Source: Mycobacterium sp. Root265 | Lineage (GTDB): Bacteria > Actinomycetota > Actinomycetes > Mycobacteriales > Mycobacteriaceae | Direction: 5' to 3' | Assembly (NCBI RefSeq): GCF_001428895.1 | Contig: NZ_LMJA01000002.1 | Location: forward strand, 232,183 to 296,182 | Length of the DNA stretch: 64,000 nucleotides | Shown: positions 1 through 64,000 of the stretch, one piece after another | Layout: every line of letters begins with the position of its first letter | How positions within the stretch are numbered: position 1 is the first letter of the stretch | The notes under the pieces: model-generated | Seen by the model: only the letters and a program-made list of their open reading frames with translations | What the model was told of the DNA's origin: nothing | The model's database searches: none | Program-made: the position numbers and the translations under genes

Positions 1-325
1 CGGGGTTGTTGGCATCGACTGATTGCGCAAACCCCGGATACAGGTACTTCTCGTCATCGGTGAGATAAGCGAGATAGTAGGACTCCACATATGCCCGCAC
101 GACAACGGCTGGGCCAGTGGTCAGGTCGATACCAGGTTCAGCGGTCCACGCAACGGTGAAGTCGCTCAAGGCCTCTGGCCAACCGGCAGGTGGTGGCTCC
201 GGGACCTCGGCCGTCTGCTGCGGGGTGCATCCTGTGACCAAGAACAGCGCTGCTGCGACGATGCTTCCGAACAACCGCGCACGTCGGGGCGCGGTCATCA
301 AGCATTGAGCAGCGAGCCGGTTCAT
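1..325 (-). CDS. Lipoprotein paralogue A, partial (3' end outside window)
   Basis: About 108 N-terminal codons of a secreted lipoprotein; the rest lies beyond base 1. It opens MNRLAAQ, has a hydrophobic stretch and a VTGC lipobox near residue 33, then the family blocks PPAGWPEALSDF, EPGIDLTTGPAVV and DDEKYLYPGF. The ATG at 325 was chosen because it gives the same leader length as paralogue B; an in-frame ATG at 331 is also possible. It is the last visible gene of a minus-strand run headed by the large helical protein at 1951-4185. Function unknown; I recognise no named family. Bases 34-180 are nearly identical to paralogue C, which suggests recent exchange between the copies. Confidence 0.75.
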   Translation of the reverse strand, partial: MNRLAAQCLMTAPRRARLFGSIVAAALFLVTGCTPQQTAEVPEPPPAGWPEALSDFTVAWTAEPGIDLTTGPAVVVRAYVESYYLAYLTDDEKYLYPGFAQSVDANNP

Positions 326-347
326 GTCCATTGGTAACCGCCCACTG

Positions 348-407
348 CTACTTCGTCGCTGGTGCGGCCTTGGCCGGCCAGCCGGGAATGGCCGGCAACG
401 TGGGGTC
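348..407 (-). pseudogene. In-frame C-terminal relic behind lipoprotein B
   Basis: Directly after the TGA of lipoprotein B (408-410) the same frame stays open for 19 codons and ends in TAG at 348-350. The translation, DPTLPAIPGWPAKAAPATK, closely matches the natural C-terminus of paralogue C (VLPATPGWPAEAAPATK). Paralogue B therefore carries its own tail plus a second, C-like tail after a stop. It may be a leftover of unequal recombination, or the original C-terminus cut off by a new stop. It is too short to be a gene by itself. Confidence 0.5.
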
Positions 408-1244
408 TCAACCTCCACCGCCGTTGTCGGGATCGGGCGGCCAACCGGGAGTTGGTGGCAACGCTGGGAAATCTGACTTCGTGTATGCCCGCTCAGGGAC
501 AGTTTGTCGGCTCGCGGTCGTCCCGCCAGCACGAGCCCGACACTCGTCTATGTCTTGTCTTCTATCTGGCCATTCGGATGTGAGTAAGTAGCCACCTTGA
601 TGGTTGGTCACGCGCCATTCGCCGAACACATTCGTTGACGGCGCGCGCGACGGTCCCGACTGGGAGTCCTGAGTGTCGCCGGTGTTCGGTGCTTTCAGTC
701 CGACGCGGAACGCGCTTATTCCGCCGTAGGGACCTGGTTCGGTGTTCTTCCTGATCTCGTCACCTTGCACGATCGCGCTTTCGTACGTGTACATACATCC
801 GAAGGCAACCACGTTCTGCTCCGACTGTTCGACTCGGAGAATGTGCTGCCGTAGGGTGCCTAACCACGTGCGAGGTTGATCGGCCAACGGCCAGAGTTCC
901 TCCGTGCCTTCAGGACCATTGGGGTTGTTGACCTCAACTGACTGCGCGAAGCCTGGGTACAGGTACTTCTCATCGTCGGTGACATGCGCCAGGTAGAACG
1001 ACTCGATGTAGGCCCGCACTACGACTGCCGGTCCCGTGGTCAGATCAATACCCGGTTCGCCGGTCCACGTCATGCTGAAGTCGCTCAAGGCCTCTGGCCA
1101 TCCGGCGGGTGGTGACTCGGGGGTCTCGGCTGTCTGCTGCGGTGTGCACCCCGTGACCATGAAAAGCGCTGCTGCGACGATGCTTCCAAACGATCTCGCA
1201 CGGCGTCGAGCGATCGGTGCGAGTCGAACAGCGAGGCCATTCAT
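408..1244 (-). CDS. Lipoprotein paralogue B
   Basis: 278-residue exported lipoprotein and the only complete copy of the three paralogues. The start is MNGLAVR; the signal segment SIVAAALFMVTGC gives a lipobox cysteine near residue 33. The mature part contains PPAGWPEALSDF, a central DDEKYLYPGFAQSV block, TLRQHILRVEQSEQN, GCMYTYESA and GEWRVTNHQGGYLL, and ends in a Pro/Gly-rich tail (PDNGGGG). No enzyme motif or known domain is recognised. It lies 16 bases downstream of paralogue C and follows the EspA/TPR-type protein, so it is probably co-transcribed with it. The cysteine pair GC and IDECRA could form a disulfide. Function unknown. Confidence 0.75.
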   Translation of the reverse strand: MNGLAVRLAPIARRRARSFGSIVAAALFMVTGCTPQQTAETPESPPAGWPEALSDFSMTWTGEPGIDLTTGPAVVVRAYIESFYLAHVTDDEKYLYPGFAQSVEVNNPNGPEGTEELWPLADQPRTWLGTLRQHILRVEQSEQNVVAFGCMYTYESAIVQGDEIRKNTEPGPYGGISAFRVGLKAPNTGDTQDSQSGPSRAPSTNVFGEWRVTNHQGGYLLTSEWPDRRQDIDECRARAGGTTASRQTVPERAYTKSDFPALPPTPGWPPDPDNGGGG

Positions 1245-1260
1245 TGCTACTTGCCGATTT

Positions 1261-1954
1261 CTACTTCGTCGCTGGGGCCGCTTCGGCCGGCCAACCAGGA
1301 GTCGCAGGCAGTACCGGGAAGTCGGATCGCTTATATGTCCGCGCAGGGAAGAATTGGCGGTTCTCGGGCGGGGCGGGGGCCTTGGCTCGGCACTGCTCGA
1401 TTTCTCTTCCCCTATCCGGCCACTCCGCCGCGAGGATGTAGCCGCCCTGGTGGTTGGCCACGCGCCATCCCCCGAAGACGTTTGTGAACGGTGCGCGCAA
1501 CGGTCCCTCTTGTGGCGCTGTAGGTTCGTTATTTCCAGGTACCTTCAGTCCGATCCGAAAAGGGCTGAAGCCGCCGTACGGTCCCGGTTCGGTCGCCGCC
1601 TTGAACTTGTCGCCGACGAGCACGCCGCTGTCGTACGTGTAGACGCATCCGTAAATCGTGGCGCCCTGATCGGACTGTTCGACTCGGAGAAGCCGGATAC
1701 AGGTACTTCTCGTCATCGGTGAGATAAGCGAGATAGTAGGACTCCACATATGCCCGCGCTACAACGGCTGGGCCAGTGGTCAGGTCGATACCAGGTTCAG
1801 CGGTCCACGCAACGGTGAAGTCGCTCAAGGCCTCTGGCCATCCGGCCGGTGGCGACTCTGGGGCTTCGTGAGATTGCGGCGCGCACCCGACGCTCGCGAC
1901 CAAAACGCCTGCGCCAATGATCGCCGACAATCGCGCAAAGCGGCCTGCCATCAC
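1261..1954 (-). pseudogene. Lipoprotein paralogue C, frameshifted by internal deletion
   Basis: The 5' part (start GTG 1954 or ATG 1951) encodes MAGRFARLSAII, a signal segment ending VGC, then the family blocks up to DDEKYLYP. There the frame is lost. The family sequence resumes in another frame at LLRVEQSDQGATIYGC and runs to the natural C-terminus APATK and TAG at 1261. Compared with paralogue B, about 109 bases (B 842-950) are missing at 1690-1692; 109 is not a multiple of 3, and GAA flanks both ends of the lost segment. The 5' codons overlap the stop of the upstream gene (GTGATG), so it was once translationally coupled. A sequencing error cannot explain a loss this large; a truncated product of about 140 residues is still possible. 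Confidence 0.75.
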
Positions 1955-4185
1955 CCTTCACCCTCATCGGCGCTGGGTGTCTTCACGATGTCCGGGTCTT
2001 GGATCATCAGGTTGTAGCGATCTGCGTAGATCTCGTCCGCTCCGTCACCATCCACCAGGACGCCGTAATCACCCATCGCTTGGTTTATGGCGGTCGCGAA
2101 ATCCCCATCGCTGACTCCGTCGGGTTGGACTATCCGTGGAGGATCGCCCTCGACGTATCCCTCTGGAAGGGACACGGTCTGATTGGCGGCGAGCATCGAC
2201 TCAAGCAGGACGGTGCTCGCCCTGGTTTCCGCCATCTGCGGAAGAGGTCGATCTACCGGGGGAGGAGCATTCTCGAACAGTTCCTGACCGAATGCGGCAC
2301 CGACCTGAGCAATCGTCGGGCCGGCCACGACTCCGACTCCCGGGATCATCGAGCCACCGGTTCCCAAGCCGGCCACGGCGGCGTCAAACCCATTCTTCTT
2401 CCACTGCGTCTCATTTACTTCGGCTTGGTGTCCGTTCGCCTCGAATGCCTGGAAGGCTTCGTGGGCACCGACATCCACCAAGCCGCGCATGGTCGCCGCT
2501 GCTTCCAGGTGGGCCTGGGACTGTGGGTCCTTCGCATCCATGGCGAATGCAGTCTCCTCTTTCATCGCCAGATCGTATGCGGTCGAGTTGATCAGATCGG
2601 CTGCGTCTGCGTCGGTGTTCAAGACCGCGAAAACGCCTTTGGCGTTGGGCATCAATCCGTCGTGTCGCGATGTGTCGCCGTCAATTTCAAAGGTTCCGCC
2701 AGATCCGGTCATCCCGCCCATGTCGTCTACAAACGGCACGAGTCCGTGTGCATACCGCTGCGTCAGTTCGGGATTCAGTTGACCCAACGTCTGGCCGTCG
2801 ATATCCAACAGGTCTGGGCGATGAACACCGAGGTACTCGGCATATCTTTCAGCGGTTTCAGCGGCACGCTCGGCCTCCTCCGGGGTGCCGAAGCTGTCCT
2901 CGTTGGTCCAGCTGAACAGGTATCCCGCAGCCTTGCCGTCGTCCTGCCAATCAATCGTGTTCACGTCGTGCAGGAAATCGTCGACGTCCACGCCATTCCT
3001 GCCCATGAGGTGGTCATTGACGATCTGGTGGTCGTCGTCGACTGCCTCGAACAAGGCCTGCGCGGTTGACCGACCGTTGTCCAGCCCTCCATGGGATTGT
3101 TCGGCGTCCATCACCCTGTCCGCGGCGAGGATGAGTTGGCGGTCAAGTTCTGTACCGGTCTGAAACTTCGGATCTCCGTCTTTGACGATGTCGGCGATGT
3201 CGGTGATGCGATCGCCGTAGTACAGCGATGTCGGCCGTTCGCCGTACTCGCCAAGGGGGGCGAAATCAGCCTTCTCCAGCGCGAACCGCACCTCGTCGGG
3301 CAATTGGCTTGCAGATCCCTTGACCGGACCCTCGGCGCCACCGGTGATCTCGACGTCATCGTTGCTCATCAACTGCCACGAGTCGGCGATGATGTTGCCT
3401 TTGTCGCCGAGGCGTTCATTGGCGTCTTTGAGTTCGGAGACGCTCATGTCTTTCTGCTGTTTCTGCATTTGTGACAGATAGGCGTTCTGCTCCGGGCTCA
3501 GCGGGGTGCCCGGGCTGATCGAATCAAGGGCGTTGTTGACTCGCTCGGCGGCACCTTGATCGCCGTCCTGGAGCGCGTCCTCGACATCCCGAGCGGCTTG
3601 CTCCTCGATCGGGAGCGCGGTCATCTCTTCTTCATTGCTGACCAGCTGGATGTCGTCGTCCTCAGCCTCGCCCTCGCCGGTCCCGCCCATCTTCTGGTCC
3701 TTGAGCGCATCCCATTCCGGGCCCAGCTTGGTGATGTCACCGGCAACCCGGGCGAGCTCGTCGTTCGACGACGTCACGATCCCGGTGAGTTCGCTGAGTC
3801 CGCGCTGCACAATCGGCATCAACAACTGATCGCGGTTCTTGCCCGGCGGCACCGAAGCCGCCGCGTCGACAACCCATTGCCGCAGGTTGTCCAGGTTCTG
3901 CCGGCCGTTGGCAACGACATTGGCGGACTCGTTCACGTGGGCGGCCAGCCGCCTGTCCAGTTTGGCGAGCTCACCGAGGACGCGGGCGTGCTCGGTGTTG
4001 ACCGCGCCGTAGGCGTTGGCGGCGGTGCCCGTCCAGTTCGATCCGGGCGCGGCGGTCTGCACCGTCGACTGCAGCGACTCGAACTGTGCGCTCTGATCGA
4101 ACTGTTCGCCGGTCTGCGGCACACCCGAACCGAACGTGTCCCGCGCCTTGTCCCAGGTCGACAGAAACCCGTCGAGCGCACTCAC
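1951..4185 (-). CDS. Large secreted-type protein with WXG/EspA-like N-terminus and TPR-repeat region
   Basis: 744 residues starting GTG at 4185. The first ~150 residues look like a helical hairpin: SNWTGTAANAYGA resembles the W-x-G turn of ESX (type VII) substrates, and NLRQWVVDAAASVPPGKNRD follows. The middle (residues ~160-330) is acidic and helical. The rest matches what I remember as the mycobacterial 'TPR repeat region-containing protein' family, with a Gly-rich segment AVAGLGTGGSMIPGVGVVAG near residue 620. Such proteins are often proposed to be exported by type VII secretion, but no system is encoded here and I see no clear YxxxD/E signal after the WTG turn. It heads the operon with the three lipoproteins. 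Function unknown. Confidence 0.75.
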   Translation of the reverse strand: MSALDGFLSTWDKARDTFGSGVPQTGEQFDQSAQFESLQSTVQTAAPGSNWTGTAANAYGAVNTEHARVLGELAKLDRRLAAHVNESANVVANGRQNLDNLRQWVVDAAASVPPGKNRDQLLMPIVQRGLSELTGIVTSSNDELARVAGDITKLGPEWDALKDQKMGGTGEGEAEDDDIQLVSNEEEMTALPIEEQAARDVEDALQDGDQGAAERVNNALDSISPGTPLSPEQNAYLSQMQKQQKDMSVSELKDANERLGDKGNIIADSWQLMSNDDVEITGGAEGPVKGSASQLPDEVRFALEKADFAPLGEYGERPTSLYYGDRITDIADIVKDGDPKFQTGTELDRQLILAADRVMDAEQSHGGLDNGRSTAQALFEAVDDDHQIVNDHLMGRNGVDVDDFLHDVNTIDWQDDGKAAGYLFSWTNEDSFGTPEEAERAAETAERYAEYLGVHRPDLLDIDGQTLGQLNPELTQRYAHGLVPFVDDMGGMTGSGGTFEIDGDTSRHDGLMPNAKGVFAVLNTDADAADLINSTAYDLAMKEETAFAMDAKDPQSQAHLEAAATMRGLVDVGAHEAFQAFEANGHQAEVNETQWKKNGFDAAVAGLGTGGSMIPGVGVVAGPTIAQVGAAFGQELFENAPPPVDRPLPQMAETRASTVLLESMLAANQTVSLPEGYVEGDPPRIVQPDGVSDGDFATAINQAMGDYGVLVDGDGADEIYADRYNLMIQDPDIVKTPSADEGEG

Positions 4186-4271
4186 CTGAACATCACCGTC
4201 CCCCGAATTGCTCCTCGAGCAATCTTAAAACGGCGGCAGACCCGCTCGATGCAGCTTTTTTGTAGCGGGGT

Positions 4272-4430
4272 TCAGCGTCGGGAACTCGAACGGGGACGGT
4301 GATATTCGTGCGCGTTCGGGTCCCACGCATAGCGCCGTGAGGCCCAGTCCTTCGGTCGATACGGTGTCACGAGTACGAGCGCACCGATGGCGGTGACGAC
4401 GAACCCCGTCGTCACGGAAATTTTCTTCAA
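4272..4430 (-). CDS. Small single-pass membrane protein
   Basis: A possible 52-residue protein beginning LKKISVTTGFVV with a TTG start at 4430. A run of Gs (TGGGGGG) lies about 8-12 bases upstream as a weak ribosome binding site. Residues 5-22 are hydrophobic (VTTGFVVTAIGALVLVTPY), followed by a basic, Trp/Tyr-containing tail (RPKDWASRRYAWDP) and RPRSSSRR. This reads as a membrane anchor with a cytoplasmic or periplasmic basic tail. The frame is also open further upstream to a start at 4493, but that part is Arg-rich and looks non-coding. No family recognised; it may be spurious. Confidence 0.35.
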   Translation of the reverse strand: MKKISVTTGFVVTAIGALVLVTPYRPKDWASRRYAWDPNAHEYHRPRSSSRR

Positions 4431-4578
4431 GGCCTGACCCCCCAGGTCACGTCGCTGCCGTGCGCGCCGTCCGGGCCGTCCCCTGGACCGCAATGACCGC
4501 GCTTATGGCATGTTCTGCCAATTGTTAGCCATCGCCACGTTACCGCAAAGTCGCCGAAGTGTGGGGCAAAGTTGCCGA

Positions 4579-4800
4579 CTAAGTTCCCGGGCGGTGTGCG
4601 TGCCGCACGCTGTGGGTCATGCCGCGGGGTGTCATATGGGGGTCGCGATCCAGATAATGCAATTGGAAACGGTGGTGAATCACCTTGGTGCTCGACGTCT
4701 CCGACGTTTTGTCCGGCTCGTCGGCTTGGGCGGGTGCCGCGGTGAAGAGCACGCCGGCCGTGATGGCGATCGTTGCTGCGGTTACTGCAATGCGTCTCAT
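4579..4800 (-). CDS. Small exported His-rich protein
   Basis: 73 residues with a typical Sec signal peptide: MRRIAVTAATIAITAG, a hydrophobic core, and AQA before the mature part DEPDKTSETS. The ATG at 4800 is preceded by AGAAGGAG at 8-base spacing, a strong ribosome binding site that decides the start. The mature peptide is only about 45 residues and contains seven histidines in its last 34 (HH, LHY, PHM, THS, RHAH), so metal binding is possible. It stands alone between the acyltransferase and the small membrane protein. No known family recognised. Confidence 0.6.
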   Translation of the reverse strand: MRRIAVTAATIAITAGVLFTAAPAQADEPDKTSETSSTKVIHHRFQLHYLDRDPHMTPRGMTHSVRHAHRPGT

Positions 4801-4910
4801 TGCCGGCTCCTTCTGCCAACGCTCACAGTAGGGCCGCAAACTTGTGGCTCACTGTGGTCTGACGCCGGATTGGCTGAACAGTCAGACACGTTGCGCGGAG
4901 CCGAATTACC

Positions 4911-7031
4911 TCAGTTGATCCCGACCGGCCGAAGTGGTGCAGGTCGAGCGGCCTTGAACATGGTGAGAATGTCCTGACCGGGTGGCGTCGGTCCCGTGGT
5001 CGTCGGCGGGCGCAGGTAGCTTTCGGCCGCCGCGATGAACGCGCCGGAGAGCACCCGACTCATCTCGGTCGTGATGTGGCTGCCATCGCGATAGACCAGC
5101 GTGTCGCCAATGACGCTGGGGCACTTGGTGGCATTGCAGAACAGTTCGGTGAAATCGAGGTAGGAGACGTTGTCGTACTGCTCGGCGACGGACCGCTCGA
5201 CGGCCCGTAACTCGGAATCCAGTGCCTCGGTTCTGTCGAGCGCGCAGTAGTCGGCGTCATCGATGAAGCGGGACAGGCAGATCGAGGGTGTGGTTCCGGT
5301 GGATGGGGTGTCGGCGAGCAGGACCAGATGCGACTGAGTGGGCAGTCGCTCGACCGCTGCGGTCAGCGCTTCGCGCCAGAGCTGTCCGCGATTCTCTTCG
5401 CCGGGGAAGTACAACTTCCCGAAGTTGCCCATGATCACCAGCGCCGGCGGATCTGCGGCGAGCTTGCTCGCCACATTCTCGATCCACGTCGGGCAACTGG
5501 TCGAGGCAATATTCGACGGCGGCGCGGCCGGGCAACTGCTCTTGGTATGCGACTCCAGGCGCACCTCGCCGCTCTCGGCCAGCGGCCGCAGCGCCGGATA
5601 CCACTGCGCGGCATGTGAATCCCCGAACAGCACCACCCGTGGAGCGGCAGGGTTGGAACCGATGACGCAGTCCGCGAGCTCGGTCTGACTGAGATTGCGG
5701 TGGCAGCCGTTGTCGTAGACGACCGGCTGGTCGTTGTCCGCCTCGGCCAGCGTCGGGATCAGATTCGTCGGCACGTACCCGGTGCCCGCGGGGCTCGCAC
5801 TGAGCACGATCGGCTCGGCAGGCTGACCGTTGTCCAGCCGGGGCTGGACCACCAGGCCGGCCGTCAGGGCCGTCACCACGACCGTCGTCATGGCGCCCAC
5901 TGCCACACCGAAGGTGCGGCGTGGCCGCGCCGTCGTGAGCCACCTCAGTCGCTGACCGGGAATCTCGACGTAGGTGTAGAGCAGCCACGCCAGTGGCACA
6001 CAGGCCAGCGCGAGCGCGATGCGCGCCCACATCGGCAGGTGTTCCATATAAGCGCCGGCAGCGACCGGCAGCATCAACACCGGCCAGTGCACGAGGTACA
6101 GGGAGTAGGAGATATCGCCGATCCAGGTGGCCGGCCGCACGCTCAGCATTCCGGCCGGGCCGCCCGGCGCGGTGCCCGCGGCGATCAGCAGGGCGGCGCC
6201 CAGCACGGGGATGGCCACCGCCGCACCGGGATAGACGGTCTTGGTGGTGAAGACCATGCCGGCACCGATGATCGCCGCCAGGCCGGCCCACCCCAGCGCG
6301 GCAGCGATGCGCGGCGAGAACAGCTTTCGTCCGTCGAGCAGTGCGAGGGCCACCAGCGCGCCGAGCCCGAACTCCCAAACCCGGGCCGGCAGCAGGAAGA
6401 ACGCGTCGGGTTGCGTGTAGGTCGTGGAGTACTGACAGACCGCGAAGGACACCGCGATGATCGCCGACATGGCGATCGCCATCGTCCAGCGCGCCTTGAA
6501 GAATCGGAACAAGATCGCCAGCAGCAACGGCCACAGCAGATAGAACTGTTCCTCGACGCCCAGGGACCAGTAGTGCAGGAACAGCGACGGGGTCTTCTCC
6601 GCGAGGTAGTCCGTCGCGTTGTAGGCGAACCAGAGATTGGGGATGTAGAAGGCCGCGGCCATGGCGTCTTTGACCACATAGCCGAATTGGATCGGCGAGA
6701 CCAGGAGTCGGGCGGCCAGCACCGTGGCGACGATGACGACGAAGGCTGCCGGCAACAGGCGGCGGGCACGACGGGCGTAGAACGATGCGAAGCCGATGCG
6801 GCCGTTTGTCCGCAGTCCTTCGAGGAGGTGGGTGCTGATGAGGAAACCGGATATGACGAAGAAGACGTCGACGCCGACGTATCCGCCGCCGAATCCCGGT
6901 ATCTCCGCGTGGAACAACACGACCAGCACGACGGCGACGGCGCGCATGCCCTGAATGTCGAGGCGTTTCTTCCGGACTGCCGCGCTCGCGTCCTGCTCCC
7001 TGATGGTTGCGCTCCTTGTAATCGCAATCAA
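4911..7031 (-). CDS. Acyltransferase 3 (OafA-type) with C-terminal SGNH domain
   Basis: 706 residues. Residues ~25-370 form the polytopic acyltransferase-3 domain: RLDIQGMRAVAVVLVVLFHA with the family His, GGYVGVDVFFVISGFLIS, YARRARRLLPA, and several hydrophobic helices. Residues ~430-690 form a periplasmic SGNH domain, with GDSHAAQW near 465 (catalytic Ser) and DGSHIT near 650 (Asp/His). Proteins of this kind O-acylate cell-surface glycans, the membrane part passing acyl groups to the SGNH domain; the substrate here is unknown. The only in-frame start before the conserved region is TTG 7031; oddly, an AAGGAG sits upstream of an ATC codon further in. Transcribed alone on the minus strand. Confidence 0.85.
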   Translation of the reverse strand: MIAITRSATIREQDASAAVRKKRLDIQGMRAVAVVLVVLFHAEIPGFGGGYVGVDVFFVISGFLISTHLLEGLRTNGRIGFASFYARRARRLLPAAFVVIVATVLAARLLVSPIQFGYVVKDAMAAAFYIPNLWFAYNATDYLAEKTPSLFLHYWSLGVEEQFYLLWPLLLAILFRFFKARWTMAIAMSAIIAVSFAVCQYSTTYTQPDAFFLLPARVWEFGLGALVALALLDGRKLFSPRIAAALGWAGLAAIIGAGMVFTTKTVYPGAAVAIPVLGAALLIAAGTAPGGPAGMLSVRPATWIGDISYSLYLVHWPVLMLPVAAGAYMEHLPMWARIALALACVPLAWLLYTYVEIPGQRLRWLTTARPRRTFGVAVGAMTTVVVTALTAGLVVQPRLDNGQPAEPIVLSASPAGTGYVPTNLIPTLAEADNDQPVVYDNGCHRNLSQTELADCVIGSNPAAPRVVLFGDSHAAQWYPALRPLAESGEVRLESHTKSSCPAAPPSNIASTSCPTWIENVASKLAADPPALVIMGNFGKLYFPGEENRGQLWREALTAAVERLPTQSHLVLLADTPSTGTTPSICLSRFIDDADYCALDRTEALDSELRAVERSVAEQYDNVSYLDFTELFCNATKCPSVIGDTLVYRDGSHITTEMSRVLSGAFIAAAESYLRPPTTTGPTPPGQDILTMFKAARPAPLRPVGIN

Positions 7032-7080
7032 CTGACGGACGTCACCCTAAAGGGTTTGCCGTCTGTGTGGAGAGTCTTGA

Positions 7081-8319
7081 TCAGAGCTCGTGCGAGCGCT
7101 CCGCCGGTGCGGCCGGCGGGGCGTTCAGAGGCCTTCTCGACATTCCGAGCGCTGCAAACCTTTTAGCAACGGAGTCCAGCCCCTCTTGATCTTGAACTGC
7201 CTGCGCTCGCGCATGTTCGAGCGTCAAACGAGCGAAGACGCAATCCAATTCGAGCGCGGCGACGCTTTCGGCGGCTCGGGCGTCGCCGAGACGGACAGCG
7301 TCGTGCAGTGCGCGCAATGTCACAGCAGACTGGCCACCCCGCGAAGCGGCGCGCGCCGCTTCGCGCGCGGCGGCGATCGCTCCCACCGCGTCCCGTCGCG
7401 CCGCGCAGGTCCAGGCCCGGGCCAGCGCCAGTTCAGGGGCGAACTGCATCGACTTCAACCCGTGTCGCGACTCCGCGCGCGAGAGCGCTTTGGCCGCATC
7501 GACCGCCAGTCCCTGCTGCCCGAGCGCCTGAGCCAGCAGCATCCACGCCAGCGGTCCCCACGAGTATCCGGTCACTGCCAGCGCGGCGGCGGATTCGCGC
7601 AACAGTGGCACAGCCTCGTCGAGGGCACCGCGCACCAACAGCACATCGGCCACCAGTAGCTGTCCGATCGCACGGGACGGCTGGGCCACTGACACCAGGT
7701 CACGCGCCAGCGCCTCGGCGCGATCCAGCTCGCCGGTGAGGATCAGCGCGGTGGTCTGCCCGAAAGCGGAGGTGAACCGCAGCAGCCCGGGATTGCCGGA
7801 CGCGACCGCCCGGGCGGCCAAAGTGTCGACCGAAGAGAACAGGCCCATCCGGGCGGACGACAACGCCGCCGCCGAAGCCGCCCAGCCGATCGCCCGACGG
7901 TCGGCGTCCGGCGTCGCGAGTACGGAGTCGGCGAGTTCCAGCGCACGCTGCGGGCTACCGGCGTTCATGGCGAAGGTGCTCAGTAACGCGTCGACGGTGG
8001 TCGCGGAACGCAGCTTGGCGCGTGTCGCGCGCAGGAAGGCGGTGGCCCGTTCGGGCTCGTCGAGCATCCAGAACTGATTGGCCGCCCGGGGCAGCGCCCA
8101 CGCGATCAGGTCGGCCTCGGTCAGGGTGGCGGGGTCGACCTCGGCGAGCACCGCGTCGGCATCGTTCCCGCGGCCCTGCCAGGCCAGGGCCTGCGCCAAC
8201 GTCAACCGCGCGGACAGTGATCCGCCCTCGGTCAATGCCGCCCGGGCCAGTTCCTCGGCGGCCCCGAGATCCGCGCGGCCCAGCGCGTCCGCAGCAGCGT
8301 CGCTCGACGGCTCAGACAC
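7081..8319 (-). CDS. TPR-rich protein resembling the helical part of LuxR/MalT regulators
   Basis: 412 residues, nearly all alpha-helical and Ala/Leu-rich with repeated AEELARAALTEGG-like helix pairs, i.e. TPR-like solenoid units. Examples are SARLTLAQALAWQGRGNDA, QRALELADSVLATPD and GELDRAEALARDLVSV. This resembles the sensor/solenoid half of large LuxR-family ATPase regulators, but no P-loop precedes it and no helix-turn-helix follows, so it would have to act by protein contacts. The GTG start at 8319 lies 6 bases after a TACACT -10 hexamer with no Shine-Dalgarno, which fits a leaderless mRNA. It is divergent from the LOG gene, only 61 bases away. Function unknown. Confidence 0.65.
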   Translation of the reverse strand: MSEPSSDAAADALGRADLGAAEELARAALTEGGSLSARLTLAQALAWQGRGNDADAVLAEVDPATLTEADLIAWALPRAANQFWMLDEPERATAFLRATRAKLRSATTVDALLSTFAMNAGSPQRALELADSVLATPDADRRAIGWAASAAALSSARMGLFSSVDTLAARAVASGNPGLLRFTSAFGQTTALILTGELDRAEALARDLVSVAQPSRAIGQLLVADVLLVRGALDEAVPLLRESAAALAVTGYSWGPLAWMLLAQALGQQGLAVDAAKALSRAESRHGLKSMQFAPELALARAWTCAARRDAVGAIAAAREAARAASRGGQSAVTLRALHDAVRLGDARAAESVAALELDCVFARLTLEHARAQAVQDQEGLDSVAKRFAALGMSRRPLNAPPAAPAERSHEL

Positions 8320-8380
8320 AGCCGCAGTGTATGGCGGGCGGCCATGCGGTCATGGCGAAACCGGCGGTACGTTCTCACTT
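8320..8380. promoter_or_regulatory. Divergent promoters with two leaderless -10 hexamers
   Basis: On the minus strand TACACT (8326-8331) is followed by 6 bases and the GTG of the TPR gene (8319). On the plus strand TACGTT (8368-8373) is followed by 7 bases and the GTG of the LOG gene (8381). Both fit TANNNT, and neither start has a Shine-Dalgarno sequence. Inferred from spacing only. Confidence 0.45.
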
Positions 8381-8935
8381 GTGTCCGAAACCAGCCCGTG
8401 GGCCGTCTGCGTGTACTGCGCGTCCGGCCCGACGCACCCTGAACTGCTCGAACTCGCCACCGACGTCGGCCGCGGCATCGCGGACCGCGGGTGGACGCTG
8501 GTATCCGGGGGCGGCAACGTCTCGGCGATGGGCGCGGTGGCCGACGGGGCCCGGCAGCGCAACGGGCGCACCATCGGCGTCATCCCCAAGGCCCTGGTGC
8601 ACCGGGAACTCGCCGACGTCGCCGCCGACGAACTGGTGGTCACCGACACCATGCGGGAACGCAAGCAGGTGATGGAGGACCGCGCCGACGCGTTCATCGC
8701 CCTGCCCGGCGGTATCGGCACCTTGGAGGAGTTCTTCGAAGCGTGGACGGCGGGATACCTGGGCATGCATGACAAGCCGATCGTCATGCTCGACCCGTTC
8801 GGCCACTACGACGGCTTGCTGAGCTGGCTACGGGGCCTGGTCGACACCGGTTATGTCGGCGAACGCGCCCTGGACCGACTGGTGCTCGTCACCGATGTTG
8901 AGACGGCTCTCAGCGCGTGTAGCCCCGGTCACTAG
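8381..8935 (+). CDS. LOG family cytokinin riboside 5'-monophosphate phosphoribohydrolase
   Basis: 184 residues, matching M. tuberculosis Rv1205. LOG enzymes release free cytokinin-type adenine derivatives from the riboside monophosphate. The family signature PGGIGTLEEFFE is present, with the nucleotide-binding start VCVYCASGPTH, SGGGNVSAMGAVADG, and MRERKQVMEDRADAF before the signature. In M. tuberculosis the Rv1205 product acts on isopentenyl-AMP-type nucleotides. GTG 8381 was chosen because it gives the family's normal N-terminus and follows a -10 hexamer by 7 bases; the frame stays open upstream but as non-coding sequence. fadD6 starts 11 bases downstream. Confidence 0.9.
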   Translation: MSETSPWAVCVYCASGPTHPELLELATDVGRGIADRGWTLVSGGGNVSAMGAVADGARQRNGRTIGVIPKALVHRELADVAADELVVTDTMRERKQVMEDRADAFIALPGGIGTLEEFFEAWTAGYLGMHDKPIVMLDPFGHYDGLLSWLRGLVDTGYVGERALDRLVLVTDVETALSACSPGH

Positions 8936-8946
8936 GCTTGACGGCC

Positions 8947-10722
8947 ATGAGTGACGACACAACGCGTACCAGCGTCGGCCTGCTCGACATCGCCACCAAG
9001 ATTCCCGGGCTGCTGATGGACGCGCCGGCGATCGTGCGGGGTGTGGTCACGGGCATGGGTGCCCGGCCCACCGCCAAGACCTCGATCGGCAAGGTCTTCC
9101 AGGACCGCGCCGCGCAGTACGGCGACCGGGTGTTCCTGAAGTTCGAAGATCAGAAGATCACCTACCGCCAGGCCAACGAGACCGTCAACCGCTACGCCGC
9201 GGTGCTGGCCGCCCGGGGAGTGGGCCACGGCGACGTCGTCGGTATAATGTTGCGCAACTCCCCGGACTCGGTGTTGCTGATGCTGGCCACCGTCAAATGC
9301 GGAGCCACCGCCGGCATGCTCAACTACCACCAGCGTGGCAACGTCCTGGCCCACAGCATCGGTCTGCTCAACGCGAAGGCCATCATCGCCGAATCCGACT
9401 TGGTGGAACCGATCACCGAGAGCGGCGTGGAGACCGAAGGCCTGGTCACCGTCGAAGAGTTGCGGCAGGCCGCCACCACCGCGCCCACCACCAACCCGGC
9501 CGCCACCGCGGCGGTGCTGGCCAAGGACAAGGCGTTCTTCATCTTCACCTCGGGCACCACCGGCATGCCCAAGGCCAGTGTGATGACCCACTACCGCTGG
9601 TTGCGCGCACTGGCCGGATTCGGCGGGCTCGGCCTGCGCCTGAACAGCAACGACACCCTCTATTGCTGCCTACCGCTCTATCACAACAATGCGCTCACGG
9701 TGTCGGTCGGTTCCGCGCTGAACGCAGGAGCGGCACTGGCACTGGGCAAGTCGTTCTCCGCGTCGCGGTTCTGGGACGAGGTCATCAGTCATGAGGCCAC
9801 CGCGTTCGTCTACATCGGTGAGATCTGCGGATACCTGCTCAACCAGCCGCCCAAGCCGACCGACCGCGCCCACAAGGTGCGCGTCATCGTCGGCAACGGA
9901 CTGCGCCCGGCCATCTGGGACGAGTTCACCAAACGCTTCGGCATCCCGCGGGTCTGCGAGTTCTACGGCGCCAGTGAGGGAAACACCGCCTTCGTCAACG
10001 TCTTCAATGTGTCCAAGTCGACCGGCATCTGCCCGAGCCCGGTGGCCTTCGTCGAATACGACCTCGACACCGGGGAACCTGCGCGCGCCGCGGACGGCAG
10101 GCTGCGCAAGGTCAAACGCGGACAGCCCGGCCTGCTGCTGTCGAAGGTCAGCAGCTTCCAGCCGTTCGACGGCTACACCGACAAGTCGGCGTCCGAAAAG
10201 AAGCTGGTGCGTGACGCATTCAAGGACGGCGACGTCTGGTTCAACACCGGGGACCTGATGCGTTCCCAGGGCTTCGGGCACGCCGCCTTCGCCGATCGGC
10301 TCGGCGACACCTTCCGGTGGAAGGGCGAGAACGTCGCGACCACCGAGGTGGAGGCCGGCCTGTCCAGCGATGCGCAGGTCGAGGAGGCGACCGTGTTCGG
10401 CGTCGAGGTGCCCGGCGCCGGTGGCCGAGCGGGCATGGTTGCGCTGCAACTCAAGTCGGGGGCCGAGTTCGACGGGGCCGCCTTGGCGCGGACCGCCTAC
10501 GCGCATCTGCCGCCCTACGCGGTGCCGCTGTTCATCCGGATCGTGCCGGAGTTGGCGCACACCTCGACGTTCAAGAGCCAGAAGGTCGAACTGCGCAAGC
10601 AGGGCTACGGCGAGGACATCGAGGACCCGCTCTACGTGCTGGCCGGGCGCGAGGAGGGCTACGTGCCCTTCTATCCGGAGTACGTCGACGAGGTCAAGGA
10701 CGGCAAGCGCCCGAAGTCCTGA
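8947..10722 (+). CDS. fadD6: Fatty-acid--CoA ligase FadD6
   Basis: 591 residues. It activates (very) long-chain fatty acids to acyl-CoA through an acyl-adenylate, and belongs to the FATP/very-long-chain branch. The AMP-binding loop IFTSGTTGMPKASVMTH lies near residue 198. CEFYGASEGNTAFVN, FNTGDLMRSQGFGH and DRLGDTFRWKGENVATTEVE carry the remaining adenylation motifs, and the C-terminal TFKSQKVELRKQGYG holds the catalytic Lys region. ATG 8947 (MSDDTTRTS) fits the family; a TTG at 8938 is in frame. TAGGCT at 8933-8938, inside the end of the LOG gene, lies 8 bases before the ATG and could drive a nearly leaderless mRNA. Closely matches M. tuberculosis Rv1206. Confidence 0.92.
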   Translation: MSDDTTRTSVGLLDIATKIPGLLMDAPAIVRGVVTGMGARPTAKTSIGKVFQDRAAQYGDRVFLKFEDQKITYRQANETVNRYAAVLAARGVGHGDVVGIMLRNSPDSVLLMLATVKCGATAGMLNYHQRGNVLAHSIGLLNAKAIIAESDLVEPITESGVETEGLVTVEELRQAATTAPTTNPAATAAVLAKDKAFFIFTSGTTGMPKASVMTHYRWLRALAGFGGLGLRLNSNDTLYCCLPLYHNNALTVSVGSALNAGAALALGKSFSASRFWDEVISHEATAFVYIGEICGYLLNQPPKPTDRAHKVRVIVGNGLRPAIWDEFTKRFGIPRVCEFYGASEGNTAFVNVFNVSKSTGICPSPVAFVEYDLDTGEPARAADGRLRKVKRGQPGLLLSKVSSFQPFDGYTDKSASEKKLVRDAFKDGDVWFNTGDLMRSQGFGHAAFADRLGDTFRWKGENVATTEVEAGLSSDAQVEEATVFGVEVPGAGGRAGMVALQLKSGAEFDGAALARTAYAHLPPYAVPLFIRIVPELAHTSTFKSQKVELRKQGYGEDIEDPLYVLAGREEGYVPFYPEYVDEVKDGKRPKS

Positions 10723-10725
10723 ACC

Positions 10726-10772
10726 ATTTCGGCGTGATCCGCTGCGGTCAGCGCAACACATCACGCCGAAAT
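10726..10772. terminator. 13-bp perfect inverted repeat after fadD6
   Basis: ATTTCGGCGTGAT (10726-10738) and ATCACGCCGAAAT (10760-10772) are perfectly complementary across a 21-base loop. It starts 4 bases after the fadD6 stop and ends 11 bases before the folP2 -10 hexamer. There is no U-tract, so it could be a tract-less terminator or a conserved intergenic hairpin. Both strands would form it. Confidence 0.5.
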
Positions 10773-10782
10773 CGCGTGGCCG

Positions 10783-10788
10783 TAGCCT
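10783..10788 (+). promoter_or_regulatory. -10 hexamer of folP2-gpgS
   Basis: TAGCCT, 6 bases before GTG 10795, with no Shine-Dalgarno. This is the spacing expected for a leaderless transcript and supports the 302-residue form of FolP2. Confidence 0.45.
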
Positions 10789-10794
10789 GGGAGT

Positions 10795-11703
10795 GTGCAG
10801 TTGACAGGCAGGGGTGAGCGCAGCGACGGGAAAATGACGTGGCTGGGCCGCCCGGTCGCCGGTGACCGGGCGATGATCATGGCCATCGTCAACCGCACAC
10901 CGGATTCGTTCTACGACCGCGGCGCCACGTTCACCGACGAGGCCGCCATGGAGGCCGCCCACCGCAAGATCGCCGACGGCGCCGACGTCATCGACATCGG
11001 TGGGGTGAAGGCGGGCCCGGGTAACACCGTGGATGCCGACGAGGAGATCGCGCGGGTGGTGCCGTTCATCGAATGGCTGCGCGGTGCCTATCCCGATCAA
11101 CTCATCAGCGTGGACACCTGGCGCGCGACGGTCGCCAAACAGGCCTGCGCGGCCGGTGCGGACCTCATCAACGACACCTGGGCCGGAGCCGACCCCGGCC
11201 TGCCGGAGGTCGCCGCGGAGTTCGGTGTCGGACTGGTTTGCTCACACACCGGCGGCGCCATCCCGCGGACCCGGCCGTTCCGGGTGAACTACGGCATCAG
11301 CGAACGCGGCGTGGTCGACGATGTGATCGCCGAAGTCACCGCTGCGGCCGAGCACGCCGTGTCGGTGGGGGTGTCCCGGGACGCGATCTTGATCGATCCG
11401 ACCCACGATTTCGGCAAGAACACTTACCACGGCCTTAGTTTGTTGCGCCACGTAAAAGATCTTGTAAACACGGGATGGCCTGTCCTGATGGCCCTGAGCA
11501 ACAAGGATTTTGTCGGGGAGACTCTGGGTGTGGGACTGACCGAACGCCTGGAGGGCACGCTGGCGGCGACGGCTTTGGCCGCCGCCGATGGAGCAGCCAT
11601 GTTCCGGGTGCATGAGGTCGGCCCCACTCGACGCGTACTGGAAATGGTCGCGTCGATCCACGGATCGCGTCCACCGACGCGCACGGTGAGGGGACTGGCA
11701 TGA
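10795..11703 (+). CDS. folP2: Dihydropteroate synthase homologue FolP2
   Basis: 302 residues of the pterin-binding (dihydropteroate synthase) fold: IMAIVNRTPDSFYDRG near residue 29, DGADVIDIGGVKAGPG, ISVDTWRATVAK, LINDTW, and VLIDP-like ILIDPTHDFGKNT. In M. tuberculosis the paralogue Rv1207 has been reported to lack dihydropteroate synthase activity, folP1 being the folate enzyme, so the real reaction is uncertain. The sequence keeps GGVKAGPG where true enzymes have GGESTRPG, which fits an altered function. The next gene, gpgS, starts inside its stop (ATGA), so the two are coupled; this conserved pairing hints at a role linked to glucosylglycerate. A downstream ATG at 10834 is an alternative start. 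Confidence 0.88.
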   Translation: MQLTGRGERSDGKMTWLGRPVAGDRAMIMAIVNRTPDSFYDRGATFTDEAAMEAAHRKIADGADVIDIGGVKAGPGNTVDADEEIARVVPFIEWLRGAYPDQLISVDTWRATVAKQACAAGADLINDTWAGADPGLPEVAAEFGVGLVCSHTGGAIPRTRPFRVNYGISERGVVDDVIAEVTAAAEHAVSVGVSRDAILIDPTHDFGKNTYHGLSLLRHVKDLVNTGWPVLMALSNKDFVGETLGVGLTERLEGTLAATALAAADGAAMFRVHEVGPTRRVLEMVASIHGSRPPTRTVRGLA

Positions 11704-12671
11704 CGGTGCTATCTGAGCTGACACCAGAACTGACCGCAATGAACGAGACTGACGCTGTGTCAGGGCACCGCTGGATGGCAGACCACAGCTTTGGCCGGCC
11801 GTCCTGGACCGTGGAGGAGCTGATCGCCGCCAAGGCGGGCCGCACCATCTCGGTGGTGCTCCCGGCGCTCAACGAGGAAGAGACCGTCGCCTCGGTGGTG
11901 GAGACCATCACCCCGCTGCTGGGCGGTCTGGTCGACGAGTTGATCGTGCTGGACTCCGGGTCCACCGATGACACCGAGATCCGGGCGGTCGCCGCCGGCG
12001 CCCGCGTGGTGAGCCGGGAACAGGCGCTGCCCGAGGTGCCGACCAACCCCGGCAAGGGTGAGGTGCTGTGGCGTTCGCTCGCCGCGACCACCGGTGACCT
12101 GGTCGTCTTCGTCGACTCCGACCTGATCGACCCCGATCCGATGTTCGTGCCCAAGCTGCTGGGCCCGCTGCTGACCACCGACGGTGTGCACCTGGTCAAG
12201 GGGTTCTACCGGCGGCCGCTCAAGGTCAGCGGCAGCGAGGACAAGAACGGCGGCGGTCGCGTCACCGAGCTCGTGGCACGGCCGCTGCTGGCGGCCCTGC
12301 GACCGGAGCTGACCTGCCTGCTGCAGCCGCTGGGCGGTGAGTACGCGGGCACTCGTGAACTACTGACCTCGGTACCGTTCGCGCCTGCCTACGGCGTCGA
12401 GATCGGCCTGCTCATCGACACCTACGACCGGTTGGGCCTGGACGGCATCGCGCAGGTCAATCTGGGGGTCCGCGAGCACCGCAACCGCCCGCTGACCGAG
12501 CTGGCCGCGATGAGCCGGCAGGTGATCGCCACGCTGCTGAGCCGCTGCGGCATTCCCGACTCCGGGGTGGGGCTGACGCAGTTCTTCGCCGACGGTGACG
12601 ACTACACCCCGCGCACCTCCACGGTGTCGCTGGCCGACCGGCCCCCGATGAACACGTTGCGCCCGCGCTAG
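11700..12671 (+). CDS. gpgS: Glucosyl-3-phosphoglycerate synthase
   Basis: 323 residues, GT-A fold, family GT81. It transfers glucose from a nucleotide sugar to 3-phosphoglycerate, the first step of methylglucose lipopolysaccharide synthesis. Evidence: VVLPALNEEETVASVVE near residue 52, LDSGSTDD, the metal-binding VDSDLIDPDP (DSD) near 139, KGFYRRPL, and the catalytic-site EHRNRPLTELAAMS near 259. The ATG at 11700 overlaps the folP2 stop by 4 bases. Matches M. tuberculosis Rv1208 in sequence and context. Cytosolic. Confidence 0.92.
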   Translation: MTVLSELTPELTAMNETDAVSGHRWMADHSFGRPSWTVEELIAAKAGRTISVVLPALNEEETVASVVETITPLLGGLVDELIVLDSGSTDDTEIRAVAAGARVVSREQALPEVPTNPGKGEVLWRSLAATTGDLVVFVDSDLIDPDPMFVPKLLGPLLTTDGVHLVKGFYRRPLKVSGSEDKNGGGRVTELVARPLLAALRPELTCLLQPLGGEYAGTRELLTSVPFAPAYGVEIGLLIDTYDRLGLDGIAQVNLGVREHRNRPLTELAAMSRQVIATLLSRCGIPDSGVGLTQFFADGDDYTPRTSTVSLADRPPMNTLRPR

Positions 12672-12709
12672 GGGTCTTCCTTGTCACACGGGTAGGGCAG
12701 TATCGAGGC

Positions 12710-13066
12710 GTGACACTGATACTGATGTACCTGGTGGTGCTGATCCTGGTCGGCACGGTGTTGTTTGCCCTGGGCAGTGTGCTGTTCGGCCGCGGCGAAC
12801 AGTTGCCGCCACTTCCGCGGGCCACCACGGCGACCGTGCTGCCGGCTTCCGGCGTGACCGGTGCCGACGTCGACGACGTCAAGTTCACCCAGACGCTGCG
12901 CGGCTACAAGACCAGCGAGGTGGACTGGGTGCTCGACCGGCTGGGCGCCGAACTCGATTCGCTGCGTGGCGAGTTGGACACGGTGCGTGCCGCCTACGGG
13001 CTGGAGGACAACGAGGACCGGCCGGCTGTCCACGAGGCTGCGCACGCCAAGCCGGACGAGTCGTGA
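12710..13066 (+). CDS. Short DivIVA-domain membrane-anchored protein
   Basis: 118 residues, GTG start. Residues 1-27 form one hydrophobic helix (LILMYLVVLILVGTVLFALG), followed by a linker and a DivIVA-like module: FTQTLRGYKTSEVDWVLDRL then LDSLRGELDTVRAAYG, a short coiled coil. It is much shorter than Wag31/DivIVA, so it is more likely a membrane-tethered partner than a polar scaffold. Its stop overlaps the tag start (GTGA). Corresponds to M. tuberculosis Rv1209. Function not established. Confidence 0.8.
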   Translation: MTLILMYLVVLILVGTVLFALGSVLFGRGEQLPPLPRATTATVLPASGVTGADVDDVKFTQTLRGYKTSEVDWVLDRLGAELDSLRGELDTVRAAYGLEDNEDRPAVHEAAHAKPDES

Positions 13067-13647
13067 CCGCGCCGGTCGCCGATGACGGACGGATCCGATG
13101 TGGCTGGGTACCAACCGATTCCAGCCCCAACGGGGTGCTCTACCGGGAGTATCACGACACTGAGTGGGGCAAACGACTGCGCGGGACCGTGCCGCTGTTC
13201 GAACGGGTCAGCCTGGAGGCCTTTCAGAGTGGTCTGTCCTGGTTGACCATCCTGCGCAAGCGTGACGGGTTTCGGCACGCGTTCAAGGGGTTCGACATCG
13301 ACAAGGTCGCCCGGTTCACCGACCGCGACATCGCCCGGCTGATGGAGGATGCCGCAATCGTGCGTAACCGCGCGAAGATCGAGGCCACCATCAACAACGC
13401 GCGCGCCATCGCCGACCTCGACATCGACCTCTCCGATTTGCTGTGGTCGTTCGCACCCGCGGTGAGAACCCGCCCCGCGGAGCTGTCCGCGGTGCCCGCC
13501 ATCACGCCGGAATCCACAGCCATGGCCAAGGAACTCAAGCGTCGGGGCTTTCGTTTCGTCGGCCCCACGACGGCCTACGCGTTGATGCAGGCAACGGGAA
13601 TGGTCGACGATCACATCGCCTCATGCTGGGTGCCTGCGGCGGCGTGA
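13063..13647 (+). CDS. tag: DNA-3-methyladenine glycosylase I
   Basis: 194 residues. Removes 3-methyladenine from alkylated DNA (base excision repair). The zinc-binding and substrate residues of the Tag family are visible: RCGWV (Cys), REYHDTEWG (His), the substrate-pocket Glu in VSLEAFQSGLSWLTIL, and DDHIASCW at the C-terminus (His and Cys). The length is normal for the family. GTG start overlapping the previous stop, so translation is coupled to the DivIVA-like gene. Corresponds to Rv1210. Confidence 0.92.
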   Translation: MTAPVADDGRIRCGWVPTDSSPNGVLYREYHDTEWGKRLRGTVPLFERVSLEAFQSGLSWLTILRKRDGFRHAFKGFDIDKVARFTDRDIARLMEDAAIVRNRAKIEATINNARAIADLDIDLSDLLWSFAPAVRTRPAELSAVPAITPESTAMAKELKRRGFRFVGPTTAYALMQATGMVDDHIASCWVPAAA

Positions 13648-13811
13648 GCGTTATCTTTCCGGTCACGGTCGGTGCGTTTCGCCGGGTCTTTTCACACTGC
13701 AGCGACGCAATAGGGAACAATAGGTTTAGTTCAGTACCAATTCTGTGCCGGTTGACGCCGGCTTGATCGGGTCCGTTCAGTGCGGGCCGGCTCATGCGGA
13801 GGGAGCACACG

Positions 13812-13979
13812 ATGGCGGCGATGAAGCCCCGGACCGGTGACGGTCCATTGGAAGCGACCAAAGAGGGGCGCGGCATCGTGATGCGGGTACCACTGGAAGG
13901 CGGAGGGCGGCTCGTCGTCGAGCTCACCCCCGATGAGGCCGCCGCACTGGGCGACGAGCTCAAGAACGTGACGAGCTAA
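13812..13979 (+). CDS. DUF3117 small conserved protein
   Basis: 55 residues: MAAMKPRTGDGPLEATK followed by GRGIVMRVPLEGGGRLVVEL and a C-terminal DEAAALGDELK. ATG 13812 has an excellent ribosome binding site (GGAGGGAG). DUF3117 is near-invariant across actinobacteria (Rv1211 family) but I know of no function. The 164 bases before it (13648-13811) hold no gene and presumably its promoter. Its stop is immediately followed by the convergent stop of glgM, with no spacer. Confidence 0.85.
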   Translation: MAAMKPRTGDGPLEATKEGRGIVMRVPLEGGGRLVVELTPDEAAALGDELKNVTS

Positions 13980-15143
13980 CTAGCTCGTCACCACGTTGTA
14001 GATCGCAAGGGTCTCCTCGGCGATACGCGCCCAGGAGAACTCTTCGATACAACGCTGCCGCCCGGCCTCGCCGTAGCGGCGTGCCCGGTCGGGATCGGCA
14101 ACCAGTGCGTTGACCGCATCGGCCAGGTGGGTCTCGAAGAACACCGTGTCGTTGGCGTCGTAGTGCACCAGCAACCCGGTTTCGTGATCGGCCACCACCT
14201 CGGGAATGCCGCCGACATCGGAAGCGACGACGGCCGTCGAACAGGCCATCGCCTCGAGGTTGACGATGCCCAGCGGTTCATACACCGAAGGGCACACGAA
14301 AACCGTTGATGCCGACAAAATTTCGCGAATCTTGCCGGTCGGCAGCATCTCTCGCACCCAGAACACGCCCGAACGTGCGGCGGCCAGATCCTGGACCGCC
14401 GAACTGATCTCCGCGGCAATCTCCGGGGTGTCGGGTGCACCTGCGCACAGCACCAGCTGGATGTCGGGGTCGAAGCGGTGCGCCGCGGCCACCAGGTGCG
14501 CGACACCCTTCTGCCGGGTGATCCGGCCGACGAACGCCACGATCGGCCGGTTGAGGTCCACGCCGAGCTCGGCCAGCACCGAACCCTCGGGCTCGGGCTC
14601 GGCCGGGAACCAGACCGCGGTGTCGATCCCATTGCGCACCACGTGCACCCGCGCGGGATCCAGGGTCGGGTAGGTGGCCAGCACGTCCTTGCGCATACCG
14701 GAGCTCACGGCGATCACCGCGTCGGCCGCTTCCACGGCCGTGCGTTCCACCCAGGACGACACCCGGTACCCGCCGCCGAGCTGCTCGGCCTTCCACGGCC
14801 GCATCGGCTCCAGCGAATGGGCGGTCAGCACGTGCGGGATCCCGTGCAACAGCGAGGCCAGATGCCCCGCCATCCCGGTGTACCAGGTGTGCGAATGCGC
14901 GACGGTCGCCCCGGCGGCGGCATTGGCCATCACCAGGTCGGCCGACAGCGTGGACAGCGCCGGGTTGGCGGACGCCAGGGCGGGGTCGGGCGCCGCGACG
15001 ATCGCGGTGTCCCGCGGTGCGCCCATGCAGTGCACATCGACCTCACACAGTCGCCGCAGCTGGGCGACGAGCTCGGTCACGTGCACGCCTGCCCCGCCGT
15101 AGACCTCCGGCGGATACTCCCGAGACATCATCGCCACGCGCAT
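13980..15143 (-). CDS. glgM: Maltose-1-phosphate (alpha-glucan) synthase
   Basis: 387 residues, GT-B glycosyltransferase, corresponding to Rv1212c (annotated glgA, functionally GlgM). It uses ADP-glucose and glucose-1-phosphate to make maltose-1-phosphate, which GlgE polymerises into alpha-glucan. Motifs: MRVAMMSREYPPEVYGGAGVH at the N-terminus (glycogen-synthase-like GG loop), AHSLEPMRPWKAEQLGGGY, FVGRITRQKG near 209, and the C-terminal donor site PSVYEPLGIVNLEAMAC with the catalytic Glu pair. ATG 15143 was preferred over a start 12 codons upstream because it gives the family N-terminus and lies 7 bases after a TACCGT hexamer. Divergent from glgC, which makes its donor. Confidence 0.92.
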   Translation of the reverse strand: MRVAMMSREYPPEVYGGAGVHVTELVAQLRRLCEVDVHCMGAPRDTAIVAAPDPALASANPALSTLSADLVMANAAAGATVAHSHTWYTGMAGHLASLLHGIPHVLTAHSLEPMRPWKAEQLGGGYRVSSWVERTAVEAADAVIAVSSGMRKDVLATYPTLDPARVHVVRNGIDTAVWFPAEPEPEGSVLAELGVDLNRPIVAFVGRITRQKGVAHLVAAAHRFDPDIQLVLCAGAPDTPEIAAEISSAVQDLAAARSGVFWVREMLPTGKIREILSASTVFVCPSVYEPLGIVNLEAMACSTAVVASDVGGIPEVVADHETGLLVHYDANDTVFFETHLADAVNALVADPDRARRYGEAGRQRCIEEFSWARIAEETLAIYNVVTS

Positions 15144-15307
15144 GGTGTGCACGGTAACCGGCGAAACTTCGCCGCGCACCCCTCATCCAGTTCACGAATC
15201 ATGATCAGCGTTCACACGTGTTCCCGAGCGCCCAAACACCTTGACTCGCAGCAGTTCGATCGGGCGATTGGCTAGCCGCACCGCGGCAGGCCAGATAGGT
15301 TGGCAGC
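15144..15307. promoter_or_regulatory. Divergent glgM/glgC promoter region
   Basis: 164 bases. Towards glgM, TACCGT (minus strand, 15151-15156) lies 7 bases before the ATG. Towards glgC, TAGGTT (15296-15301) lies 6 bases before the ATG at 15308. Neither gene has a Shine-Dalgarno, so both appear leaderless. A TTGACT at 15241-15246 is too far upstream to serve as the -35 of that hexamer. Confidence 0.5.
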
Positions 15308-16522
15308 ATGAGGGAAGCGCCACATGTGCTGGGCATCGTCCTGGCTGGGGGGGAAGGTAAGCGCCTTTACCCATTGACGGCGGACCGGGCGAAGCCGGCG
15401 GTGCCGTTCGGCGGTGGCTACCGGTTGATCGACTTCGTTCTGTCGAATCTCGTGAATGCGCGATTCCTGCGGATCTGCGTTCTCACGCAATACAAATCGC
15501 ACTCGCTGGACCGGCACATCTCGCAGAACTGGCGGCTGTCGGGTTTGGCGGGGGAGTACATCACGCCCGTCCCGGCGCAGCAGCGGCTGGGACCGCGGTG
15601 GTACACCGGATCAGCCGACGCGATCTACCAGTCGATGAACCTGATCTACGACGAGGACCCGGACTACATCGTCATCTTCGGTGCCGACCACGTGTATCGG
15701 ATGGATCCCGAGCAGATGCTGGCCCACCACATCGAGAGCGGTGCGGGTGCCACGGTGGCCGGTATCCGGGTGCCGCGCTCGGAGGCCTCGGCCTTCGGTT
15801 GCATCGACGCCGACGAATCGGGCCGCATCCGCGGGTGGGTGGAGAAGCCTGCCGACCCGCCAGGCACCCCCGACGACCCCGAGTCGACCTTCGCCTCGAT
15901 GGGCAACTACATCTTCACCACCAAGGTGCTCATCGACGCCATCAAGGCCGACGCCGACGAAGACACCTCCGACCACGATATGGGTGGCGACATCATTCCG
16001 CGGTTGGTGGCCGACGGGATGGCGGGCGTCTACGACTTCGACGACAACGAGGTGCCCGGGGCCACCGAACGCGACCACGGTTACTGGCGCGATGTCGGCA
16101 CCCTGGACGCGTTCTACGACGCGCACATGGATCTGGTCTCGGTGCACCCGGTGTTCAACCTGTACAACAAGCGCTGGCCGATCCGTGGCGGCTCGGAGAA
16201 CCTGGCCCCGGCCAAGTTCGTCAACGGCGGCTCCGCCCAGGAGTCCGTGGTGGGCGCGGGCAGCATCATCTCGGCGGCCTCGGTGCGCAATTCGGTGCTG
16301 TCGTCCAACGTCGCCATCGACGACGGCGCGATCGTCGAGGGCAGCGTGCTGATGCCCGGGGTGCGTATCGGCCGCGGCGCGGTGGTGCGCAAGGCGATCC
16401 TGGACAAGAACGTCGTCGTCGGACCCGGCGAGATGGTCGGCGTCGACCTGGACAAGGACCGTGAACGGTTCTCGATCAGTTCCGGCGGCATCGTCGCCGT
16501 CGGCAAGGGGATCTGGATCTAG
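15308..16522 (+). CDS. glgC: Glucose-1-phosphate adenylyltransferase
   Basis: 404 residues. It makes ADP-glucose from ATP and glucose-1-phosphate, the donor for GlgM and GlgA-type synthases. N-terminal nucleotidyltransferase: [20 protein letters not shown] near residue 12, [11 protein letters not shown] near 120, and GWVEKP (catalytic-site Lys). The C-terminal left-handed beta-helix runs from about 300 with hexad-like repeats ([30 protein letters not shown]). Length is normal. Corresponds to Rv1213. The stop overlaps the convergent stop of the DUF4126 gene by 4 bases. Confidence 0.95.
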
Positions 16523-17106
16523 CGCTCTGCCTGCGCGCGGCGCCGGCGCCACCGCCACACCTGGACCACCGCGAGGGCGACGGCGGCGAGTACGACGAGG
16601 ATCAACAGCGGCAGCAGCAGCGACACGAAGACCAACCCCACACTGGTGACGTCCTCGGCGGTGCTCAGCACCGGGGCGGCCATCCCTGCCGACCCGATGT
16701 TGGCGACCGGGCGTACGGCGGATTTGGTCAGCGACACGACAAGTGCGGTGACGACGCCGATGACGACGCCGATCCACTGGCCCGATGACGCGAAAGCGCC
16801 CGGATCGGTGACCGCGGCGGTCTGCGCGGCGGTGCCCGACCCGAAGACGATGCCACCCGCCGTCGGCCGCACGAACGTCTGGATGGCGTCGTTCACCGAG
16901 TCCAGCGCCGGGATCTTGTCGGCGACGATCTCGACGGTCAACAGCACCCCGACGATGAGCATCACCCAGCCGTTCTCCAGCCAGGCCCAGCCCGCGGGCA
17001 GCGACACCAGTTCGGTGAACCGCGACAGCAGGCCCAGCGCCAGCAGCGGGATGTAGGCGTTGAGCCCGGCCGCGGTGGCCAGCCCGAAACCGGTGAGCAG
17101 CTCCAT
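16519..17106 (-). CDS. DUF4126 membrane protein
   Basis: 195 residues with five or so hydrophobic segments: [20 protein letters not shown] at the N-terminus, then [15 protein letters not shown], a Gly/Ala-rich helix around 100-130, [20 protein letters not shown], and a basic end [12 protein letters not shown]. The conserved [20 protein letters not shown] segment identifies DUF4126; its function is unknown. ATG 17106 was chosen because the longer upstream frame is proline/arginine-rich and lacks membrane character. Convergent with glgC. Confidence 0.8.
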
Positions 17107-17141
17107 GGATTCAGTATGTGGCCGGACGGTGCCCGATCGGA

Positions 17142-17336
17142 TCAGTTCGGACGGCGGGTGTTCCTGGTGGTCGCCCGGGACGGCTTGTCGTGCCGGGGGA
17201 CCTCGGGCAGGTCCTTGATCTTGCGTCCTTTTCCGGCCACGGTGGCCAGCGAGCGGCGGCACCGGGGGCATATCGGTTTGCCCTCGATATCGACCGTCCA
17301 ACTCTTCCCGCTACCCGGGCATGCTTTGTCGGCCAT
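17142..17336 (-). CDS. Small cysteine-containing (zinc-ribbon-like) protein
   Basis: 64 residues: MADKACPGSGKSWTVD, then ICPRCRRSLATV and a basic tail ending TTRNTRRPN. Cys6 and the CPRC pair could bind one metal ion with a fourth ligand, but only three cysteines are present. ATG 17336 lies 7 bases after TACAGT (17344-17349, minus strand), the spacing for a leaderless start, which decides it over the GTG at 17345. Similar small proteins occur in other mycobacteria as far as I recall. Function unknown. Confidence 0.65.
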   Translation of the reverse strand: MADKACPGSGKSWTVDIEGKPICPRCRRSLATVAGKGRKIKDLPEVPRHDKPSRATTRNTRRPN

Positions 17337-17384
17337 GACCAGCACTGTATCGAGGGCGACGGCGTCACCCCAACCGGTGTGCGA

Positions 17385-18047
17385 TCACCAGAGGTGGGGC
17401 ACCAACCGGTAGCGCACTGTTGCCATGTATTCGGGATAGCCGGCCAGTTCCTCGGTGAGCATCTGCTCCTCGTCGCGGATGCGTGCCGCGATCACCGGTG
17501 CCGAGGCCACCACGCCCAGCAGGCCCCACAGCGAATCCAGGGCCAGCGGGGTGCCGATCATCATGACGGCCGCGCCGGTGTACATCGGGTGGCGCACCAA
17601 TCCGTAGAGCCCCGTGGACACCAGTGGCTGGTCGGCCTCGACCTGCACGGTCGCCGCCGCATAGTTGTTCTGCACGACGACGAGTTGGGCGACACTGAGC
17701 CCGACGGCGACCAGGACATTGCCGACGATGACCAGCCACACCGGGACCTGCGACCACCCGAAGCGGTGATCGAGCGCCGAGAGCACGAACGTCGCGACCA
17801 CCAGCGCCAGCGTGAGGGTCATGATGATGCGTTGCGCCGGGCGGTTTTCGGCGGTGGGGCCGGCCCTCATTCGCCGGGCCAGGGCGTCCGGGTGGCGGAC
17901 GGCCAGATAGATGCTCGGCAGGGTGGTCGTCGCGATGAACACCGCCAGGAAGACCCACGCCTGCCAGTAGTCGAAGGTGCCGGCCGGCCAGAACAGGACG
18001 GCGACGAAGAAGACCAGCCCGAGGACCGTCTGTGCGATGAATTTCAT
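17385..18047 (-). CDS. Isoprenylcysteine carboxyl methyltransferase family (PEMT-like) membrane protein
   Basis: 220 residues, about five membrane helices (QTVLGLVFFVAVLFWPAG at the N-terminus). The C-terminal motif TGLYGLVRHPMYTGAAVMMI, then RIRDEEQML and GYPEYMATVRYRLVPHLW, is the S-adenosylmethionine-binding part of ICMT/PEMT-type methyltransferases. The methylated substrate is unknown; in bacteria these can be lipids or small molecules. Its ATG overlaps the permease stop by ATGA, so it is the last gene of the tetR-ABC operon, and may act on the same class of compound that the exporter handles. Confidence 0.8.
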   Translation of the reverse strand: MKFIAQTVLGLVFFVAVLFWPAGTFDYWQAWVFLAVFIATTTLPSIYLAVRHPDALARRMRAGPTAENRPAQRIIMTLTLALVVATFVLSALDHRFGWSQVPVWLVIVGNVLVAVGLSVAQLVVVQNNYAAATVQVEADQPLVSTGLYGLVRHPMYTGAAVMMIGTPLALDSLWGLLGVVASAPVIAARIRDEEQMLTEELAGYPEYMATVRYRLVPHLW

Positions 18048-19657
18048 ACCGCGTCCCTTGTTCGGTAGATCCACCCGGCCAGCAGCGTCCCGGCGGCCGC
18101 GACGGCCACCATCGTCGCCAGCGCGGTGAGCGGGAAATCGGTCGGTGCGGTCGTCTGCCCGACCGGGGAGGCGTCCAGCAGCCATCGCGGCAACCGCAGC
18201 AGCGCACCGAGATACAGCGACACCACCACGAATGCCACGGCCAGCCAGCCGATCCAGGGCCGGCGCAGCGCGACCGCGAGCGCGGCGATCGCGGCGAGCA
18301 CCGCCATGGCCGGCAGGAAGGCCAGACCGGCCAGGGTCAGCCGCCACACGGTGGCCGGCTCGCCGACGGTCAGACCGGCGCCCAGACCATTGCCCAGCCC
18401 CGCGCAGAGCAACAACGCGGCCGCACCGGTCAGCGCCGCGGCCACCGACGTCAACAGCCACTGCCAGCGCGACACCGCGGCGGCCAGCACCGGCTCGGAC
18501 AGCCCTGATTCCTCGTCGCTGTAGGTGCGCAGCACGGCGGAGACCACATAGGCGCCGGTTGCCGCCGCCAGGAACTGCGACATGGTGGTGTAGACACCGT
18601 CGGTGCCCGACACGGCGAGCACCCGCGCCAGCAGTTCGTTCTCCTGCGCCGCATTCAGCAGCGATTTCGTCATCGATCCGAATGCCAGACCGCCCAGGAA
18701 CAGTCCGACGCTCCAACCGATCAACTGGCCGCGTTGCAGGGTCAGGTGCAGGACAAAGACATTGGGTATCGCGTGTGCGTCGGGACGTTCGCCGCTGGAC
18801 CTGATGATGCCGTCGTCGTACTGGCGCCGGGATTCCAGCATCACGGCGGTGGCCACCAGCATTGCGGTGAGCCCGATCAGCATGAGCAGCGGCCACCAGC
18901 GCACGTCCACGAAGGACCGCATCTGCTGAGCCCAGGCGATGGGGGAGAACCAGCTCAGGGCGCTGCCCGAGGGGTCGATGACATCGCCGATGCCGCGGAC
19001 CAGCACGGCCAGTGCGAGGGCGCCCATCGCCGCGCCCGTCGCGGTGCGTGCCTGCCGCCACAGCTGGGCGGTGACGGCCGCCAAGGCGCCGAAAACTGTT
19101 GCCGCCCCGGTGATACCGAGACTGAGCGCCGCACTGTCCGGGACGGCGAAACCGTAGCCGGCGAGCGCCACGGTCATCGTGACCGCGAGTACGGCATTGA
19201 CCGCGCCCACCAACGTCAATGCGGAGATGGTGCGGGCGTGCCTGCCGACCACCGAGGACAGCACGAGCTCTGCTGCACCGCTCTCCTCGTCGCGGCGGGT
19301 GTGCCTGACGACGGTGAGGATGGCCAGGATCGAGGTGGCCACGATCATGGTGAGCATCAGTTCGTTGGCGATCATGGCGCCCAGTGCGGTCTCGTTGCCG
19401 CCGAACATCGGGCCGCCCATGATGGTCCCGGCCGGTGTCTGCATCAGGTTGATGCGGGCAAGACGTTGTTCCTCGCCCGGGTAGGCCACCTCGAGGGCAC
19501 CCGGGGTGTAGGCCATCATCAGGGTGAGCAAGGCCAGCCACACCGTGAGCCGGATGCGGTCGCGGCGCAACGCCAGTCGGAGCAGGGTGCCGGTGCCGGT
19601 CAACGGTGACTGCGCGGCGCCGGCCCGGTGGTCGGCATGCGCGACGGGGGTGCTCAC
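18044..19657 (-). CDS. ABC exporter permease (Rv1217c-like)
   Basis: 537 residues, roughly 12 predicted membrane helices in two halves, each with a large extracytoplasmic loop. Corresponds to M. tuberculosis Rv1217c, the tetronasin-type multidrug exporter permease. Hydrophobic segments include IRLTVWLALLTLMMAY, ELMLTMIVATSILAIL and WLAVAFVVVSLYLGALLRL; the acidic motif TRRDEESGAAELVLSS recurs as YSDEESGLSEPVLAAA in the second half, showing internal duplication. GTG start; adjacent to the ATPase stop with no gap. Exported compound unknown. Confidence 0.88.
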   Translation of the reverse strand: MSTPVAHADHRAGAAQSPLTGTGTLLRLALRRDRIRLTVWLALLTLMMAYTPGALEVAYPGEEQRLARINLMQTPAGTIMGGPMFGGNETALGAMIANELMLTMIVATSILAILTVVRHTRRDEESGAAELVLSSVVGRHARTISALTLVGAVNAVLAVTMTVALAGYGFAVPDSAALSLGITGAATVFGALAAVTAQLWRQARTATGAAMGALALAVLVRGIGDVIDPSGSALSWFSPIAWAQQMRSFVDVRWWPLLMLIGLTAMLVATAVMLESRRQYDDGIIRSSGERPDAHAIPNVFVLHLTLQRGQLIGWSVGLFLGGLAFGSMTKSLLNAAQENELLARVLAVSGTDGVYTTMSQFLAAATGAYVVSAVLRTYSDEESGLSEPVLAAAVSRWQWLLTSVAAALTGAAALLLCAGLGNGLGAGLTVGEPATVWRLTLAGLAFLPAMAVLAAIAALAVALRRPWIGWLAVAFVVVSLYLGALLRLPRWLLDASPVGQTTAPTDFPLTALATMVAVAAAGTLLAGWIYRTRDAV

Positions 19658-20548
19658 CTAGCTCACCCCCTGATACTCGCGCAGGAACAGGTCTTCCAGT
19701 GAGGCCGGCGCCACGGCGAGTTCGTCGATACCGAGGCCGGCTAGGCGGTCCATGGTGGTGTCGAGATCGGCGCGGTCCACCGAGAAGCTGATCTGCCCGT
19801 CCTGCGCCGCGAAATCGTGGACGAAGGGCAGCTCGTGCATCTGTGCACCATCACCCCGGGTGCGGGCGGTGACGGTGGTGCGCATCAGGTGGCGCAGTTC
19901 GGTGAGCGTGCCGGAACGGACGGTGCGCCCGGAACGGATGATGGTGACGTTGTCGCAGAGCTTTTCGACCTCGGCGAGGATGTGGCTGGACAGCAGTACC
20001 GCTGCGCCGCGGTCGGCCACCTCGGCAACGCAGTGCTGAAAGTTCTTCTCCATCAACGGGTCCAGGCCCGAGGTCGGCTCGTCGAGGATGTACAACTCGG
20101 CGTCGGTGCTGAACGCGGCGACGATGGCGACCTTCTGCCGGTTGCCCTTGGAGTAGGTGCGGGCCGATTTGTGCGGGTCCAGCTCGAACCGCTGGATCAG
20201 CTCATCGCGGCGGCGGGTGTCGACCTGGCCGCCGCGCAGACGGGCGAGGAAGTCGATGGCCTGTGCGCCGGTCAGATTGGGCCAGAGCGTGACATCACCC
20301 GGCACGTAGGCGATCCTGCGGTGCAGCGCGACCGCGTCGTGCCAGGGGTCACCGCCCAGCAGTCGCACGGTGCCGCTGTCGGCGCGCAGCAGGCCGAGCA
20401 GGATCCGGATGGTCGTCGACTTTCCGGCGCCGTTGGGTCCGAGGAATCCGGCGACATCGCCGGGGGCGACGGTCAGGTCCAGTCCGTCCAGTGCCGTGCT
20501 CCGGCCGAATCTCTTGGTCAGCGCGCTGATCTCGACTGCGTTGGTCAT
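19658..20548 (-). CDS. ABC exporter ATP-binding protein (Rv1218c-like)
   Basis: 296 residues. Walker [15 protein letters not shown] near residue 40, [14 protein letters not shown] region, signature [15 protein letters not shown] (the variant common in drug-type exporters rather than LSGGQ), Walker [14 protein letters not shown], and switch His in [14 protein letters not shown]. The C-terminal ~80 residues after the nucleotide-binding domain form the usual accessory region. It powers the permease encoded directly after it. The ATG overlaps the tetR stop as TGATG, so it is translationally coupled to its repressor. Confidence 0.92.
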
Positions 20549-21207
20549 CACTGCTCTCCTTGTTCGGGTGCACTGAAGGCGACGCCTTTTTCGCGCTGGG
20601 CCACGAAGGCGTCGTACATCGTGGAGTCGGTCATCAGGCCGTTGCTGTAGACCTCCAGGGCGGGCAACACCATGTCTTCGGCGTAGTCGCGCAGCACCGC
20701 CCGCACGTCGGATGGGTTGTCGTGCAACTGCAGATAGAGCAGGAACCCGCCGCCGCCCATCATTCCGAGGTACTTGGCCCGCGCCTTGGGGTCTCGGCTG
20801 GGTTTGAGCGTCCCGGCCCGCACGCCCGCCTCCAGGTACTCCTCGGTGTTCTCCAGCATCTTCTGCCAGAAGCCTTTCGCGAGTTCGCTGCCGGACTGCA
20901 TGCTGCGCACCAGGTAGGCCATCATCGGCGCGTAGTGCTCGATCTCGGCCATCTGGGCGAGCCATGTTGCCGGATCGGAGGATTGGATGGATTCCGATTT
21001 CGCGCTGCGGATCTGCTCGGCGATGTAGTCGTCACAGGCCTTGCGCAGGCCGTCCTTGGAGCCGAAGTGATGGATGACCAACCCGGCGCTGACTCCGGCG
21101 GCGGTGGCGATCGCCCGCACACCGGTGTTGAACCCGTGCTCGCCGAACTGTTGGATCGCGGCGTCGCGGATCCGCGCGGTGGTGGTCAGATCGTCGGCTG
21201 AACGCAT
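20548..21207 (-). CDS. TetR-family repressor of the ABC exporter operon (Rv1219c-like)
   Basis: 219 residues. N-terminal helix-turn-helix: [52 protein letters not shown]. The C-terminal ligand domain is helical. It corresponds to Rv1219c, which in M. tuberculosis represses the adjacent transporter. ATG 21207 is chosen over TTG 21213 because it lies 7 bases after TAGTCT and appears leaderless. A near-perfect 20-bp palindrome covers that hexamer, so the gene probably represses its own operon. Confidence 0.9.
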
Positions 21208-21214
21208 GTTCAAC

Positions 21215-21235
21215 AGACTAAACGCGCGTTCAGTC
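21215..21235. promoter_or_regulatory. TetR operator palindrome overlapping the -10 hexamer
   Basis: GACTAAACGCGCGTTCAGTC at 21216-21235 is an inverted repeat around the perfect core AACGCGCGTT, with one mismatched pair. On the minus strand TAGTCT (21215-21220) overlaps its edge and lies 7 bases before the tetR ATG. A repressor bound here would cover the -10 element, giving autoregulation. Confidence 0.6.
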
Positions 21236-21254
21236 GAGCGTCAAGGGTGTTTGG

Positions 21255-21317
21255 CCGCGAGATTGCGGTTGCCGCGTGGACGTGCGAGTGGACCCCGCGG
21301 CACGTGCAATCTCGCGG
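21255..21317. repeat. Nested inverted repeat between tetR and the O-methyltransferase
   Basis: Outer arms CCGCGAGATTGC (21255-21266) and GCAATCTCGCGG (21306-21317) match over 12 bp. Inside them GCCGCG (21271-21276) pairs with CGCGGC (21296-21301), separated from the outer stem by a symmetric 4+4 base loop. There is no T-run. It lies downstream of the O-methyltransferase stop and upstream of the tetR promoter, so it may terminate or insulate. Confidence 0.5.
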
Positions 21318-21338
21318 GGAACTGCTTGTGGAAAGGAG

Positions 21339-21980
21339 CTAGTCGCGCGCCGCGGCGAGCAGGCCGTCGCCCAGCGGAATCAGCACCGGGGTGAAGCGCT
21401 CGTCTTCGGCGATCAGGCGGGCGGCCTCGCGCACCGCGGCGACCTCGGCGTCGTTGGCCGAGGCATCCCCGGCGCGCCCACCGAGTGCGGCGCGGTGCAC
21501 CACGATCGCCCCGCCCGGGCGCAGCAACCGCACACCTTCGGCGACGTACTGCGGCTGGTCGGCCGGGGCGGCGTCGACGAACACCAGGTCATAGGACTCG
21601 TCGGCCAGTCTGGTCAGGACGTCCTGCGCGCGGCCGCTGATCAGCCGGGTACGCGATGCCCCGACGCCGGCCTGGGTGAATGCCTGCTTGGCCAACCGCT
21701 GGTGCTCGGGTTCGACGTCGATGGTGGTCAGCACGCCGTCCTCACGCATACCGGCCAGCAGCCACAGGCCGCTCACGCCGGCTCCGGTGCCCACTTCGAC
21801 GACGGCCTTCGCGCCGGTCAGTCTGGCCAGCACGCTCAGCAGCGCACCGACGGCGGGGGTCACCGCACCCGCGCCGCTGTCCACCGCACGTTCGCGCGCA
21901 GCGGCAGTCACCGCGTCCTCGGTGATCGACGCCTCCGCGTGCGAGACGATCGACTGGGCGGCGTCGTCGGTGCTGGCCAT
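21339..21980 (-). CDS. SAM-dependent O-methyltransferase (Rv1220c-like)
   Basis: 213 residues of the catechol/caffeoyl-CoA O-methyltransferase type. SAM-binding motif [16 protein letters not shown] near residue 61, acidic [14 protein letters not shown], then [17 protein letters not shown] (metal-binding Asp region) and [17 protein letters not shown]. The methyl acceptor is unknown. ATG 21980 lies 6 bases after TACGCT (minus strand, 21987-21992), suggesting a leaderless transcript. Corresponds to Rv1220c; it sits back to back with sigE, 141 bases apart. Confidence 0.88.
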
Positions 21981-22121
21981 GCCCGCAGCGTAGAGCGAAC
22001 GGCGACCGGCGCCACCCCGACACGCCCGCCCCTGATACGAGAATCACACCCGATTTCCGCTGGTTTTACCTGGTCGAACCATGGGTAATCCGCATTCTCA
22101 GGAATTGTTCAGTTTGCTCAT

Positions 22122-22946
22122 ATGCCAGGCACACCCCGGTCGGAGACGGTACTTCCCATGGAACACGGCGAAAGCTTGCGATCACGGAATACGGATGGCC
22201 TCGGCCACGTTTCCATCGACAACGCGCAGACGCCGACCAAAACGGCCTGCCACCTTGATTCGGAGGATCCCACGATCGCCAACGCCGCAGCCTCAGGAAG
22301 CGCCGGAAGCACTGTTGCCAGCCCGGTGTCCATGCCCCATCTGGAGCAGTACACCGACGGCGACTGGGTGGAGCCCTCCGACGAGCTGACCGGCACCGCG
22401 GTCTTCGACGCCACCGGCGACAAGGCGGCCATGCCGTCCTGGGACGAACTGGTCCGCCAGCACGCCGACCGGGTGTACCGGCTGGCCTACCGGCTGTCGG
22501 GCAGTCAGCAGGATGCCGAGGATCTCACCCAGGAGACGTTCATCCGGGTGTTCCGCTCCGTGCAGAACTACCAGCCCGGCACCTTCGAGGGCTGGCTGCA
22601 CCGCATCACCACCAACCTGTTCCTCGACATGGTGCGCCGCCGTACCCGCATCCGCATGGAAGCGCTGCCCGAGGACTACGACCGGGTTCCGGCCGAGGAT
22701 CCCAACCCCGAGCAGATCTATCACGATTCGCGACTGGGGCCGGACCTGCAGGCCGCATTGGACTCGCTGCCGCCGGAGTTCCGCGCCGCCGTCGTCCTCT
22801 GCGACATCGAGGGTCTGTCTTACGAGGAGATCGGCGCGACGCTCGGTGTGAAGCTGGGCACCGTCCGCAGCCGTATCCACCGCGGTCGGCAGGCACTGCG
22901 TGAGCATCTGGCCAAGCATTCGGATCAGCTGACCGCCTCCGCCTGA
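22122..22946 (+). CDS. sigE: ECF sigma factor SigE
   Basis: 274 residues, corresponding to Rv1221, the extracytoplasmic-stress sigma factor (surface stress, detergent, heat). The N-terminal ~105 residues are an unstructured extension typical of mycobacterial SigE. Region 2: [37 protein letters not shown] and [20 protein letters not shown]. Region 4: [20 protein letters not shown] and [21 protein letters not shown] 22122 is used, but ATG 22158 (MEHGES) is equally reasonable, and alternative starts are known for this gene in M. tuberculosis. I found no clear GGAAC/GTT-type SigE promoter just upstream. Followed by its anti-sigma factor. Confidence 0.94.
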
Positions 22947-23035
22947 GCGTCGTGGGTGTGAGGCGCGGATTACCGCGCTACATTCAAATGAGCAGTGTGT
23001 GTTCAATGGCGCGGCGTTCCGAGAGGAGTCGGGTG

Positions 23036-23431
23036 ATGGCTGACCCGGGCGATGTGTTCCGTCGCGCTTTCTCCTGGCTGCCCGCGCAGTTCGCATCGCA
23101 GAGCAGCGAGCCCGTCGGGCCGCGCCGTTTCGGCTCCACCGAGCATCTGTCCACCGAGGCCATCGCGGCTTTCGTCGACGGTGAGCTGCGGATGACCGCG
23201 CATCTGCGCGCCGGACACCATCTGTCGCTGTGCCCGTCGTGTGCCGGTGAGGTTGATGCCCAGCGCCAGGCGCGGTCGGCACTGCGCGACGCCTGCCCGA
23301 TCGCGATGCCCAATTCTCTGCTCGGTCTGTTGTCTCAGATACCGGACCGCAATCCCGAGACACCAGCCCCCGAGGAAGCTCCCCAGCAGGTAGCTGAAGG
23401 CGCAGGTCGTGCCCGGCGCAAGCGCCGGTAG
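23036..23431 (+). CDS. rseA: Anti-sigma-E factor RseA (zinc-associated)
   Basis: 131 residues. It binds SigE and keeps it inactive until envelope stress or oxidation. The core AFVDGELRMTAHLRAGHHLS ends in HHLSLCPSCAGEV, the His-x3-Cys-x2-Cys motif of zinc-associated anti-sigma domains. ATG 23036 is supported by a ribosome binding site (AGAGGAG) and by the family N-terminus MADPGDVFRRAFSWLPAQF. It lacks a membrane segment, as in M. tuberculosis Rv1222. The C-terminal 40 residues are Pro/Glu- and Arg-rich. Encoded between sigE and htrA. Confidence 0.92.
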   Translation: MADPGDVFRRAFSWLPAQFASQSSEPVGPRRFGSTEHLSTEAIAAFVDGELRMTAHLRAGHHLSLCPSCAGEVDAQRQARSALRDACPIAMPNSLLGLLSQIPDRNPETPAPEEAPQQVAEGAGRARRKRR

Positions 23432-23482
23432 GGTTTATGCGAAGAGATTCAATTGCGGGCGCCGTCATCGGCGCGCGCTTGA

Positions 23483-24991
<1,509 letters not shown>

Positions 24992-24992
24992 C

Positions 24993-25415
24993 ATGTTCGC
25001 GAATGTCGGCTGGGGCGAGATGCTGCTGTTGGTGGTGGCCGGCCTGGTCATCCTCGGCCCCGAACGGTTACCCGGAGCGATCCGATGGACCTCCGGGGCG
25101 GTACGCCAGGCGCGCGAGTACCTCAGCGGCGCGACCAGCCAGTTGCGTCAGGACCTCGGCCCGGAGTTCGACGACCTGCGCGAACCACTGAGCGAGTTGC
25201 AGAAGCTGCGCGGGATGACGCCGCGGGCGGCGCTGACCAAGCATCTGCTCGACGGGGACGACTCGTTCCTGACCGGCAACTTCGACAAGCCGGTCAAACC
25301 GGTGTCCCCGGACGCACCGAAACCCGCGCCCGAGCCGACGTCACCGGACCCGACACCGCCGGTCACCGGCAGCGAGCCGCCCAGCGGCGCCCGCTTCGAC
25401 AGCGACGCGACCTAA
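24993..25415 (+). CDS. tatB: Twin-arginine translocase subunit TatB
   Basis: 140 residues. The N-terminal membrane helix [20 protein letters not shown] has the conserved Glu and the GPERLP hinge; an amphipathic helix ([18 protein letters not shown]) follows, then the coiled stretch with [18 protein letters not shown]. The C-terminus is Pro-rich and disordered. Part of the Tat export pathway for folded proteins; tatA and tatC are not in this window. Adjacent to htrA as in M. tuberculosis (Rv1224). Its stop overlaps that of mrp (convergent) by 4 bases. Confidence 0.93.
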
Positions 25416-26557
25416 CGTCCGGCGGGGTCCAGGCCCAGCGACATCCCGGCCAGGCCACGCTTACGCGCACCGAGAGCATCGGCGACCTTGCGCAGTTCCT
25501 TGGCGGCGGGCGAGTCCGGCGTCGACAACACCAGCGGGACCCCGGAGTCTCCGGCGGAGACCAGGCTCGGCTCCAGCGGAATCTGACCCAGCAACGGCAC
25601 ATCGGCGCCGACCGCCCGGGTCAGGGACGCGGACACCTGGGCGCCGCCACCGGAGCCGAAGATGTTCATGACGGTGCCGTCCGGCAGGGTCAGCCCGGCC
25701 ATGTTCTCCACCACGCCGACGATGCGCTGACGGGTCTGCAGAGCGATCGCACCGGCGCGCTCGGCGACCTCGGCGGCCGCCGACTGCGGGGTGGTGACCA
25801 CCAGGATCTCCGCGCCCGGGATGAGCTGCGACACCGAGATGGCGATATCGCCGGTGCCCGGCGGCAGGTCCAGCAGCAGCACGTCCAGATCGCCCCAGTA
25901 GACGTCGGCCAGGAACTGTTGCAGCGCGCGGTGCAGCATCGGGCCGCGCCACACCACCGGGGTGTTGCCCTGGGTGAACATGGCGATCGAGATGACCTTC
26001 ACGTCATGGGCGATCGGCGGCAGGATCATCGAATCGACCTGGGTGGGCCGGTCCACGACACCCATCATCCGCGGCACCGAATGGCCGTAGATATCGGCGT
26101 CGAGCACACCCACCGACAAACCGCGCTCGGCCATCGCCGCCGCGAGATTGACGGTGACACTTGACTTTCCGACGCCGCCCTTGCCGGAGGCCACCGCATA
26201 GACACGGGTCAGCGAGTTGGGCTGGGCGAACGGGATCACCGGTTCGCGCGAGTCGCCGCGCAGCAGCTTGCGCAGCTCGGTGCGCTGCTCGTCGTTCATC
26301 ACGTCCAGGGTGACCTTGACCGCACCGGTGCCCGGGACGTCGGTGACCGCCGCGGTCACCTTGTCGGTGATCTCGTTCTTCTTCGGGCAGGCCGAGGTGG
26401 TCAGGTAGATCTCGACGTGTACGCCGGCATCGGCGTCGACGGTGACACCTTTGACCATGCCCACTTCGGTGATCGGGCGGCGCAGTTCGGGATCGACGAC
26501 CTTGCTGAGCGCGGTGCGAACCGCGGCTTCCAGGTCGGTATTAGGCGAGGACATCAC
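25412..26557 (-). CDS. mrp: Mrp/ApbC-type P-loop iron-sulfur carrier
   Basis: 381 residues. The N-terminal MIP18-like domain (~1-95) includes [19 protein letters not shown]. The ParA/MinD-type ATPase domain follows: deviant Walker [18 protein letters not shown] near residue 120, [17 protein letters not shown], and [16 protein letters not shown] (Walker B-like). Family members assemble or carry Fe-S clusters. The CxxC pair expected near the C-terminal end of the ATPase is not evident, as in other mycobacterial Mrp proteins. GTG 26557 or ATG 26554 are possible; TAGACT 26563-26568 (minus strand) is 5 bases upstream of the GTG. Corresponds to Rv1229c. Confidence 0.92.
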
Positions 26558-26629
26558 CCGCGAGTCTAGGCCGCGCCGACGGACCCACGGTCCGCCGGGC
26601 CGCTCAGACCGCGAGGCGGCGTCCGACGC

Positions 26630-28000
26630 TCAGGCCACGGGGCCGGGCGCGGGGCCCGGTGCCGCGCCGAGCGGCCCGGGAGCCACCGGCGCAGCGGGAG
26701 GCGGCGGAGCGAACGGATTGAACGGCGCGGCCGGCGCAGCAGCCGGGGGTGGCGGCGCGAACGGGTTGAACGGTGCGGCGGCCGGAGGCGGGGGCGCGAA
26801 GGGATTGAACGGCGCTGCCGCGGGCGGCGGTGCGAACGGGTTCAACGGCGCTGCCGCGGGCGGCGGTGCGAACGGGTTGAACGGCGCCGCCGGAGCGGGC
26901 GTGTTCTCGCCGAGGCAGAACACCGCGCAGTTCGGGACAGCCGCGGGATCACCCGGGCCCGGCGGCACCGGCAGGCGATCCGCCACATCGGCGCGGCCGA
27001 GATCGAAGAACGGCATGACGGCCATCGGGTCGGTCGACGGCAATCCCAGCGCGTTGAGCGGCAGACCGGGCCCAAGGCCCTCGGCATTGGTATCCAGGTG
27101 CACATTGCCCATGCCCAGTGCGGGCACCGGTCCGGTGATGGGCGGCAGATTCACCGGCACCACACCGGTGGCGTACGCCGCGGCCCAGCCCAGCACATTG
27201 CGCGCATAGGCGACCGAGTTGTTGTAGCGCAGGATCGACGTCATCACCTGGCTCTGATCGCGCATGTTCAGGCCACCGCTGCACAGGTACCGGGCGGCGG
27301 CCAGCGTCGCGTCGAACAGGTTCTGCACCTCGGCCTTGCCGTCACCGTTGCCGTCGGAGGCATACCGCGACCAGGTGCCCGGCAGGAACTGCATCGGGCC
27401 CATCGCGCGGGCGTAGGTCACCCGTTCGTTGTTGCGGCTCTGCACGATGACCTCGTTGCCCGGCAGGGTTCCGTCCAGGCTGGGTCCGAGAATGGGTTTG
27501 ACCGCGGTGCCGTTGACATCGGTGGCGCCGCCGTTGGCGTGCATGGACTCGATGCGGCCGATACCGGCGAGCAGGTTCCAGCTCATCCCGCAGGTCGGCG
27601 CCGCCGAGGCCATCATCCGTTCGGCGTTGCGGTAGGCGTTGAGGGCGACCGTCGGAATGCGGAGGTTGCCAGGGGCACTCACCACGGCGGCCGGCGGGGG
27701 AGCGGACAGTGCGGTGCCCGCGGTCTGGAACGGGCGCGGTGCCTTCATGGCGGCCACCACGCTGACACCGGTATCGCTGTCGGGTGTGGTGACGACGGCC
27801 GCGAGCGGCGTCACGGTGGTCTCCAGGACCGGCTTCACGATGGGCGCGGAGGCCCCGACGCCCAGCGTCAGGACCAGCGGGGTGAGGATGGCGATTCCCA
27901 GCAATCCACGGGTACTCGGAGCCGAATCAGCCACGGTGCGCATCAGTCGACTTGCTCCGTGCCGCGCTGCAGCGAGGGCGGAGGCTCCCCCTTTGACCAC
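26630..28000 (-). CDS. Membrane-anchored lytic transglycosylase with NPFAPPP repeats (Rv1230c-like)
   Basis: 456 residues, GTG start. A hydrophobic segment near 33-53 (LLGIAILTPLVLTLGVGA) anchors or exports it. The catalytic region carries GIGRIESMHANGGATD (catalytic Glu), YARAMGPMQFLPGTWSRYA, DGNGDGKAEVQNLFDATLAAA and RYLCSGG, a lytic murein transglycosylase (SLT) fold. It would cleave peptidoglycan glycan strands. The C-terminal ~90 residues consist of about five NPFAPPP-type repeats, coded by bases 26,701-26,889. Corresponds to Rv1230c. Followed downstream by mrp, with 72 bases between. Confidence 0.85.
   Translation of the reverse strand: MVKGGASALAAARHGASRLMRTVADSAPSTRGLLGIAILTPLVLTLGVGASAPIVKPVLETTVTPLAAVVTTPDSDTGVSVVAAMKAPRPFQTAGTALSAPPPAAVVSAPGNLRIPTVALNAYRNAERMMASAAPTCGMSWNLLAGIGRIESMHANGGATDVNGTAVKPILGPSLDGTLPGNEVIVQSRNNERVTYARAMGPMQFLPGTWSRYASDGNGDGKAEVQNLFDATLAAARYLCSGGLNMRDQSQVMTSILRYNNSVAYARNVLGWAAAYATGVVPVNLPPITGPVPALGMGNVHLDTNAEGLGPGLPLNALGLPSTDPMAVMPFFDLGRADVADRLPVPPGPGDPAAVPNCAVFCLGENTPAPAAPFNPFAPPPAAAPLNPFAPPPAAAPFNPFAPPPPAAAPFNPFAPPPPAAAPAAPFNPFAPPPPAAPVAPGPLGAAPGPAPGPVA
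26701..26889 (-). repeat. Tandem repeats coding NPFAPPP units
   Basis: About five copies of a GCGAACGGGTTGAACGG-like core (read on the plus strand) separated by GC-rich Ala/Pro codons. Two neighbouring 36-base units near 26,820-26,889 are almost identical. Coding units NPFAPPPAA occur in frame, so copy number may change by slippage or recombination without a frameshift. Confidence 0.75.
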
Positions 28001-28115
28001 TCAACCGTCCTAGATTTGCGGTACCCGACCGTTTGTGAACCAGGTCACCATACCTAGTCGCAAGTCTCCGTGGTGCGGGTATGGGTGGCAAGGATTTTCA
28101 TCGGCGCGTAGGCGG

Positions 28116-28655
28116 CTAGGAATCGGTTTCCGGCTCATCGATCGGTGACACCGGTTCGGCCGCGCGTTTGCCCTTGCTCTTCTTCGGTTTGGGTGGCACC
28201 AACTCGACCAGCATCTCGCGCAACTCCTCGAGTTCGCGGCGCAGGTAGTCACGGGTGGCCATCTCGCCGACCGCCAGGCGCAGCGCGGCCAGCTCGCGGG
28301 CCAGGTACTCGGTGTCCGCCTTGGTCTGCTCGGCGCGGCGGCGGTCCTCCTCCAGCGCGACCCGGTCGCGGTTCTCCTGGCGGTTCTGCGCCAGCAGGAT
28401 CAGGGGCGCGGCGTAGGCGGCCTGGGTGGAGAAGGCCAGGTTGAGCAGGATGAACGGATACGGATCCCACTGCAGGGTGAGCGCGAACAGGTTCAGCAGG
28501 ATCCAGACGATCACGAACACCGTCTGGATCGCCAGATAGCGGCCGGTGCCCAGGAACCGTGCGAACCGCTCACCGAAGCGGCCCGCGGCCTCGACGTCGA
28601 ACTGTGGGGTGAAGCGCCGCCGCGATGCCCGTGGGGTGTCGATCCGGTCGCTCAA
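28116..28655 (-). CDS. DUF1003 membrane protein
   Basis: 179 residues, TTG start at 28655 overlapping the stop of the upstream MgtE-like gene (TTGA). Two hydrophobic helices (YLAIQTVFVIVWILLNLFAL and PFILLNLAFSTQAAYAAPL) are followed by a coiled-coil of charged residues (NRDRVALEEDRRRAEQTKAD) and a Lys-rich tail. DUF1003 proteins often neighbour MgtE or divalent-cation proteins; function not established. Corresponds to Rv1231c. The overlap implies co-translation with the MgtE-like gene. Confidence 0.85.
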   Translation of the reverse strand: MSDRIDTPRASRRRFTPQFDVEAAGRFGERFARFLGTGRYLAIQTVFVIVWILLNLFALTLQWDPYPFILLNLAFSTQAAYAAPLILLAQNRQENRDRVALEEDRRRAEQTKADTEYLARELAALRLAVGEMATRDYLRRELEELREMLVELVPPKPKKSKGKRAAEPVSPIDEPETDS

Positions 28656-29947
28656 GTCGCCTTCTCCGTGGTGACGATCAGCGACTCGGCTTCGCGTTCG
28701 CGCCAGTCGTCGGGCAGCAGATGGTCGAGCACGTCATCGACCGACACCGCGCCGAGCAGATGGTGCTCCTCATCGACCACCGGCCCGCAGACCAGGTTGT
28801 AGGCGGCGAAATAGCGGGTCAGTGCCCCGAGGGTCTGCTCAGGGCGCAGGCTCGGCAGGTCCTTGTCCACGATGCCGCTGACCAGTGCGGCCGGCGGTTC
28901 GCGCAGCAGCCGCTGCAGATGCACACAGCCCAGGTAGCGGCCGGTCGGCGTGGCGGTGGGCGGGCGCACCACGAAGACCAGCGACGCCAGCGCGGGCGTC
29001 AGATCGGGATCGCGGACCCGGGCCAGTGCCTCGGCGACCGTGGTGTCCGGTGCCAGCACCACCGGCTCGGAGGTCATCAGACCGCCTGCGGTGTTCGGCG
29101 AGTGGCTGAGCAGCCGTCGCACGTCCTCGGAGTCCTCGGGATCCATCCGGCGCAGGAACTGTTCGGCGTCGGCCGGCGCCATCGAGCCGAGCAGGTCGGC
29201 GGCGTCGTCGGGATCCATCGCCTCCAGGACGTCGGCGGCGCGTTCGGTCTTCAGCTGGCGCAGCACGGCCACCTGCTCGTCCTCGGGCAGCTCCTGCAGC
29301 ACATCGGCGAGGCGTTCGTCGTCGAGCGCGTTGACGACCTCGAAGCGCCGCTTGGGCGGCAGCTCGCGCACGGCATCGGCCACCTCGACCGGGCGCTGTC
29401 CCTGGAACTGCTCGAGCAGCTGGGCGACACCCTGATCGGGCATGGCCAGTCCGGACGGCGTGAGCCCGTGCACGTGCTGCCAGTCCACGGGATAGACATT
29501 GCTGCGGCGCCCCAGCCGGCGCTGCGGGCGTACCGCCACCTTGGTGACCACCCAGTCCCGGGTGCGGGTCTGCTCGATACCGAGATCGACCACGACCACA
29601 TCGAGTCCGGCGAGCTGGTCGAGGTCGGGATCGTCGACCCGCACGCGCGTCTCGAGCACCTGCCCGAGCGCCAGCACCTCACCGGGGCGCTGGGAGAACC
29701 GGCGCAGTGAGACATTGCCGGTGGTGAGCGTGACGGCGCTGGGCTCGATGGCGGTGACCCGCAGGATCGGCACGAAAATCCTTCTGCGGGTGAGCAGTTC
29801 GACAACCAGGCCGAGGACTCGTGGCTGCTGGCGGACGATGCTGATGCTGACCACCACATCGCGGACACGGCCGATCGATTCGCCGTCCGGGCCGAAGACA
29901 ACCATGCCCGCCAGGCGGGCCGCATATACCCGGGTAACCGCCGCCAT
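28652..29947 (-). CDS. Soluble MgtE-N/CBS protein without membrane domain (Rv1232c-like)
   Basis: 431 residues. An N-terminal PRC-barrel-like part (VYAARLAGMVVFGPDGESIG) is followed by the MgtE intracellular N domain: repeated LPPKRRFEVVNALDDERLAD, LPEDEQVAVLRQLKTERAAD, MDPDDAADLLGSMAPADAEQ. A CBS pair closes the protein (GGLMTSEPVVLAPDTTVAEA, DKDLPSLRPEQTLGALTRYF). The five-helix magnesium channel domain of true MgtE is missing, so this is likely a cytosolic sensor or regulatory partner. ATG 29947 lies 7 bases after TACGCT (minus strand, 29955-29960), suggesting a leaderless mRNA. Coupled to the DUF1003 gene. Confidence 0.85.
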   Translation of the reverse strand: MAAVTRVYAARLAGMVVFGPDGESIGRVRDVVVSISIVRQQPRVLGLVVELLTRRRIFVPILRVTAIEPSAVTLTTGNVSLRRFSQRPGEVLALGQVLETRVRVDDPDLDQLAGLDVVVVDLGIEQTRTRDWVVTKVAVRPQRRLGRRSNVYPVDWQHVHGLTPSGLAMPDQGVAQLLEQFQGQRPVEVADAVRELPPKRRFEVVNALDDERLADVLQELPEDEQVAVLRQLKTERAADVLEAMDPDDAADLLGSMAPADAEQFLRRMDPEDSEDVRRLLSHSPNTAGGLMTSEPVVLAPDTTVAEALARVRDPDLTPALASLVFVVRPPTATPTGRYLGCVHLQRLLREPPAALVSGIVDKDLPSLRPEQTLGALTRYFAAYNLVCGPVVDEEHHLLGAVSVDDVLDHLLPDDWREREAESLIVTTEKAT

Positions 29948-29972
29948 GACTCAAAGCGTAGAGACTAGGGGC

Positions 29973-30932
29973 GTGGACAACGTGTATCGCCCCCGACGAA
30001 CGTGTCTGTCGGTTCCGGGCAGCAGCGACAAGATGATTGAGAAAGCCAAGACGCTGGCCGCCGATCAGGTCTTCCTCGACCTGGAGGATGCGGTGGCCGC
30101 CGATGCCAAGGCCGAGGCCCGGACCCGGGTGGCCGCGGCTCTGGCCGGGCCGGGCTGGTCTGACCGATCGCTGCGCGGTGTGCGGGTCAACGACTGGACG
30201 ACACCGTGGACCCACGCCGACGTGATCGAGGTGGTGGCGGGTGCCGGGGCGAACCTCGACATCATCGTGCTGCCCAAGGTGTCCGACGCCACCCATGTGC
30301 ACGCGCTGGACATGCTGCTCACCCAACTGGAGAAGACGCACGGACTGCCGGTCGGCCGCATCGGCATCGAGCCGCAGATCGAGAACGCGCTGGGCCTGAC
30401 GAACATCGACGCCATCGCCGCCGCCCCGCGGGTGCAGGCACTGGTGCTCGGCCCCGGCGACATGGCGGCCAGCCTCAACATGCGCACGCTGGAGGTCGGC
30501 GGGCAGCCCGAGGGGTACGACATCGGCGATGCCCACCACCACGTCTTGATGAAGATCCTGATCGCCGCGCGCGCCCGCGGTCTGAACGCGATCGACGGGC
30601 CCTACGTGAAGGTGCGTGACGTCGAGGGGTTCCGGCGGGTGGCGGGCCGATCGGCCGCGCTCGGATACGACGGCAAGTGGGTGCTGCACCCCGACCAGAT
30701 CACCGCGGGCAACGAGCTGTTCAGCCCGCGGCAGGCTGATTACGACCACGCCGAGCTCATCCTGGAGGCCTACGAGTGGCACACCTCGGCGGCCGGTGGC
30801 GCACGCGGTGCGGTGATGCTCGGTGACGAGATGATCGATGAGGCGAGCCGCAAGATGGCTCTGGTGGTCGCGGGTAAGGGACGTGCCGCAGGGATGACGC
30901 GCTCCGGCGCGCCGTATCGGCCGCCCGCTTAG
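29973..30932 (+). CDS. CitE-like CoA ester lyase (HpcH/HpaI family)
   Basis: 319 residues, citrate-lyase-beta/malyl-CoA-lyase family. N-terminal VYRPRRTCLSVPGSSDKMIE, the metal ligands in DQVFLDLEDAVA near residue 28, GVRVNDWTTPW, LPKVSDATHVHALDML, IGIEPQIENALGL, and VLGPGDMAASLNMRT. It would cleave or form a C-C bond of a CoA thioester; the exact substrate is unknown. The start is unclear: the ATG at 29946 shares its bases (CATG) with the divergent start of the MgtE-like gene, so GTG 29973 is preferred. Its stop overlaps the convergent DUF4190 gene by 4 bases. Confidence 0.8.
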   Translation: MDNVYRPRRTCLSVPGSSDKMIEKAKTLAADQVFLDLEDAVAADAKAEARTRVAAALAGPGWSDRSLRGVRVNDWTTPWTHADVIEVVAGAGANLDIIVLPKVSDATHVHALDMLLTQLEKTHGLPVGRIGIEPQIENALGLTNIDAIAAAPRVQALVLGPGDMAASLNMRTLEVGGQPEGYDIGDAHHHVLMKILIAARARGLNAIDGPYVKVRDVEGFRRVAGRSAALGYDGKWVLHPDQITAGNELFSPRQADYDHAELILEAYEWHTSAAGGARGAVMLGDEMIDEASRKMALVVAGKGRAAGMTRSGAPYRPPA

Positions 30933-31381
30933 ACCAGGCTGAAGCCGCTGGCGATGACGCCGATCCACAGCAGGATCATCAGCACCAGGCCGGCGGTGAC
31001 CAGACCGCCGATGATGGTTCCGGCCAGGGCCAGACCGTAGCCGTCCTGGCCGGTGCGCCTGGTTTCGCGCATGGCGATGACACCGAGCACCAGGCCGACC
31101 ACCGAGGGCACACCGCAGAACAGCAGGCCGACCAGGGCGGCGATCAGCGCGCCGACCGCCTTGCCGTTGGTGCCGAGCGGTTTCGCCGGCCGGTACGGGT
31201 CATACCCCGGGTACGCCGGGTAGCCGGGCGGTGCGAAGCCGGGTGCGCCGGGAAAACCCGGTCCCCCGGGGAACCCGGCCTGCGGGCCGGGATGGATCGG
31301 CGGCGGCAGACCCGGATCAGCCGGGTAGTCCCACGGTGCGTTCGGATCGCCGGGAGCCGGCTGCTGTGAACCGTCGCTCAC
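30929..31381 (-). CDS. Proline/glycine-rich DUF4190 membrane protein (short)
   Basis: 150 residues. The first ~70 are Pro/Gly-rich with repeated GFPGGPGFPGAP-type steps; two membrane helices follow (AVGALIAALVGLLFCGVPSV and GLALAGTIIGGLVTAGLVLM), the DUF4190 pattern. Its ATG overlaps the stop of the longer paralogue upstream (ATGA), so both are made together. Function unknown; such proteins are often placed in the cell envelope. Confidence 0.75.
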   Translation of the reverse strand: MSDGSQQPAPGDPNAPWDYPADPGLPPPIHPGPQAGFPGGPGFPGAPGFAPPGYPAYPGYDPYRPAKPLGTNGKAVGALIAALVGLLFCGVPSVVGLVLGVIAMRETRRTGQDGYGLALAGTIIGGLVTAGLVLMILLWIGVIASGFSLV

Positions 31382-32055
31382 AGCACCGCGAAGGCCAGGA
31401 TGAGGCTGAACACCAGCGTCAGCGCACCGACCGCGATACCTGCCACCGCAAGTCCGTGGCCGCCCTGGTTGTTCTGCTTGATCTGGTTGAGCGCGACGAC
31501 GCCGAGCACGATGCCGATGATCGACCCGATCCCGCAGATGACTCCGACCAGTGAGGCGACCAGCGACCCGATGGCCAGTGAATTGGTCCCGGGTTGCGGC
31601 GGCGGCCCGTATCCGCCGTAGCCCGGCACCGCGCCGTAGGGCGGCGCCGGCGGATAACCCGGGGGCGGCCCGCCGTACTGGGGTGCGCCGTACTGCGGTC
31701 CACCGAACGGCGGGACGCCCTGGGGCGCGCCGTAGCCGGGAGGCGGGGGCGGATAGCCGGTGGACGAATAGTCCGGCGGGGTGAATGCGGGTGGGGGATA
31801 ACCGGCGGCCGGGTCGTAACCGGGCGTCCCATGGTTCGGCGGTGCGGCGTCGGGCTGCGGGTAACTCGGCGGGGCGTCATAGCCGCCGTAGGCCGGCGGC
31901 GGCGAGTAGTCGGGATAGCTCGGCGCTGTTGGCTGGGAGGGCTCGGCGGGGGACTGCTCGATCGGCGGTGCCTCGTAACCGGCGGACGTCGGTTCCGTAC
32001 CGGAACTCGCATCCGATGGTGGCGTTGCCCCTGCGTCCTCACCCGGATTGGTCAT
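31378..32055 (-). CDS. Proline/tyrosine-rich DUF4190 membrane protein (long, Rv1233c-like)
   Basis: 225 residues from ATG 32055 (a GTG just before it, 32058, is also possible). Residues ~40-155 are a low-complexity Pro/Tyr/Gly region with repeats such as YPPPAFTPPDY, GYPPPPPGYGAP and PQYGAPQYGG. Two membrane helices close the protein (SLAIGSLVASLVGVICGIGS and VAGIAVGALTLVFSLILAFA). Same DUF4190 architecture as the next gene, to which it is coupled. The tail could extend through the envelope. Function unknown. Confidence 0.78.
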   Translation of the reverse strand: MTNPGEDAGATPPSDASSGTEPTSAGYEAPPIEQSPAEPSQPTAPSYPDYSPPPAYGGYDAPPSYPQPDAAPPNHGTPGYDPAAGYPPPAFTPPDYSSTGYPPPPPGYGAPQGVPPFGGPQYGAPQYGGPPPGYPPAPPYGAVPGYGGYGPPPQPGTNSLAIGSLVASLVGVICGIGSIIGIVLGVVALNQIKQNNQGGHGLAVAGIAVGALTLVFSLILAFAVL

Positions 32056-32219
32056 CACTCAAACCTAGCGTACGTGCTGGTACCCGGGGTGATTCGACTG
32101 CAGGGCAGCGGCACGCGCCGGCCTGTCGGGGGCTAGGGTTGTGCCATCGAACCCGCAGGACGCGTACCCGTCTGCACAGGTCGTGGGGCGCTGACGCGAA
32201 CGAAGGAGAACGAGTAGCT

Positions 32220-32732
32220 ATGACCGGTCCCCTCCAACCCGGCAAGGATCCCGTCGGCAGGCCGGGTGTGCGTAACCCGGCGGCACTGCCGACCCCACCG
32301 AAGGGCTGGCCGATCGGGGCCTACCCGACCTACGCCGAGGCGCAGCGCGCGGTGGATTACCTCTCCGATCAACAGTTTCCGGTCCAGCAGGTCACCATTG
32401 TGGGTGTGGACCTGATGCAGGTCGAACGGGTGACCGGCCGGCTGTCCTGGCCGAAGGTGATCGGCGGCGGCGTGCTCTCGGGCGCGTGGCTGGGCCTGTT
32501 CATCGGTCTGATTCTCGGGTTCTTCAGTCCGAGCCCGTGGGGTGCGCTGGCCACCGGTCTGATCGCGGGCGTGTTCTTCGGCCTCATCACCTCGGCCATC
32601 CCGTACGCGATGGCCCGTGGCACAAGAGATTTCAGCTCCACCATGCAGCTCGTCGCTGGCCGCTATGACGTCCTCTGTGACCCGCAGAGCGCCGAGCAGG
32701 GGCGGGATCTTTTGGCGCGCTTGACGATCTGA
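32220..32732 (+). CDS. General-stress-protein-17M-like membrane protein (Rv1234-like)
   Basis: 170 residues. Basic/proline N-terminus, then a small alpha/beta domain PIGAYPTYAEAQRAVDYLSD with FPVQQVTIVGVDLMQVE. Two membrane helices follow (GVLSGAWLGLFIGLILGFFS and ATGLIAGVFFGLITSAIPYA). The ATG at 32220 has an upstream AAGGAG, at wide spacing. It is the first gene after the DUF4190 pair on the opposite strand and just precedes lpqY. Function unknown. Confidence 0.78.
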   Translation: MTGPLQPGKDPVGRPGVRNPAALPTPPKGWPIGAYPTYAEAQRAVDYLSDQQFPVQQVTIVGVDLMQVERVTGRLSWPKVIGGGVLSGAWLGLFIGLILGFFSPSPWGALATGLIAGVFFGLITSAIPYAMARGTRDFSSTMQLVAGRYDVLCDPQSAEQGRDLLARLTI

Positions 32733-32755
32733 TGGGCGACGCGCCCAGGAAACGG

Positions 32756-35142
<2,387 letters not shown>

Positions 35143-35979
35143 ATGGCGGAGAACGTGGGGGCCCGCCGCGCGACCGGTTGGGCGGTCATCAACGTCATCG
35201 TGGTGCTGTACGCCTTGTTCCCGGTGCTCTGGATCCTGTCGCTGTCGTTGAAGTCGTCGTCAACGGTCAAGGACGGCAAGCTGATTCCGGCGGAGATCAC
35301 CTTCGAGAACTACAAGGCCATCTTCGAGGGCAACATCTTCACCTCGGCGCTGGTCAACTCCATCGGCATCGGCCTGATCACCACGGTGATCGCGGTCGTC
35401 ATCGGCGGTATGGCCGCCTACGCGATCGCGCGGCTGGCCTTCCCCGGCAAGAAGGTCCTGGTCGGGGTGGCACTGCTGATCGCGATGTTCCCCCAGATCT
35501 CCCTGGTGACACCGATCTTCAACATCGAGCGCCGGCTCGGGCTGTTCGACACCTGGCCGGGCCTCATCATTCCCTACATCACCTTCGCCCTGCCGCTGGC
35601 GATCTACACCATGTCCGCGTTCTTCAAGGAGATCCCATGGGATCTGGAGAAGGCGGCCAAGATGGACGGCGCCACGCCGGGGCAGGCCTTCCGCAAGGTG
35701 ATCGCACCGCTGGCGGCCCCCGGCATCGTTACCGCAGGCATCTTGGTGTTCATCTTCGCCTGGAATGACCTGCTGCTGGCGCTGTCGCTGACGGCGACCG
35801 AGCGGGCGATCACCGCGCCGGTGGCGATCGCCAACTTCACCGGAAGCTCGCAGTTCGAGGAGCCGACCGGGTCGATCGCGGCCGGGGCGATGGTCATCAC
35901 CGTCCCGATCATCATCTTTGTGCTCATATTTCAGCGACGGATCGTGGCCGGGTTGACCTCCGGCGCGGTGAAGGGGTAA
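35143..35979 (+). CDS. sugB: Trehalose ABC importer permease SugB
   Basis: 278 residues, MalG-type permease with six membrane helices ([20 protein letters not shown] at the start). EAA loop [20 protein letters not shown]. Second channel subunit of the LpqY-SugABC importer. Starts directly behind the sugA stop with no gap, and sugC follows after 3 bases. Corresponds to Rv1237. Confidence 0.94.
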
Positions 35980-35982
35980 TTC

Positions 35983-37158
35983 ATGGCCGAGATCGTGCTG
36001 GAGAACGTGTCCAAGAGTTATGCCGGCGGTGCCACGGCGGTGAAGGACCTGTCGCTGACCATCGCCGACGGCGAGTTCATCATCCTGGTCGGACCGTCCG
36101 GGTGCGGTAAGTCGACCACCCTGAACATGATCGCGGGCCTGGAGGACATCAGCTCCGGAGATCTGCGCATCGGCGGGGAGCGGGTCAACGACAAGGCGCC
36201 CAAGGACCGTGACATCGCCATGGTGTTCCAGTCCTACGCGCTGTACCCGCACATGACGGTGCGGCAGAACATCGCGTTCCCGTTGACCCTGGCCAAGCTC
36301 GGCAAGGACGAGATCGCGCGCAAGGTCGAAGAGACCGCGAGCATCCTGGATCTGGCGGAGCTGCTGGACCGCAAGCCCGGGCAGCTCTCCGGTGGGCAGC
36401 GCCAGCGGGTGGCGATGGGACGGGCGATTGTGCGTGATCCCAAGGCATTCCTGATGGATGAGCCGCTGTCGAACCTGGACGCCAAGCTGCGCGTGCAGAT
36501 GCGCACCGAGATCGCGCGCCTGCAGAGCCGGCTGGGCACCACCACGGTGTATGTCACCCATGACCAGACCGAGGCGATGACGCTGGGGGACCGGGTGGTG
36601 GTGATGCTGGCCGGTGTGGCACAGCAGATCGGTACTCCCGAAGAGCTCTACAACACCCCGGCCAACCTGTTCGTCGCCGGTTTCATCGGCTCGCCCGGCA
36701 TGAACTTCTTCCCGGCGTCGTTGACCGACGGCGGTATCAAGCTGCCGTTCGGTGACGAGGTGGTGCTCACCGATGAGGCGCAGCGGGTCCTGGCGCAGCA
36801 TCCCAAGCCCACCAACGTGATCGCCGGCCTGCGTCCCGAGCATTTCGACGACGCCGCGCTGGTCGATTCCTACACCCGGATCAAGGGCCTCACCTTCGAG
36901 GTGGACGTCGACCTGGTGGAGTCCCTGGGCGCCGACAAGTACCTGCATTTCCGCACCGAGGGATCCGGCGCGAAGTCGGCTCAGCTCGCCGAACTGGCCG
37001 CCGAATCCGGTGCCGGCGAAAACGAGTTCGTGGCAAGGGTTTCGGCCGATTCGAAGGTGTCCGCCGGCAAGAAGGCGGAGCTGGCGGTGGACACTTCCAA
37101 GCTGATCATCTTCGACGGCGACACCGGGGTGAATCTGTCCATCCCGCCCGCCGGCTAG
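35983..37158 (+). CDS. sugC: Trehalose ABC importer ATP-binding protein SugC
   Basis: 391 residues, MalK/UgpC-type ATPase. Walker [17 protein letters not shown] near residue 38, Q loop in [17 protein letters not shown], signature [19 protein letters not shown], Walker [19 protein letters not shown], His switch [19 protein letters not shown]. The C-terminal ~130 residues form a regulatory OB/TOBE domain (residues ~245-391). Energises trehalose uptake. Corresponds to Rv1238. The TAG stop shares its G with the GTG of the SUFU gene. Confidence 0.95.
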
Positions 37159-37751
37159 TGGTCGACGTACCGGCTGAGGTGCGCAACCGGTTGCAGGCGC
37201 ACTTCACCGCCGCCGGTGTGCTCGGCGACCCGGCCGAGGCGAATGTCACCTTCCTGGGCGCGGAGCGGATCTCGGTGCTGCGCTACGGACCTGACGCCGG
37301 CGGCGTCAACCACTTTGTCTCGGTGGGCTGTTCGCGCTATCCGATGGTGGACCCCACCGACTTCGTCACCGACACCCAGCACGGGCCGAGGGCCGAGGTG
37401 GTGGTGTCGCTACGGCCCCCGAGCCCCGCCGGCCTGGCCCGGTCCATGGCGGTGCTGGCGGCCGCGCCCTCGGTGGAAGGACTGGTGCTGGAACCCGATG
37501 CGCTGATCGATCTGAGCGGCCCGCTGTTCGAGAACGCGCCGTTCACCGCATTCCTGTTGGGCCCCAGCGATATCGAGGATGTCGCGCTACCGGATCCGCT
37601 GTCGGATGTGACGATCCTGCAGGCCACCCCGATCACCCCGACCGAAGCGGCCTGGGTGCGGCTCAAGGGTGCCGAGGCGATGCGCGAGGCCTGGCGCAGC
37701 GACGGGGTGGACGTGCTCGACGCGAACCGCCGCGCCTCCGAGCCGTCCTAG
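37158..37751 (+). CDS. SUFU (suppressor of fused)-domain protein coupled to sugC
   Basis: 197 residues, GTG start overlapping the sugC stop by one base, so it belongs to the lpqY-sugABC operon. I read it as the bacterial SUFU-domain family from YGPDAGGVNHFVSVGCSRYP, PRAEVVVSLRPPSP, LFENAPFTAFLLGPSDIEDV and TPITPTEAAWVRLKGAEAM. Bacterial SUFU proteins are mostly uncharacterised and sometimes linked to immunity or toxin genes. No signal peptide or membrane segment. I do not recall a counterpart beside sugC in M. tuberculosis. Function unknown. Confidence 0.7.
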   Translation: MVDVPAEVRNRLQAHFTAAGVLGDPAEANVTFLGAERISVLRYGPDAGGVNHFVSVGCSRYPMVDPTDFVTDTQHGPRAEVVVSLRPPSPAGLARSMAVLAAAPSVEGLVLEPDALIDLSGPLFENAPFTAFLLGPSDIEDVALPDPLSDVTILQATPITPTEAAWVRLKGAEAMREAWRSDGVDVLDANRRASEPS

Positions 37752-37757
37752 GCCACG

Positions 37758-38864
37758 TCAGAGCCAGTGGTTGCGCCGGAACGTCCGGTACAGCAGCGTG
37801 CACACGCCCAGCATCAGCAGCAGCACCGCCGGGTAGCCCCACACCTGATGCAGTTCGGGCATGTAGTCGAAGTTCATCCCGTAGATGCCGGCCAGCGCGG
37901 TCGGCACCGCGGCGATCGCCACCCAGGCCGAGATCTTGCGCATATCGGTGTTCTGCTGCATCGAGACCTTGCCGACCGCGGCCTGCACCAGCGAGCTCAG
38001 CACCTCGTCGTAGCTGGCGATCCGGTCGGCGGCCTGGGTGTTGTGGTCGAGCACGTCACGCATGTAGCGCCGCACCTCCTTGGAGATGAGGTCGTTGTGA
38101 TCGCTGCCGATGCGCTGCAGCGCCTGGCTGAGCGGCGCGACCGCCCGGCGCAACTCCACAACCTCGCGCTTGAGCAGATAGATGTGCTCGATGTCGGTGG
38201 TGCTGGTGGGCGAGAAGACGTTCTCCTCCATGGCATCGATATCGGTCTCGATCAGATCGGTGACGTCGAGGTAGGCATCGACGACATGATCGGAGATCGC
38301 GTGCATGACGCCGTACGGTCCGAGCGCGCAACTTGCAGGTGACGAGTCCATCCGCTTGCGCACGCCCGCCAGGCCGCTGAAGTCGCCGTGGCGCACGGTG
38401 ACGACGAAGTCGGCGCCGACGAACACCATGATCTCGCCGGTCTCGACGATCTCACGGGCATTGCTGATCGAGGAGTGCTCGACGTAGTTGACCGTCTTGA
38501 GCACCAGGAACAGCGTGTCGTCGTAGCGCTCCAGCTTGGGCCGCTGGTGCGCGTGCACCGCGTCCTCGACGGCCAGCTCGTGCAGCCCGAACACCTCCGC
38601 GACGGCCTGCATCTGATGCTCGTCGGGTTCATGCAGGCCGATCCAGACGAACGCGCTGCCGCCGCCGGCTTCGATCTCGCGCACCTTGTTCAGCGCGGCG
38701 GCATGGGTGTACTTGCCCGGCAGACGGGCGCCCGCGCTGTAGACGCCGCAGTCGACGACCGACTGCGAGACGGGGACGTGAATGCCCGAAGCGTCGGGAA
38801 GGTCGGGCATCCGACGCCCGGCCGGCCTCAGCATCGACGGTGGCAGGGGGCGGAAAGACGGCAT
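37758..38864 (-). CDS. corA: CorA-type magnesium/cobalt transporter
   Basis: 368 residues. Large cytosolic N-terminal domain (~1-300) with FVWIGLHEPDEHQMQAVAEV, FGLHELAVEDAVHAHQRPKL and EIVETGEIMVFVGADFVVTV, then two C-terminal membrane helices with the selectivity motif GIYGMNFDYMPEL near residue 330. Forms a pentameric divalent-cation channel. ATG 38864 was chosen because GGAGG sits 6 bases upstream and the N-terminus matches Rv1239c; the reading frame continues further upstream without coding character. Convergent with the SUFU gene and divergent from the malic enzyme. Confidence 0.93.
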   Translation of the reverse strand: MPSFRPLPPSMLRPAGRRMPDLPDASGIHVPVSQSVVDCGVYSAGARLPGKYTHAAALNKVREIEAGGGSAFVWIGLHEPDEHQMQAVAEVFGLHELAVEDAVHAHQRPKLERYDDTLFLVLKTVNYVEHSSISNAREIVETGEIMVFVGADFVVTVRHGDFSGLAGVRKRMDSSPASCALGPYGVMHAISDHVVDAYLDVTDLIETDIDAMEENVFSPTSTTDIEHIYLLKREVVELRRAVAPLSQALQRIGSDHNDLISKEVRRYMRDVLDHNTQAADRIASYDEVLSSLVQAAVGKVSMQQNTDMRKISAWVAIAAVPTALAGIYGMNFDYMPELHQVWGYPAVLLLMLGVCTLLYRTFRRNHWL

Positions 38865-38982
38865 CGCGACCTCCATCATCGGGGGGCGCAACCGCATGCC
38901 CCGTGGCCGAATGTTACTCGTCAGTCGCGTTTCCAACCTCTCACGGACAGGGAACCGGTGCCTGTGAGTTCCTTGGGTGAAG

Positions 38983-38988
38983 TAACGT
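38983..38988 (+). promoter_or_regulatory. -10 hexamer of the malic enzyme gene
   Basis: TAACGT, 7 bases before GTG 38996; no ribosome binding site. It overlaps the alternative upstream GTG 38987 and so argues against that start. Confidence 0.4.
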
Positions 38989-38995
38989 GACGGCC

Positions 38996-40165
38996 GTGTC
39001 GGAATTGGTCAAGACCCCACAGGTTGTCATTGATGACGCGGAGATCTTCGCGGCCCACGAGGGTGGCAAACTCTCGGTCGAATTGAAGGAACCGCTGGAC
39101 ACCCAGCGCGCACTCTCCATCGCCTACACCCCGGGTGTCGCTCAGGTCAGCCGCGCCATCGCCGCCGATGCGACGCTGGCCAAGAAGTACACCTGGGCGA
39201 ACCGTCTGGTGGCCGTGGTCAGCGACGGCAGCGCGGTGCTCGGCCTCGGCGATATCGGCCCCGCGGCTTCGCTCCCGGTCATGGAGGGCAAGAGCGCGTT
39301 GTTCAAGACCTTCGGTGGGCTGAACTCCATCCCGATCGTGCTGGACACCAAGGATCCCGACGAGATCGTCGAGACGCTGATCCGGCTGCGGCCCACGTTC
39401 GGCGCGGTGAACCTGGAAGACATCTCCGCACCGCGGTGCTTCGAGATCGAGCGACGCGTCATCGAGGCACTGGACTGCCCGGTCATGCACGACGATCAGC
39501 ACGGCACCGCCATCGTGGTGCTCGCCGCACTGCTCGGTGCGGTCAAGGTGCTCGACCGCGACATCCACGACCTGAAGGTCGTGGTCTCCGGTGCCGGTGC
39601 GGCCGGGGTGGCCTGCACCAACATCCTGCTCAACAGCGGGATCAGCGACATCGTCGTGCTGGACAGCAAGGGCATCGTGGAGAGCGGTCGCAGCGACCTC
39701 AACTCCTTCAAGGCCGAACTGGCCCAGCGCACCAACCCGCGCGGACTCACCGGCGGCGTGGCCGAGGCGCTCACCGGCGCCGACGTCTTCCTCGGCGTCT
39801 CCGCCGGTCTGGTGCCCGAGGAGTTCATCGCGACGATGGCGCCCAATGGCATCGTGTTTGCGCTGTCGAACCCCGACCCGGAGATCCATCCCGACGCCGC
39901 ACGTAAGTACGCAGCGGTGGTGGCCACCGGTCGCAGCGACTTCCCGAACCAGATCAACAATGTGCTGGCCTTCCCCGGTGTGTTCCGGGGTGCGCTGGAC
40001 GCCGGTGCGCGCCGCATCACCGAGGAGATGAAAGTCGCTGCCGCGCATGCGATCTTCTCGGTCGTGGGCGACGATCTCGCGACCGACCACATCGTGCCGA
40101 GCGCGCTGGACCCGCGGGTGGGTCCCGCGGTGGCCGCTGCGGTCGCGGAAGCCTCCGGCGTCTGA
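38996..40165 (+). CDS. NAD(P)-dependent malic enzyme
   Basis: 389 residues, oxidative decarboxylation of malate to pyruvate. Malic N-domain: LSIAYTPGVAQVSRAIAADA, VAVVSDGSAVLGLGDIGPAA. Metal/substrate sites: NLEDISAPRCFEIERRVIEA, CPVMHDDQHGTAIVVLAAL. NAD domain: VVSGAGAAGVACTNILLNSG, and VFALSNPDPEIHPDAARKYA. The short (~390) form fits the bacterial NAD-type family. GTG 38996 is preferred over 38987 because TAACGT (38983-38988) lies 7 bases before it, the leaderless spacing. In M. tuberculosis this position holds malate dehydrogenase as I remember. Feeds pyruvate from the TCA cycle. Confidence 0.88.
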   Translation: MSELVKTPQVVIDDAEIFAAHEGGKLSVELKEPLDTQRALSIAYTPGVAQVSRAIAADATLAKKYTWANRLVAVVSDGSAVLGLGDIGPAASLPVMEGKSALFKTFGGLNSIPIVLDTKDPDEIVETLIRLRPTFGAVNLEDISAPRCFEIERRVIEALDCPVMHDDQHGTAIVVLAALLGAVKVLDRDIHDLKVVVSGAGAAGVACTNILLNSGISDIVVLDSKGIVESGRSDLNSFKAELAQRTNPRGLTGGVAEALTGADVFLGVSAGLVPEEFIATMAPNGIVFALSNPDPEIHPDAARKYAAVVATGRSDFPNQINNVLAFPGVFRGALDAGARRITEEMKVAAAHAIFSVVGDDLATDHIVPSALDPRVGPAVAAAVAEASGV

Positions 40166-40178
40166 GATCCGGTCGACG

Positions 40179-41006
40179 ATGCGGCGGTGGGCAGTCGCGC
40201 TGGTCGCGCTGCTGATCGCCGGCTGTGGCGGGCAGGCGCCGCCCCCGCCGTCGGTGTCGGTCGGTGCCGACGGGCAGTCGGCGCTGCTGGCGCACCTGTA
40301 TGCCGCCGCGTTGCGCTATTACGGCAGCCCGGCGCATGTGCAGAACACGCCGGATCCGTTGGCGGCGCTGGATTCCGGCGAGATCGATGTGGCCCCGGCG
40401 TTCACTGGTGACGTCCTGACCCGGTTCGCCCCCGACGCCGCGGCACGGTCGGCGGCGCAGGTGTATCGCGCCATGGTCGGAGCACTGCCCGAAGGGTTGG
40501 GCGCCGGTGACTATGCCGACGGCACATCGGACAAGCCGGTCGTCGCGGTGACCGCGCCGACCGCCGCGAAGTGGGAGGCCGGTGACGTCACCGCGCTGAT
40601 CGCCCGCTGCGATTCGCTGAAACCCGGCGCGGTGGAAGGGACGCGGCTACCGGAGTCGTTCGGCACCTGCACACCACCGGCCTCCGAGGAGTTCCCGGAC
40701 GCCGAGGTGCTGTGGGCGGCGCTGCGCAGCGGTCAGATCGACATCGCCTGGACGTCGGCGGCGGCCCCCGATTTCCCGGAGGACCTGACCATGCTGTCGG
40801 ACCGGACTGCGCTGATCCGCGCCGAGAACGTGGTGCCGGTTTTCCGCCGGAACACCTTGAGCCAGACGCAGTTACGTTCGGTCAACGAATTGGCCGGAGT
40901 GCTCGACACCGATGCGCTGGCGCAGATGCGCGCCGAGGTGGCCGGTGGGGCCGAGCCGGGGGCGGTGGCCAGTGCCTGGCTGGACGCCCACCCGCTCGGT
41001 CACTAG
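40179..41006 (+). CDS. lpqZ: Substrate-binding lipoprotein LpqZ
   Basis: 275 residues. Signal peptide MRRWAVALVALLIAGCGGQ with the lipobox cysteine at residue 16. The mature protein looks like an OpuAC/ProX-type (osmoprotectant) solute-binding fold: LDSGEIDVAPAFTGDVLTRF, KPVVAVTAPTAAKWEAGDVT, LWAALRSGQIDIAWTSAAAP, RNTLSQTQLRSVNELAGVLD. No ABC permease or ATPase lies nearby, so its transporter partner is elsewhere. Corresponds to Rv1244. ATG 40179 starts 13 bases after the malic enzyme stop, so both may be co-transcribed; the convergent SDR stop follows directly. Confidence 0.88.
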   Translation: MRRWAVALVALLIAGCGGQAPPPPSVSVGADGQSALLAHLYAAALRYYGSPAHVQNTPDPLAALDSGEIDVAPAFTGDVLTRFAPDAAARSAAQVYRAMVGALPEGLGAGDYADGTSDKPVVAVTAPTAAKWEAGDVTALIARCDSLKPGAVEGTRLPESFGTCTPPASEEFPDAEVLWAALRSGQIDIAWTSAAAPDFPEDLTMLSDRTALIRAENVVPVFRRNTLSQTQLRSVNELAGVLDTDALAQMRAEVAGGAEPGAVASAWLDAHPLGH

Positions 41007-41831
41007 TCACTTCGGGATGAGGCCGTTGGCCACCGTCGAGAACAGCTTCTGATAGCCCGAACCGGTGATCCGCACGAACACGTCGAGGATCTTCGCGTCG
41101 GCGCCGACGAGGACCCGGGCGCGGTCCTTGCGGACGGCTTCCAGGATGATCTTGGCGGCCTTCTCCGGGCTGGTCTTGGCGAGCTTCTTGTCGAACGCGT
41201 TGGCCATCTTCTGCACGTCGATGCCTTCGGCGGCGGTGGCGTTGCGCGCGATCGCGGTCTTGATGCCGCCCGGATGCACGCAGGTCACCTTGACCGGGTG
41301 CTTGGCCACGGCCATCTCCTGGCGCAGGGCCTCGGTGAAGCCGCGCACCGCGAACTTCGCCGAGTTGTACGCGGCCTGGCCGGGCACCGAGAAGATGCCG
41401 AAGAGGCTGGAGACGTTCACGACGTGACCGTCGCCGGACTCGATCAGGTGCGGCAGGAAGGACTTGGTGCCGTTGACGACGCCCCAGAAGTCGACGTCCA
41501 TCACGCGCTCGATGTCCTTGTAGGAGCTGACCTCGACGTCACCGCTGTAGGCGATGCCGGCGTTGTTGTAGATCTGGTTGACCTTGCCGAAGTGTTGCTT
41601 GACCGAGTCGGCATAGATCTCGAAGGCCTCCCGCTCGGTGACGTCGAGGCGGTCGGCCTTGACCTCCACACCGATGGCCTTCAGCCGCTCCTCGGTGACG
41701 GCCAGGCCTTCGGTGTCGACATCGCTGATCGCCAGCTTGGCGCCCGAACGGCCGAGCTCGACGGCCAGGGCCTGCCCGATGCCCGATCCTGCCCCCGTGA
41801 CGACGGCAACTTTCCCGGCGAAGCCCTCCAT
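41007..41831 (-). CDS. Short-chain dehydrogenase/reductase (Rv1245c-like), possible internal start
   Basis: 274 residues, the 3' part of the hydrolase-SDR frame. Rossmann motif VVTGAGSGIGQALAVELGRS at the N-terminus, DVTEREAFEIYADSV, NNAG in YNNAGIAYSGDVEV, catalytic Ser/Tyr/Lys in VNVSSLFGIFSVPG and AAYNSAKFAVRGFTEALRQE. Matches Rv1245c in M. tuberculosis, which is a separate gene. The ATG at 41831 is preceded by AGGAG at 8 bases, so it can be made on its own. NAD(P)-dependent, substrate unknown. Confidence 0.8.
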   Translation of the reverse strand: MEGFAGKVAVVTGAGSGIGQALAVELGRSGAKLAISDVDTEGLAVTEERLKAIGVEVKADRLDVTEREAFEIYADSVKQHFGKVNQIYNNAGIAYSGDVEVSSYKDIERVMDVDFWGVVNGTKSFLPHLIESGDGHVVNVSSLFGIFSVPGQAAYNSAKFAVRGFTEALRQEMAVAKHPVKVTCVHPGGIKTAIARNATAAEGIDVQKMANAFDKKLAKTSPEKAAKIILEAVRKDRARVLVGADAKILDVFVRITGSGYQKLFSTVANGLIPK

Positions 41832-42746
41832 GCGCACACTCCTGTCGTGACCAACTGTTGCTCGATTGCGTTCGACCTTAGCCGTTACCGGCGGTACCGA
41901 TGCCGACAGGGTCGGCCCGTTCTCCACGAACGCGGTGACGAGGTCGGCGAACTCGTCGGGCCGCTCGATCTGTGGCATGTGCCCGGTGCCGGCGAACAGA
42001 TGGACCTGGGCGCCGGGGAACTGCCGCCGGGCCGCCTCCAGGTGTGCCGCGGGCAGGATGCGGTCGCGCTCACCCCAGATCACCAGGGTGGGCCGGGGAT
42101 GCGCGGCCACCGCGGCCAGCAGCGCGTCACGCCACTGCGCCCGTACCCCGCGGGCGGTGCCGAGATGGTTGGCGATCTCGTAGAGGAACGCCCCGGTGCC
42201 GGGCTGCGCGGCGATGCGCAGCGCGTGCTCGACGCGCTCGCGGGTGGCCAGCGCCGGATCGGCGAAGATCCGGCGTTCCATCAGCCGGGTGCCGGCCGGG
42301 GTGCTGTGGGTTGCGGCATAACGGCCCAGCCCGGGCAGCGACAACATCCGCAGCAGCGGGGTGACCTCGGCGCCGAAGCCGGCGCTGTTGACCAGGGTAA
42401 GGCTGGCCACCCGGTCGGGGTGGGACGCCAGCAGCTGCATGGCGACCGCCCCGCCGAGCGAATTGCCGATGACGTGACACGGGCGGTTCTCGCCGAGTTC
42501 GGCGAGGGTGCCGGCCACCCCGTCGGCCAGTGCCACCAGATCGGCGGGCCCGTCGCGGCGTGCCGAGAACCCGAACCCCGGTTGGTCCGGAGCGATCACA
42601 TAGAAGCGCCGCGACAGCCGCTCCACCTGCTCGGACCAGTCCTCGAGGCTGCGCGAGATGCCGTGCAACACCAGCACCGGCGTGTTCTCGGGGTCACCTG
42701 CTGTCTGAACCCGGACGGCACGGTCATCGACAGTCAGAAGGTGCAT
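41007..42746 (-). CDS. Alpha/beta hydrolase fused in frame to a short-chain dehydrogenase
   Basis: 579 residues with no stop between the two domains. The N-terminal alpha/beta hydrolase (~1-285) has LVLHGISRSLEDWSEQVERL, nucleophile elbow VIGNSLGGAVAMQLL (Ser), the acid in VIWGERDRIL and the catalytic His in GTGHMPQIERPDEF. After a linker (ENGPTLSASVPP...) the SDR part begins at MEGFAGKVAVVTGAGSGIGQ. The ATG at 42746 (MHLLTVDD) has little ribosome binding site; an earlier start at 42800 is possible. The SDR part has its own ribosome binding site and start at 41831, so both a fusion and separate SDR are plausible. EphD has a similar layout but a different SDR. Confidence 0.7.
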   Translation of the reverse strand: MHLLTVDDRAVRVQTAGDPENTPVLVLHGISRSLEDWSEQVERLSRRFYVIAPDQPGFGFSARRDGPADLVALADGVAGTLAELGENRPCHVIGNSLGGAVAMQLLASHPDRVASLTLVNSAGFGAEVTPLLRMLSLPGLGRYAATHSTPAGTRLMERRIFADPALATRERVEHALRIAAQPGTGAFLYEIANHLGTARGVRAQWRDALLAAVAAHPRPTLVIWGERDRILPAAHLEAARRQFPGAQVHLFAGTGHMPQIERPDEFADLVTAFVENGPTLSASVPPVTAKVERNRATVGHDRSVRMEGFAGKVAVVTGAGSGIGQALAVELGRSGAKLAISDVDTEGLAVTEERLKAIGVEVKADRLDVTEREAFEIYADSVKQHFGKVNQIYNNAGIAYSGDVEVSSYKDIERVMDVDFWGVVNGTKSFLPHLIESGDGHVVNVSSLFGIFSVPGQAAYNSAKFAVRGFTEALRQEMAVAKHPVKVTCVHPGGIKTAIARNATAAEGIDVQKMANAFDKKLAKTSPEKAAKIILEAVRKDRARVLVGADAKILDVFVRITGSGYQKLFSTVANGLIPK

Positions 42747-42869
42747 CCGATCATGATGTGACGACCGTCTCGCGATGCCCAGTGGCAGAACGCATCCCAT
42801 TGGTTGCTCGGTGGTGCACTTTGTGCGTTGCGCTGTAACGAAGCCTGCGCGCGCAGCGATGCCCCCACC

Positions 42870-43226
42870 ATGATGCGTTTGCGATTCGCGGTTGCCGCCG
42901 GTGCTGTCTTGTCCGCCGGTCTGCTGGCCGCCGCCCCCGCCCAGGCCGATCCGGCCGGCGACTTCCTGAACACCCTGGACGGCTCGGGCCTGAGCGGTAT
43001 CAACCCGGCCGATGCCGTCTCGGCGGGACAGTCGGTGTGCCCGATGCTGGCCGACGGGGGTCAGAACCTCGCCGACGTCGCCGGGCAGGTCTCGGACACG
43101 ATCGGGCGTCCCATCGGGCCGGCCACCATGTTCACCGGGTTCGCGATCTCGGCGTTCTGCCCCGGAGCGATGACATCGCTGGCCAATGGTGAGTCGCCGA
43201 TCCCGCTGGGACTGCTCGGCTTCTGA
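42870..43226 (+). CDS. DUF732 small secreted protein
   Basis: 118 residues, signal peptide LRFAVAAGAVLSAGLLAAAP ending AQA, then ADPAGDFLNTLDGSGLSGIN and GQSVCPMLADGGQNLADV with a second Cys in AISAFCPGAMTSL, the pattern of DUF732. The cysteines likely form a disulfide. ATG 42870 (two adjacent ATGs) follows no clear ribosome binding site. DUF732 proteins are common secreted mycobacterial proteins of unknown role. Divergent from the hydrolase gene. Confidence 0.78.
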   Translation: MMRLRFAVAAGAVLSAGLLAAAPAQADPAGDFLNTLDGSGLSGINPADAVSAGQSVCPMLADGGQNLADVAGQVSDTIGRPIGPATMFTGFAISAFCPGAMTSLANGESPIPLGLLGF

Positions 43227-43245
43227 CCCCTGAGGTCACCACCGC

Positions 43246-43890
43246 TCAGGACGCGCCGGCGAGATCCATCTCGGGCGGCGTGCTGCCGCTGATCGCCTGC
43301 GAGATGAAGCTGCGTGTGGTCAGCGGTCCACCGAACTGTTGCAACAATCCGCCCTGATCGTTGCGGCCGAGATCGACCGCCTCGAACCCGAGCGTTTCGA
43401 TCAGCCCGGCGACCTGTGCGTTGGCGTCGGAATGATTGCCGGATACGAACAGCACCCGGCGACCGCCGTTGCCGTCACCGGGTTCACGGGCGAGCACCTT
43501 GGCCCAGGTGTGACCGAACGCCTTGACCACCCGGCCGTTGACGGCCCAGTCCTGCACCACATCCGAGGATGCACGTCCGCCGAGGTCGGCGGGGGAGAAG
43601 TCGGTGTAGTCGATGGCGTTCGTCGCGTCGACGATGATGCGCCCACCCCAGTCGGGGACCTGCTCCACCAACCCCTGCACGGCTTCGAACGGGACGGCGA
43701 GCACCACGACGTCGGCCGTCAGGGCCTCGGCGACCGCGGTCGGCGCAATGTGCGAGCCCAACCGCTCGGCCAGCGGCGCCACCGACTCGGGGCCCCGTGA
43801 ACCGGCGACGGCGACATCGATTCCGGTGCGGGCGAATTGAGTGGCGACAGCCGAGCCGATGTTGCCCGAGCCGATGATCGAATAGTTCAC
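43246..43890 (-). CDS. NADPH-dependent F420 reductase-like protein
   Basis: 214 residues. A Rossmann fold at the very start, IIGSGNIGSAVATQFARTGI, followed by VVVLAVPFEAVQGLVEQVPD, IVDATNAIDYTDFSPAD, and VKAFGHTWAKVLAREPGDGN, as in F420H2:NADP oxidoreductases (Fno) and their paralogues. C-terminal LGFEAVDLGRNDQGGLLQQ completes the fold. Whether it reduces F420 or uses another substrate cannot be told from sequence. Separated from kgd by a terminator. ATG 43890. Confidence 0.82.
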   Translation of the reverse strand: MNYSIIGSGNIGSAVATQFARTGIDVAVAGSRGPESVAPLAERLGSHIAPTAVAEALTADVVVLAVPFEAVQGLVEQVPDWGGRIIVDATNAIDYTDFSPADLGGRASSDVVQDWAVNGRVVKAFGHTWAKVLAREPGDGNGGRRVLFVSGNHSDANAQVAGLIETLGFEAVDLGRNDQGGLLQQFGGPLTTRSFISQAISGSTPPEMDLAGAS

Positions 43891-43990
43891 GCGCGTGCCT
43901 CTCCTGGTCGTGATGTCCGCGCGAGACCGCGTCGGGCAGCATCTACAAGCGATCCGCCGGCCCGGCTATTCCGGGGCCGTCGCCGGCACG

Positions 43991-44026
43991 AAAAAGGGGC
44001 GGGATCCCCTTTCGGAATCCCGCCCC
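43991..44026 (-). terminator. Rho-independent terminator of kgd
   Basis: A perfect 10-bp stem, GGGGCGGGAT (43996-44005) with ATCCCGCCCC (44017-44026), and on the minus strand five Ts right after it (43991-43995). It lies 21 bases behind the kgd stop at 44047. Confidence 0.8.
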
Positions 44027-44046
44027 ATTCTCTGGTCCGAACGAGA

Positions 44047-47000
44047 TTACGGCGCGAACGCCTCGTCGATGATCTCCTGCTGCTCGACCGCGTGCACCTT
44101 CGAGGAACCCGAGGACGGAGCCGACATCGCCCGCCGGGAGATCCGCTTGATCCCGGTCAGCTTCTCCGGCAACAACTCCGGCAGCGAGAGCCCGAACGTC
44201 GGCCAGGCACCCTGGTTGGCCGGCTCCTCCTGCACCCAGAAGAACTGCGACACATTGGGGTACTCGTCGAGCGTGGCGGCCAGCCGGCGCCGCGGCAGCG
44301 GGTAGAGCTGCTCGATGCGGATGATCGCCACGTCGTCGCGCTTCTCCTTGGCCTTGCGGGCCACCAGCTCGTAGTAGATCTTGCCGCTGGTGAGCAGCAC
44401 CCGCTTCACCGTGGACCGTTCGCCGATGCCCTCTTCGTAGGTGGGCTCCTCGAGCACCGAGCGGAACTTGATCTCGGTGAAGTCCTTGACCTCGCTGACC
44501 GCAGCCTTGTTGCGCAGCATCGACTTCGGGGTGAAGACGATCAGCGGCCGGTGGATACCGTCGAGGGCGTGCCTGCGCAGCAGGTGGAAATAGTTCGCCG
44601 GGGTCGAAGGCATCGCCACGGTCATCGAACCCTCGGCGCACACCTGCAGGAAGCGTTCGATGCGCCCCGACGTGTGGTCGGGTCCCTGGCCCTCGTGGCC
44701 GTGCGGCAGCAGCAGCACGACGTCGGAGAGCTGGCCCCACTTTGCCTCACCGGAGGAGATGAACTCGTCGATGATGGACTGTGCGCCGTTGACGAAGTCG
44801 CCGAACTGGGCCTCCCACAACACGATCGCCTCGGGGTTGCCCACCGAGTAGCCGTATTCGAAGCCCACCGCCGCGAACTCGGACAACGCCGAGTCGTAGA
44901 CCATGAAGCGTCCACCGGTCGGGTTGCCGTCGGCATCCGCGGTCAGCAGATCCAGCGGTGTGAACTCGGTGCCGGTCTTGCGGTCGATGATCACCGCGTG
45001 CCGCTGGGTGAACGTGCCACGCCGGACGTCCTGGCCGGTGAACCGAACCGTCTTGCCTTCGGAGACAAGCGATCCCAGTGCCAGCAGCTCGCCGAACGCC
45101 CAGTCCACCTTGCCTTCGTAGGCCATCTCGCGGCGCTTCTCCAGCACAGGCTGCACCCGGGGATGGACGTTGAAGCCCTCCGGCGCGGCCAGGTGCGCGT
45201 CACCGATCCGGGCTAGTACCGACTTATCGACGGCGGTGTTCAGCCCCTTCGGGGTCTGCTGGTCTGATTCCACCGATTCACTCGGCTCGATCTCGTGCTT
45301 CTCCAGCTCGCGGACCTCGTTGAACACCCGCTCCAGTTGGCCCTGGTAGTCGCGTAGCGCGTCTTCGGCCTCCTTCATCGAGATGTCACCACGGCCGATC
45401 AGCGCCTCGGTGTAGGTCTTGCGGACACCGCGCTTGGTGTCGATCACGTCGTACATGCCGGGCTGCGTCATCGACGGGTCATCGCCCTCGTTGTGCCCGC
45501 GACGGCGGTAGCACAGCATGTCGATGACGACGTCCTTGCCGAACTGCTGCCGGAAGTCCATGGCCAACTTGGCCACCCAGACGCAGGCCTCGGGATCGTC
45601 ACCGTTGACGTGGAAGATCGGCGCGCCGACCATCTTCGCGACGTCGGTGCAGTACTCGCTGGACCGCGAGTCGTGCGGTGACGTGGTGAAGCCGATCTGG
45701 TTGTTGACGATGATGTGGATGGTTCCGCCGGTGCGGTACCCACGCAGCAGCGCCAGGTTCAGGGTCTCGGCGACCACACCCTGGCCGGCGAACGCGGCGT
45801 CACCGTGCAGCATCATCGGCACCACCGAGAACGCCTCGTGCTCCTCGGGGGAGGCGAAGTCGATCAGATCCTGCTTGGCGCGGACCAGGCCCTCCAGCAC
45901 CGGGTCGACGGCCTCCAGGTGCGACGGGTTGGCCACCAGCGACACCGCAATGTCGTTGTCCCCGAACATCTGCAGGTAGGTGCCGGTGGCGCCGAGGTGG
46001 TACTTGACGTCGCCGGAGCCGTGCGCCTGCGACGGATTGAGGTTGCCCTCGAACTCGCCGAAGATCTGCGAGTAGGGCTTGCCCACGATGTTCGCCAGCA
46101 CGTTGAGCCGGCCGCGGTGCGGCATGGCGATGACGACCTCGTCGAGTCCGTGCTCGGCGGCCTGATCGATCGCGGCGTCCATCATCGGGATGACGGTCTC
46201 CGCGCCCTCCAATGAGAAGCGCTTCTGCCCGACGTACTTCGTCTGCAGGAACGTCTCGAAGGCTTCGGCCGCGTTGAGCTTGGACAGGATGTACTTCTGC
46301 TCGGCGACGGTCGGCTTGTCGTGCTTGGTCTCGACGCGCTCCTGAATCCACTTCTGCTGCTCGGGCTCCAGGATGTGGGTGTACTCCACGCCGGCGTGCC
46401 GGCAGTAGGCGTCGCGCAGGACCGAGAGCACGTCGCGCAGCTTCTTGTACTCGGCGCCGGCGAAACCGTCGACCTTGAACTCGCGATCCAGATCCCACAG
46501 CGTCAGGCCGTGGGTCAGCACGTCGAGGTCCGGGTGGCTGCGGAAGCGGGTCTTGTCCAGCCGCAGCGGGTCGATATCGGCCATCAGGTGACCGCGGTTG
46601 CGGTAGGCCGCGATGAGCTCGATGATCCGGGCGTTCTTGTCGAAGATCGAGTCCGGGTTGTCGATGCGCCAGCGGACCGGCTCGTACGGGATCCCCAGCT
46701 CCATGAAGATCTCGTCGTAGAACTCGTCGTCGAGAAGCAGCGTGTGGATGGTGCGCAGGAAATCGCCGGACTCCGCACCCTGGATGATGCGGTGGTCATA
46801 GGTCGACGTCAGGGTGATCAGCTTGCCGACGCCGAGCTCGGCGATGCGTTCCTCGCTGGCGCCCTGGAACTCGGCCGGGTACTCCATGGCGCCGGCGCCG
46901 ATGATCGCACCCTGGCCGCGCATCAGGCGGGGCACCGAGTGCACGGTGCCGATGGTGCCCGGGTTGGTCAGCGAGATGGTCACGCCGCCGAAGTCCTCGG

Positions 47001-47823
47001 CGGTCAGCTTGCCGTCGCGGGCGCGCCGCACGATGTCCTCGTAGGCCGCGATGAACTGGCCGAACTTCATCGTTTCGCACCGCTTGATGGCCGCGACGAC
47101 CAGCGTGCGGTTGCCGTCCTTGCCGGGCAGGTCGATGGCCAGGCCGAGGTTCGTGTGTGCGGGGGTGACGACGTTGGGCTTGCCGTCCACCTCGGCGAAG
47201 TGCCGGTTCAGGTTCGGGAACTTCTTGACCGCCTGCACGATGGCGTAGCCGAGCAGATGGGTGAAGCTGATCTTGCCGCCGCGGGTGCGCTTGAGGTGGT
47301 TGTTGATCACCACGCGGTTGTCGATCATCGCCTTGGCCGGGATGGCCCGCACGCTGGTGGCCGTGGGCACGTCCAGCGAGGCGTTCATGTTCTTGACGAC
47401 GGCGGCCGAAGCGCCGCGCAGCACGGTGTTCTCGTCGCCTTCGGCGGCGGGGGCAGCGGGTGCGGGCTTCTTGGCGGCCGGGGCGGGCTCGGCCTTCTTG
47501 GCCGGCGCGGAAGCCTTCGGCGTCGACGCTTCGGCCTTGGGGGCGGCCTTCGGTTCGGCCTTCGCCTCAGCCTTCGCGTCGGCCTTTGCCGGGGCGGGCT
47601 CGGCGGGCGCGGGCTTCGCGGGTGCGGCAGGCTTGGCGGGGGCGGTCTGCTTGGCCGCGGCGGGCTCGGACTTCTGGCCCGGGGTGTCAAGCGGTTCGGG
47701 GGCGTAGTCCACCAGGAACTCGTGCCAACTCGGGTCCACCGACGAAGGATCCTCGCGGAATTTGCGATACATCTCTTCGACGAGCCACTCGTTCTGTCCA
47801 AAAGGTGATGGTGAACTGCTCAC
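44047..47823 (-). CDS. kgd: Multifunctional 2-oxoglutarate dehydrogenase E1/2-oxoglutarate decarboxylase
   Basis: 1258 residues from GTG 47823 ([20 protein letters not shown], the known mycobacterial N-terminus; the frame continues upstream as non-coding). A Pro/Ala/Lys-rich linker spans ~40-115. Then comes the E2-like acyltransferase domain (catalytic His in [16 protein letters not shown] near 342) and the thiamine diphosphate E1o domain with [17 protein letters not shown] near 567, [18 protein letters not shown] near 673 and [13 protein letters not shown]. Converts 2-oxoglutarate to succinyl-CoA or carboligation products at the TCA node, regulated in mycobacteria by GarA. Corresponds to Rv1248c. 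A good terminator follows. Confidence 0.95.
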
Positions 47824-47967
47824 AGCAGCGTTTCGCCCCGATTCCGTCTGTCCCGGCAGGCGAAGTCCGGCGTCGCCCGCCCGCTGATTATTTACGGTTT
47901 CCCGCATTTGGCCGACTAAAGGCTACGCCTCAGAACACACCCTCACCACGAGAGTGTCACTTGTCAC

Positions 47968-48717
47968 TCACAGCTGGGCGGAGGGCAGCACGTGTAGGGT
48001 CGACGGCCACCTCGGCGGCGGGCTGCCGAACGCGAGGGCCGCATTCTTGACGATTCGCTTGCCCATCAACCGGTTACCGACGCCACCCACCACCGCGCCG
48101 ACTCCCACCGGCAGCAGTTTGCCGAACGCGATCGCCCCGCGCTTGAGGGCGTACTTCTTGACGAAGTACTTCAGCAACCGGTTGTTCAGCTGCGACACCG
48201 CGGGCAGCGGCAGCGTCGCGGCCCCGTCGGAGATCCATGCTCCGCTGGTACGACCGCCGCCGAGCAGATCGGCCACCGCACGCTTGCTGTCCTCGCCGAC
48301 GAGTACGGCCAGCACCAGCGCGCGGCGTCGCTCGCGATGATCGGCGGGGATGCCGTGCACCTCGGCGACCGCCAGCGCGAACACCGCCGTCGCTTCCAGG
48401 AACACCAGGGTCTCGCCGGCGACCGCGGACATCGCCACGAGCGTGCCGATACCCGGGAACGCGGCAGCCGAACCGACCGCGGCGCCGCTGGCCATCACCG
48501 CGGCCAGGTAGTGCTTCTCCAGCGAGGTGATGATCTCGGCCGGTGTGGCGTCGGGGCGCTGCTTGCGCAACCGGTCCACGTACGCGGTGACGGCCGGCGC
48601 CTGCAACCGGGTGCTGCGCTCCAGGATCTGGGACAGGGCCTTGGCGGCGGCACTGGGATCCTCGTCGGATCCCTCGCGGACCGCGGGCAGATTCTTGCTG
48701 CTGGACCGAGCGTTCAT
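47968..48717 (-). CDS. Conserved membrane protein (Rv1249c-like)
   Basis: 249 residues. An acidic/helical N-terminus (NARSSSKNLPAVREG, LERSTRLQAPAVTAYVDRL) precedes a Gly/Ala-rich hydrophobic segment MASGAAVGSAAAFPGIGTLV and SAVAGETLVFLEATAVFALA. The C-terminal half is basic with GKLLPVGVGAVVGGVGNRLM. ATG 48717 is supported by GGGAG 9 bases upstream and is preferred over a start 7 codons earlier. Corresponds to Rv1249c. Nothing in the sequence tells its function. Lies upstream of kgd on the same strand, 144 bases away. Confidence 0.75.
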   Translation of the reverse strand: MNARSSSKNLPAVREGSDEDPSAAAKALSQILERSTRLQAPAVTAYVDRLRKQRPDATPAEIITSLEKHYLAAVMASGAAVGSAAAFPGIGTLVAMSAVAGETLVFLEATAVFALAVAEVHGIPADHRERRRALVLAVLVGEDSKRAVADLLGGGRTSGAWISDGAATLPLPAVSQLNNRLLKYFVKKYALKRGAIAFGKLLPVGVGAVVGGVGNRLMGKRIVKNAALAFGSPPPRWPSTLHVLPSAQL

Positions 48718-48906
48718 CGGTGGTTTCTCCCATCGCATCCCTGGGATCGGCTCCCACGGTGCCTGTCGAATACCCAGGTTAGTGTCCGTTCAACGAGTGG
48801 GGGTCCAGTCCGCGTGCCCGCCCGCACAGTGACGGCGGTCACTGGCCGACCGGGAAGAAAATGCGGCGGTGCGACGCTGGCCATAGTCGTGGCAACATCC
48901 CTGGGC

Positions 48907-50157
48907 GTGACAACCGAGCCAGTGGCGCCCAGCAGGCTCCGGATGATCGCCGTCCTGGGACTGATGATCGCGCTCGGCCCGCTGACCATCGACATGTATC
49001 TGCCGGCGCTGCCGCGGATCGCCGAGGACCTTTCGGTGTCCTCGTCGGTGGTGCAGTTGACGCTCACCGGCACCCTGGCCGGGCTCGCCTTCGGGCAGCT
49101 GATCATCGGACCGCTCTCGGACTCGCTCGGGCGGCGCATTCCGCTGATGGCCGGCATCTCGCTGCACATGGTGGCCTCCCTGATCTGCCTGTTCGCGCCC
49201 AACATCGAGGTGCTCGGCGCCGGGCGGGTGCTGCAGGGATTCGGTGCCGCCGCCGCGGCCGTGGTGGCCGTCGCCGTCGTCGGCGACCTCTACGTGGACT
49301 CCGCCGCGGCCACCGTCATGTCCCGGCTGATCCTGGTGCTCGGTGTCGCTCCCGTCATCGCGCCGTCGTTGGGTGCGGTGGTACTGCTCAAGGCCTCGTG
49401 GCACTGGATCTTCGCCGTCCTGGTGGTGCTGGCCGGGCTGCTGCTCCTGCTCGCCGCGCTGGCGCTGCCCGAGACGCTGCCGGTGCCCAATCGGCGTCCG
49501 CTGCACGTGCGCTCCATCGTCGCCACCTACGGCGAGCTTCTGCGCGACGTCCGGTTCGTGACGCTGGTGCTGGTGGCCGCGCTGAGCATGGCCGGGCTGT
49601 TCGGCTATATCGCCGCCGCGCCGTTCGTGCTGCAGGGCGACTACGGGTTGAACCAGCAGTCCTTCGCGCTGGTGTTCGCCGCCGGCGCGATCATCCTGAT
49701 CGGCGCCACCCAGTCCAACGTGGTCCTGCTGCGCCGGTTCACCCCGCAGGCGATCATGCTCGTCGCCCTGATCGTGTCCGTCATTGCCGCCATCGTGTTC
49801 GTCGTACTGGCGGTGACCGGGGTCGCCGGGCTGGCCGGATTCCTGGCGCCGGTACTGGTGATCCTCGGCGGGATGGGCCTGGTCCTGCCGAACGCGCCGG
49901 CCGTCGCGCTGTCGCGGCATCACGACGCCTCGGGCACCGCGGCCGCTCTGCTGGGCGCCGCGCAGTTCGGCCTGGGCGCGATCACGGCCCCGGTGGTCGG
50001 GATGCTGGGCAACAACGACTTCGCGCTGGCGCTGGTGATGCTGGTCGGTTCGGCCATCGCGCTGGGCGCGATGGTGTTCGTCGGGCTCCCGTCCCGCGAC
50101 GGAGAAGCCCCCGGAGACGCCGAGGTACTCGGCGATCCACTGTCCGAACCGGCGTGA
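48907..50157 (+). CDS. Bcr/CflA-type MFS drug transporter
   Basis: 416 residues, 12 membrane helices. N-terminal helix 1 holds the family motif LGPLTIDMYLPALPRIAEDL; the loop 2-3 motif is GPLSDSLGRRIPLMAGISL, and the drug:H+ antiporter motif C-like VLGVAPVIAPSLGAVVLL follows. Members export chloramphenicol, bicyclomycin and other small molecules. GTG 48907 was chosen to begin just before the first helix; another GTG at 48889 is in frame. Divergent from the Rv1249c-like gene. Substrate unknown. Confidence 0.85.
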   Translation: MTTEPVAPSRLRMIAVLGLMIALGPLTIDMYLPALPRIAEDLSVSSSVVQLTLTGTLAGLAFGQLIIGPLSDSLGRRIPLMAGISLHMVASLICLFAPNIEVLGAGRVLQGFGAAAAAVVAVAVVGDLYVDSAAATVMSRLILVLGVAPVIAPSLGAVVLLKASWHWIFAVLVVLAGLLLLLAALALPETLPVPNRRPLHVRSIVATYGELLRDVRFVTLVLVAALSMAGLFGYIAAAPFVLQGDYGLNQQSFALVFAAGAIILIGATQSNVVLLRRFTPQAIMLVALIVSVIAAIVFVVLAVTGVAGLAGFLAPVLVILGGMGLVLPNAPAVALSRHHDASGTAAALLGAAQFGLGAITAPVVGMLGNNDFALALVMLVGSAIALGAMVFVGLPSRDGEAPGDAEVLGDPLSEPA

Positions 50158-50259
50158 TCACCGGCCGCCGGGTTTCCCGGTGTGACCGGCCCTGACTTGT
50201 CGCAAATCGGGCGGGTCCGTAGCGTCGGGCAGATCGCCGATCTCCTGATGACGAAGTAG

Positions 50260-52326
50260 ATGTTCGAGAACCCCTCTGACCGAAGCGCGCCCGTGGCCCC
50301 CCGGCTGACCGAGGAGGCCCGCCAAGCCAACCCGTGGCACGCCCTGTGGGCGATGCTGGTCGGGTTCTTCATGATCCTGGTCGATTCCACGATCGTCGCC
50401 GTCGCCAACAAACGGATCATGGAAGCGCTGGACACCGACTACGACGGTGTCATCTGGGTGACCAGTGCCTATCTGCTCGCCTACGCGGTTCCGCTGCTGG
50501 TGGCGGGCCGGCTCGGCGACCGGTTCGGCCCGAAGAACCTGTATCTGATCGGCCTGACGGTGTTCACCGCCGCCTCGTTGTGGTGCGGGCTGGCCGGCTC
50601 CATCGAAGTGCTCATCGCGGCGCGGGTGGTGCAGGGTCTGGGTGCCGCGCTGCTGACCCCGCAGACGCTGTCCATGATCACCCGGATCTTCCCGGCCGCC
50701 GGGCGCGGTGTGGCGATGAGCGTCTGGGGCGCGACGGCCGGTGTGGCCACCCTGGTCGGCCCGATCGCGGGCGGGCTCCTGGTCGACGGACTGGGCTGGC
50801 AGTGGATCTTCTTCGTCAACGTGCCGATCGGCATCATCGGTCTGGGCCTGGCGCTGTGGCTCGTGCCGACCCTGCCCACCACCCTGCACCGCTTCGACAT
50901 CCTGGGTGTCGCGCTGTCGGGTCTGGCGATGTTCCTCATCGTCTTCGCTTTGCAGGAGGGGCAGTCGCACCAGTGGGAGCCGTGGATCTGGGCGGTGCTC
51001 GCGACCGGGGCCGCGCTGCTGGTGGCGTTCGTCTACTGGCAGTCGATCAATCCGCACGAACCGCTCATCCCGCTGCGGATCTTCCGCGACCGCAACTTCA
51101 CGCTGTCCGCCCTCGGCGGCGCCGTCATCGGTTTCGTGGTGACCGCGATGATCCTGCCGGTGATGTTCTATGCGCCGGTGGTGGCCGGGCTGTCCTACAC
51201 CCGCTCGGCGCTGCTGACCGCACCGATGGCGATCGCCTCCGGTGTGCTGGCGCCGCTGGTGGGGCGGATCGTCGATCGCACCCACCCGACGCCGGTCATC
51301 GGTTTCGGCTTCTCCACCCTGGCGATCGCGCTGACCTGGCTGTCGTTCGAACTGACGCCGGCGACGCCCATCTGGCGGCTGCTGTTGCCGCTGACGGCGA
51401 TGGGCATCGGCATGGCTTTCATCTTCTCGCCGCTGGCCGCGACCGCCACCCGAAACATGTCACCGGAGTCCGCGGGTGCGGGTTCCGGGGTCTACAACGC
51501 GACACGTCAGGTGGGCGCCGTGCTGGGCAGCGCCGCGATGGCGGCGTTCATGACGATCCGGATCAGTGCGGAACTCTCCGCTGCCGGTGTCGAGGTGACC
51601 GCTGAGGGTCCGGCCCCCGCGCTGCCCGGATATCTGCATGGTGCGTTCTCCCAGGCGCTGGCGCAGTCGTTGTTGCTGCCGGCGTTCATCGCCCTGGTCG
51701 GTGTGGTGGGCGCGATCTTCCTGCGCGGCTTCGTGACCGCGCCGGCCGCCCCGAGTGCTGTCGTGCAGGCACCGGAGGTGCACCCGGTCGATGAGCAGCA
51801 TTCGCTCGACGAGGACTGGGACGATCAGGACGATTACGTCGAGTACACCGTGGACTGGCAGCAGGCGATCCGCGCCGCGGACCCGCCGACCGACCTCATC
51901 CCGGCCGTCGTCGACGAGCCCGCCGAGCCGCCCACCGACCGCCTCTACGAACACGTCGAGCATCCGTTGCCTGCGCCCGCCGACGCTTGGCATCCCGGGC
52001 CGGTCGAGACCTGGCAGCACGTCACCGACGAGGTGCAGCCGGTTCAGGATTTCGAGCCCGAGCCCGAGCCGGCACCCGAGCCCGAGTCCCTACCGGCACC
52101 CGCGCCCGAACCGGAAGCGCGGCCGCATGACGCGGCGTGGCGCAGCATCCTCGACGATCTGCTGGCCGCCCCCGCAGACGGCCAGATCAGTCAGGCCCGC
52201 AACGGTTTTCACACCGACCAGCAGGGATGGTTCCAGCCGCTCGAGCAGCCGACCGCCCCCGATCAGGCCGAGTCCACCGGCCGGCATTCGCGGCCGAGCC
52301 GCGGCAGGCATTCCCGCGAGGACTGA
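50260..52326 (+). CDS. DHA2-family (EmrB/QacA) MFS exporter with long C-terminal tail
   Basis: 688 residues, 14-helix exporter (helix 1 region [20 protein letters not shown]; motif [21 protein letters not shown]; motif C region [20 protein letters not shown]). The membrane part ends near residue 495. About 190 residues follow, cytosolic, very acidic and proline-rich, with [20 protein letters not shown]. Corresponds to Rv1250. No ribosome binding site is clear before ATG 50260. Probably exports amphiphilic drugs; the tail may bind partners. Divergent in strand from the downstream HNH gene. Confidence 0.88.
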
Positions 52327-52469
52327 GCCGCGCACCCGCGACCTCGGGATGCGCAGCGTCGCAGGGTTGTACCGCGGATTCGTCGTGGCGGGCCCGGCTC
52401 GGTGGTGTGTGCCGATTCCCGCCGCGTGTGATTTCTCTGTGTAGTTATCAAGGTGCGCAAAGGGTTTGG

Positions 52470-53777
52470 CTATGCAGCGGTGGGTAGGTCGGTCATGGTG
52501 CGTCGTGCGTGGGAGCGCAGGTGCGCCTGCTCGGGTTCGCCGGGGTTGTGGGGTGGGATGAACCAGGGGTGGCGGTCGGCGCCGAGGTAGACCTGCCAGC
52601 CGCCGTGGTGGATCGCGGTGTGGTGCAGTCGACAGAGCAGCACGCCGTTGTCGATGCTGGTGGTGCCCCCGCTGCTCCACGGGGTGATGTGGTGGGCATC
52701 GCACCACGACACCGGGCACCCGCATCCCGGATACGCACACCCACCGTCACGCACTGCCAACCCTTTCCGGATCACGGGCGTGAACAGTCGCTCGGCGCGT
52801 CCGACGTCCAGCGGCGCCCCGGCGGGGTCGACGGTCACCGTGGTGAGGGTGCTGTCGCAGGTGATCAGGTCAGCGGTGACGATGCTGATCGGTCCGGTGA
52901 ACCCGAGGGAGTTCACGGACCCATCTGCAGCAGGTCGGATGAGCGTGACATGCGGGAGGACGCCACCGCTCATCGGACGCTGTGAGTGCGACAGGTAGGT
53001 GCGCATCACCTGACCGAACGCATCGGCGCGGCGACGCCCGGTCGGCCGTGGGTCTGGTGAGCCGTCTGGCAGGGGTATCGGCCGGCACAGCGGATCGAGC
53101 GCGGCGAGCAGTTCTTCGCCGGTGAGCACGTCGAGATCCAGGGTGGCGGTGACTCGTCCGTCATCGGTCTGCACCAGGGTCAGGTCGTTGAGGTCGCGGT
53201 TCTCCGCGACCGGCACCGTGCCGTCTTCGACTGGTTGGGTGGCGGCTTTGTCGATGGCGATCTCGCGGGCTTTCTCGGCCACCTGCGACGGCGTGGTCTG
53301 AATCATCAACGTGGTGACGACCATGGCTCGCTCCTCCTCGGACAACGGGACCCTGGCGCTGATGTGGGTGACCCCTTTGCCGATGGCGTCGGCGAACTCG
53401 ATGCCGACCCCGCCGAGGCGCTGGGCCCGGGTCAACGCCGGCAGCGTGTGTGCCGCGCGCCCCACCCGCGCGGCCCGGTACGCCGCGCCGGGCGCAACAC
53501 CACAACTCATGAGCAGATCAGCTCCCGAGCGAAGATGCTTACGTGCCGGGATCCCAAGCCGCTCGGTGGCCGTAACCGCCTGGGCGATCACATGATCCAG
53601 GAGATTGCGCGCGGTGACCGCAGCGACCAGCACCGCCAGCAGGGGCTGCTCATCGACGATGCGGCGGGGACAGTCCAACAGATCAAACAGCCGGCGCTCA
53701 CCGTCCTCACCCGGTGGCGCAACAGCGAGGTCGTCAATCAACGCATCGACAAACGTGTCGAGATGGGTGGCGTCCAT
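52470..53777 (-). CDS. DUF222/HNH (13E12-repeat-type) nuclease-like protein
   Basis: 435 residues. DUF222 domain residues ~20-320 (helical N-terminus FVDALIDDLAVAPPGE, then LRSGADLLMSCGVAPGAAYR, AEKAREIAIDKAATQ). C-terminal HNH endonuclease: RDGGCAYPGCGCPVSWCDAH HIT region and VLLCRLHHTAIHHGGW, giving zinc-like cysteines and the HNH histidines. Proteins of the 13E12 type are multi-copy in mycobacteria and some are SOS-induced in M. tuberculosis. A perfect LexA box lies at 53921-53936, 144 bases upstream of ATG 53777. Bases 53,778-54,034 contain no other gene. Confidence 0.85.
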   Translation of the reverse strand: MDATHLDTFVDALIDDLAVAPPGEDGERRLFDLLDCPRRIVDEQPLLAVLVAAVTARNLLDHVIAQAVTATERLGIPARKHLRSGADLLMSCGVAPGAAYRAARVGRAAHTLPALTRAQRLGGVGIEFADAIGKGVTHISARVPLSEEERAMVVTTLMIQTTPSQVAEKAREIAIDKAATQPVEDGTVPVAENRDLNDLTLVQTDDGRVTATLDLDVLTGEELLAALDPLCRPIPLPDGSPDPRPTGRRRADAFGQVMRTYLSHSQRPMSGGVLPHVTLIRPAADGSVNSLGFTGPISIVTADLITCDSTLTTVTVDPAGAPLDVGRAERLFTPVIRKGLAVRDGGCAYPGCGCPVSWCDAHHITPWSSGGTTSIDNGVLLCRLHHTAIHHGGWQVYLGADRHPWFIPPHNPGEPEQAHLRSHARRTMTDLPTAA

Positions 53778-53920
53778 AGTGGATACCGACTTTCACAGAA
53801 GGTGCCCCAAGGGCACGATCAGTCAATACGGTCCGACCAGTCCCGTGGGACCATCGAACCAATCGGCGACCGGAGTCGCGGTCTGCAGCTCACCGAGTCG
53901 TGCTGGGAGCTACGTTGCAT

Positions 53921-53936
53921 TCGAACTTGTGTTCGA
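53921..53936. promoter_or_regulatory. LexA (SOS) box
   Basis: TCGAACTTGTGTTCGA, a perfect match to the mycobacterial LexA box TCGAAC-N4-GTTCGA, and the only one I noticed in the window. It lies in the spacer between the FAD oxidase stop and the HNH gene, whose start is 144 bases away on the minus strand. Confidence 0.75.
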
Positions 53937-54034
53937 TATTACGCCGAATCAAGCACCCGCGCAAGGAAAATCTCGATGGATATGGACGACGGTTCGGCCG
54001 GGTTTAGTGGCGACCGACATGAGGGTGTCGCCTG

Positions 54035-55405
54035 TCAGCTGAACAGCACCGCTCGGTTGAGATACCCCGTCGGGTCCAGCGCGGATTTGACCGTGCGCAT
54101 CGCGGCGATATCGGCGTCGGTGCGGGCCATCGGCAGGTAATCGCGTTTGCGGGTACCGACCCCGTGTTCGGAGCTGACGTTGCCGCCGTGATCGGCGATC
54201 AGCGCCATCATCGCCGAGTACAGCGCCTTCTCCCGGTCACCGTCCAGCGCACAGCGCACCAGGTTCAGGTGTAGGTTGCCCTCCCCGATGTGGCCGAACA
54301 ACACCGGGATTGCCTCGGGGGCGTGCGCGGCGACGAGTTCGACGGCGGCGGTGGTGAAGCCCGCGATCGCCGCCAGCGGTAGCGACACATCGAACTTCAG
54401 CGGCGGACCGTAGGCGCCCAGCACCTCGCCGACGGATTCGCGGACCTGCCACAACCGTTGGGAGGCAAGGGCGTCCATGCCGACGGCCGGTTCACCGCTG
54501 AGCTCGACATCCTCCAGCGCCTCGGCAAGGCTCTCGGTGTGGTCGGTGTCGCCGGCCAGCTCGATCAGCAGCATCCAGGCGCCGCTCACCGGGGCCGGGA
54601 CGCCCAGGTGCTCCGCGGTCAGCGCAGCCGCGCGGGCATCGACGAGCTCGAGTGCGGCGATGCCGTCGGCGTCCCGGAAATGGCGCCCGACCGTGATCAG
54701 CGCCTCCAGATCGTCGAACCCGGCCACCGCGGTCACCCGGTTCGCCGGCACCGGATGCAGCCGCAGATCCAGCCCGGTGATCACCCCGAGGGTGCCCTCG
54801 GCGCCGACGAACAAGGCGGTCAGGTCGTAGCCGGTGTTGTCGCTGCGCACCTCGCTATGCCTGCGCAGCACCGTCCCGTCGGGGAGCGCCACGTCCAGCC
54901 CGATGACTTGTTCGCCCATGTTGCCGTAGCGCACGGTGCGCAGACCGCCGGCGTTGGTGGAGGCCATCCCGCCCACCGTCGCGGAATCGCGGGCAGCCAG
55001 ATCCACCCCGAACAGCAGACCGGCCGCACCCGCCGCGCGCTGCACCGCGGACAGGGTGGCACCGGCCCCCACCCGTACCCGGCGCTCGACGGTATCGACC
55101 GGGTCGATGGTGGTGAGCCGCTCGGTGGACAGCAGCACATCGTGGTGTTCGGGCACCGTGCCGGCCACCAGCGAGGTGCGCCCACCCTGCACCGTCACGT
55201 ACGCCCCGGCGTCCCGGCAGACCCGCAGCACTGCGGCCACCTCGTCGGCGGACCCGGGCCGCACCAGCGCGCCGGCGTGGCCGCGGTAGCGGCCGGTGTG
55301 ATCGATCGCGCGCCCCGACAGCACGTCGGGATCGGTGCTCACCTGACTGGCTCCCACGATCGCGGCGAGCTGCTCGATCAGTGGGGCAGACAGCGGTTCG
55401 GTCAC
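54035..55405 (-). CDS. FAD-linked oxidase, glycolate oxidase/D-lactate dehydrogenase type (Rv1257c-like)
   Basis: 456 residues. N-terminal FAD-binding (PCMH) domain: VQGGRTSLVAGTVPEHHDVL, VRVGAGATLSAVQRAAG, SATVGGMASTNAGGLRTVRYG and GVITGLDLRLHPVPANRVTA. C-terminal oxidase domain with FGHIGEGNLHLNLVR (near 375) and EHGVGTRKRDYLPMARTDA near 420, the flavin/substrate signature of GlcD-type enzymes. It oxidises a 2-hydroxy acid; the exact one is unknown. GTG 55405 overlaps the stop of the helicase gene upstream (GTGA), so the two are translationally coupled. Resembles Rv1257c, displaced relative to M. tuberculosis. Confidence 0.88.
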   Translation of the reverse strand: MTEPLSAPLIEQLAAIVGASQVSTDPDVLSGRAIDHTGRYRGHAGALVRPGSADEVAAVLRVCRDAGAYVTVQGGRTSLVAGTVPEHHDVLLSTERLTTIDPVDTVERRVRVGAGATLSAVQRAAGAAGLLFGVDLAARDSATVGGMASTNAGGLRTVRYGNMGEQVIGLDVALPDGTVLRRHSEVRSDNTGYDLTALFVGAEGTLGVITGLDLRLHPVPANRVTAVAGFDDLEALITVGRHFRDADGIAALELVDARAAALTAEHLGVPAPVSGAWMLLIELAGDTDHTESLAEALEDVELSGEPAVGMDALASQRLWQVRESVGEVLGAYGPPLKFDVSLPLAAIAGFTTAAVELVAAHAPEAIPVLFGHIGEGNLHLNLVRCALDGDREKALYSAMMALIADHGGNVSSEHGVGTRKRDYLPMARTDADIAAMRTVKSALDPTGYLNRAVLFS

Positions 55406-58400
55406 CCCGTGGGTGTATCACATGCGGTGAGGGCGAGGAACGCGCCGAGGTCGATCAGCCCGTCCGGCTGCCCCGGCAGGTAGTCGGTCAGCCGCGCCGA
55501 ACGCACCATCACCGCCGCGTACTTGGCGCGGCTGATCGCCACGTTCAGCCGATTCCTGTTGAGCAGGAAGCCGATACCGCGGGGCACATCGTCGATCGAG
55601 GACGCCGTCATCGACACGAACACCACCGGGGCCTGCCGGCCCTGGAACTTGTCGACGGTGCCGACCTGCACCTCGGACAGTCCCGCCGCGTCGAGGCGCC
55701 TGCGCAGCAGCACCACCTGGGCGTTGTAGGGCGTCACGACCAGGATGTGCTGCGGACCCAGCGCGACGGTGCCATCCTCGTCGGTCCACGCGGCGCCCAG
55801 CAGCGCGCCGATCTCGTCGATGATCGCGTCGGCCTCTTCGGGGCTCTCGGTCGAGTTGCCGGTGTGCCCGACGGCCAGCACCCGCACCCCGGGTACGACC
55901 CCATCGAGGCGCCGCGCCGCACTGACCTTCTCGTAGGCGAGCAGCCGGCCGTCATAGGACAGCCGCGACACCGGCCGGCACACATCCGGATGCATCCGGT
56001 AGGACACCTCCAGGAAATACCCGCGCTCCGGCGGCAGCGTGTGGTGGCCTTCCACCAGCCAGCCCAGCGCGGATTCGTTGACCGGTTCGGGGTGGGTGCC
56101 CTGACTGACCTGGGGTAGCTGCTGCGGATCCCCGAGCAGCAGCAGGTTGCGCGCGGCGGAAGCCACCGCGATGGTGTTGGCGAGGTTGAACTGGCCGGCT
56201 TCCTCGACGACCAGCAGATCGAGGCTCTGCCGCGGCACCCGCGCGTCGTTGGCGAAATCCCATGCGGTGCCGCCGATCACGGAGCCGCCGTCCTCGGCGA
56301 TGAAGGCCGGGTAGTCCTTCTCGGCGATCTGGGTCCAGGCCACACCCTCGCGGGCCTTCTTCTTGCCGACCCGCTGCGGGTCGGCCCCGGCGGCGACCAC
56401 ACCGTCGAGCAGGTTCTCCACCACGGCATGTGATTGCGCGACCACGCCGACCCGCCACCGGTGCTCGGCGACGAGGCGCGCGATCACCGCGGCCGAGGTG
56501 AAGGTCTTTCCCGTCCCGGGCGGGCCGTGCACCGCCAGATACGACGAATCGAGGTCGAGCAGTGCGGCGGTGATGGCGTCGGCGTTCCCGGCCGGGGTGG
56601 CCGGCCGCGGCAGCGGATCCCCGCTGACGGTCCGCGGCGGTCTGCGCAACAGCACATCGGTCACCGCATCGGCAGGCAGGGCGGGCAGCCCGGCGGCCAC
56701 CAAAGCCGCTGTGGCATCGATGGACTCCTGTAGCGGCCGGGTGTTGATCGGCGGGCCCGGAGCCAGCGCGAACGGCAACTGGTCGAAGACGTCCCCCTCC
56801 TTGGGCTGCCGCTCGCAGACGATGACGGCGGTGGGCACCTCCGGGTCATCACATTCGAGCACCGCCACCGACCCGAAGGCGCGGCGATCCGGATCATCGG
56901 CCAGCCCCTCGGGCGCGGGCGGGTCGTAGAGCGCGTACATGTCATGGGCGAGTTCACCGTTGGCCAGCTCTCCGGTCAACCGGACATGCCGTTGTGGCTT
57001 ACGCGCCCGGGGCGGCTGGTGCCAGTCGGTGACGACCTCGGCCGTGTCGGCGACGAACACGCCGGTGTTGTCCGACCATTCGTCGACCGGATTGTTCACG
57101 CGATCGAAGTGGCTCCACCAGAACGGTTTGTCCTCCCTCTTGTGAAACCCCCGGGCCGCCGCCACCATCGCGACGGCGGTCTGCTCGACGCTGCGTTCCT
57201 CGACACCGTCGCCGGCGAACTTCATCAGCTTGCGGTTCAGATCGTCGGCGATCTCGGCGGTGGTCCCGGTTTCGTCGGCGCGCACCGGCTGTGGGCCACG
57301 CGGCGGCACCTCCGATTCGATGGCCCTGGCCACCAGCCAGTCCCGCAGCCGTCGGGTCGAACGGCAGTCGTAGCGGTTGTAATCCTCGATCTCCTTGAGC
57401 ACCACCTCCGCGTCATCGGTGCGGCCCTGGTCCTGCAGTGCGCAGAACTTTGCGTACTGGGTGATGGAATCGGTGGCGGTGGTGACCTCGCCGCTGCGTA
57501 GCTCGTTGCCCATGTAGAGCGGTTCGAGGTATTTGATGCTGTAGCTCTCGGCGCCGACCCGAATGCTCTTGCGCACCAACGGATAGAGGTCGACGAGCAC
57601 GCCGTTGCGCAGCAGGTCGTCGACCGCGTTCTCGCCGACGCCGTAGCGTCCGGCCAGTCGCAACAGGGTGCTCTTCTCGTAGGCCGCGTAATGGTAGACG
57701 TGCATCTTGGGGTAGCGCTTGCGCCGTTTGCGCACCATCTCCAGGAAATCCACGAGCGCCTGACGTTCGCTGGCCCGGTCGTGGGCCCAGTACGGGGTGA
57801 ACTCATCGGTGACGGTCAGGACACCCCAGAGGTATTCCAGGCCCCAGTCCCGGCCGTTGGTGGTCCACAGCGGGTCGCCCTCGAAATCGAAGAACAGATC
57901 ACCCTTGTCGGCGTCGGGCAGCACCATCAGCGGCTGCGGATCGACCACCTCGAAAGGCGGCTTGCCGTCGATCCGCTCGGCGACCTGCAGCCGGGCCTGC
58001 CCGGTCAGCGCGGCGACGGTGCGTTTGGACAGTTCGGGAACGGGCCCGTCATGGGCGGCGAGTTCGTGCACGGTGCTGATGCCGGCGTCGATGAGCCGGG
58101 CGCGCTGGCTGGTCCGCATGCCCGCGACCAGCAGCAGGTCGTCGGACTCCTTGACCTGGACGCTGCATTCGGGGCAGCGGAAGCAGGCCCGCACGCCGTC
58201 GTCGGCCCAGGTGACCGGGACGCCACCGGCTAAATGCGTGTCGAGCAGTCGCTGCAGGGCATCGCGGCGCGGCAGGTAGACCGGCAGCAGTTCGTCGACG
58301 CGGTAGCTGGAGACCGCGCCGTTACCGAGTAGCAGGTCGACCTCCTCGGCGACCGGGACGCCCGCGGTGGCCAGCGCGTCGGCGTAGGCCGCCAACTGCA

Positions 58401-58824
58401 GCAGCGCCTCGACCTTCACCGAGCGGGCCAGCTTGGTGTCGCGCAGCCGGTAGCGCGAGCCGTCGAAGGTGAGGAAGTCGGCGAACCCGGCGAACCTGCC
58501 GTCGAACATGGCGGCCTGATAGATGGCCGGATCGCGCCGCCGGACGGCGGCCATCGTGTGCTCGGCGGCCGCGGTGAGACCGGACACCGTGTAGGCGGGC
58601 CTGCCGATCACGGTGACCTCGGTGTCCTCGCGGATCTCGGCGAGGTGGCGCTGCTCGTGCTCGTGACCGAGGTCGGCAGTGCGGGCGAGCAGGTCGTCGT
58701 CGGTGGAGACGCGCGGTCCCCAACCCAGGTGAGCGTCGAAGGAGCGCAGCAGCGCGTATTCGCAACGCGCAGCGGCCGCGAGGTCGGAGGCGCTGTAGAT
58801 GACACGATCCTCAGCGACGAACAC
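55402..58824 (-). CDS. TM0106-family RecB-like nuclease fused to exonuclease and SF1 helicase (Rv1251c-like)
   Basis: 1140 residues. (1) RecB/Cas4-like nuclease ~10-220: RCEYALL (Cys near 21), GHEHEQRHL, GFADF, RDTKLA (Asp-x-Lys), LLQLAAYA (Gln/Tyr) and CFRCPECS near 214; Cys21 plus these three Cys suggest an Fe-S cluster, as in Cas4/Dna2. (2) RNase H/DEDDy-like exonuclease ~300-500: FFDFEGDPLWTT near 310, HVYHYAAYEKSTLL, and YNRYDCRST near 481. (3) Dna2-like SF1 helicase ~650-1100: GPPGTGKT near 766, VVEEAGQF, GDPQQLPQ, DKFQGRQAPVV, RNRLNVAISRAK. Function unproven; DNA repair or processing likely. GTG 58824 is 6 bases after TAGCCT (leaderless). Confidence 0.88.
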   Translation of the reverse strand: MFVAEDRVIYSASDLAAAARCEYALLRSFDAHLGWGPRVSTDDDLLARTADLGHEHEQRHLAEIREDTEVTVIGRPAYTVSGLTAAAEHTMAAVRRRDPAIYQAAMFDGRFAGFADFLTFDGSRYRLRDTKLARSVKVEALLQLAAYADALATAGVPVAEEVDLLLGNGAVSSYRVDELLPVYLPRRDALQRLLDTHLAGGVPVTWADDGVRACFRCPECSVQVKESDDLLLVAGMRTSQRARLIDAGISTVHELAAHDGPVPELSKRTVAALTGQARLQVAERIDGKPPFEVVDPQPLMVLPDADKGDLFFDFEGDPLWTTNGRDWGLEYLWGVLTVTDEFTPYWAHDRASERQALVDFLEMVRKRRKRYPKMHVYHYAAYEKSTLLRLAGRYGVGENAVDDLLRNGVLVDLYPLVRKSIRVGAESYSIKYLEPLYMGNELRSGEVTTATDSITQYAKFCALQDQGRTDDAEVVLKEIEDYNRYDCRSTRRLRDWLVARAIESEVPPRGPQPVRADETGTTAEIADDLNRKLMKFAGDGVEERSVEQTAVAMVAAARGFHKREDKPFWWSHFDRVNNPVDEWSDNTGVFVADTAEVVTDWHQPPRARKPQRHVRLTGELANGELAHDMYALYDPPAPEGLADDPDRRAFGSVAVLECDDPEVPTAVIVCERQPKEGDVFDQLPFALAPGPPINTRPLQESIDATAALVAAGLPALPADAVTDVLLRRPPRTVSGDPLPRPATPAGNADAITAALLDLDSSYLAVHGPPGTGKTFTSAAVIARLVAEHRWRVGVVAQSHAVVENLLDGVVAAGADPQRVGKKKAREGVAWTQIAEKDYPAFIAEDGGSVIGGTAWDFANDARVPRQSLDLLVVEEAGQFNLANTIAVASAARNLLLLGDPQQLPQVSQGTHPEPVNESALGWLVEGHHTLPPERGYFLEVSYRMHPDVCRPVSRLSYDGRLLAYEKVSAARRLDGVVPGVRVLAVGHTGNSTESPEEADAIIDEIGALLGAAWTDEDGTVALGPQHILVVTPYNAQVVLLRRRLDAAGLSEVQVGTVDKFQGRQAPVVFVSMTASSIDDVPRGIGFLLNRNRLNVAISRAKYAAVMVRSARLTDYLPGQPDGLIDLGAFLALTACDTPTG

Positions 58825-58830
58825 GGACCC

Positions 58831-58836
58831 AGGCTA
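58831..58836 (-). promoter_or_regulatory. -10 hexamer of the RecB/helicase gene
   Basis: TAGCCT on the minus strand (58831-58836), 6 bases before the GTG at 58824. No ribosome binding site. Supports a leaderless start for the helicase-oxidase pair. Confidence 0.45.
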
Positions 58837-58875
58837 GGGGAGAGCTCCGACACACGTGCTGCGGGCGGGGCGGTG

Positions 58876-59430
58876 TCAGCCGGTGTTGCCGATCAGTTCC
58901 ACACCGTTGCCGTTCCAGCGGAATCGCACGACGCTGTCGAGCCCGGGCACGCCGCCGGTGAACTTCAGGGCGATGGTGTCGCCGGTGCTGATGGTCTGGT
59001 CGATGTCGTTGAACCCGTAGGTGTCGGGCACCCCGGTCGGGATGAACTTGCCGAGATGGAACATCACCGCGCGGGTGTTGGCATTCTCCGCATTGGTGTT
59101 GGCCTTGACGATCACCACTGACAGCGGCGCGCACTCGTTGTAGTTGCCCGCCAACGGTTCCGGGCTCCACGGCTGGTTGCTGCGCGGATCCTTGGGCAGT
59201 GCGGACACGGCCCGGGCGATCTCGGGGGCTGCCAGGTTCACCGCGCACGGATCTGGCGCCGCGGTCGCGGTGGGCGGGGGCGGTGTCGCGGGCGCGGCGA
59301 CGGTCGGGCTCGCCGGCGCCGCCGCCGTCGGGCGGTCGTCGGGGGTCTTGGAGACGGTGGAATCACTGGACCCGCAGGCGGCCAGCATCAGGGCCAGAAT
59401 GGGGGCGGCTGCCAGAACTGGAGCTCTCAA
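58876..59430 (-). CDS. lprE: Lipoprotein LprE
   Basis: About 184 residues. Signal peptide LRAPVLAAAPILALMLAACG with the lipobox Cys; the mature N-terminus is Pro/Thr/Ala-rich (~60 residues), then DPCAVNLAAPEIARAVSALP, SNQPWSPEPLAGNYNECAPL, VMFHLGKFIPTGVPDTYGFN and the C-terminal VRFRWNGNGVELIGNTG. Matches Rv1252c. Three starts are possible: ATG 59472, GTG 59439, TTG 59430. TTG 59430 is chosen because GAGG lies 8 bases upstream of it and a TACGGT hexamer (59453-59458) would place the transcript start after the ATG. Function unknown, cell-surface. Confidence 0.82.
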   Translation of the reverse strand: MRAPVLAAAPILALMLAACGSSDSTVSKTPDDRPTAAAPASPTVAAPATPPPPTATAAPDPCAVNLAAPEIARAVSALPKDPRSNQPWSPEPLAGNYNECAPLSVVIVKANTNAENANTRAVMFHLGKFIPTGVPDTYGFNDIDQTISTGDTIALKFTGGVPGLDSVVRFRWNGNGVELIGNTG

Positions 59431-59514
59431 CGCAAGCACCTCACAAGATCGAACCGTACCCGTGACGGCCATCCGTCCGGCCGACGCCCGGTCACGCTCT
59501 AGACTGCTCTTGAA

Positions 59515-61206
59515 ATGACGTCGCCTGATGAACCCACCCCCACTGCCGAGCTGACCTTCGCTGACCTGCAAATTCACCCTTCGGTGCTGCAGGCCGTCAC
59601 CGACGTCGGCTACGAGTCGCCGTCGGCGATCCAGGCCGCCACCATCCCGGCCATGCTGGCCGGCTCCGATGTGGTCGGCCTTGCCCAGACCGGAACGGGG
59701 AAGACCGCGGCTTTCGCGATCCCCATCCTGTCCAAGATCGACCCGACCAGCAGGCACACCCAGGCCCTGGTGCTGGCACCCACCCGTGAGCTGGCGCTGC
59801 AGGTCGCCGAGGCATTCGGGCGCTACGGCCAGCACCTGCCCGGCATCAACGTGCTGCCCATCTACGGTGGGTCGTCCTACGGTCCGCAGCTGGCCGGGCT
59901 CAAGCGCGGGGCACAGGTCGTGGTCGGTACCCCGGGCCGGGTGATCGATCACCTGGAGAAGGGCCGCCTGGACCTCTCGCACCTGGACTACCTGGTGCTC
60001 GACGAGGCCGACGAGATGCTGCAGATGGGGTTCGCCGAGGATGTCGAGCGCATCCTCTCCGATACTCCCGAATACAAGCAGGTGGCGTTGTTCTCGGCGA
60101 CCATGCCGCCGGCCATCCGCAAGATCACCAGCAAGTACCTGCAGGACGCCGTCGAGGTGGCCGTCAAGGCGAAGACCGCGACCGCGGAGAACATCACCCA
60201 GCGGTTCATCCAGGTCGACGGCCGCCGCAAGATGGACGCGCTGACCCGGGTTCTCGAGGTCGAAGAATTCGACGCGATGATCATCTTCGTCCGCACCAAG
60301 CAGGCCACCGAGGAGGTCGCCGAGAAGCTGCGGGCACGCGGGTTCTCCGCGGCCGCGATCAACGGTGACATCGCCCAGGCGCAGCGCGAGCGCACCATCG
60401 CCAACCTCAAGGCGGGCGGCGCCAAGGGCATCGACATCCTGGTGGCCACCGACGTGGCCGCCCGCGGCCTGGACGTCGATCGCATCACCTATGTGCTCAA
60501 CTACGACATCCCGCACGACCCGGAGTCCTATGTGCACCGCATCGGCCGCACCGGCCGCGCGGGCCGCTCCGGCACCGCGCTGCTGTTCGTGTCCCCGCGG
60601 GAACGCCATCTGCTCAAGTCGATCGAGCGGATCAGCCGGCAGAAGCTGATCGAGATCGAACTGCCCAGTGTCGACGACGTCAACGCCCAGCGGGTGGCGA
60701 AATTCAACGACTCGATCAGCGACGCGCTCAATGCGCCGGGGATCGAACTGTTCCGCAGGCTCATCGAGGACTACGAGCGCGACCACGATGTGCCGATCGC
60801 CGATATCGCCGCCGCGCTGGCGCTGGAGTCACGGGACGGCGAGGCCTTCCTGATGACCGAGCCGCCGCCGGAGAAGCGCCGCGAGCGCGAGGAACGCGCG
60901 CCGCGCGAGGACGGGCCGGGGCGCAAGAAGCACAGCACCCGCAGCGATCTGGCGACCTACCGCATCGCGGTCGGCAAGCGGCACAAGGTCATGCCCGGTG
61001 CCATCGTCGGCGCCATTGCCAACGAGGGCGGCCTGCACCGCAGCGACTTCGGCCACATCTCCATCAAGGTCGATCACTCGCTGGTGGAACTGCCCGCCAA
61101 CCTGCCCGGCAAGGTCTACAAGGCGCTGGAGAACACCCGCATCCAGGGCATCCTGATCAACCTGCAACCGGAACGGAGCAGCAAGCCCCGTCGCAAGGAC
61201 TCGTGA
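59515..61206 (+). CDS. deaD: DEAD-box RNA helicase DeaD
   Basis: 563 residues. Motifs in order: Q motif FADLQIHPSVLQAVTDVGYE, Walker A AQTGTGKTAAFAIP near 60, PTRELALQVAE, VLDEADEMLQMGF (DEAD) near 160, SATMPPA, then NGDIAQAQRERTIANLK, VATDVAARGLDVDRIT and HRIGRTGRAGRSG. The C-terminal RNA-binding DbpA-type domain follows the linker (VGKRHKVMPGAIVGAIAN, LPANLPGKVYKALENTRIQG). Unwinds RNA, ribosome assembly and cold response. ATG 59515 lies 9 bases after TAGACT (59500-59505), so it has at most a 3-base leader. Corresponds to Rv1253. Confidence 0.94.
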   Translation: MTSPDEPTPTAELTFADLQIHPSVLQAVTDVGYESPSAIQAATIPAMLAGSDVVGLAQTGTGKTAAFAIPILSKIDPTSRHTQALVLAPTRELALQVAEAFGRYGQHLPGINVLPIYGGSSYGPQLAGLKRGAQVVVGTPGRVIDHLEKGRLDLSHLDYLVLDEADEMLQMGFAEDVERILSDTPEYKQVALFSATMPPAIRKITSKYLQDAVEVAVKAKTATAENITQRFIQVDGRRKMDALTRVLEVEEFDAMIIFVRTKQATEEVAEKLRARGFSAAAINGDIAQAQRERTIANLKAGGAKGIDILVATDVAARGLDVDRITYVLNYDIPHDPESYVHRIGRTGRAGRSGTALLFVSPRERHLLKSIERISRQKLIEIELPSVDDVNAQRVAKFNDSISDALNAPGIELFRRLIEDYERDHDVPIADIAAALALESRDGEAFLMTEPPPEKRREREERAPREDGPGRKKHSTRSDLATYRIAVGKRHKVMPGAIVGAIANEGGLHRSDFGHISIKVDHSLVELPANLPGKVYKALENTRIQGILINLQPERSSKPRRKDS

Positions 61207-62387
61207 CGGCGCAACAACAAGCCCAGGGTGGTCTGGAGTCCGTCTCGACCACCGATCGGGTAGCTGCGCTCACCGGTGTCCGTGCCGTCGCCGCCCTGCT
61301 GGTGGTGCTCACCCACGCCGCGTACACCACGGGGAAGTACCCGCAGGGCTACACGGGCCTGGCGCTGTCCCGCGCCGAGATCGGCGTGCCGATCTTCTTC
61401 GTGCTCTCCGGTTTCCTGCTGTTCCGGCCCTGGGTGAAGGCCGCCGCCTCTGGTTCCGCACCGCCATCGGTGCGCCGGTACGCCTGGCACCGGGTGCGCC
61501 GGATCATGCCCGCCTATGCGGTCACCGTGCTGGCCGCCTACGCGCTGTACCACTTCCGGCAGGCCGGACCGAACCCCGGCCACACCTGGGAAGGGTTGCT
61601 GCGCAACCTTTCTCTGACCCAGATCTACGCCGACAACTACGTCTACCGGTTCCTGCATCAGGGCCTCACCCAGATGTGGAGCCTGGCGGTCGAGGCCGCG
61701 TTCTACGTGGCGCTGCCCGCGCTGGCCTGGCTGCTGCTCGTCCTGCTGTGCCGGCGCAGGTGGCGCCCGGCGCTGCTGTACCTGGGGCTCGCGGTGTTGT
61801 TCGCGGTCAGCCCGGCCTGGCTGACACTGGTGCACACCACCGATTTCCTGCCCGACGGCGCCCGACTGTGGCTGCCGACGTATCTGGCCTGGTTCGTCGG
61901 TGGGATGCTGCTGGCGGTGCTGGAAGCCCGGGGTGCTCGGGCGTACGCGCTGGTGTGCATCCCGTTGGCGGTGGTCAGTTATTTCATCGCCTCGACCCCG
62001 ATCGCGGGGGAGCCGACCACCTCACCGGCGCTGCTGAGCGAGGCCATCGTCAAGACGATCTTCTACGCGGGCATCGCCACGCTGGTGGTGGCGCCGCTGG
62101 CGCTGCCGGGACCCACCCGGGCCGGGGACCGTTGGGGCGAGCGGAGCGACGGGGAAAAGGCCGGCTGGTATTCGCGGATTCTGGCCAGCAGGCCGATGGT
62201 GTTCCTCGGCGAGATCTCCTATGAGATCTTCCTGATCCACCTTGTCATCATGGAACTGGTGATGGTCGAGATCCTGCGCGACCCCGTCTACACCGGATCG
62301 ATGACGGCGCTGTTCCTCGGCACCATGGTGGCGACCGTCCCGCTGGCCTGGTTGCTGCACCGCTTCACCCGGGTACGCGATCGCTAG
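61203..62387 (+). CDS. Acyltransferase 3 family membrane protein (Rv1254-like)
   Basis: 394 residues, ten or so membrane helices. Acyltransferase-3 signatures: LTGVRAVAALLVVLTHAAYT (Arg...His), GVPIFFVLSGFLLFRPWVK, RRYAWHRVRRIMPAYAVTVL. No SGNH domain. Likely O-acylates a periplasmic glycan or lipid; substrate unknown. GTG start overlaps the deaD stop (GTGA), so it is coupled to deaD. The IdeR-regulated reductase follows. Corresponds to Rv1254. Confidence 0.86.
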   Translation: MTAQQQAQGGLESVSTTDRVAALTGVRAVAALLVVLTHAAYTTGKYPQGYTGLALSRAEIGVPIFFVLSGFLLFRPWVKAAASGSAPPSVRRYAWHRVRRIMPAYAVTVLAAYALYHFRQAGPNPGHTWEGLLRNLSLTQIYADNYVYRFLHQGLTQMWSLAVEAAFYVALPALAWLLLVLLCRRRWRPALLYLGLAVLFAVSPAWLTLVHTTDFLPDGARLWLPTYLAWFVGGMLLAVLEARGARAYALVCIPLAVVSYFIASTPIAGEPTTSPALLSEAIVKTIFYAGIATLVVAPLALPGPTRAGDRWGERSDGEKAGWYSRILASRPMVFLGEISYEIFLIHLVIMELVMVEILRDPVYTGSMTALFLGTMVATVPLAWLLHRFTRVRDR

Positions 62388-62403
62388 CGACCTCCTCGGC
62401 ATT

Positions 62404-62428
62404 AACTTAGGGTAAGCTAACCTAAGTT
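62404..62428. promoter_or_regulatory. IdeR/DtxR iron box
   Basis: Core TTAGGGTAAGCTAACCTAA (62407-62425), 17 of 19 positions as the IdeR consensus TTAGGTTAGGCTAACCTAA; the dyad extends to AACTTAGG...CCTAAGTT. It ends 17 bases before the ribosome binding site region and 20 before ATG 62445, so iron-loaded IdeR would block transcription of the reductase gene. Confidence 0.8.
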
Positions 62429-62444
62429 GAACCGAGGAGGGGTG

Positions 62445-63158
62445 ATGATCGATCTCAAGCCGCAACGCGGTATCGAGGGCGTGCTGGTCAAACTGTGGCG
62501 GGGCGGCGACTATGAACTCACGGTCACCGGCCGCACGGAGATCACCCCGAACTTCCTGCGCCTGCACTTCACCGGCCCCGAACTGCTCACCGAGCGTTCG
62601 ATCCACCCGACGATGTGGGTCCGCGGCTGGTTCCCGGACGGCTCGCGTTCACATCAGCGCGGCTACACCCTGGTCAATCCGGATCCCGAGGCCGGCACCG
62701 TCGACATCGACTTCGCCATGCACGAGGGGGTCGCCACGCGCTGGGCGCGCGAGGCGCAGCCCGGTGACACCCTGGAGGTGACGGTGCTGGGCAGCGATTT
62801 CGCCGTGCCGGAACCGGCGCCGGCCGGGTACGTCATCGTCGGCGACACCGCGTCGCTGCCGGCCATCAACTCCCTGCTGGAGGCGATCGGCGATGCCCCC
62901 GCGCAGGTGTTCCTGGAGTCCTCGCATGACGATGATCGCGAATTGCCCACCGGCAGAGCCGATGTGACGTGGGTGGACCGCACGGACGACGGTGGCGCGC
63001 TGGTCGACGCGGTGACCGCGGCGGCTTTCGATGCGCCGGACCATTTCGGCTGGGTGGCCTGTGACAACCGGACCACCCGGGCGGTCGCCCGGGTGCTGCG
63101 CGACGACTACAAGATCCCGCGCAAAGCGGTGAAGGCCCGTGCCTACTGGGCGGCCTGA
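62445..63158 (+). CDS. Siderophore-interacting protein (FAD-binding ferric reductase)
   Basis: 237 residues of the SIP/ViuB family. FAD-binding part: NFLRLHFTGPELLT, HQRGYTLVNPDPEAGTVDID, ATRWAREAQPGDTLEVTV. NAD(P)H-binding part: YVIVGDTASLPAINSLLEAI, VTWVDRTDDGGALVDAVTAA and the C-terminal Trp motif. Reduces iron in imported ferric siderophore. ATG 62445 has GAGGAGGG at about 8 bases. The IdeR box sits just upstream, so the gene is repressed when iron is plentiful. It overlaps the convergent TetR gene by 16 bases. Confidence 0.9.
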   Translation: MIDLKPQRGIEGVLVKLWRGGDYELTVTGRTEITPNFLRLHFTGPELLTERSIHPTMWVRGWFPDGSRSHQRGYTLVNPDPEAGTVDIDFAMHEGVATRWAREAQPGDTLEVTVLGSDFAVPEPAPAGYVIVGDTASLPAINSLLEAIGDAPAQVFLESSHDDDRELPTGRADVTWVDRTDDGGALVDAVTAAAFDAPDHFGWVACDNRTTRAVARVLRDDYKIPRKAVKARAYWAA

Positions 63159-63718
63159 GGCGCCGCCGCCACCAGTGGCACCACGAAGGTCTCGAGCATC
63201 ACGCGTTCGTCGGCGGCATCGTGGCCGGGGAATTGCAGCAGCGAGATCAGTACCCGCACCAGCCAGCGCGCGCGCATCTCGACGTCGGTCTGATCGCCCA
63301 TCGAGGCCAGGAACCCCTGCACCAGGGCTTTGATCACCTCCGAGCGTTCGGCCATCTCGCCACCGATCGGGCGGGCGGTGCTGGCGAACCATGAAGCGAG
63401 CGCCGGGGTTTCACGCACCCGCTGCAGCGCGGCCAGTGCACCTTCGATGACCCTCTGCTGCGGATCGGTCACCCCGGTCAGTCGTTCGCCGATCTCACCG
63501 AACAGCCGATGGGTCTCCCGGTGTACGTAGGCGGTGTAGAGCACGTCCCGGTTCTCGAAGTAGCGGTACAGCGTGGCACGCGAACAGCCTGCAGCGCGGG
63601 CGATCTCGTTCATCCCCACCGCCGCGGCATCGTGCTCGGTGAACAGGTCCTCGGCGGCGTCCAGGATGCGTTCGGCGGCGGCTTCGGTGCGTCGCTCGGC
63701 CAGCCAGTCGGTACCCAT
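63143..63718 (-). CDS. TetR-family regulator (Rv1255c-like)
   Basis: 191 residues. N-terminal helix-turn-helix: ERILDAAEDLFTEHDAAAVG, MNEIARAAGCSRATLYRYFE, NRDVLYTAYVHRE. C-terminal ligand domain is helical (LAALQRVRETPALASWFAST). ATG 63718 (MGTDWLAER) was chosen on the family N-terminus, dropping the upstream 19 residues. Its start overlaps the stop of the P450 (TGATG), so it is coupled behind it and may respond to the P450's substrate. Target sites not identified. Confidence 0.85.
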   Translation of the reverse strand: MGTDWLAERRTEAAAERILDAAEDLFTEHDAAAVGMNEIARAAGCSRATLYRYFENRDVLYTAYVHRETHRLFGEIGERLTGVTDPQQRVIEGALAALQRVRETPALASWFASTARPIGGEMAERSEVIKALVQGFLASMGDQTDVEMRARWLVRVLISLLQFPGHDAADERVMLETFVVPLVAAAPQAAQ

Positions 63719-64000
63719 CAGGTCACTGTAAAGGGCACCGACAGCGGGCGTCGCACATAGCCGCCGCCGGCCCACACGACGTTGTCCTCGTCGACCTCGA
63801 AATCCGGTATGCGGGTAAGCAGTTCCTCCAGCGCGACGCGCGACTGCATGCGGGCGGCCGCCGCGCCCAGGCAGTGGTGCGCGCCGTGGCTGAAGGTCAG
63901 GATGTTGCGCGGCTTGCGGGTGATGTCGAGTTCGGCGGCATCCGGGCCGTACTGGCGTTCGTCACGATTGCCGGAGCCGTACAACAGCAGCACCCGGCGC
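63718..64000 (-). CDS. Cytochrome P450, partial (CYP130-like, 5' end outside window)
   Basis: The C-terminal ~94 residues only. Heme-binding loop FSHGAHHCLGAAAARMQSRV with the axial Cys, preceded by YGSGNRDERQYGPDAAELDI, the P450 meander region, and followed by DFEVDEDNVVWAGGGYVRRP. The N-terminal half (oxygen-binding helix, substrate sites) lies beyond base 64,000, so its specificity cannot be read. In M. tuberculosis this locus is cyp130 next to a TetR gene (Rv1255c/Rv1256c). Its stop overlaps the tetR start. Confidence 0.85.
   Translation of the reverse strand, partial: RRVLLLYGSGNRDERQYGPDAAELDITRKPRNILTFSHGAHHCLGAAAARMQSRVALEELLTRIPDFEVDEDNVVWAGGGYVRRPLSVPFTVT

Follow-up and report, generated by a model that had tools for sequence, protein, structure and literature searches.

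The window, a 64,000-nucleotide stretch of Mycobacterium sp. Root265 DNA, carries on its minus strand a gene for a predicted helicase-nuclease, preceded by a candidate promoter and followed by an oxidase gene. The relevant features are as follows.

58831..58852, minus strand: candidate PafBC-type (RecA-independent, RecA-NDp) promoter, composed of TGTCGG (58852-58847), 10 nt and TAGCCT (58836-58831)
55402..58824, minus strand: helicase-nuclease gene, GTG start, 1140 aa (open reading frame list, profile matches, AlphaFold2)
58150..58824, minus strand: domain 1, Cas4/RecB-type PD-(D/E)XK nuclease, residues ~1-225 (conservation, Foldseek)
57970..58137, minus strand: possible helix-hairpin-helix-like (HhH-like) segment, residues ~230-285 (weak profile matches)
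57325..57912, minus strand: domain 2, DEDDy 3'-5' exonuclease fold, residues ~305-500
55480..57192, minus strand: domain 3, SF1B helicase, residues ~545-1115, with GPPGTGKT, EEAGQ, GDPQQLPQ, YRMHP, VDKFQGR and LNVAISRAK
54035..55405, minus strand: FAD-linked oxidase gene, 3' neighbour of the helicase-nuclease gene with a 4-bp overlap

An earlier note on this DNA had proposed a three-domain protein at 55402..58824; the open reading frame agrees exactly, and the three domains were independently supported: a RecB/Cas4-like nuclease comes first, then, after the possible HhH-like segment, a DEDDy exonuclease fold, and last an SF1B helicase. Structure prediction, which the same note had recommended, gave confident AlphaFold2 models both for the full length (pLDDT 92.4, pTM 0.87) and for residues 1-509 (pLDDT 95.5, pTM 0.88). 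The FAD-linked oxidase gene is probably co-transcribed with the helicase-nuclease gene; no functional link between the two products is known. A Pfam scan of eight window genes placed lprE- and deaD-type genes next to the helicase-nuclease gene, and none of the eight was a known defence gene.

The protein belongs to NCBIfam family TIGR03491 ("TM0106 family RecB-like putative nuclease"), which matched residues 83-497 with 166.6 bits, above the curated cut-off of 97.45. The model's name assigns no function, and no functional study of the family was found among open-licence papers; the description of the protein as uncharacterised thus holds for its function but not for its existence, since NCBI already names the family. 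Homologues in plasmid records bear either the TM0106 name or the label 'bifunctional RecB family nuclease/DEAD/DEAH box helicase', and their alignments cover as much as 99% of the query. Some other TIGR03491 matches (for example L072, L235 and L243) have open frames of ~480-550 aa, which leaves no room for the helicase. Membership in TIGR00376 (IGHMBP2 family helicase) was rejected, the score of 131.5 bits being far below the cut-off of 348.9.

The catalytic residues are kept in almost all of the 124 full-length homologues, as had been supposed when the motifs of all three domains were called intact: D116, D129, K131, D313, E383, D412, D486 and K773 occur in 124/124. In domain 1 the motif residues are D116, D129-x-K131, Q143 and Y147, the last two (the Q-x3-Y motif) being present in 123/124. 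Its cysteines are C21, C214, C217 and C220; C21 and C220 were each found in 122 homologues, C214 in 120, and the full set, C21 plus CxxC-x2/x5-C, in 119/124. This arrangement, with one N-terminal and three C-terminal cysteines, fits the Fe-S nucleases of the Cas4/RecB group and agrees with the four cysteines first noticed here, the cluster itself being putative. The refuting result named beforehand, that most homologues would have lost their Fe-S or D-x-K residues, did not occur in this alignment (D129 and K131 in all 124, C21 in 122).

The closest kin of this nuclease are less clear. The PDDEXK_1 Pfam match is sub-threshold (20.3 vs 22 bits), and in a Foldseek search with the model of the N-terminal half none of the matches reached E 0.001. 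That search retrieved Cas4 (8d3l, E 1.9e-3), MGME1 (5zyv, 3.3e-3) and RecE (3h4r, 6.8e-3); DinG ranks between these, and endonucleases of influenza and bunyaviruses come next. Since the best candidates reach only E 2e-3 to 7e-3 with such company nearby, the nearest PD-(D/E)XK family is not settled. Cas4 is absent from the 50 matches listed for the N-terminal half, which are filled by the exonuclease domain. Residues ~230-285 resemble the NusA C-terminal repeats weakly (profile E 0.06-0.11), and the reading of this segment as helix-hairpin-helix-like is our own and is offered as a weak suggestion. A profile built from the N-terminal alignment gave only weak matches among solved structures (NusA repeats and one phosphatase).

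Domain 2 was recognized by RNase_H_2 (residues 310-498, 65.5 bits, threshold 22) and carries D313-x-E315, E383 and Y482-x3-D486. A DEDDy-like exonuclease with D-x-E and YNxxD motifs had been claimed; both motifs and an RNase H-like fold are there, which makes a DEDDy exonuclease plausible, with the refinement that motif II is a glutamate (E383); in DEDD enzymes this position is usually Asp. Domain 3 falls with the SF1B helicases of the Upf1/IGHMBP2/Dna2 kind, consistent with the Dna2-type helicase expected: AAA_11/AAA_12 Pfam matches fall between residues 750 and 1108, and apart from the invariant K773 the remaining SF1 motifs are near-invariant among the 124 homologues. Here too a refinement is needed, as motif II reads EE and not DE, a feature of 37/43 mycobacterial sequences. 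With Glu in the exonuclease motif II and EE in the helicase motif II, either activity could be altered.

The nearest helicase folds in Foldseek include IGHMBP2, Upf1, Dna2, Sen1/SETX and coronavirus nsp13. As IGHMBP2, Upf1, Sen1/SETX and nsp13 are known for work on RNA, and a DeaD-type RNA helicase gene is a neighbour, the protein might act on RNA or RNA-DNA hybrids, processing R-loops or damaged RNA in the manner of Senataxin, IGHMBP2 or Upf1, with its RNase H-like fold as a hybrid nuclease. We regard this as quite unlikely. The 50 matches listed for the N-terminal half consist entirely of DNA polymerase chains, which align with its DEDDy proofreading-type domain (a PolB-exonuclease fold match). 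The nuclease domain resembles the DNA nucleases Cas4, MGME1 and RecE, and the nearest helicase folds also include that of a DNA enzyme, Dna2; the PafBC-type promoter described below likewise points to DNA damage.

Directly 5' of the gene, the sequence GTGTCGGAG-CTCTCCCC-TAGCCT matches the consensus tTGTCRgtg-8 nt-TAnnnT at 10 of 12 defined positions. The GTG start lies 6 nt past the TAGCCT -10 element, a distance that predicts a leaderless mRNA. The strict pattern TGTCRG-N10-TAnnnT was present in 67/99 upstream regions of the actinobacterial core clade, and the degenerate pattern GTCR-N11-TAnnnT in 90/99, as compared to 0/25 outside the core clade. In the controls, the reversed pattern was found in 0/99, and other 190-bp windows at the same core loci gave 6 and 24 of 8574. 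All 43 mycobacterial sequences have an in-frame GTG 6 nt (30 sequences) or 7 nt (13 sequences) after the -10 of their best site. Nine of the 99 core members are devoid of even the degenerate motif, including L033 and L034, two of the nearest relatives of the window. The strict motif alone has a chance expectation of 0.18 per window, and the best single sites of some orthologues (L038, L045, L112, L115 and L116) are no better than shuffles; the case for the promoter rests on position and conservation. Because they are related, the 99 core sequences do not count as 99 separate events. Of 209 loci, the scan retained the best 80, a choice biased toward the window's kin. Taken with these limits, the data suggest a PafBC-type promoter, new here, placed for a leaderless transcript and presumably used in transcription.

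Alternatively, the motif could be a relic or a coincidence and the protein a constitutive replication factor, a bacterial functional equivalent of Dna2 in flap processing or primer removal. Its Dna2-like order, nuclease before SF1B helicase, and its wide presence in the genus would suit such a role. We nonetheless find it very unlikely, given the motif's presence in 90 of 99 core members and in none of the 25 outsiders; moreover, the gene is missing in some species, which argues against an essential replication role, and flap processing or primer removal would be covered by Pol I and RNase H in any case.

The wider genome is consistent with a PafBC-type response. It encodes a PafC-type HTH protein (140.7 bits) and holds 61 sites of the strict promoter pattern vs 20 for the reversed control. 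Among 30 sites inspected, some lie 5' of genes for DNA polymerase III alpha, LigA, exonuclease III and a RecB-family exonuclease, and others 5' of those for a DEDD exonuclease/UvrC-like protein and an SbcD-like protein (below its model's cut-off). The window gene has the same promoter motif and predicted leaderless geometry as the PafBC regulon, the mycobacterial LexA/RecA-independent damage response. On grounds of synteny, without alignment, we take the window gene to be the probable orthologue of Rv1251c/MSMEG_5044, and a 2018 study of the PafBC regulon may already list MSMEG_5044. In PMC7650759, MSMEG_5044 is given at 2.18 after olivomycin, with recA, lexA and ruvABC also raised; the authors took it as part of a redox/ATPase response. 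For a perM mutant, PMC4450064 lists Rv1251c at 2.2 and lexA at 2.8. Less in keeping with a damage response are the redox/ATPase reading of the olivomycin authors, the grouping of Rv1251c in an energy/respiration cluster by one expression study (PMC1884158) and its label 'putative ester hydrolase' in a methylome paper (PMC7591249).

A match was found in 131/148 genomes of the genus; its absence from the other 17, together with at least three further genomes (G082, G265 and G270) without a full orthologue, indicates that the gene is dispensable. In Proteobacteria distant relatives turn up only here and there (9/289 alphaproteobacterial and 12/274 gammaproteobacterial genomes have one above cut-off), and 148 plasmid records contain relatives. 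Several distant relatives lie near Abi/AbiD, HEPN, DUF4011, DUF4007 plus cysteine desulfurase, E2/ThiF and cytosine methyltransferase genes. This distribution, and the match of the helicase to models of Mokosh MkoA, would be expected if the protein's main task were defence against phages or plasmids by destruction of foreign DNA, with DNA-damage control merely its trigger. We consider that unlikely. The MkoA match (E 6.7e-48) comprises two stretches, the best of which lies within the helicase at residues 848-1110 and corresponds to positions 771-1076 of the 1112 in the profile; as the PADLOC matches to MkoA, MkoC, DpdJ, PDC-S37 and Hhe all have their best stretch in the helicase region, the protein was not assigned to a defence system. 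The window gene sits beside the lprE- and deaD-type genes with no known defence gene among the eight scanned, and defence-type neighbours accompany only distant, sporadic, plasmid-borne relatives and not all of these, a Paracoccus plasmid relative having metabolic ones. Phage-related material amounts to one phage record (19% of the query, in the helicase part) and at least two viral contigs; a phage origin of the gene was rejected on the same figures.

A good part of the proteobacterial and plasmid relatives adjoin a WYL regulator of their own, and these WYL-linked relatives carry a GAC-N7-GTC inverted repeat identical to the DriD operator core. Single operators scoring 8/10 have weak shuffle p-values (0.03-0.05); the L177 site, where a small open reading frame lies in between, was read by eye. 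PafBC, activated by ssDNA in M. smegmatis (PMC11804915), and DriD (available text of PMC12340889) are ssDNA-sensing WYL regulators. The WYL-linked relatives share with the DriD regulon of Caulobacter both the regulator type and the operator core; the targets named in that text of PMC12340889 are didA, bapE, recJ, dnaG, driD and a divergent operon, the helicase-nuclease family not being among them. As a tentative extension, to which we give slightly less than even odds, the family may serve, in bacteria at large, as an effector dedicated to WYL regulators that sense ssDNA. The actinobacterial core copies would be under genome-wide PafBC via the TGTCR half-site. The mobile copies of Proteobacteria and plasmids would each be controlled by a WYL regulator encoded next to them, through a DriD-like GAC-N7-GTC operator; further copies of this operator sometimes lie at an SbcCD-like pair nearby and at the gene 3' end. 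Together these parts would form a portable LexA-independent mini-SOS module with the three-domain helicase-nuclease at its centre. If this link is real, one effector family joins PafBC/DriD damage sensing with WYL-linked mobile islands.

Mycobacteria possess a large damage response that is independent of LexA and RecA. Of the roles first offered for the protein (repair, replication-end processing, anti-phage defence), one in the DNA-damage response is favoured, because of the conserved PafBC-type promoter and the wide presence in the genus. In our preferred explanation, with a probability of roughly 0.6, DNA damage induces the protein, a Dna2-like helicase-nuclease that processes ends or gaps and is one of the chromosomally encoded repair enzymes of Mycobacteriales and Micrococcales. 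DNA damage would expose ssDNA and switch on the WYL activator PafBC, which would bring sigma-A RNA polymerase to the TGTCRG/TAnnnT promoter and yield, as the spacing suggests, a leaderless mRNA. Judging from its fold, the SF1B motor would travel 5'-3' along ssDNA and deliver it to the Fe-S PD-(D/E)XK nuclease, where the tracked or displaced strand would be cut; the DEDDy domain may trim 3' ends, both predictions drawing on fold and conserved residues. Flaps or damaged single strands would thereby probably be removed, or ends and gaps resected, ahead of recombination or of polymerase and ligase action. If so, the mycobacterial damage response includes an unstudied processing activity, a Dna2-like nuclease-helicase joined to a proofreading-type exonuclease, which would presumably stand beside the AdnAB and RecO-type routes.

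One parallel in anatomy is eukaryotic Dna2 (5ean, 5eax), in which an SF1B helicase follows an Fe-S nuclease of Cas4/RecB type. By sequence and fold the window protein likewise joins such a nuclease and helicase in one chain, with a Foldseek TM-score of only 0.36 (TMq) over 1109 aligned columns. Unlike Dna2, it is bacterial, has a DEDDy exonuclease between nuclease and helicase, and has no known RPA-type regulation. AddAB, RecBCD and AdnAB also combine a helicase with a RecB-family nuclease, partly Fe-S, but have UvrD-type helicases, are multi-subunit and are not known to contain a DEDDy exonuclease. Cas4 and the UvrD-Cas4 fusions (PMC5704561) likewise have a RecB-type nuclease with an Fe-S module, joined in the fusions to an SF1 helicase; the helicases of the fusions are UvrD-like with 3'-5' polarity, whereas that of the window protein is SF1B/Upf1-like and is accompanied by the additional DEDDy domain.

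The helicase-nuclease gene is preceded by GTGTCGGAG-CTCTCCCC-TAGCCT (58831..58852, minus strand), followed by GGGTCC and the GTG start. The LexA/RecA-independent damage promoter is given as tTGTCRgtg-8 nt-TannnT in a passage of PMC5656591 and is reported to be PafBC-dependent in passages of PMC6789036 and PMC11804915; judged by sequence match, the element upstream of the gene is this motif. The strict pattern (TGTCRG-N10-TAnnnT) occurred once in the window, at this gene (chance expectation 0.18). The window and 29 further mycobacterial sequences (30 in all) had their best site at the start codon, with scores of 8-11 of 12, and an in-frame GTG followed the -10 in 43 of 43 mycobacterial sequences, at 6 nt (30) or 7 nt (13), a spacing that places the predicted transcription start at the start codon.

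A tree of the family (FastTree, midpoint root, long branches flagged) contained a 99-row actinobacterial core clade including the window protein, a second actinobacterial group of 8 rows, and a third group of 17 rows made up of Proteobacteria, Melainabacteria, Acidimicrobiia, Jiangella with locus L062, and L075, which is an additional copy from a mycobacterium. Within the core clade, whose rows share kinship and are not independent, the strict motif was found in 67 of 99 loci, a form one base looser in 79 and the loosest (GTCR-N11-TAnnnT) in 90; it was absent from L033, L034, L065, L076, L079, L126, L155, L172 and L183. The reversed pattern gave 0/99, and other windows of the same core loci gave 6, 7 and 24 hits of 8574 (strict, looser and loosest). 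Outside the core clade the motif was seen in none of 25 loci (in L071 the place is masked N). Among the best 80 of 209 relatives, the motif is kept across proteins with only some 43-52% identity.

The window's genome encodes a PafC-type protein and holds 61 strict sites vs 20 for the reversed control. The ORFs downstream of 30 of the 61 were inspected, and they included DNA polymerase III alpha, LigA, exonuclease III, a DEDD exonuclease/UvrC-like protein, a RecB-family exonuclease, Tex and DUF222 proteins, as well as an SbcD-like protein (41 nt from the site; score below the cut-off); the remaining inspected sites preceded non-repair genes or were without a convincing gene. Genome G000 carries a PafBC-type motif in four identical copies (C1:75132, C6:62238, C12:46341 and C30:265878); the first three, which were inspected, precede similar ORFs starting 6 nt on, of which the two longest encode DUF222 proteins, and a multi-copy family may thus be damage-inducible. 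One DUF222 gene also lies in the window:
52470-53777, minus strand: DUF222 and HNH endonuclease gene near the helicase-nuclease gene, with the strict PafBC motif absent in front.

By its profile score the helicase-nuclease is a member of TIGR03491. Within the class, 60 of 197 genomes exceeded the cut-off of this family, as did 9 of 289 Alphaproteobacteria and 12 of 274 Gammaproteobacteria. The gene is single-copy in the window's genome and was matched in 131 of 148 genomes of the genus (124 of 137 good ones). In three of the 131 (G082, G265 and G270) the match was only to remnants, to distant copies or to a trace; in several others the gene is broken across contigs or frames. At G082:C1:917675-918893 only fragments were seen, one frame having an in-frame stop, and the gene appears decayed in that species. 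A second, distant copy, 41-46% identical in its helicase part, is present in some mycobacteria (L075, at G049:C1:260000-275500; G244, G272, G282, G265, G217 and G312); L075, the sole such copy placed on the tree, clusters with the mobile relatives from Proteobacteria and lacks a PafBC motif. Named relatives among the best 80 of 209, a list hence biased to the window's kin, came from Mycobacterium, Rhodococcoides, Arthrobacter, Microbacterium, Leucobacter, Sphingomonas, Bradyrhizobium, Legionella and Melainabacteria. A relative was present in 148 plasmid records, with at least 80% of the query covered in 55.

A WYL profile, built on four plasmid WYL proteins, was iterated over the loci. In 7 of 17 non-core loci (L177, L179, L181, L182, L188, L189 and L190) a divergent WYL gene adjoins the family gene, with a small ORF possibly between them in L177; within the available flanks, no adjacent WYL gene was found in the 8-row group or in the 69 core loci that were scanned, which were all but the 30 loci L001 and L032-L060. 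A Pfam check returned WYL in 9/9 proteins and WCX in 8/9. Ten of 20 listed plasmid places were inspected, nine non-core and one (H2) core-like; the WYL gene stood beside the family gene in five of the nine (H6, H7, H8, H13 and H14), separated in H8 by a small gene, while H9, H10 and H21 lacked an adjoining one and H17 had WYL genes farther off. A further, non-overlapping genome sample gave an upstream WYL gene in 3/6 full-length alphaproteobacterial and 1/6 gammaproteobacterial loci (one of the latter, L236, with almost no upstream sequence), in same-strand orientation in two of the four. Defence-type genes were present in several loci of these relatives, and metabolic neighbours in one.

An inverted repeat near TGACA-N5-TGTCA, which rewritten is GAC-N7-GTC, was present in 13 of 14 examined divergent-WYL loci (not found in L189) and in 1 of 7 loci without WYL. 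Eleven calls scored at least 8 of 10, L206 was called by pattern and L177 by eye; L194 and L268 are near-copies, and L197 and L267 are alike. A GAC-N7-GTC scan of 24 loci (22 non-core, two core; 382,404 bp) returned 16 sites: eight before the helicase-nuclease gene, four overlapping its 3' end, two before an SbcD-like/AAA pair, one further upstream in L182 and one within a WYL gene. GAC-N7-GTC repeats were located as follows:
L194: 6836, 7920
L268: 6836, 7920
L181: 5920, 9294
L182: 618, 2007, 5403
L197: 7794, 11168
L267: 7794, 11168
The repeats mark a putative small WYL regulon, comprising the helicase-nuclease gene and, on two related plasmids, the SbcCD-like pair; some of them overlap the 3' end of the former. 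Upstream of the family gene in L175 (Jiangella) and the actinobacterial L062 stands CTGTCGG(T/A)G-N8-CAGnCT, a near match to the PafBC motif whose -10 begins with C and not T. A GAC-N7-GTC repeat overlaps it in L175.

Active sites were compared in an alignment of 124 homologues of full length, 43 from mycobacteria and 81 from elsewhere (four partial sequences of 128 matching ORFs were excluded). D116, D129, K131, D313, E383, D412, D486 and K773 are kept in 124/124, and E315, Q143, Y147 and Y482 each in 123; C21 and C220 are each kept in 122, C214 in 120 and the full cysteine set (C21 with CxxC-x2-C or CxxC-x5-C) in 119, the exceptions being L080, L140, L155 and two Melainabacteria, L186 and L189. 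On these counts all three predicted catalytic sites, those of the nuclease, the exonuclease and the helicase, show strong conservation. The three-domain protein with intact sites described in the earlier note is confirmed, and loss of the putative Fe-S or Asp-x-Lys (D129/K131) residues in most homologues was checked and is not the case. An oddity is Glu in exonuclease motif II, seen in 124/124. At the first acidic position of helicase motif II, 37/43 mycobacterial proteins have Glu, where the other six (L117-L120, L123 and L168) and 81/81 others have Asp, a lineage-specific change at a near-invariant site:
about 56203-56205: residue 874, helicase Walker B/motif II, EE, not DE, in 37/43 mycobacterial orthologues.

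The neighbours encode an FAD-linked oxidase (4-bp overlap), an LppP/LprE lipoprotein, a DeaD-type RNA helicase, an acyltransferase, a siderophore-interacting protein and a TetR regulator. We take this neighbourhood to be the Rv1250-Rv1258c region, and the gene is therefore presumably, by synteny, the orthologue of Rv1251c. A table in PMC7650759 equates Rv1251c with MSMEG_5044. No account of its function was found in passages of open-licence papers naming Rv1251c, nor any relevant open-licence paper for TM0106, TIGR03491 or 'bifunctional RecB family nuclease'. The proposal of an uncharacterised DNA-processing machine is partly supported and now more specific. The family was already named (TIGR03491); within the literature searched its function is undescribed, and what is new is the evidence on regulation.

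The analysis established the folds, the conservation of the active sites and of the promoter motif, and the distribution of the family; the working itself is a proposal. According to a passage of PMC11804915, ssDNA switches on PafBC. On the proposed working, DNA damage would induce the helicase-nuclease gene. The SF1B motor would move 5'-3' and, in a Dna2-like division of labour, would feed ssDNA to the Fe-S nuclease; the DEDDy domain would trim 3' ends, and the role would be the clearing of flaps, gaps or ends. Co-induction of MSMEG_5044 with recA, lexA and ruvABC (in part of PMC7650759) and of Rv1251c with lexA (in part of PMC4450064) agrees with this proposal; the clustering of Rv1251c with respiration genes in a passage of PMC1884158 shows no particular agreement.

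Among known systems the proposed working is most like that of Dna2. The protein is best called Dna2-like, its overall similarity being low and an exonuclease being added. AddAB and RecBCD have a helicase type unlike that of the helicase-nuclease. The MkoA profile of the Mokosh system matched it with its best stretch inside the helicase (residues 848-1110), and the protein is left unassigned to Mokosh. The UvrD-Cas4 fusions, as described in a passage of PMC5704561, likewise differ in helicase type. On the regulatory side, the DriD consensus in a passage of PMC12340889, ATACGAC(X)7GTCGTAT, is identical in core and spacing to the GAC-N7-GTC of the WYL-linked relatives, and the half-site TGTCA of their inverted repeat fits the TGTCR of PafBC.
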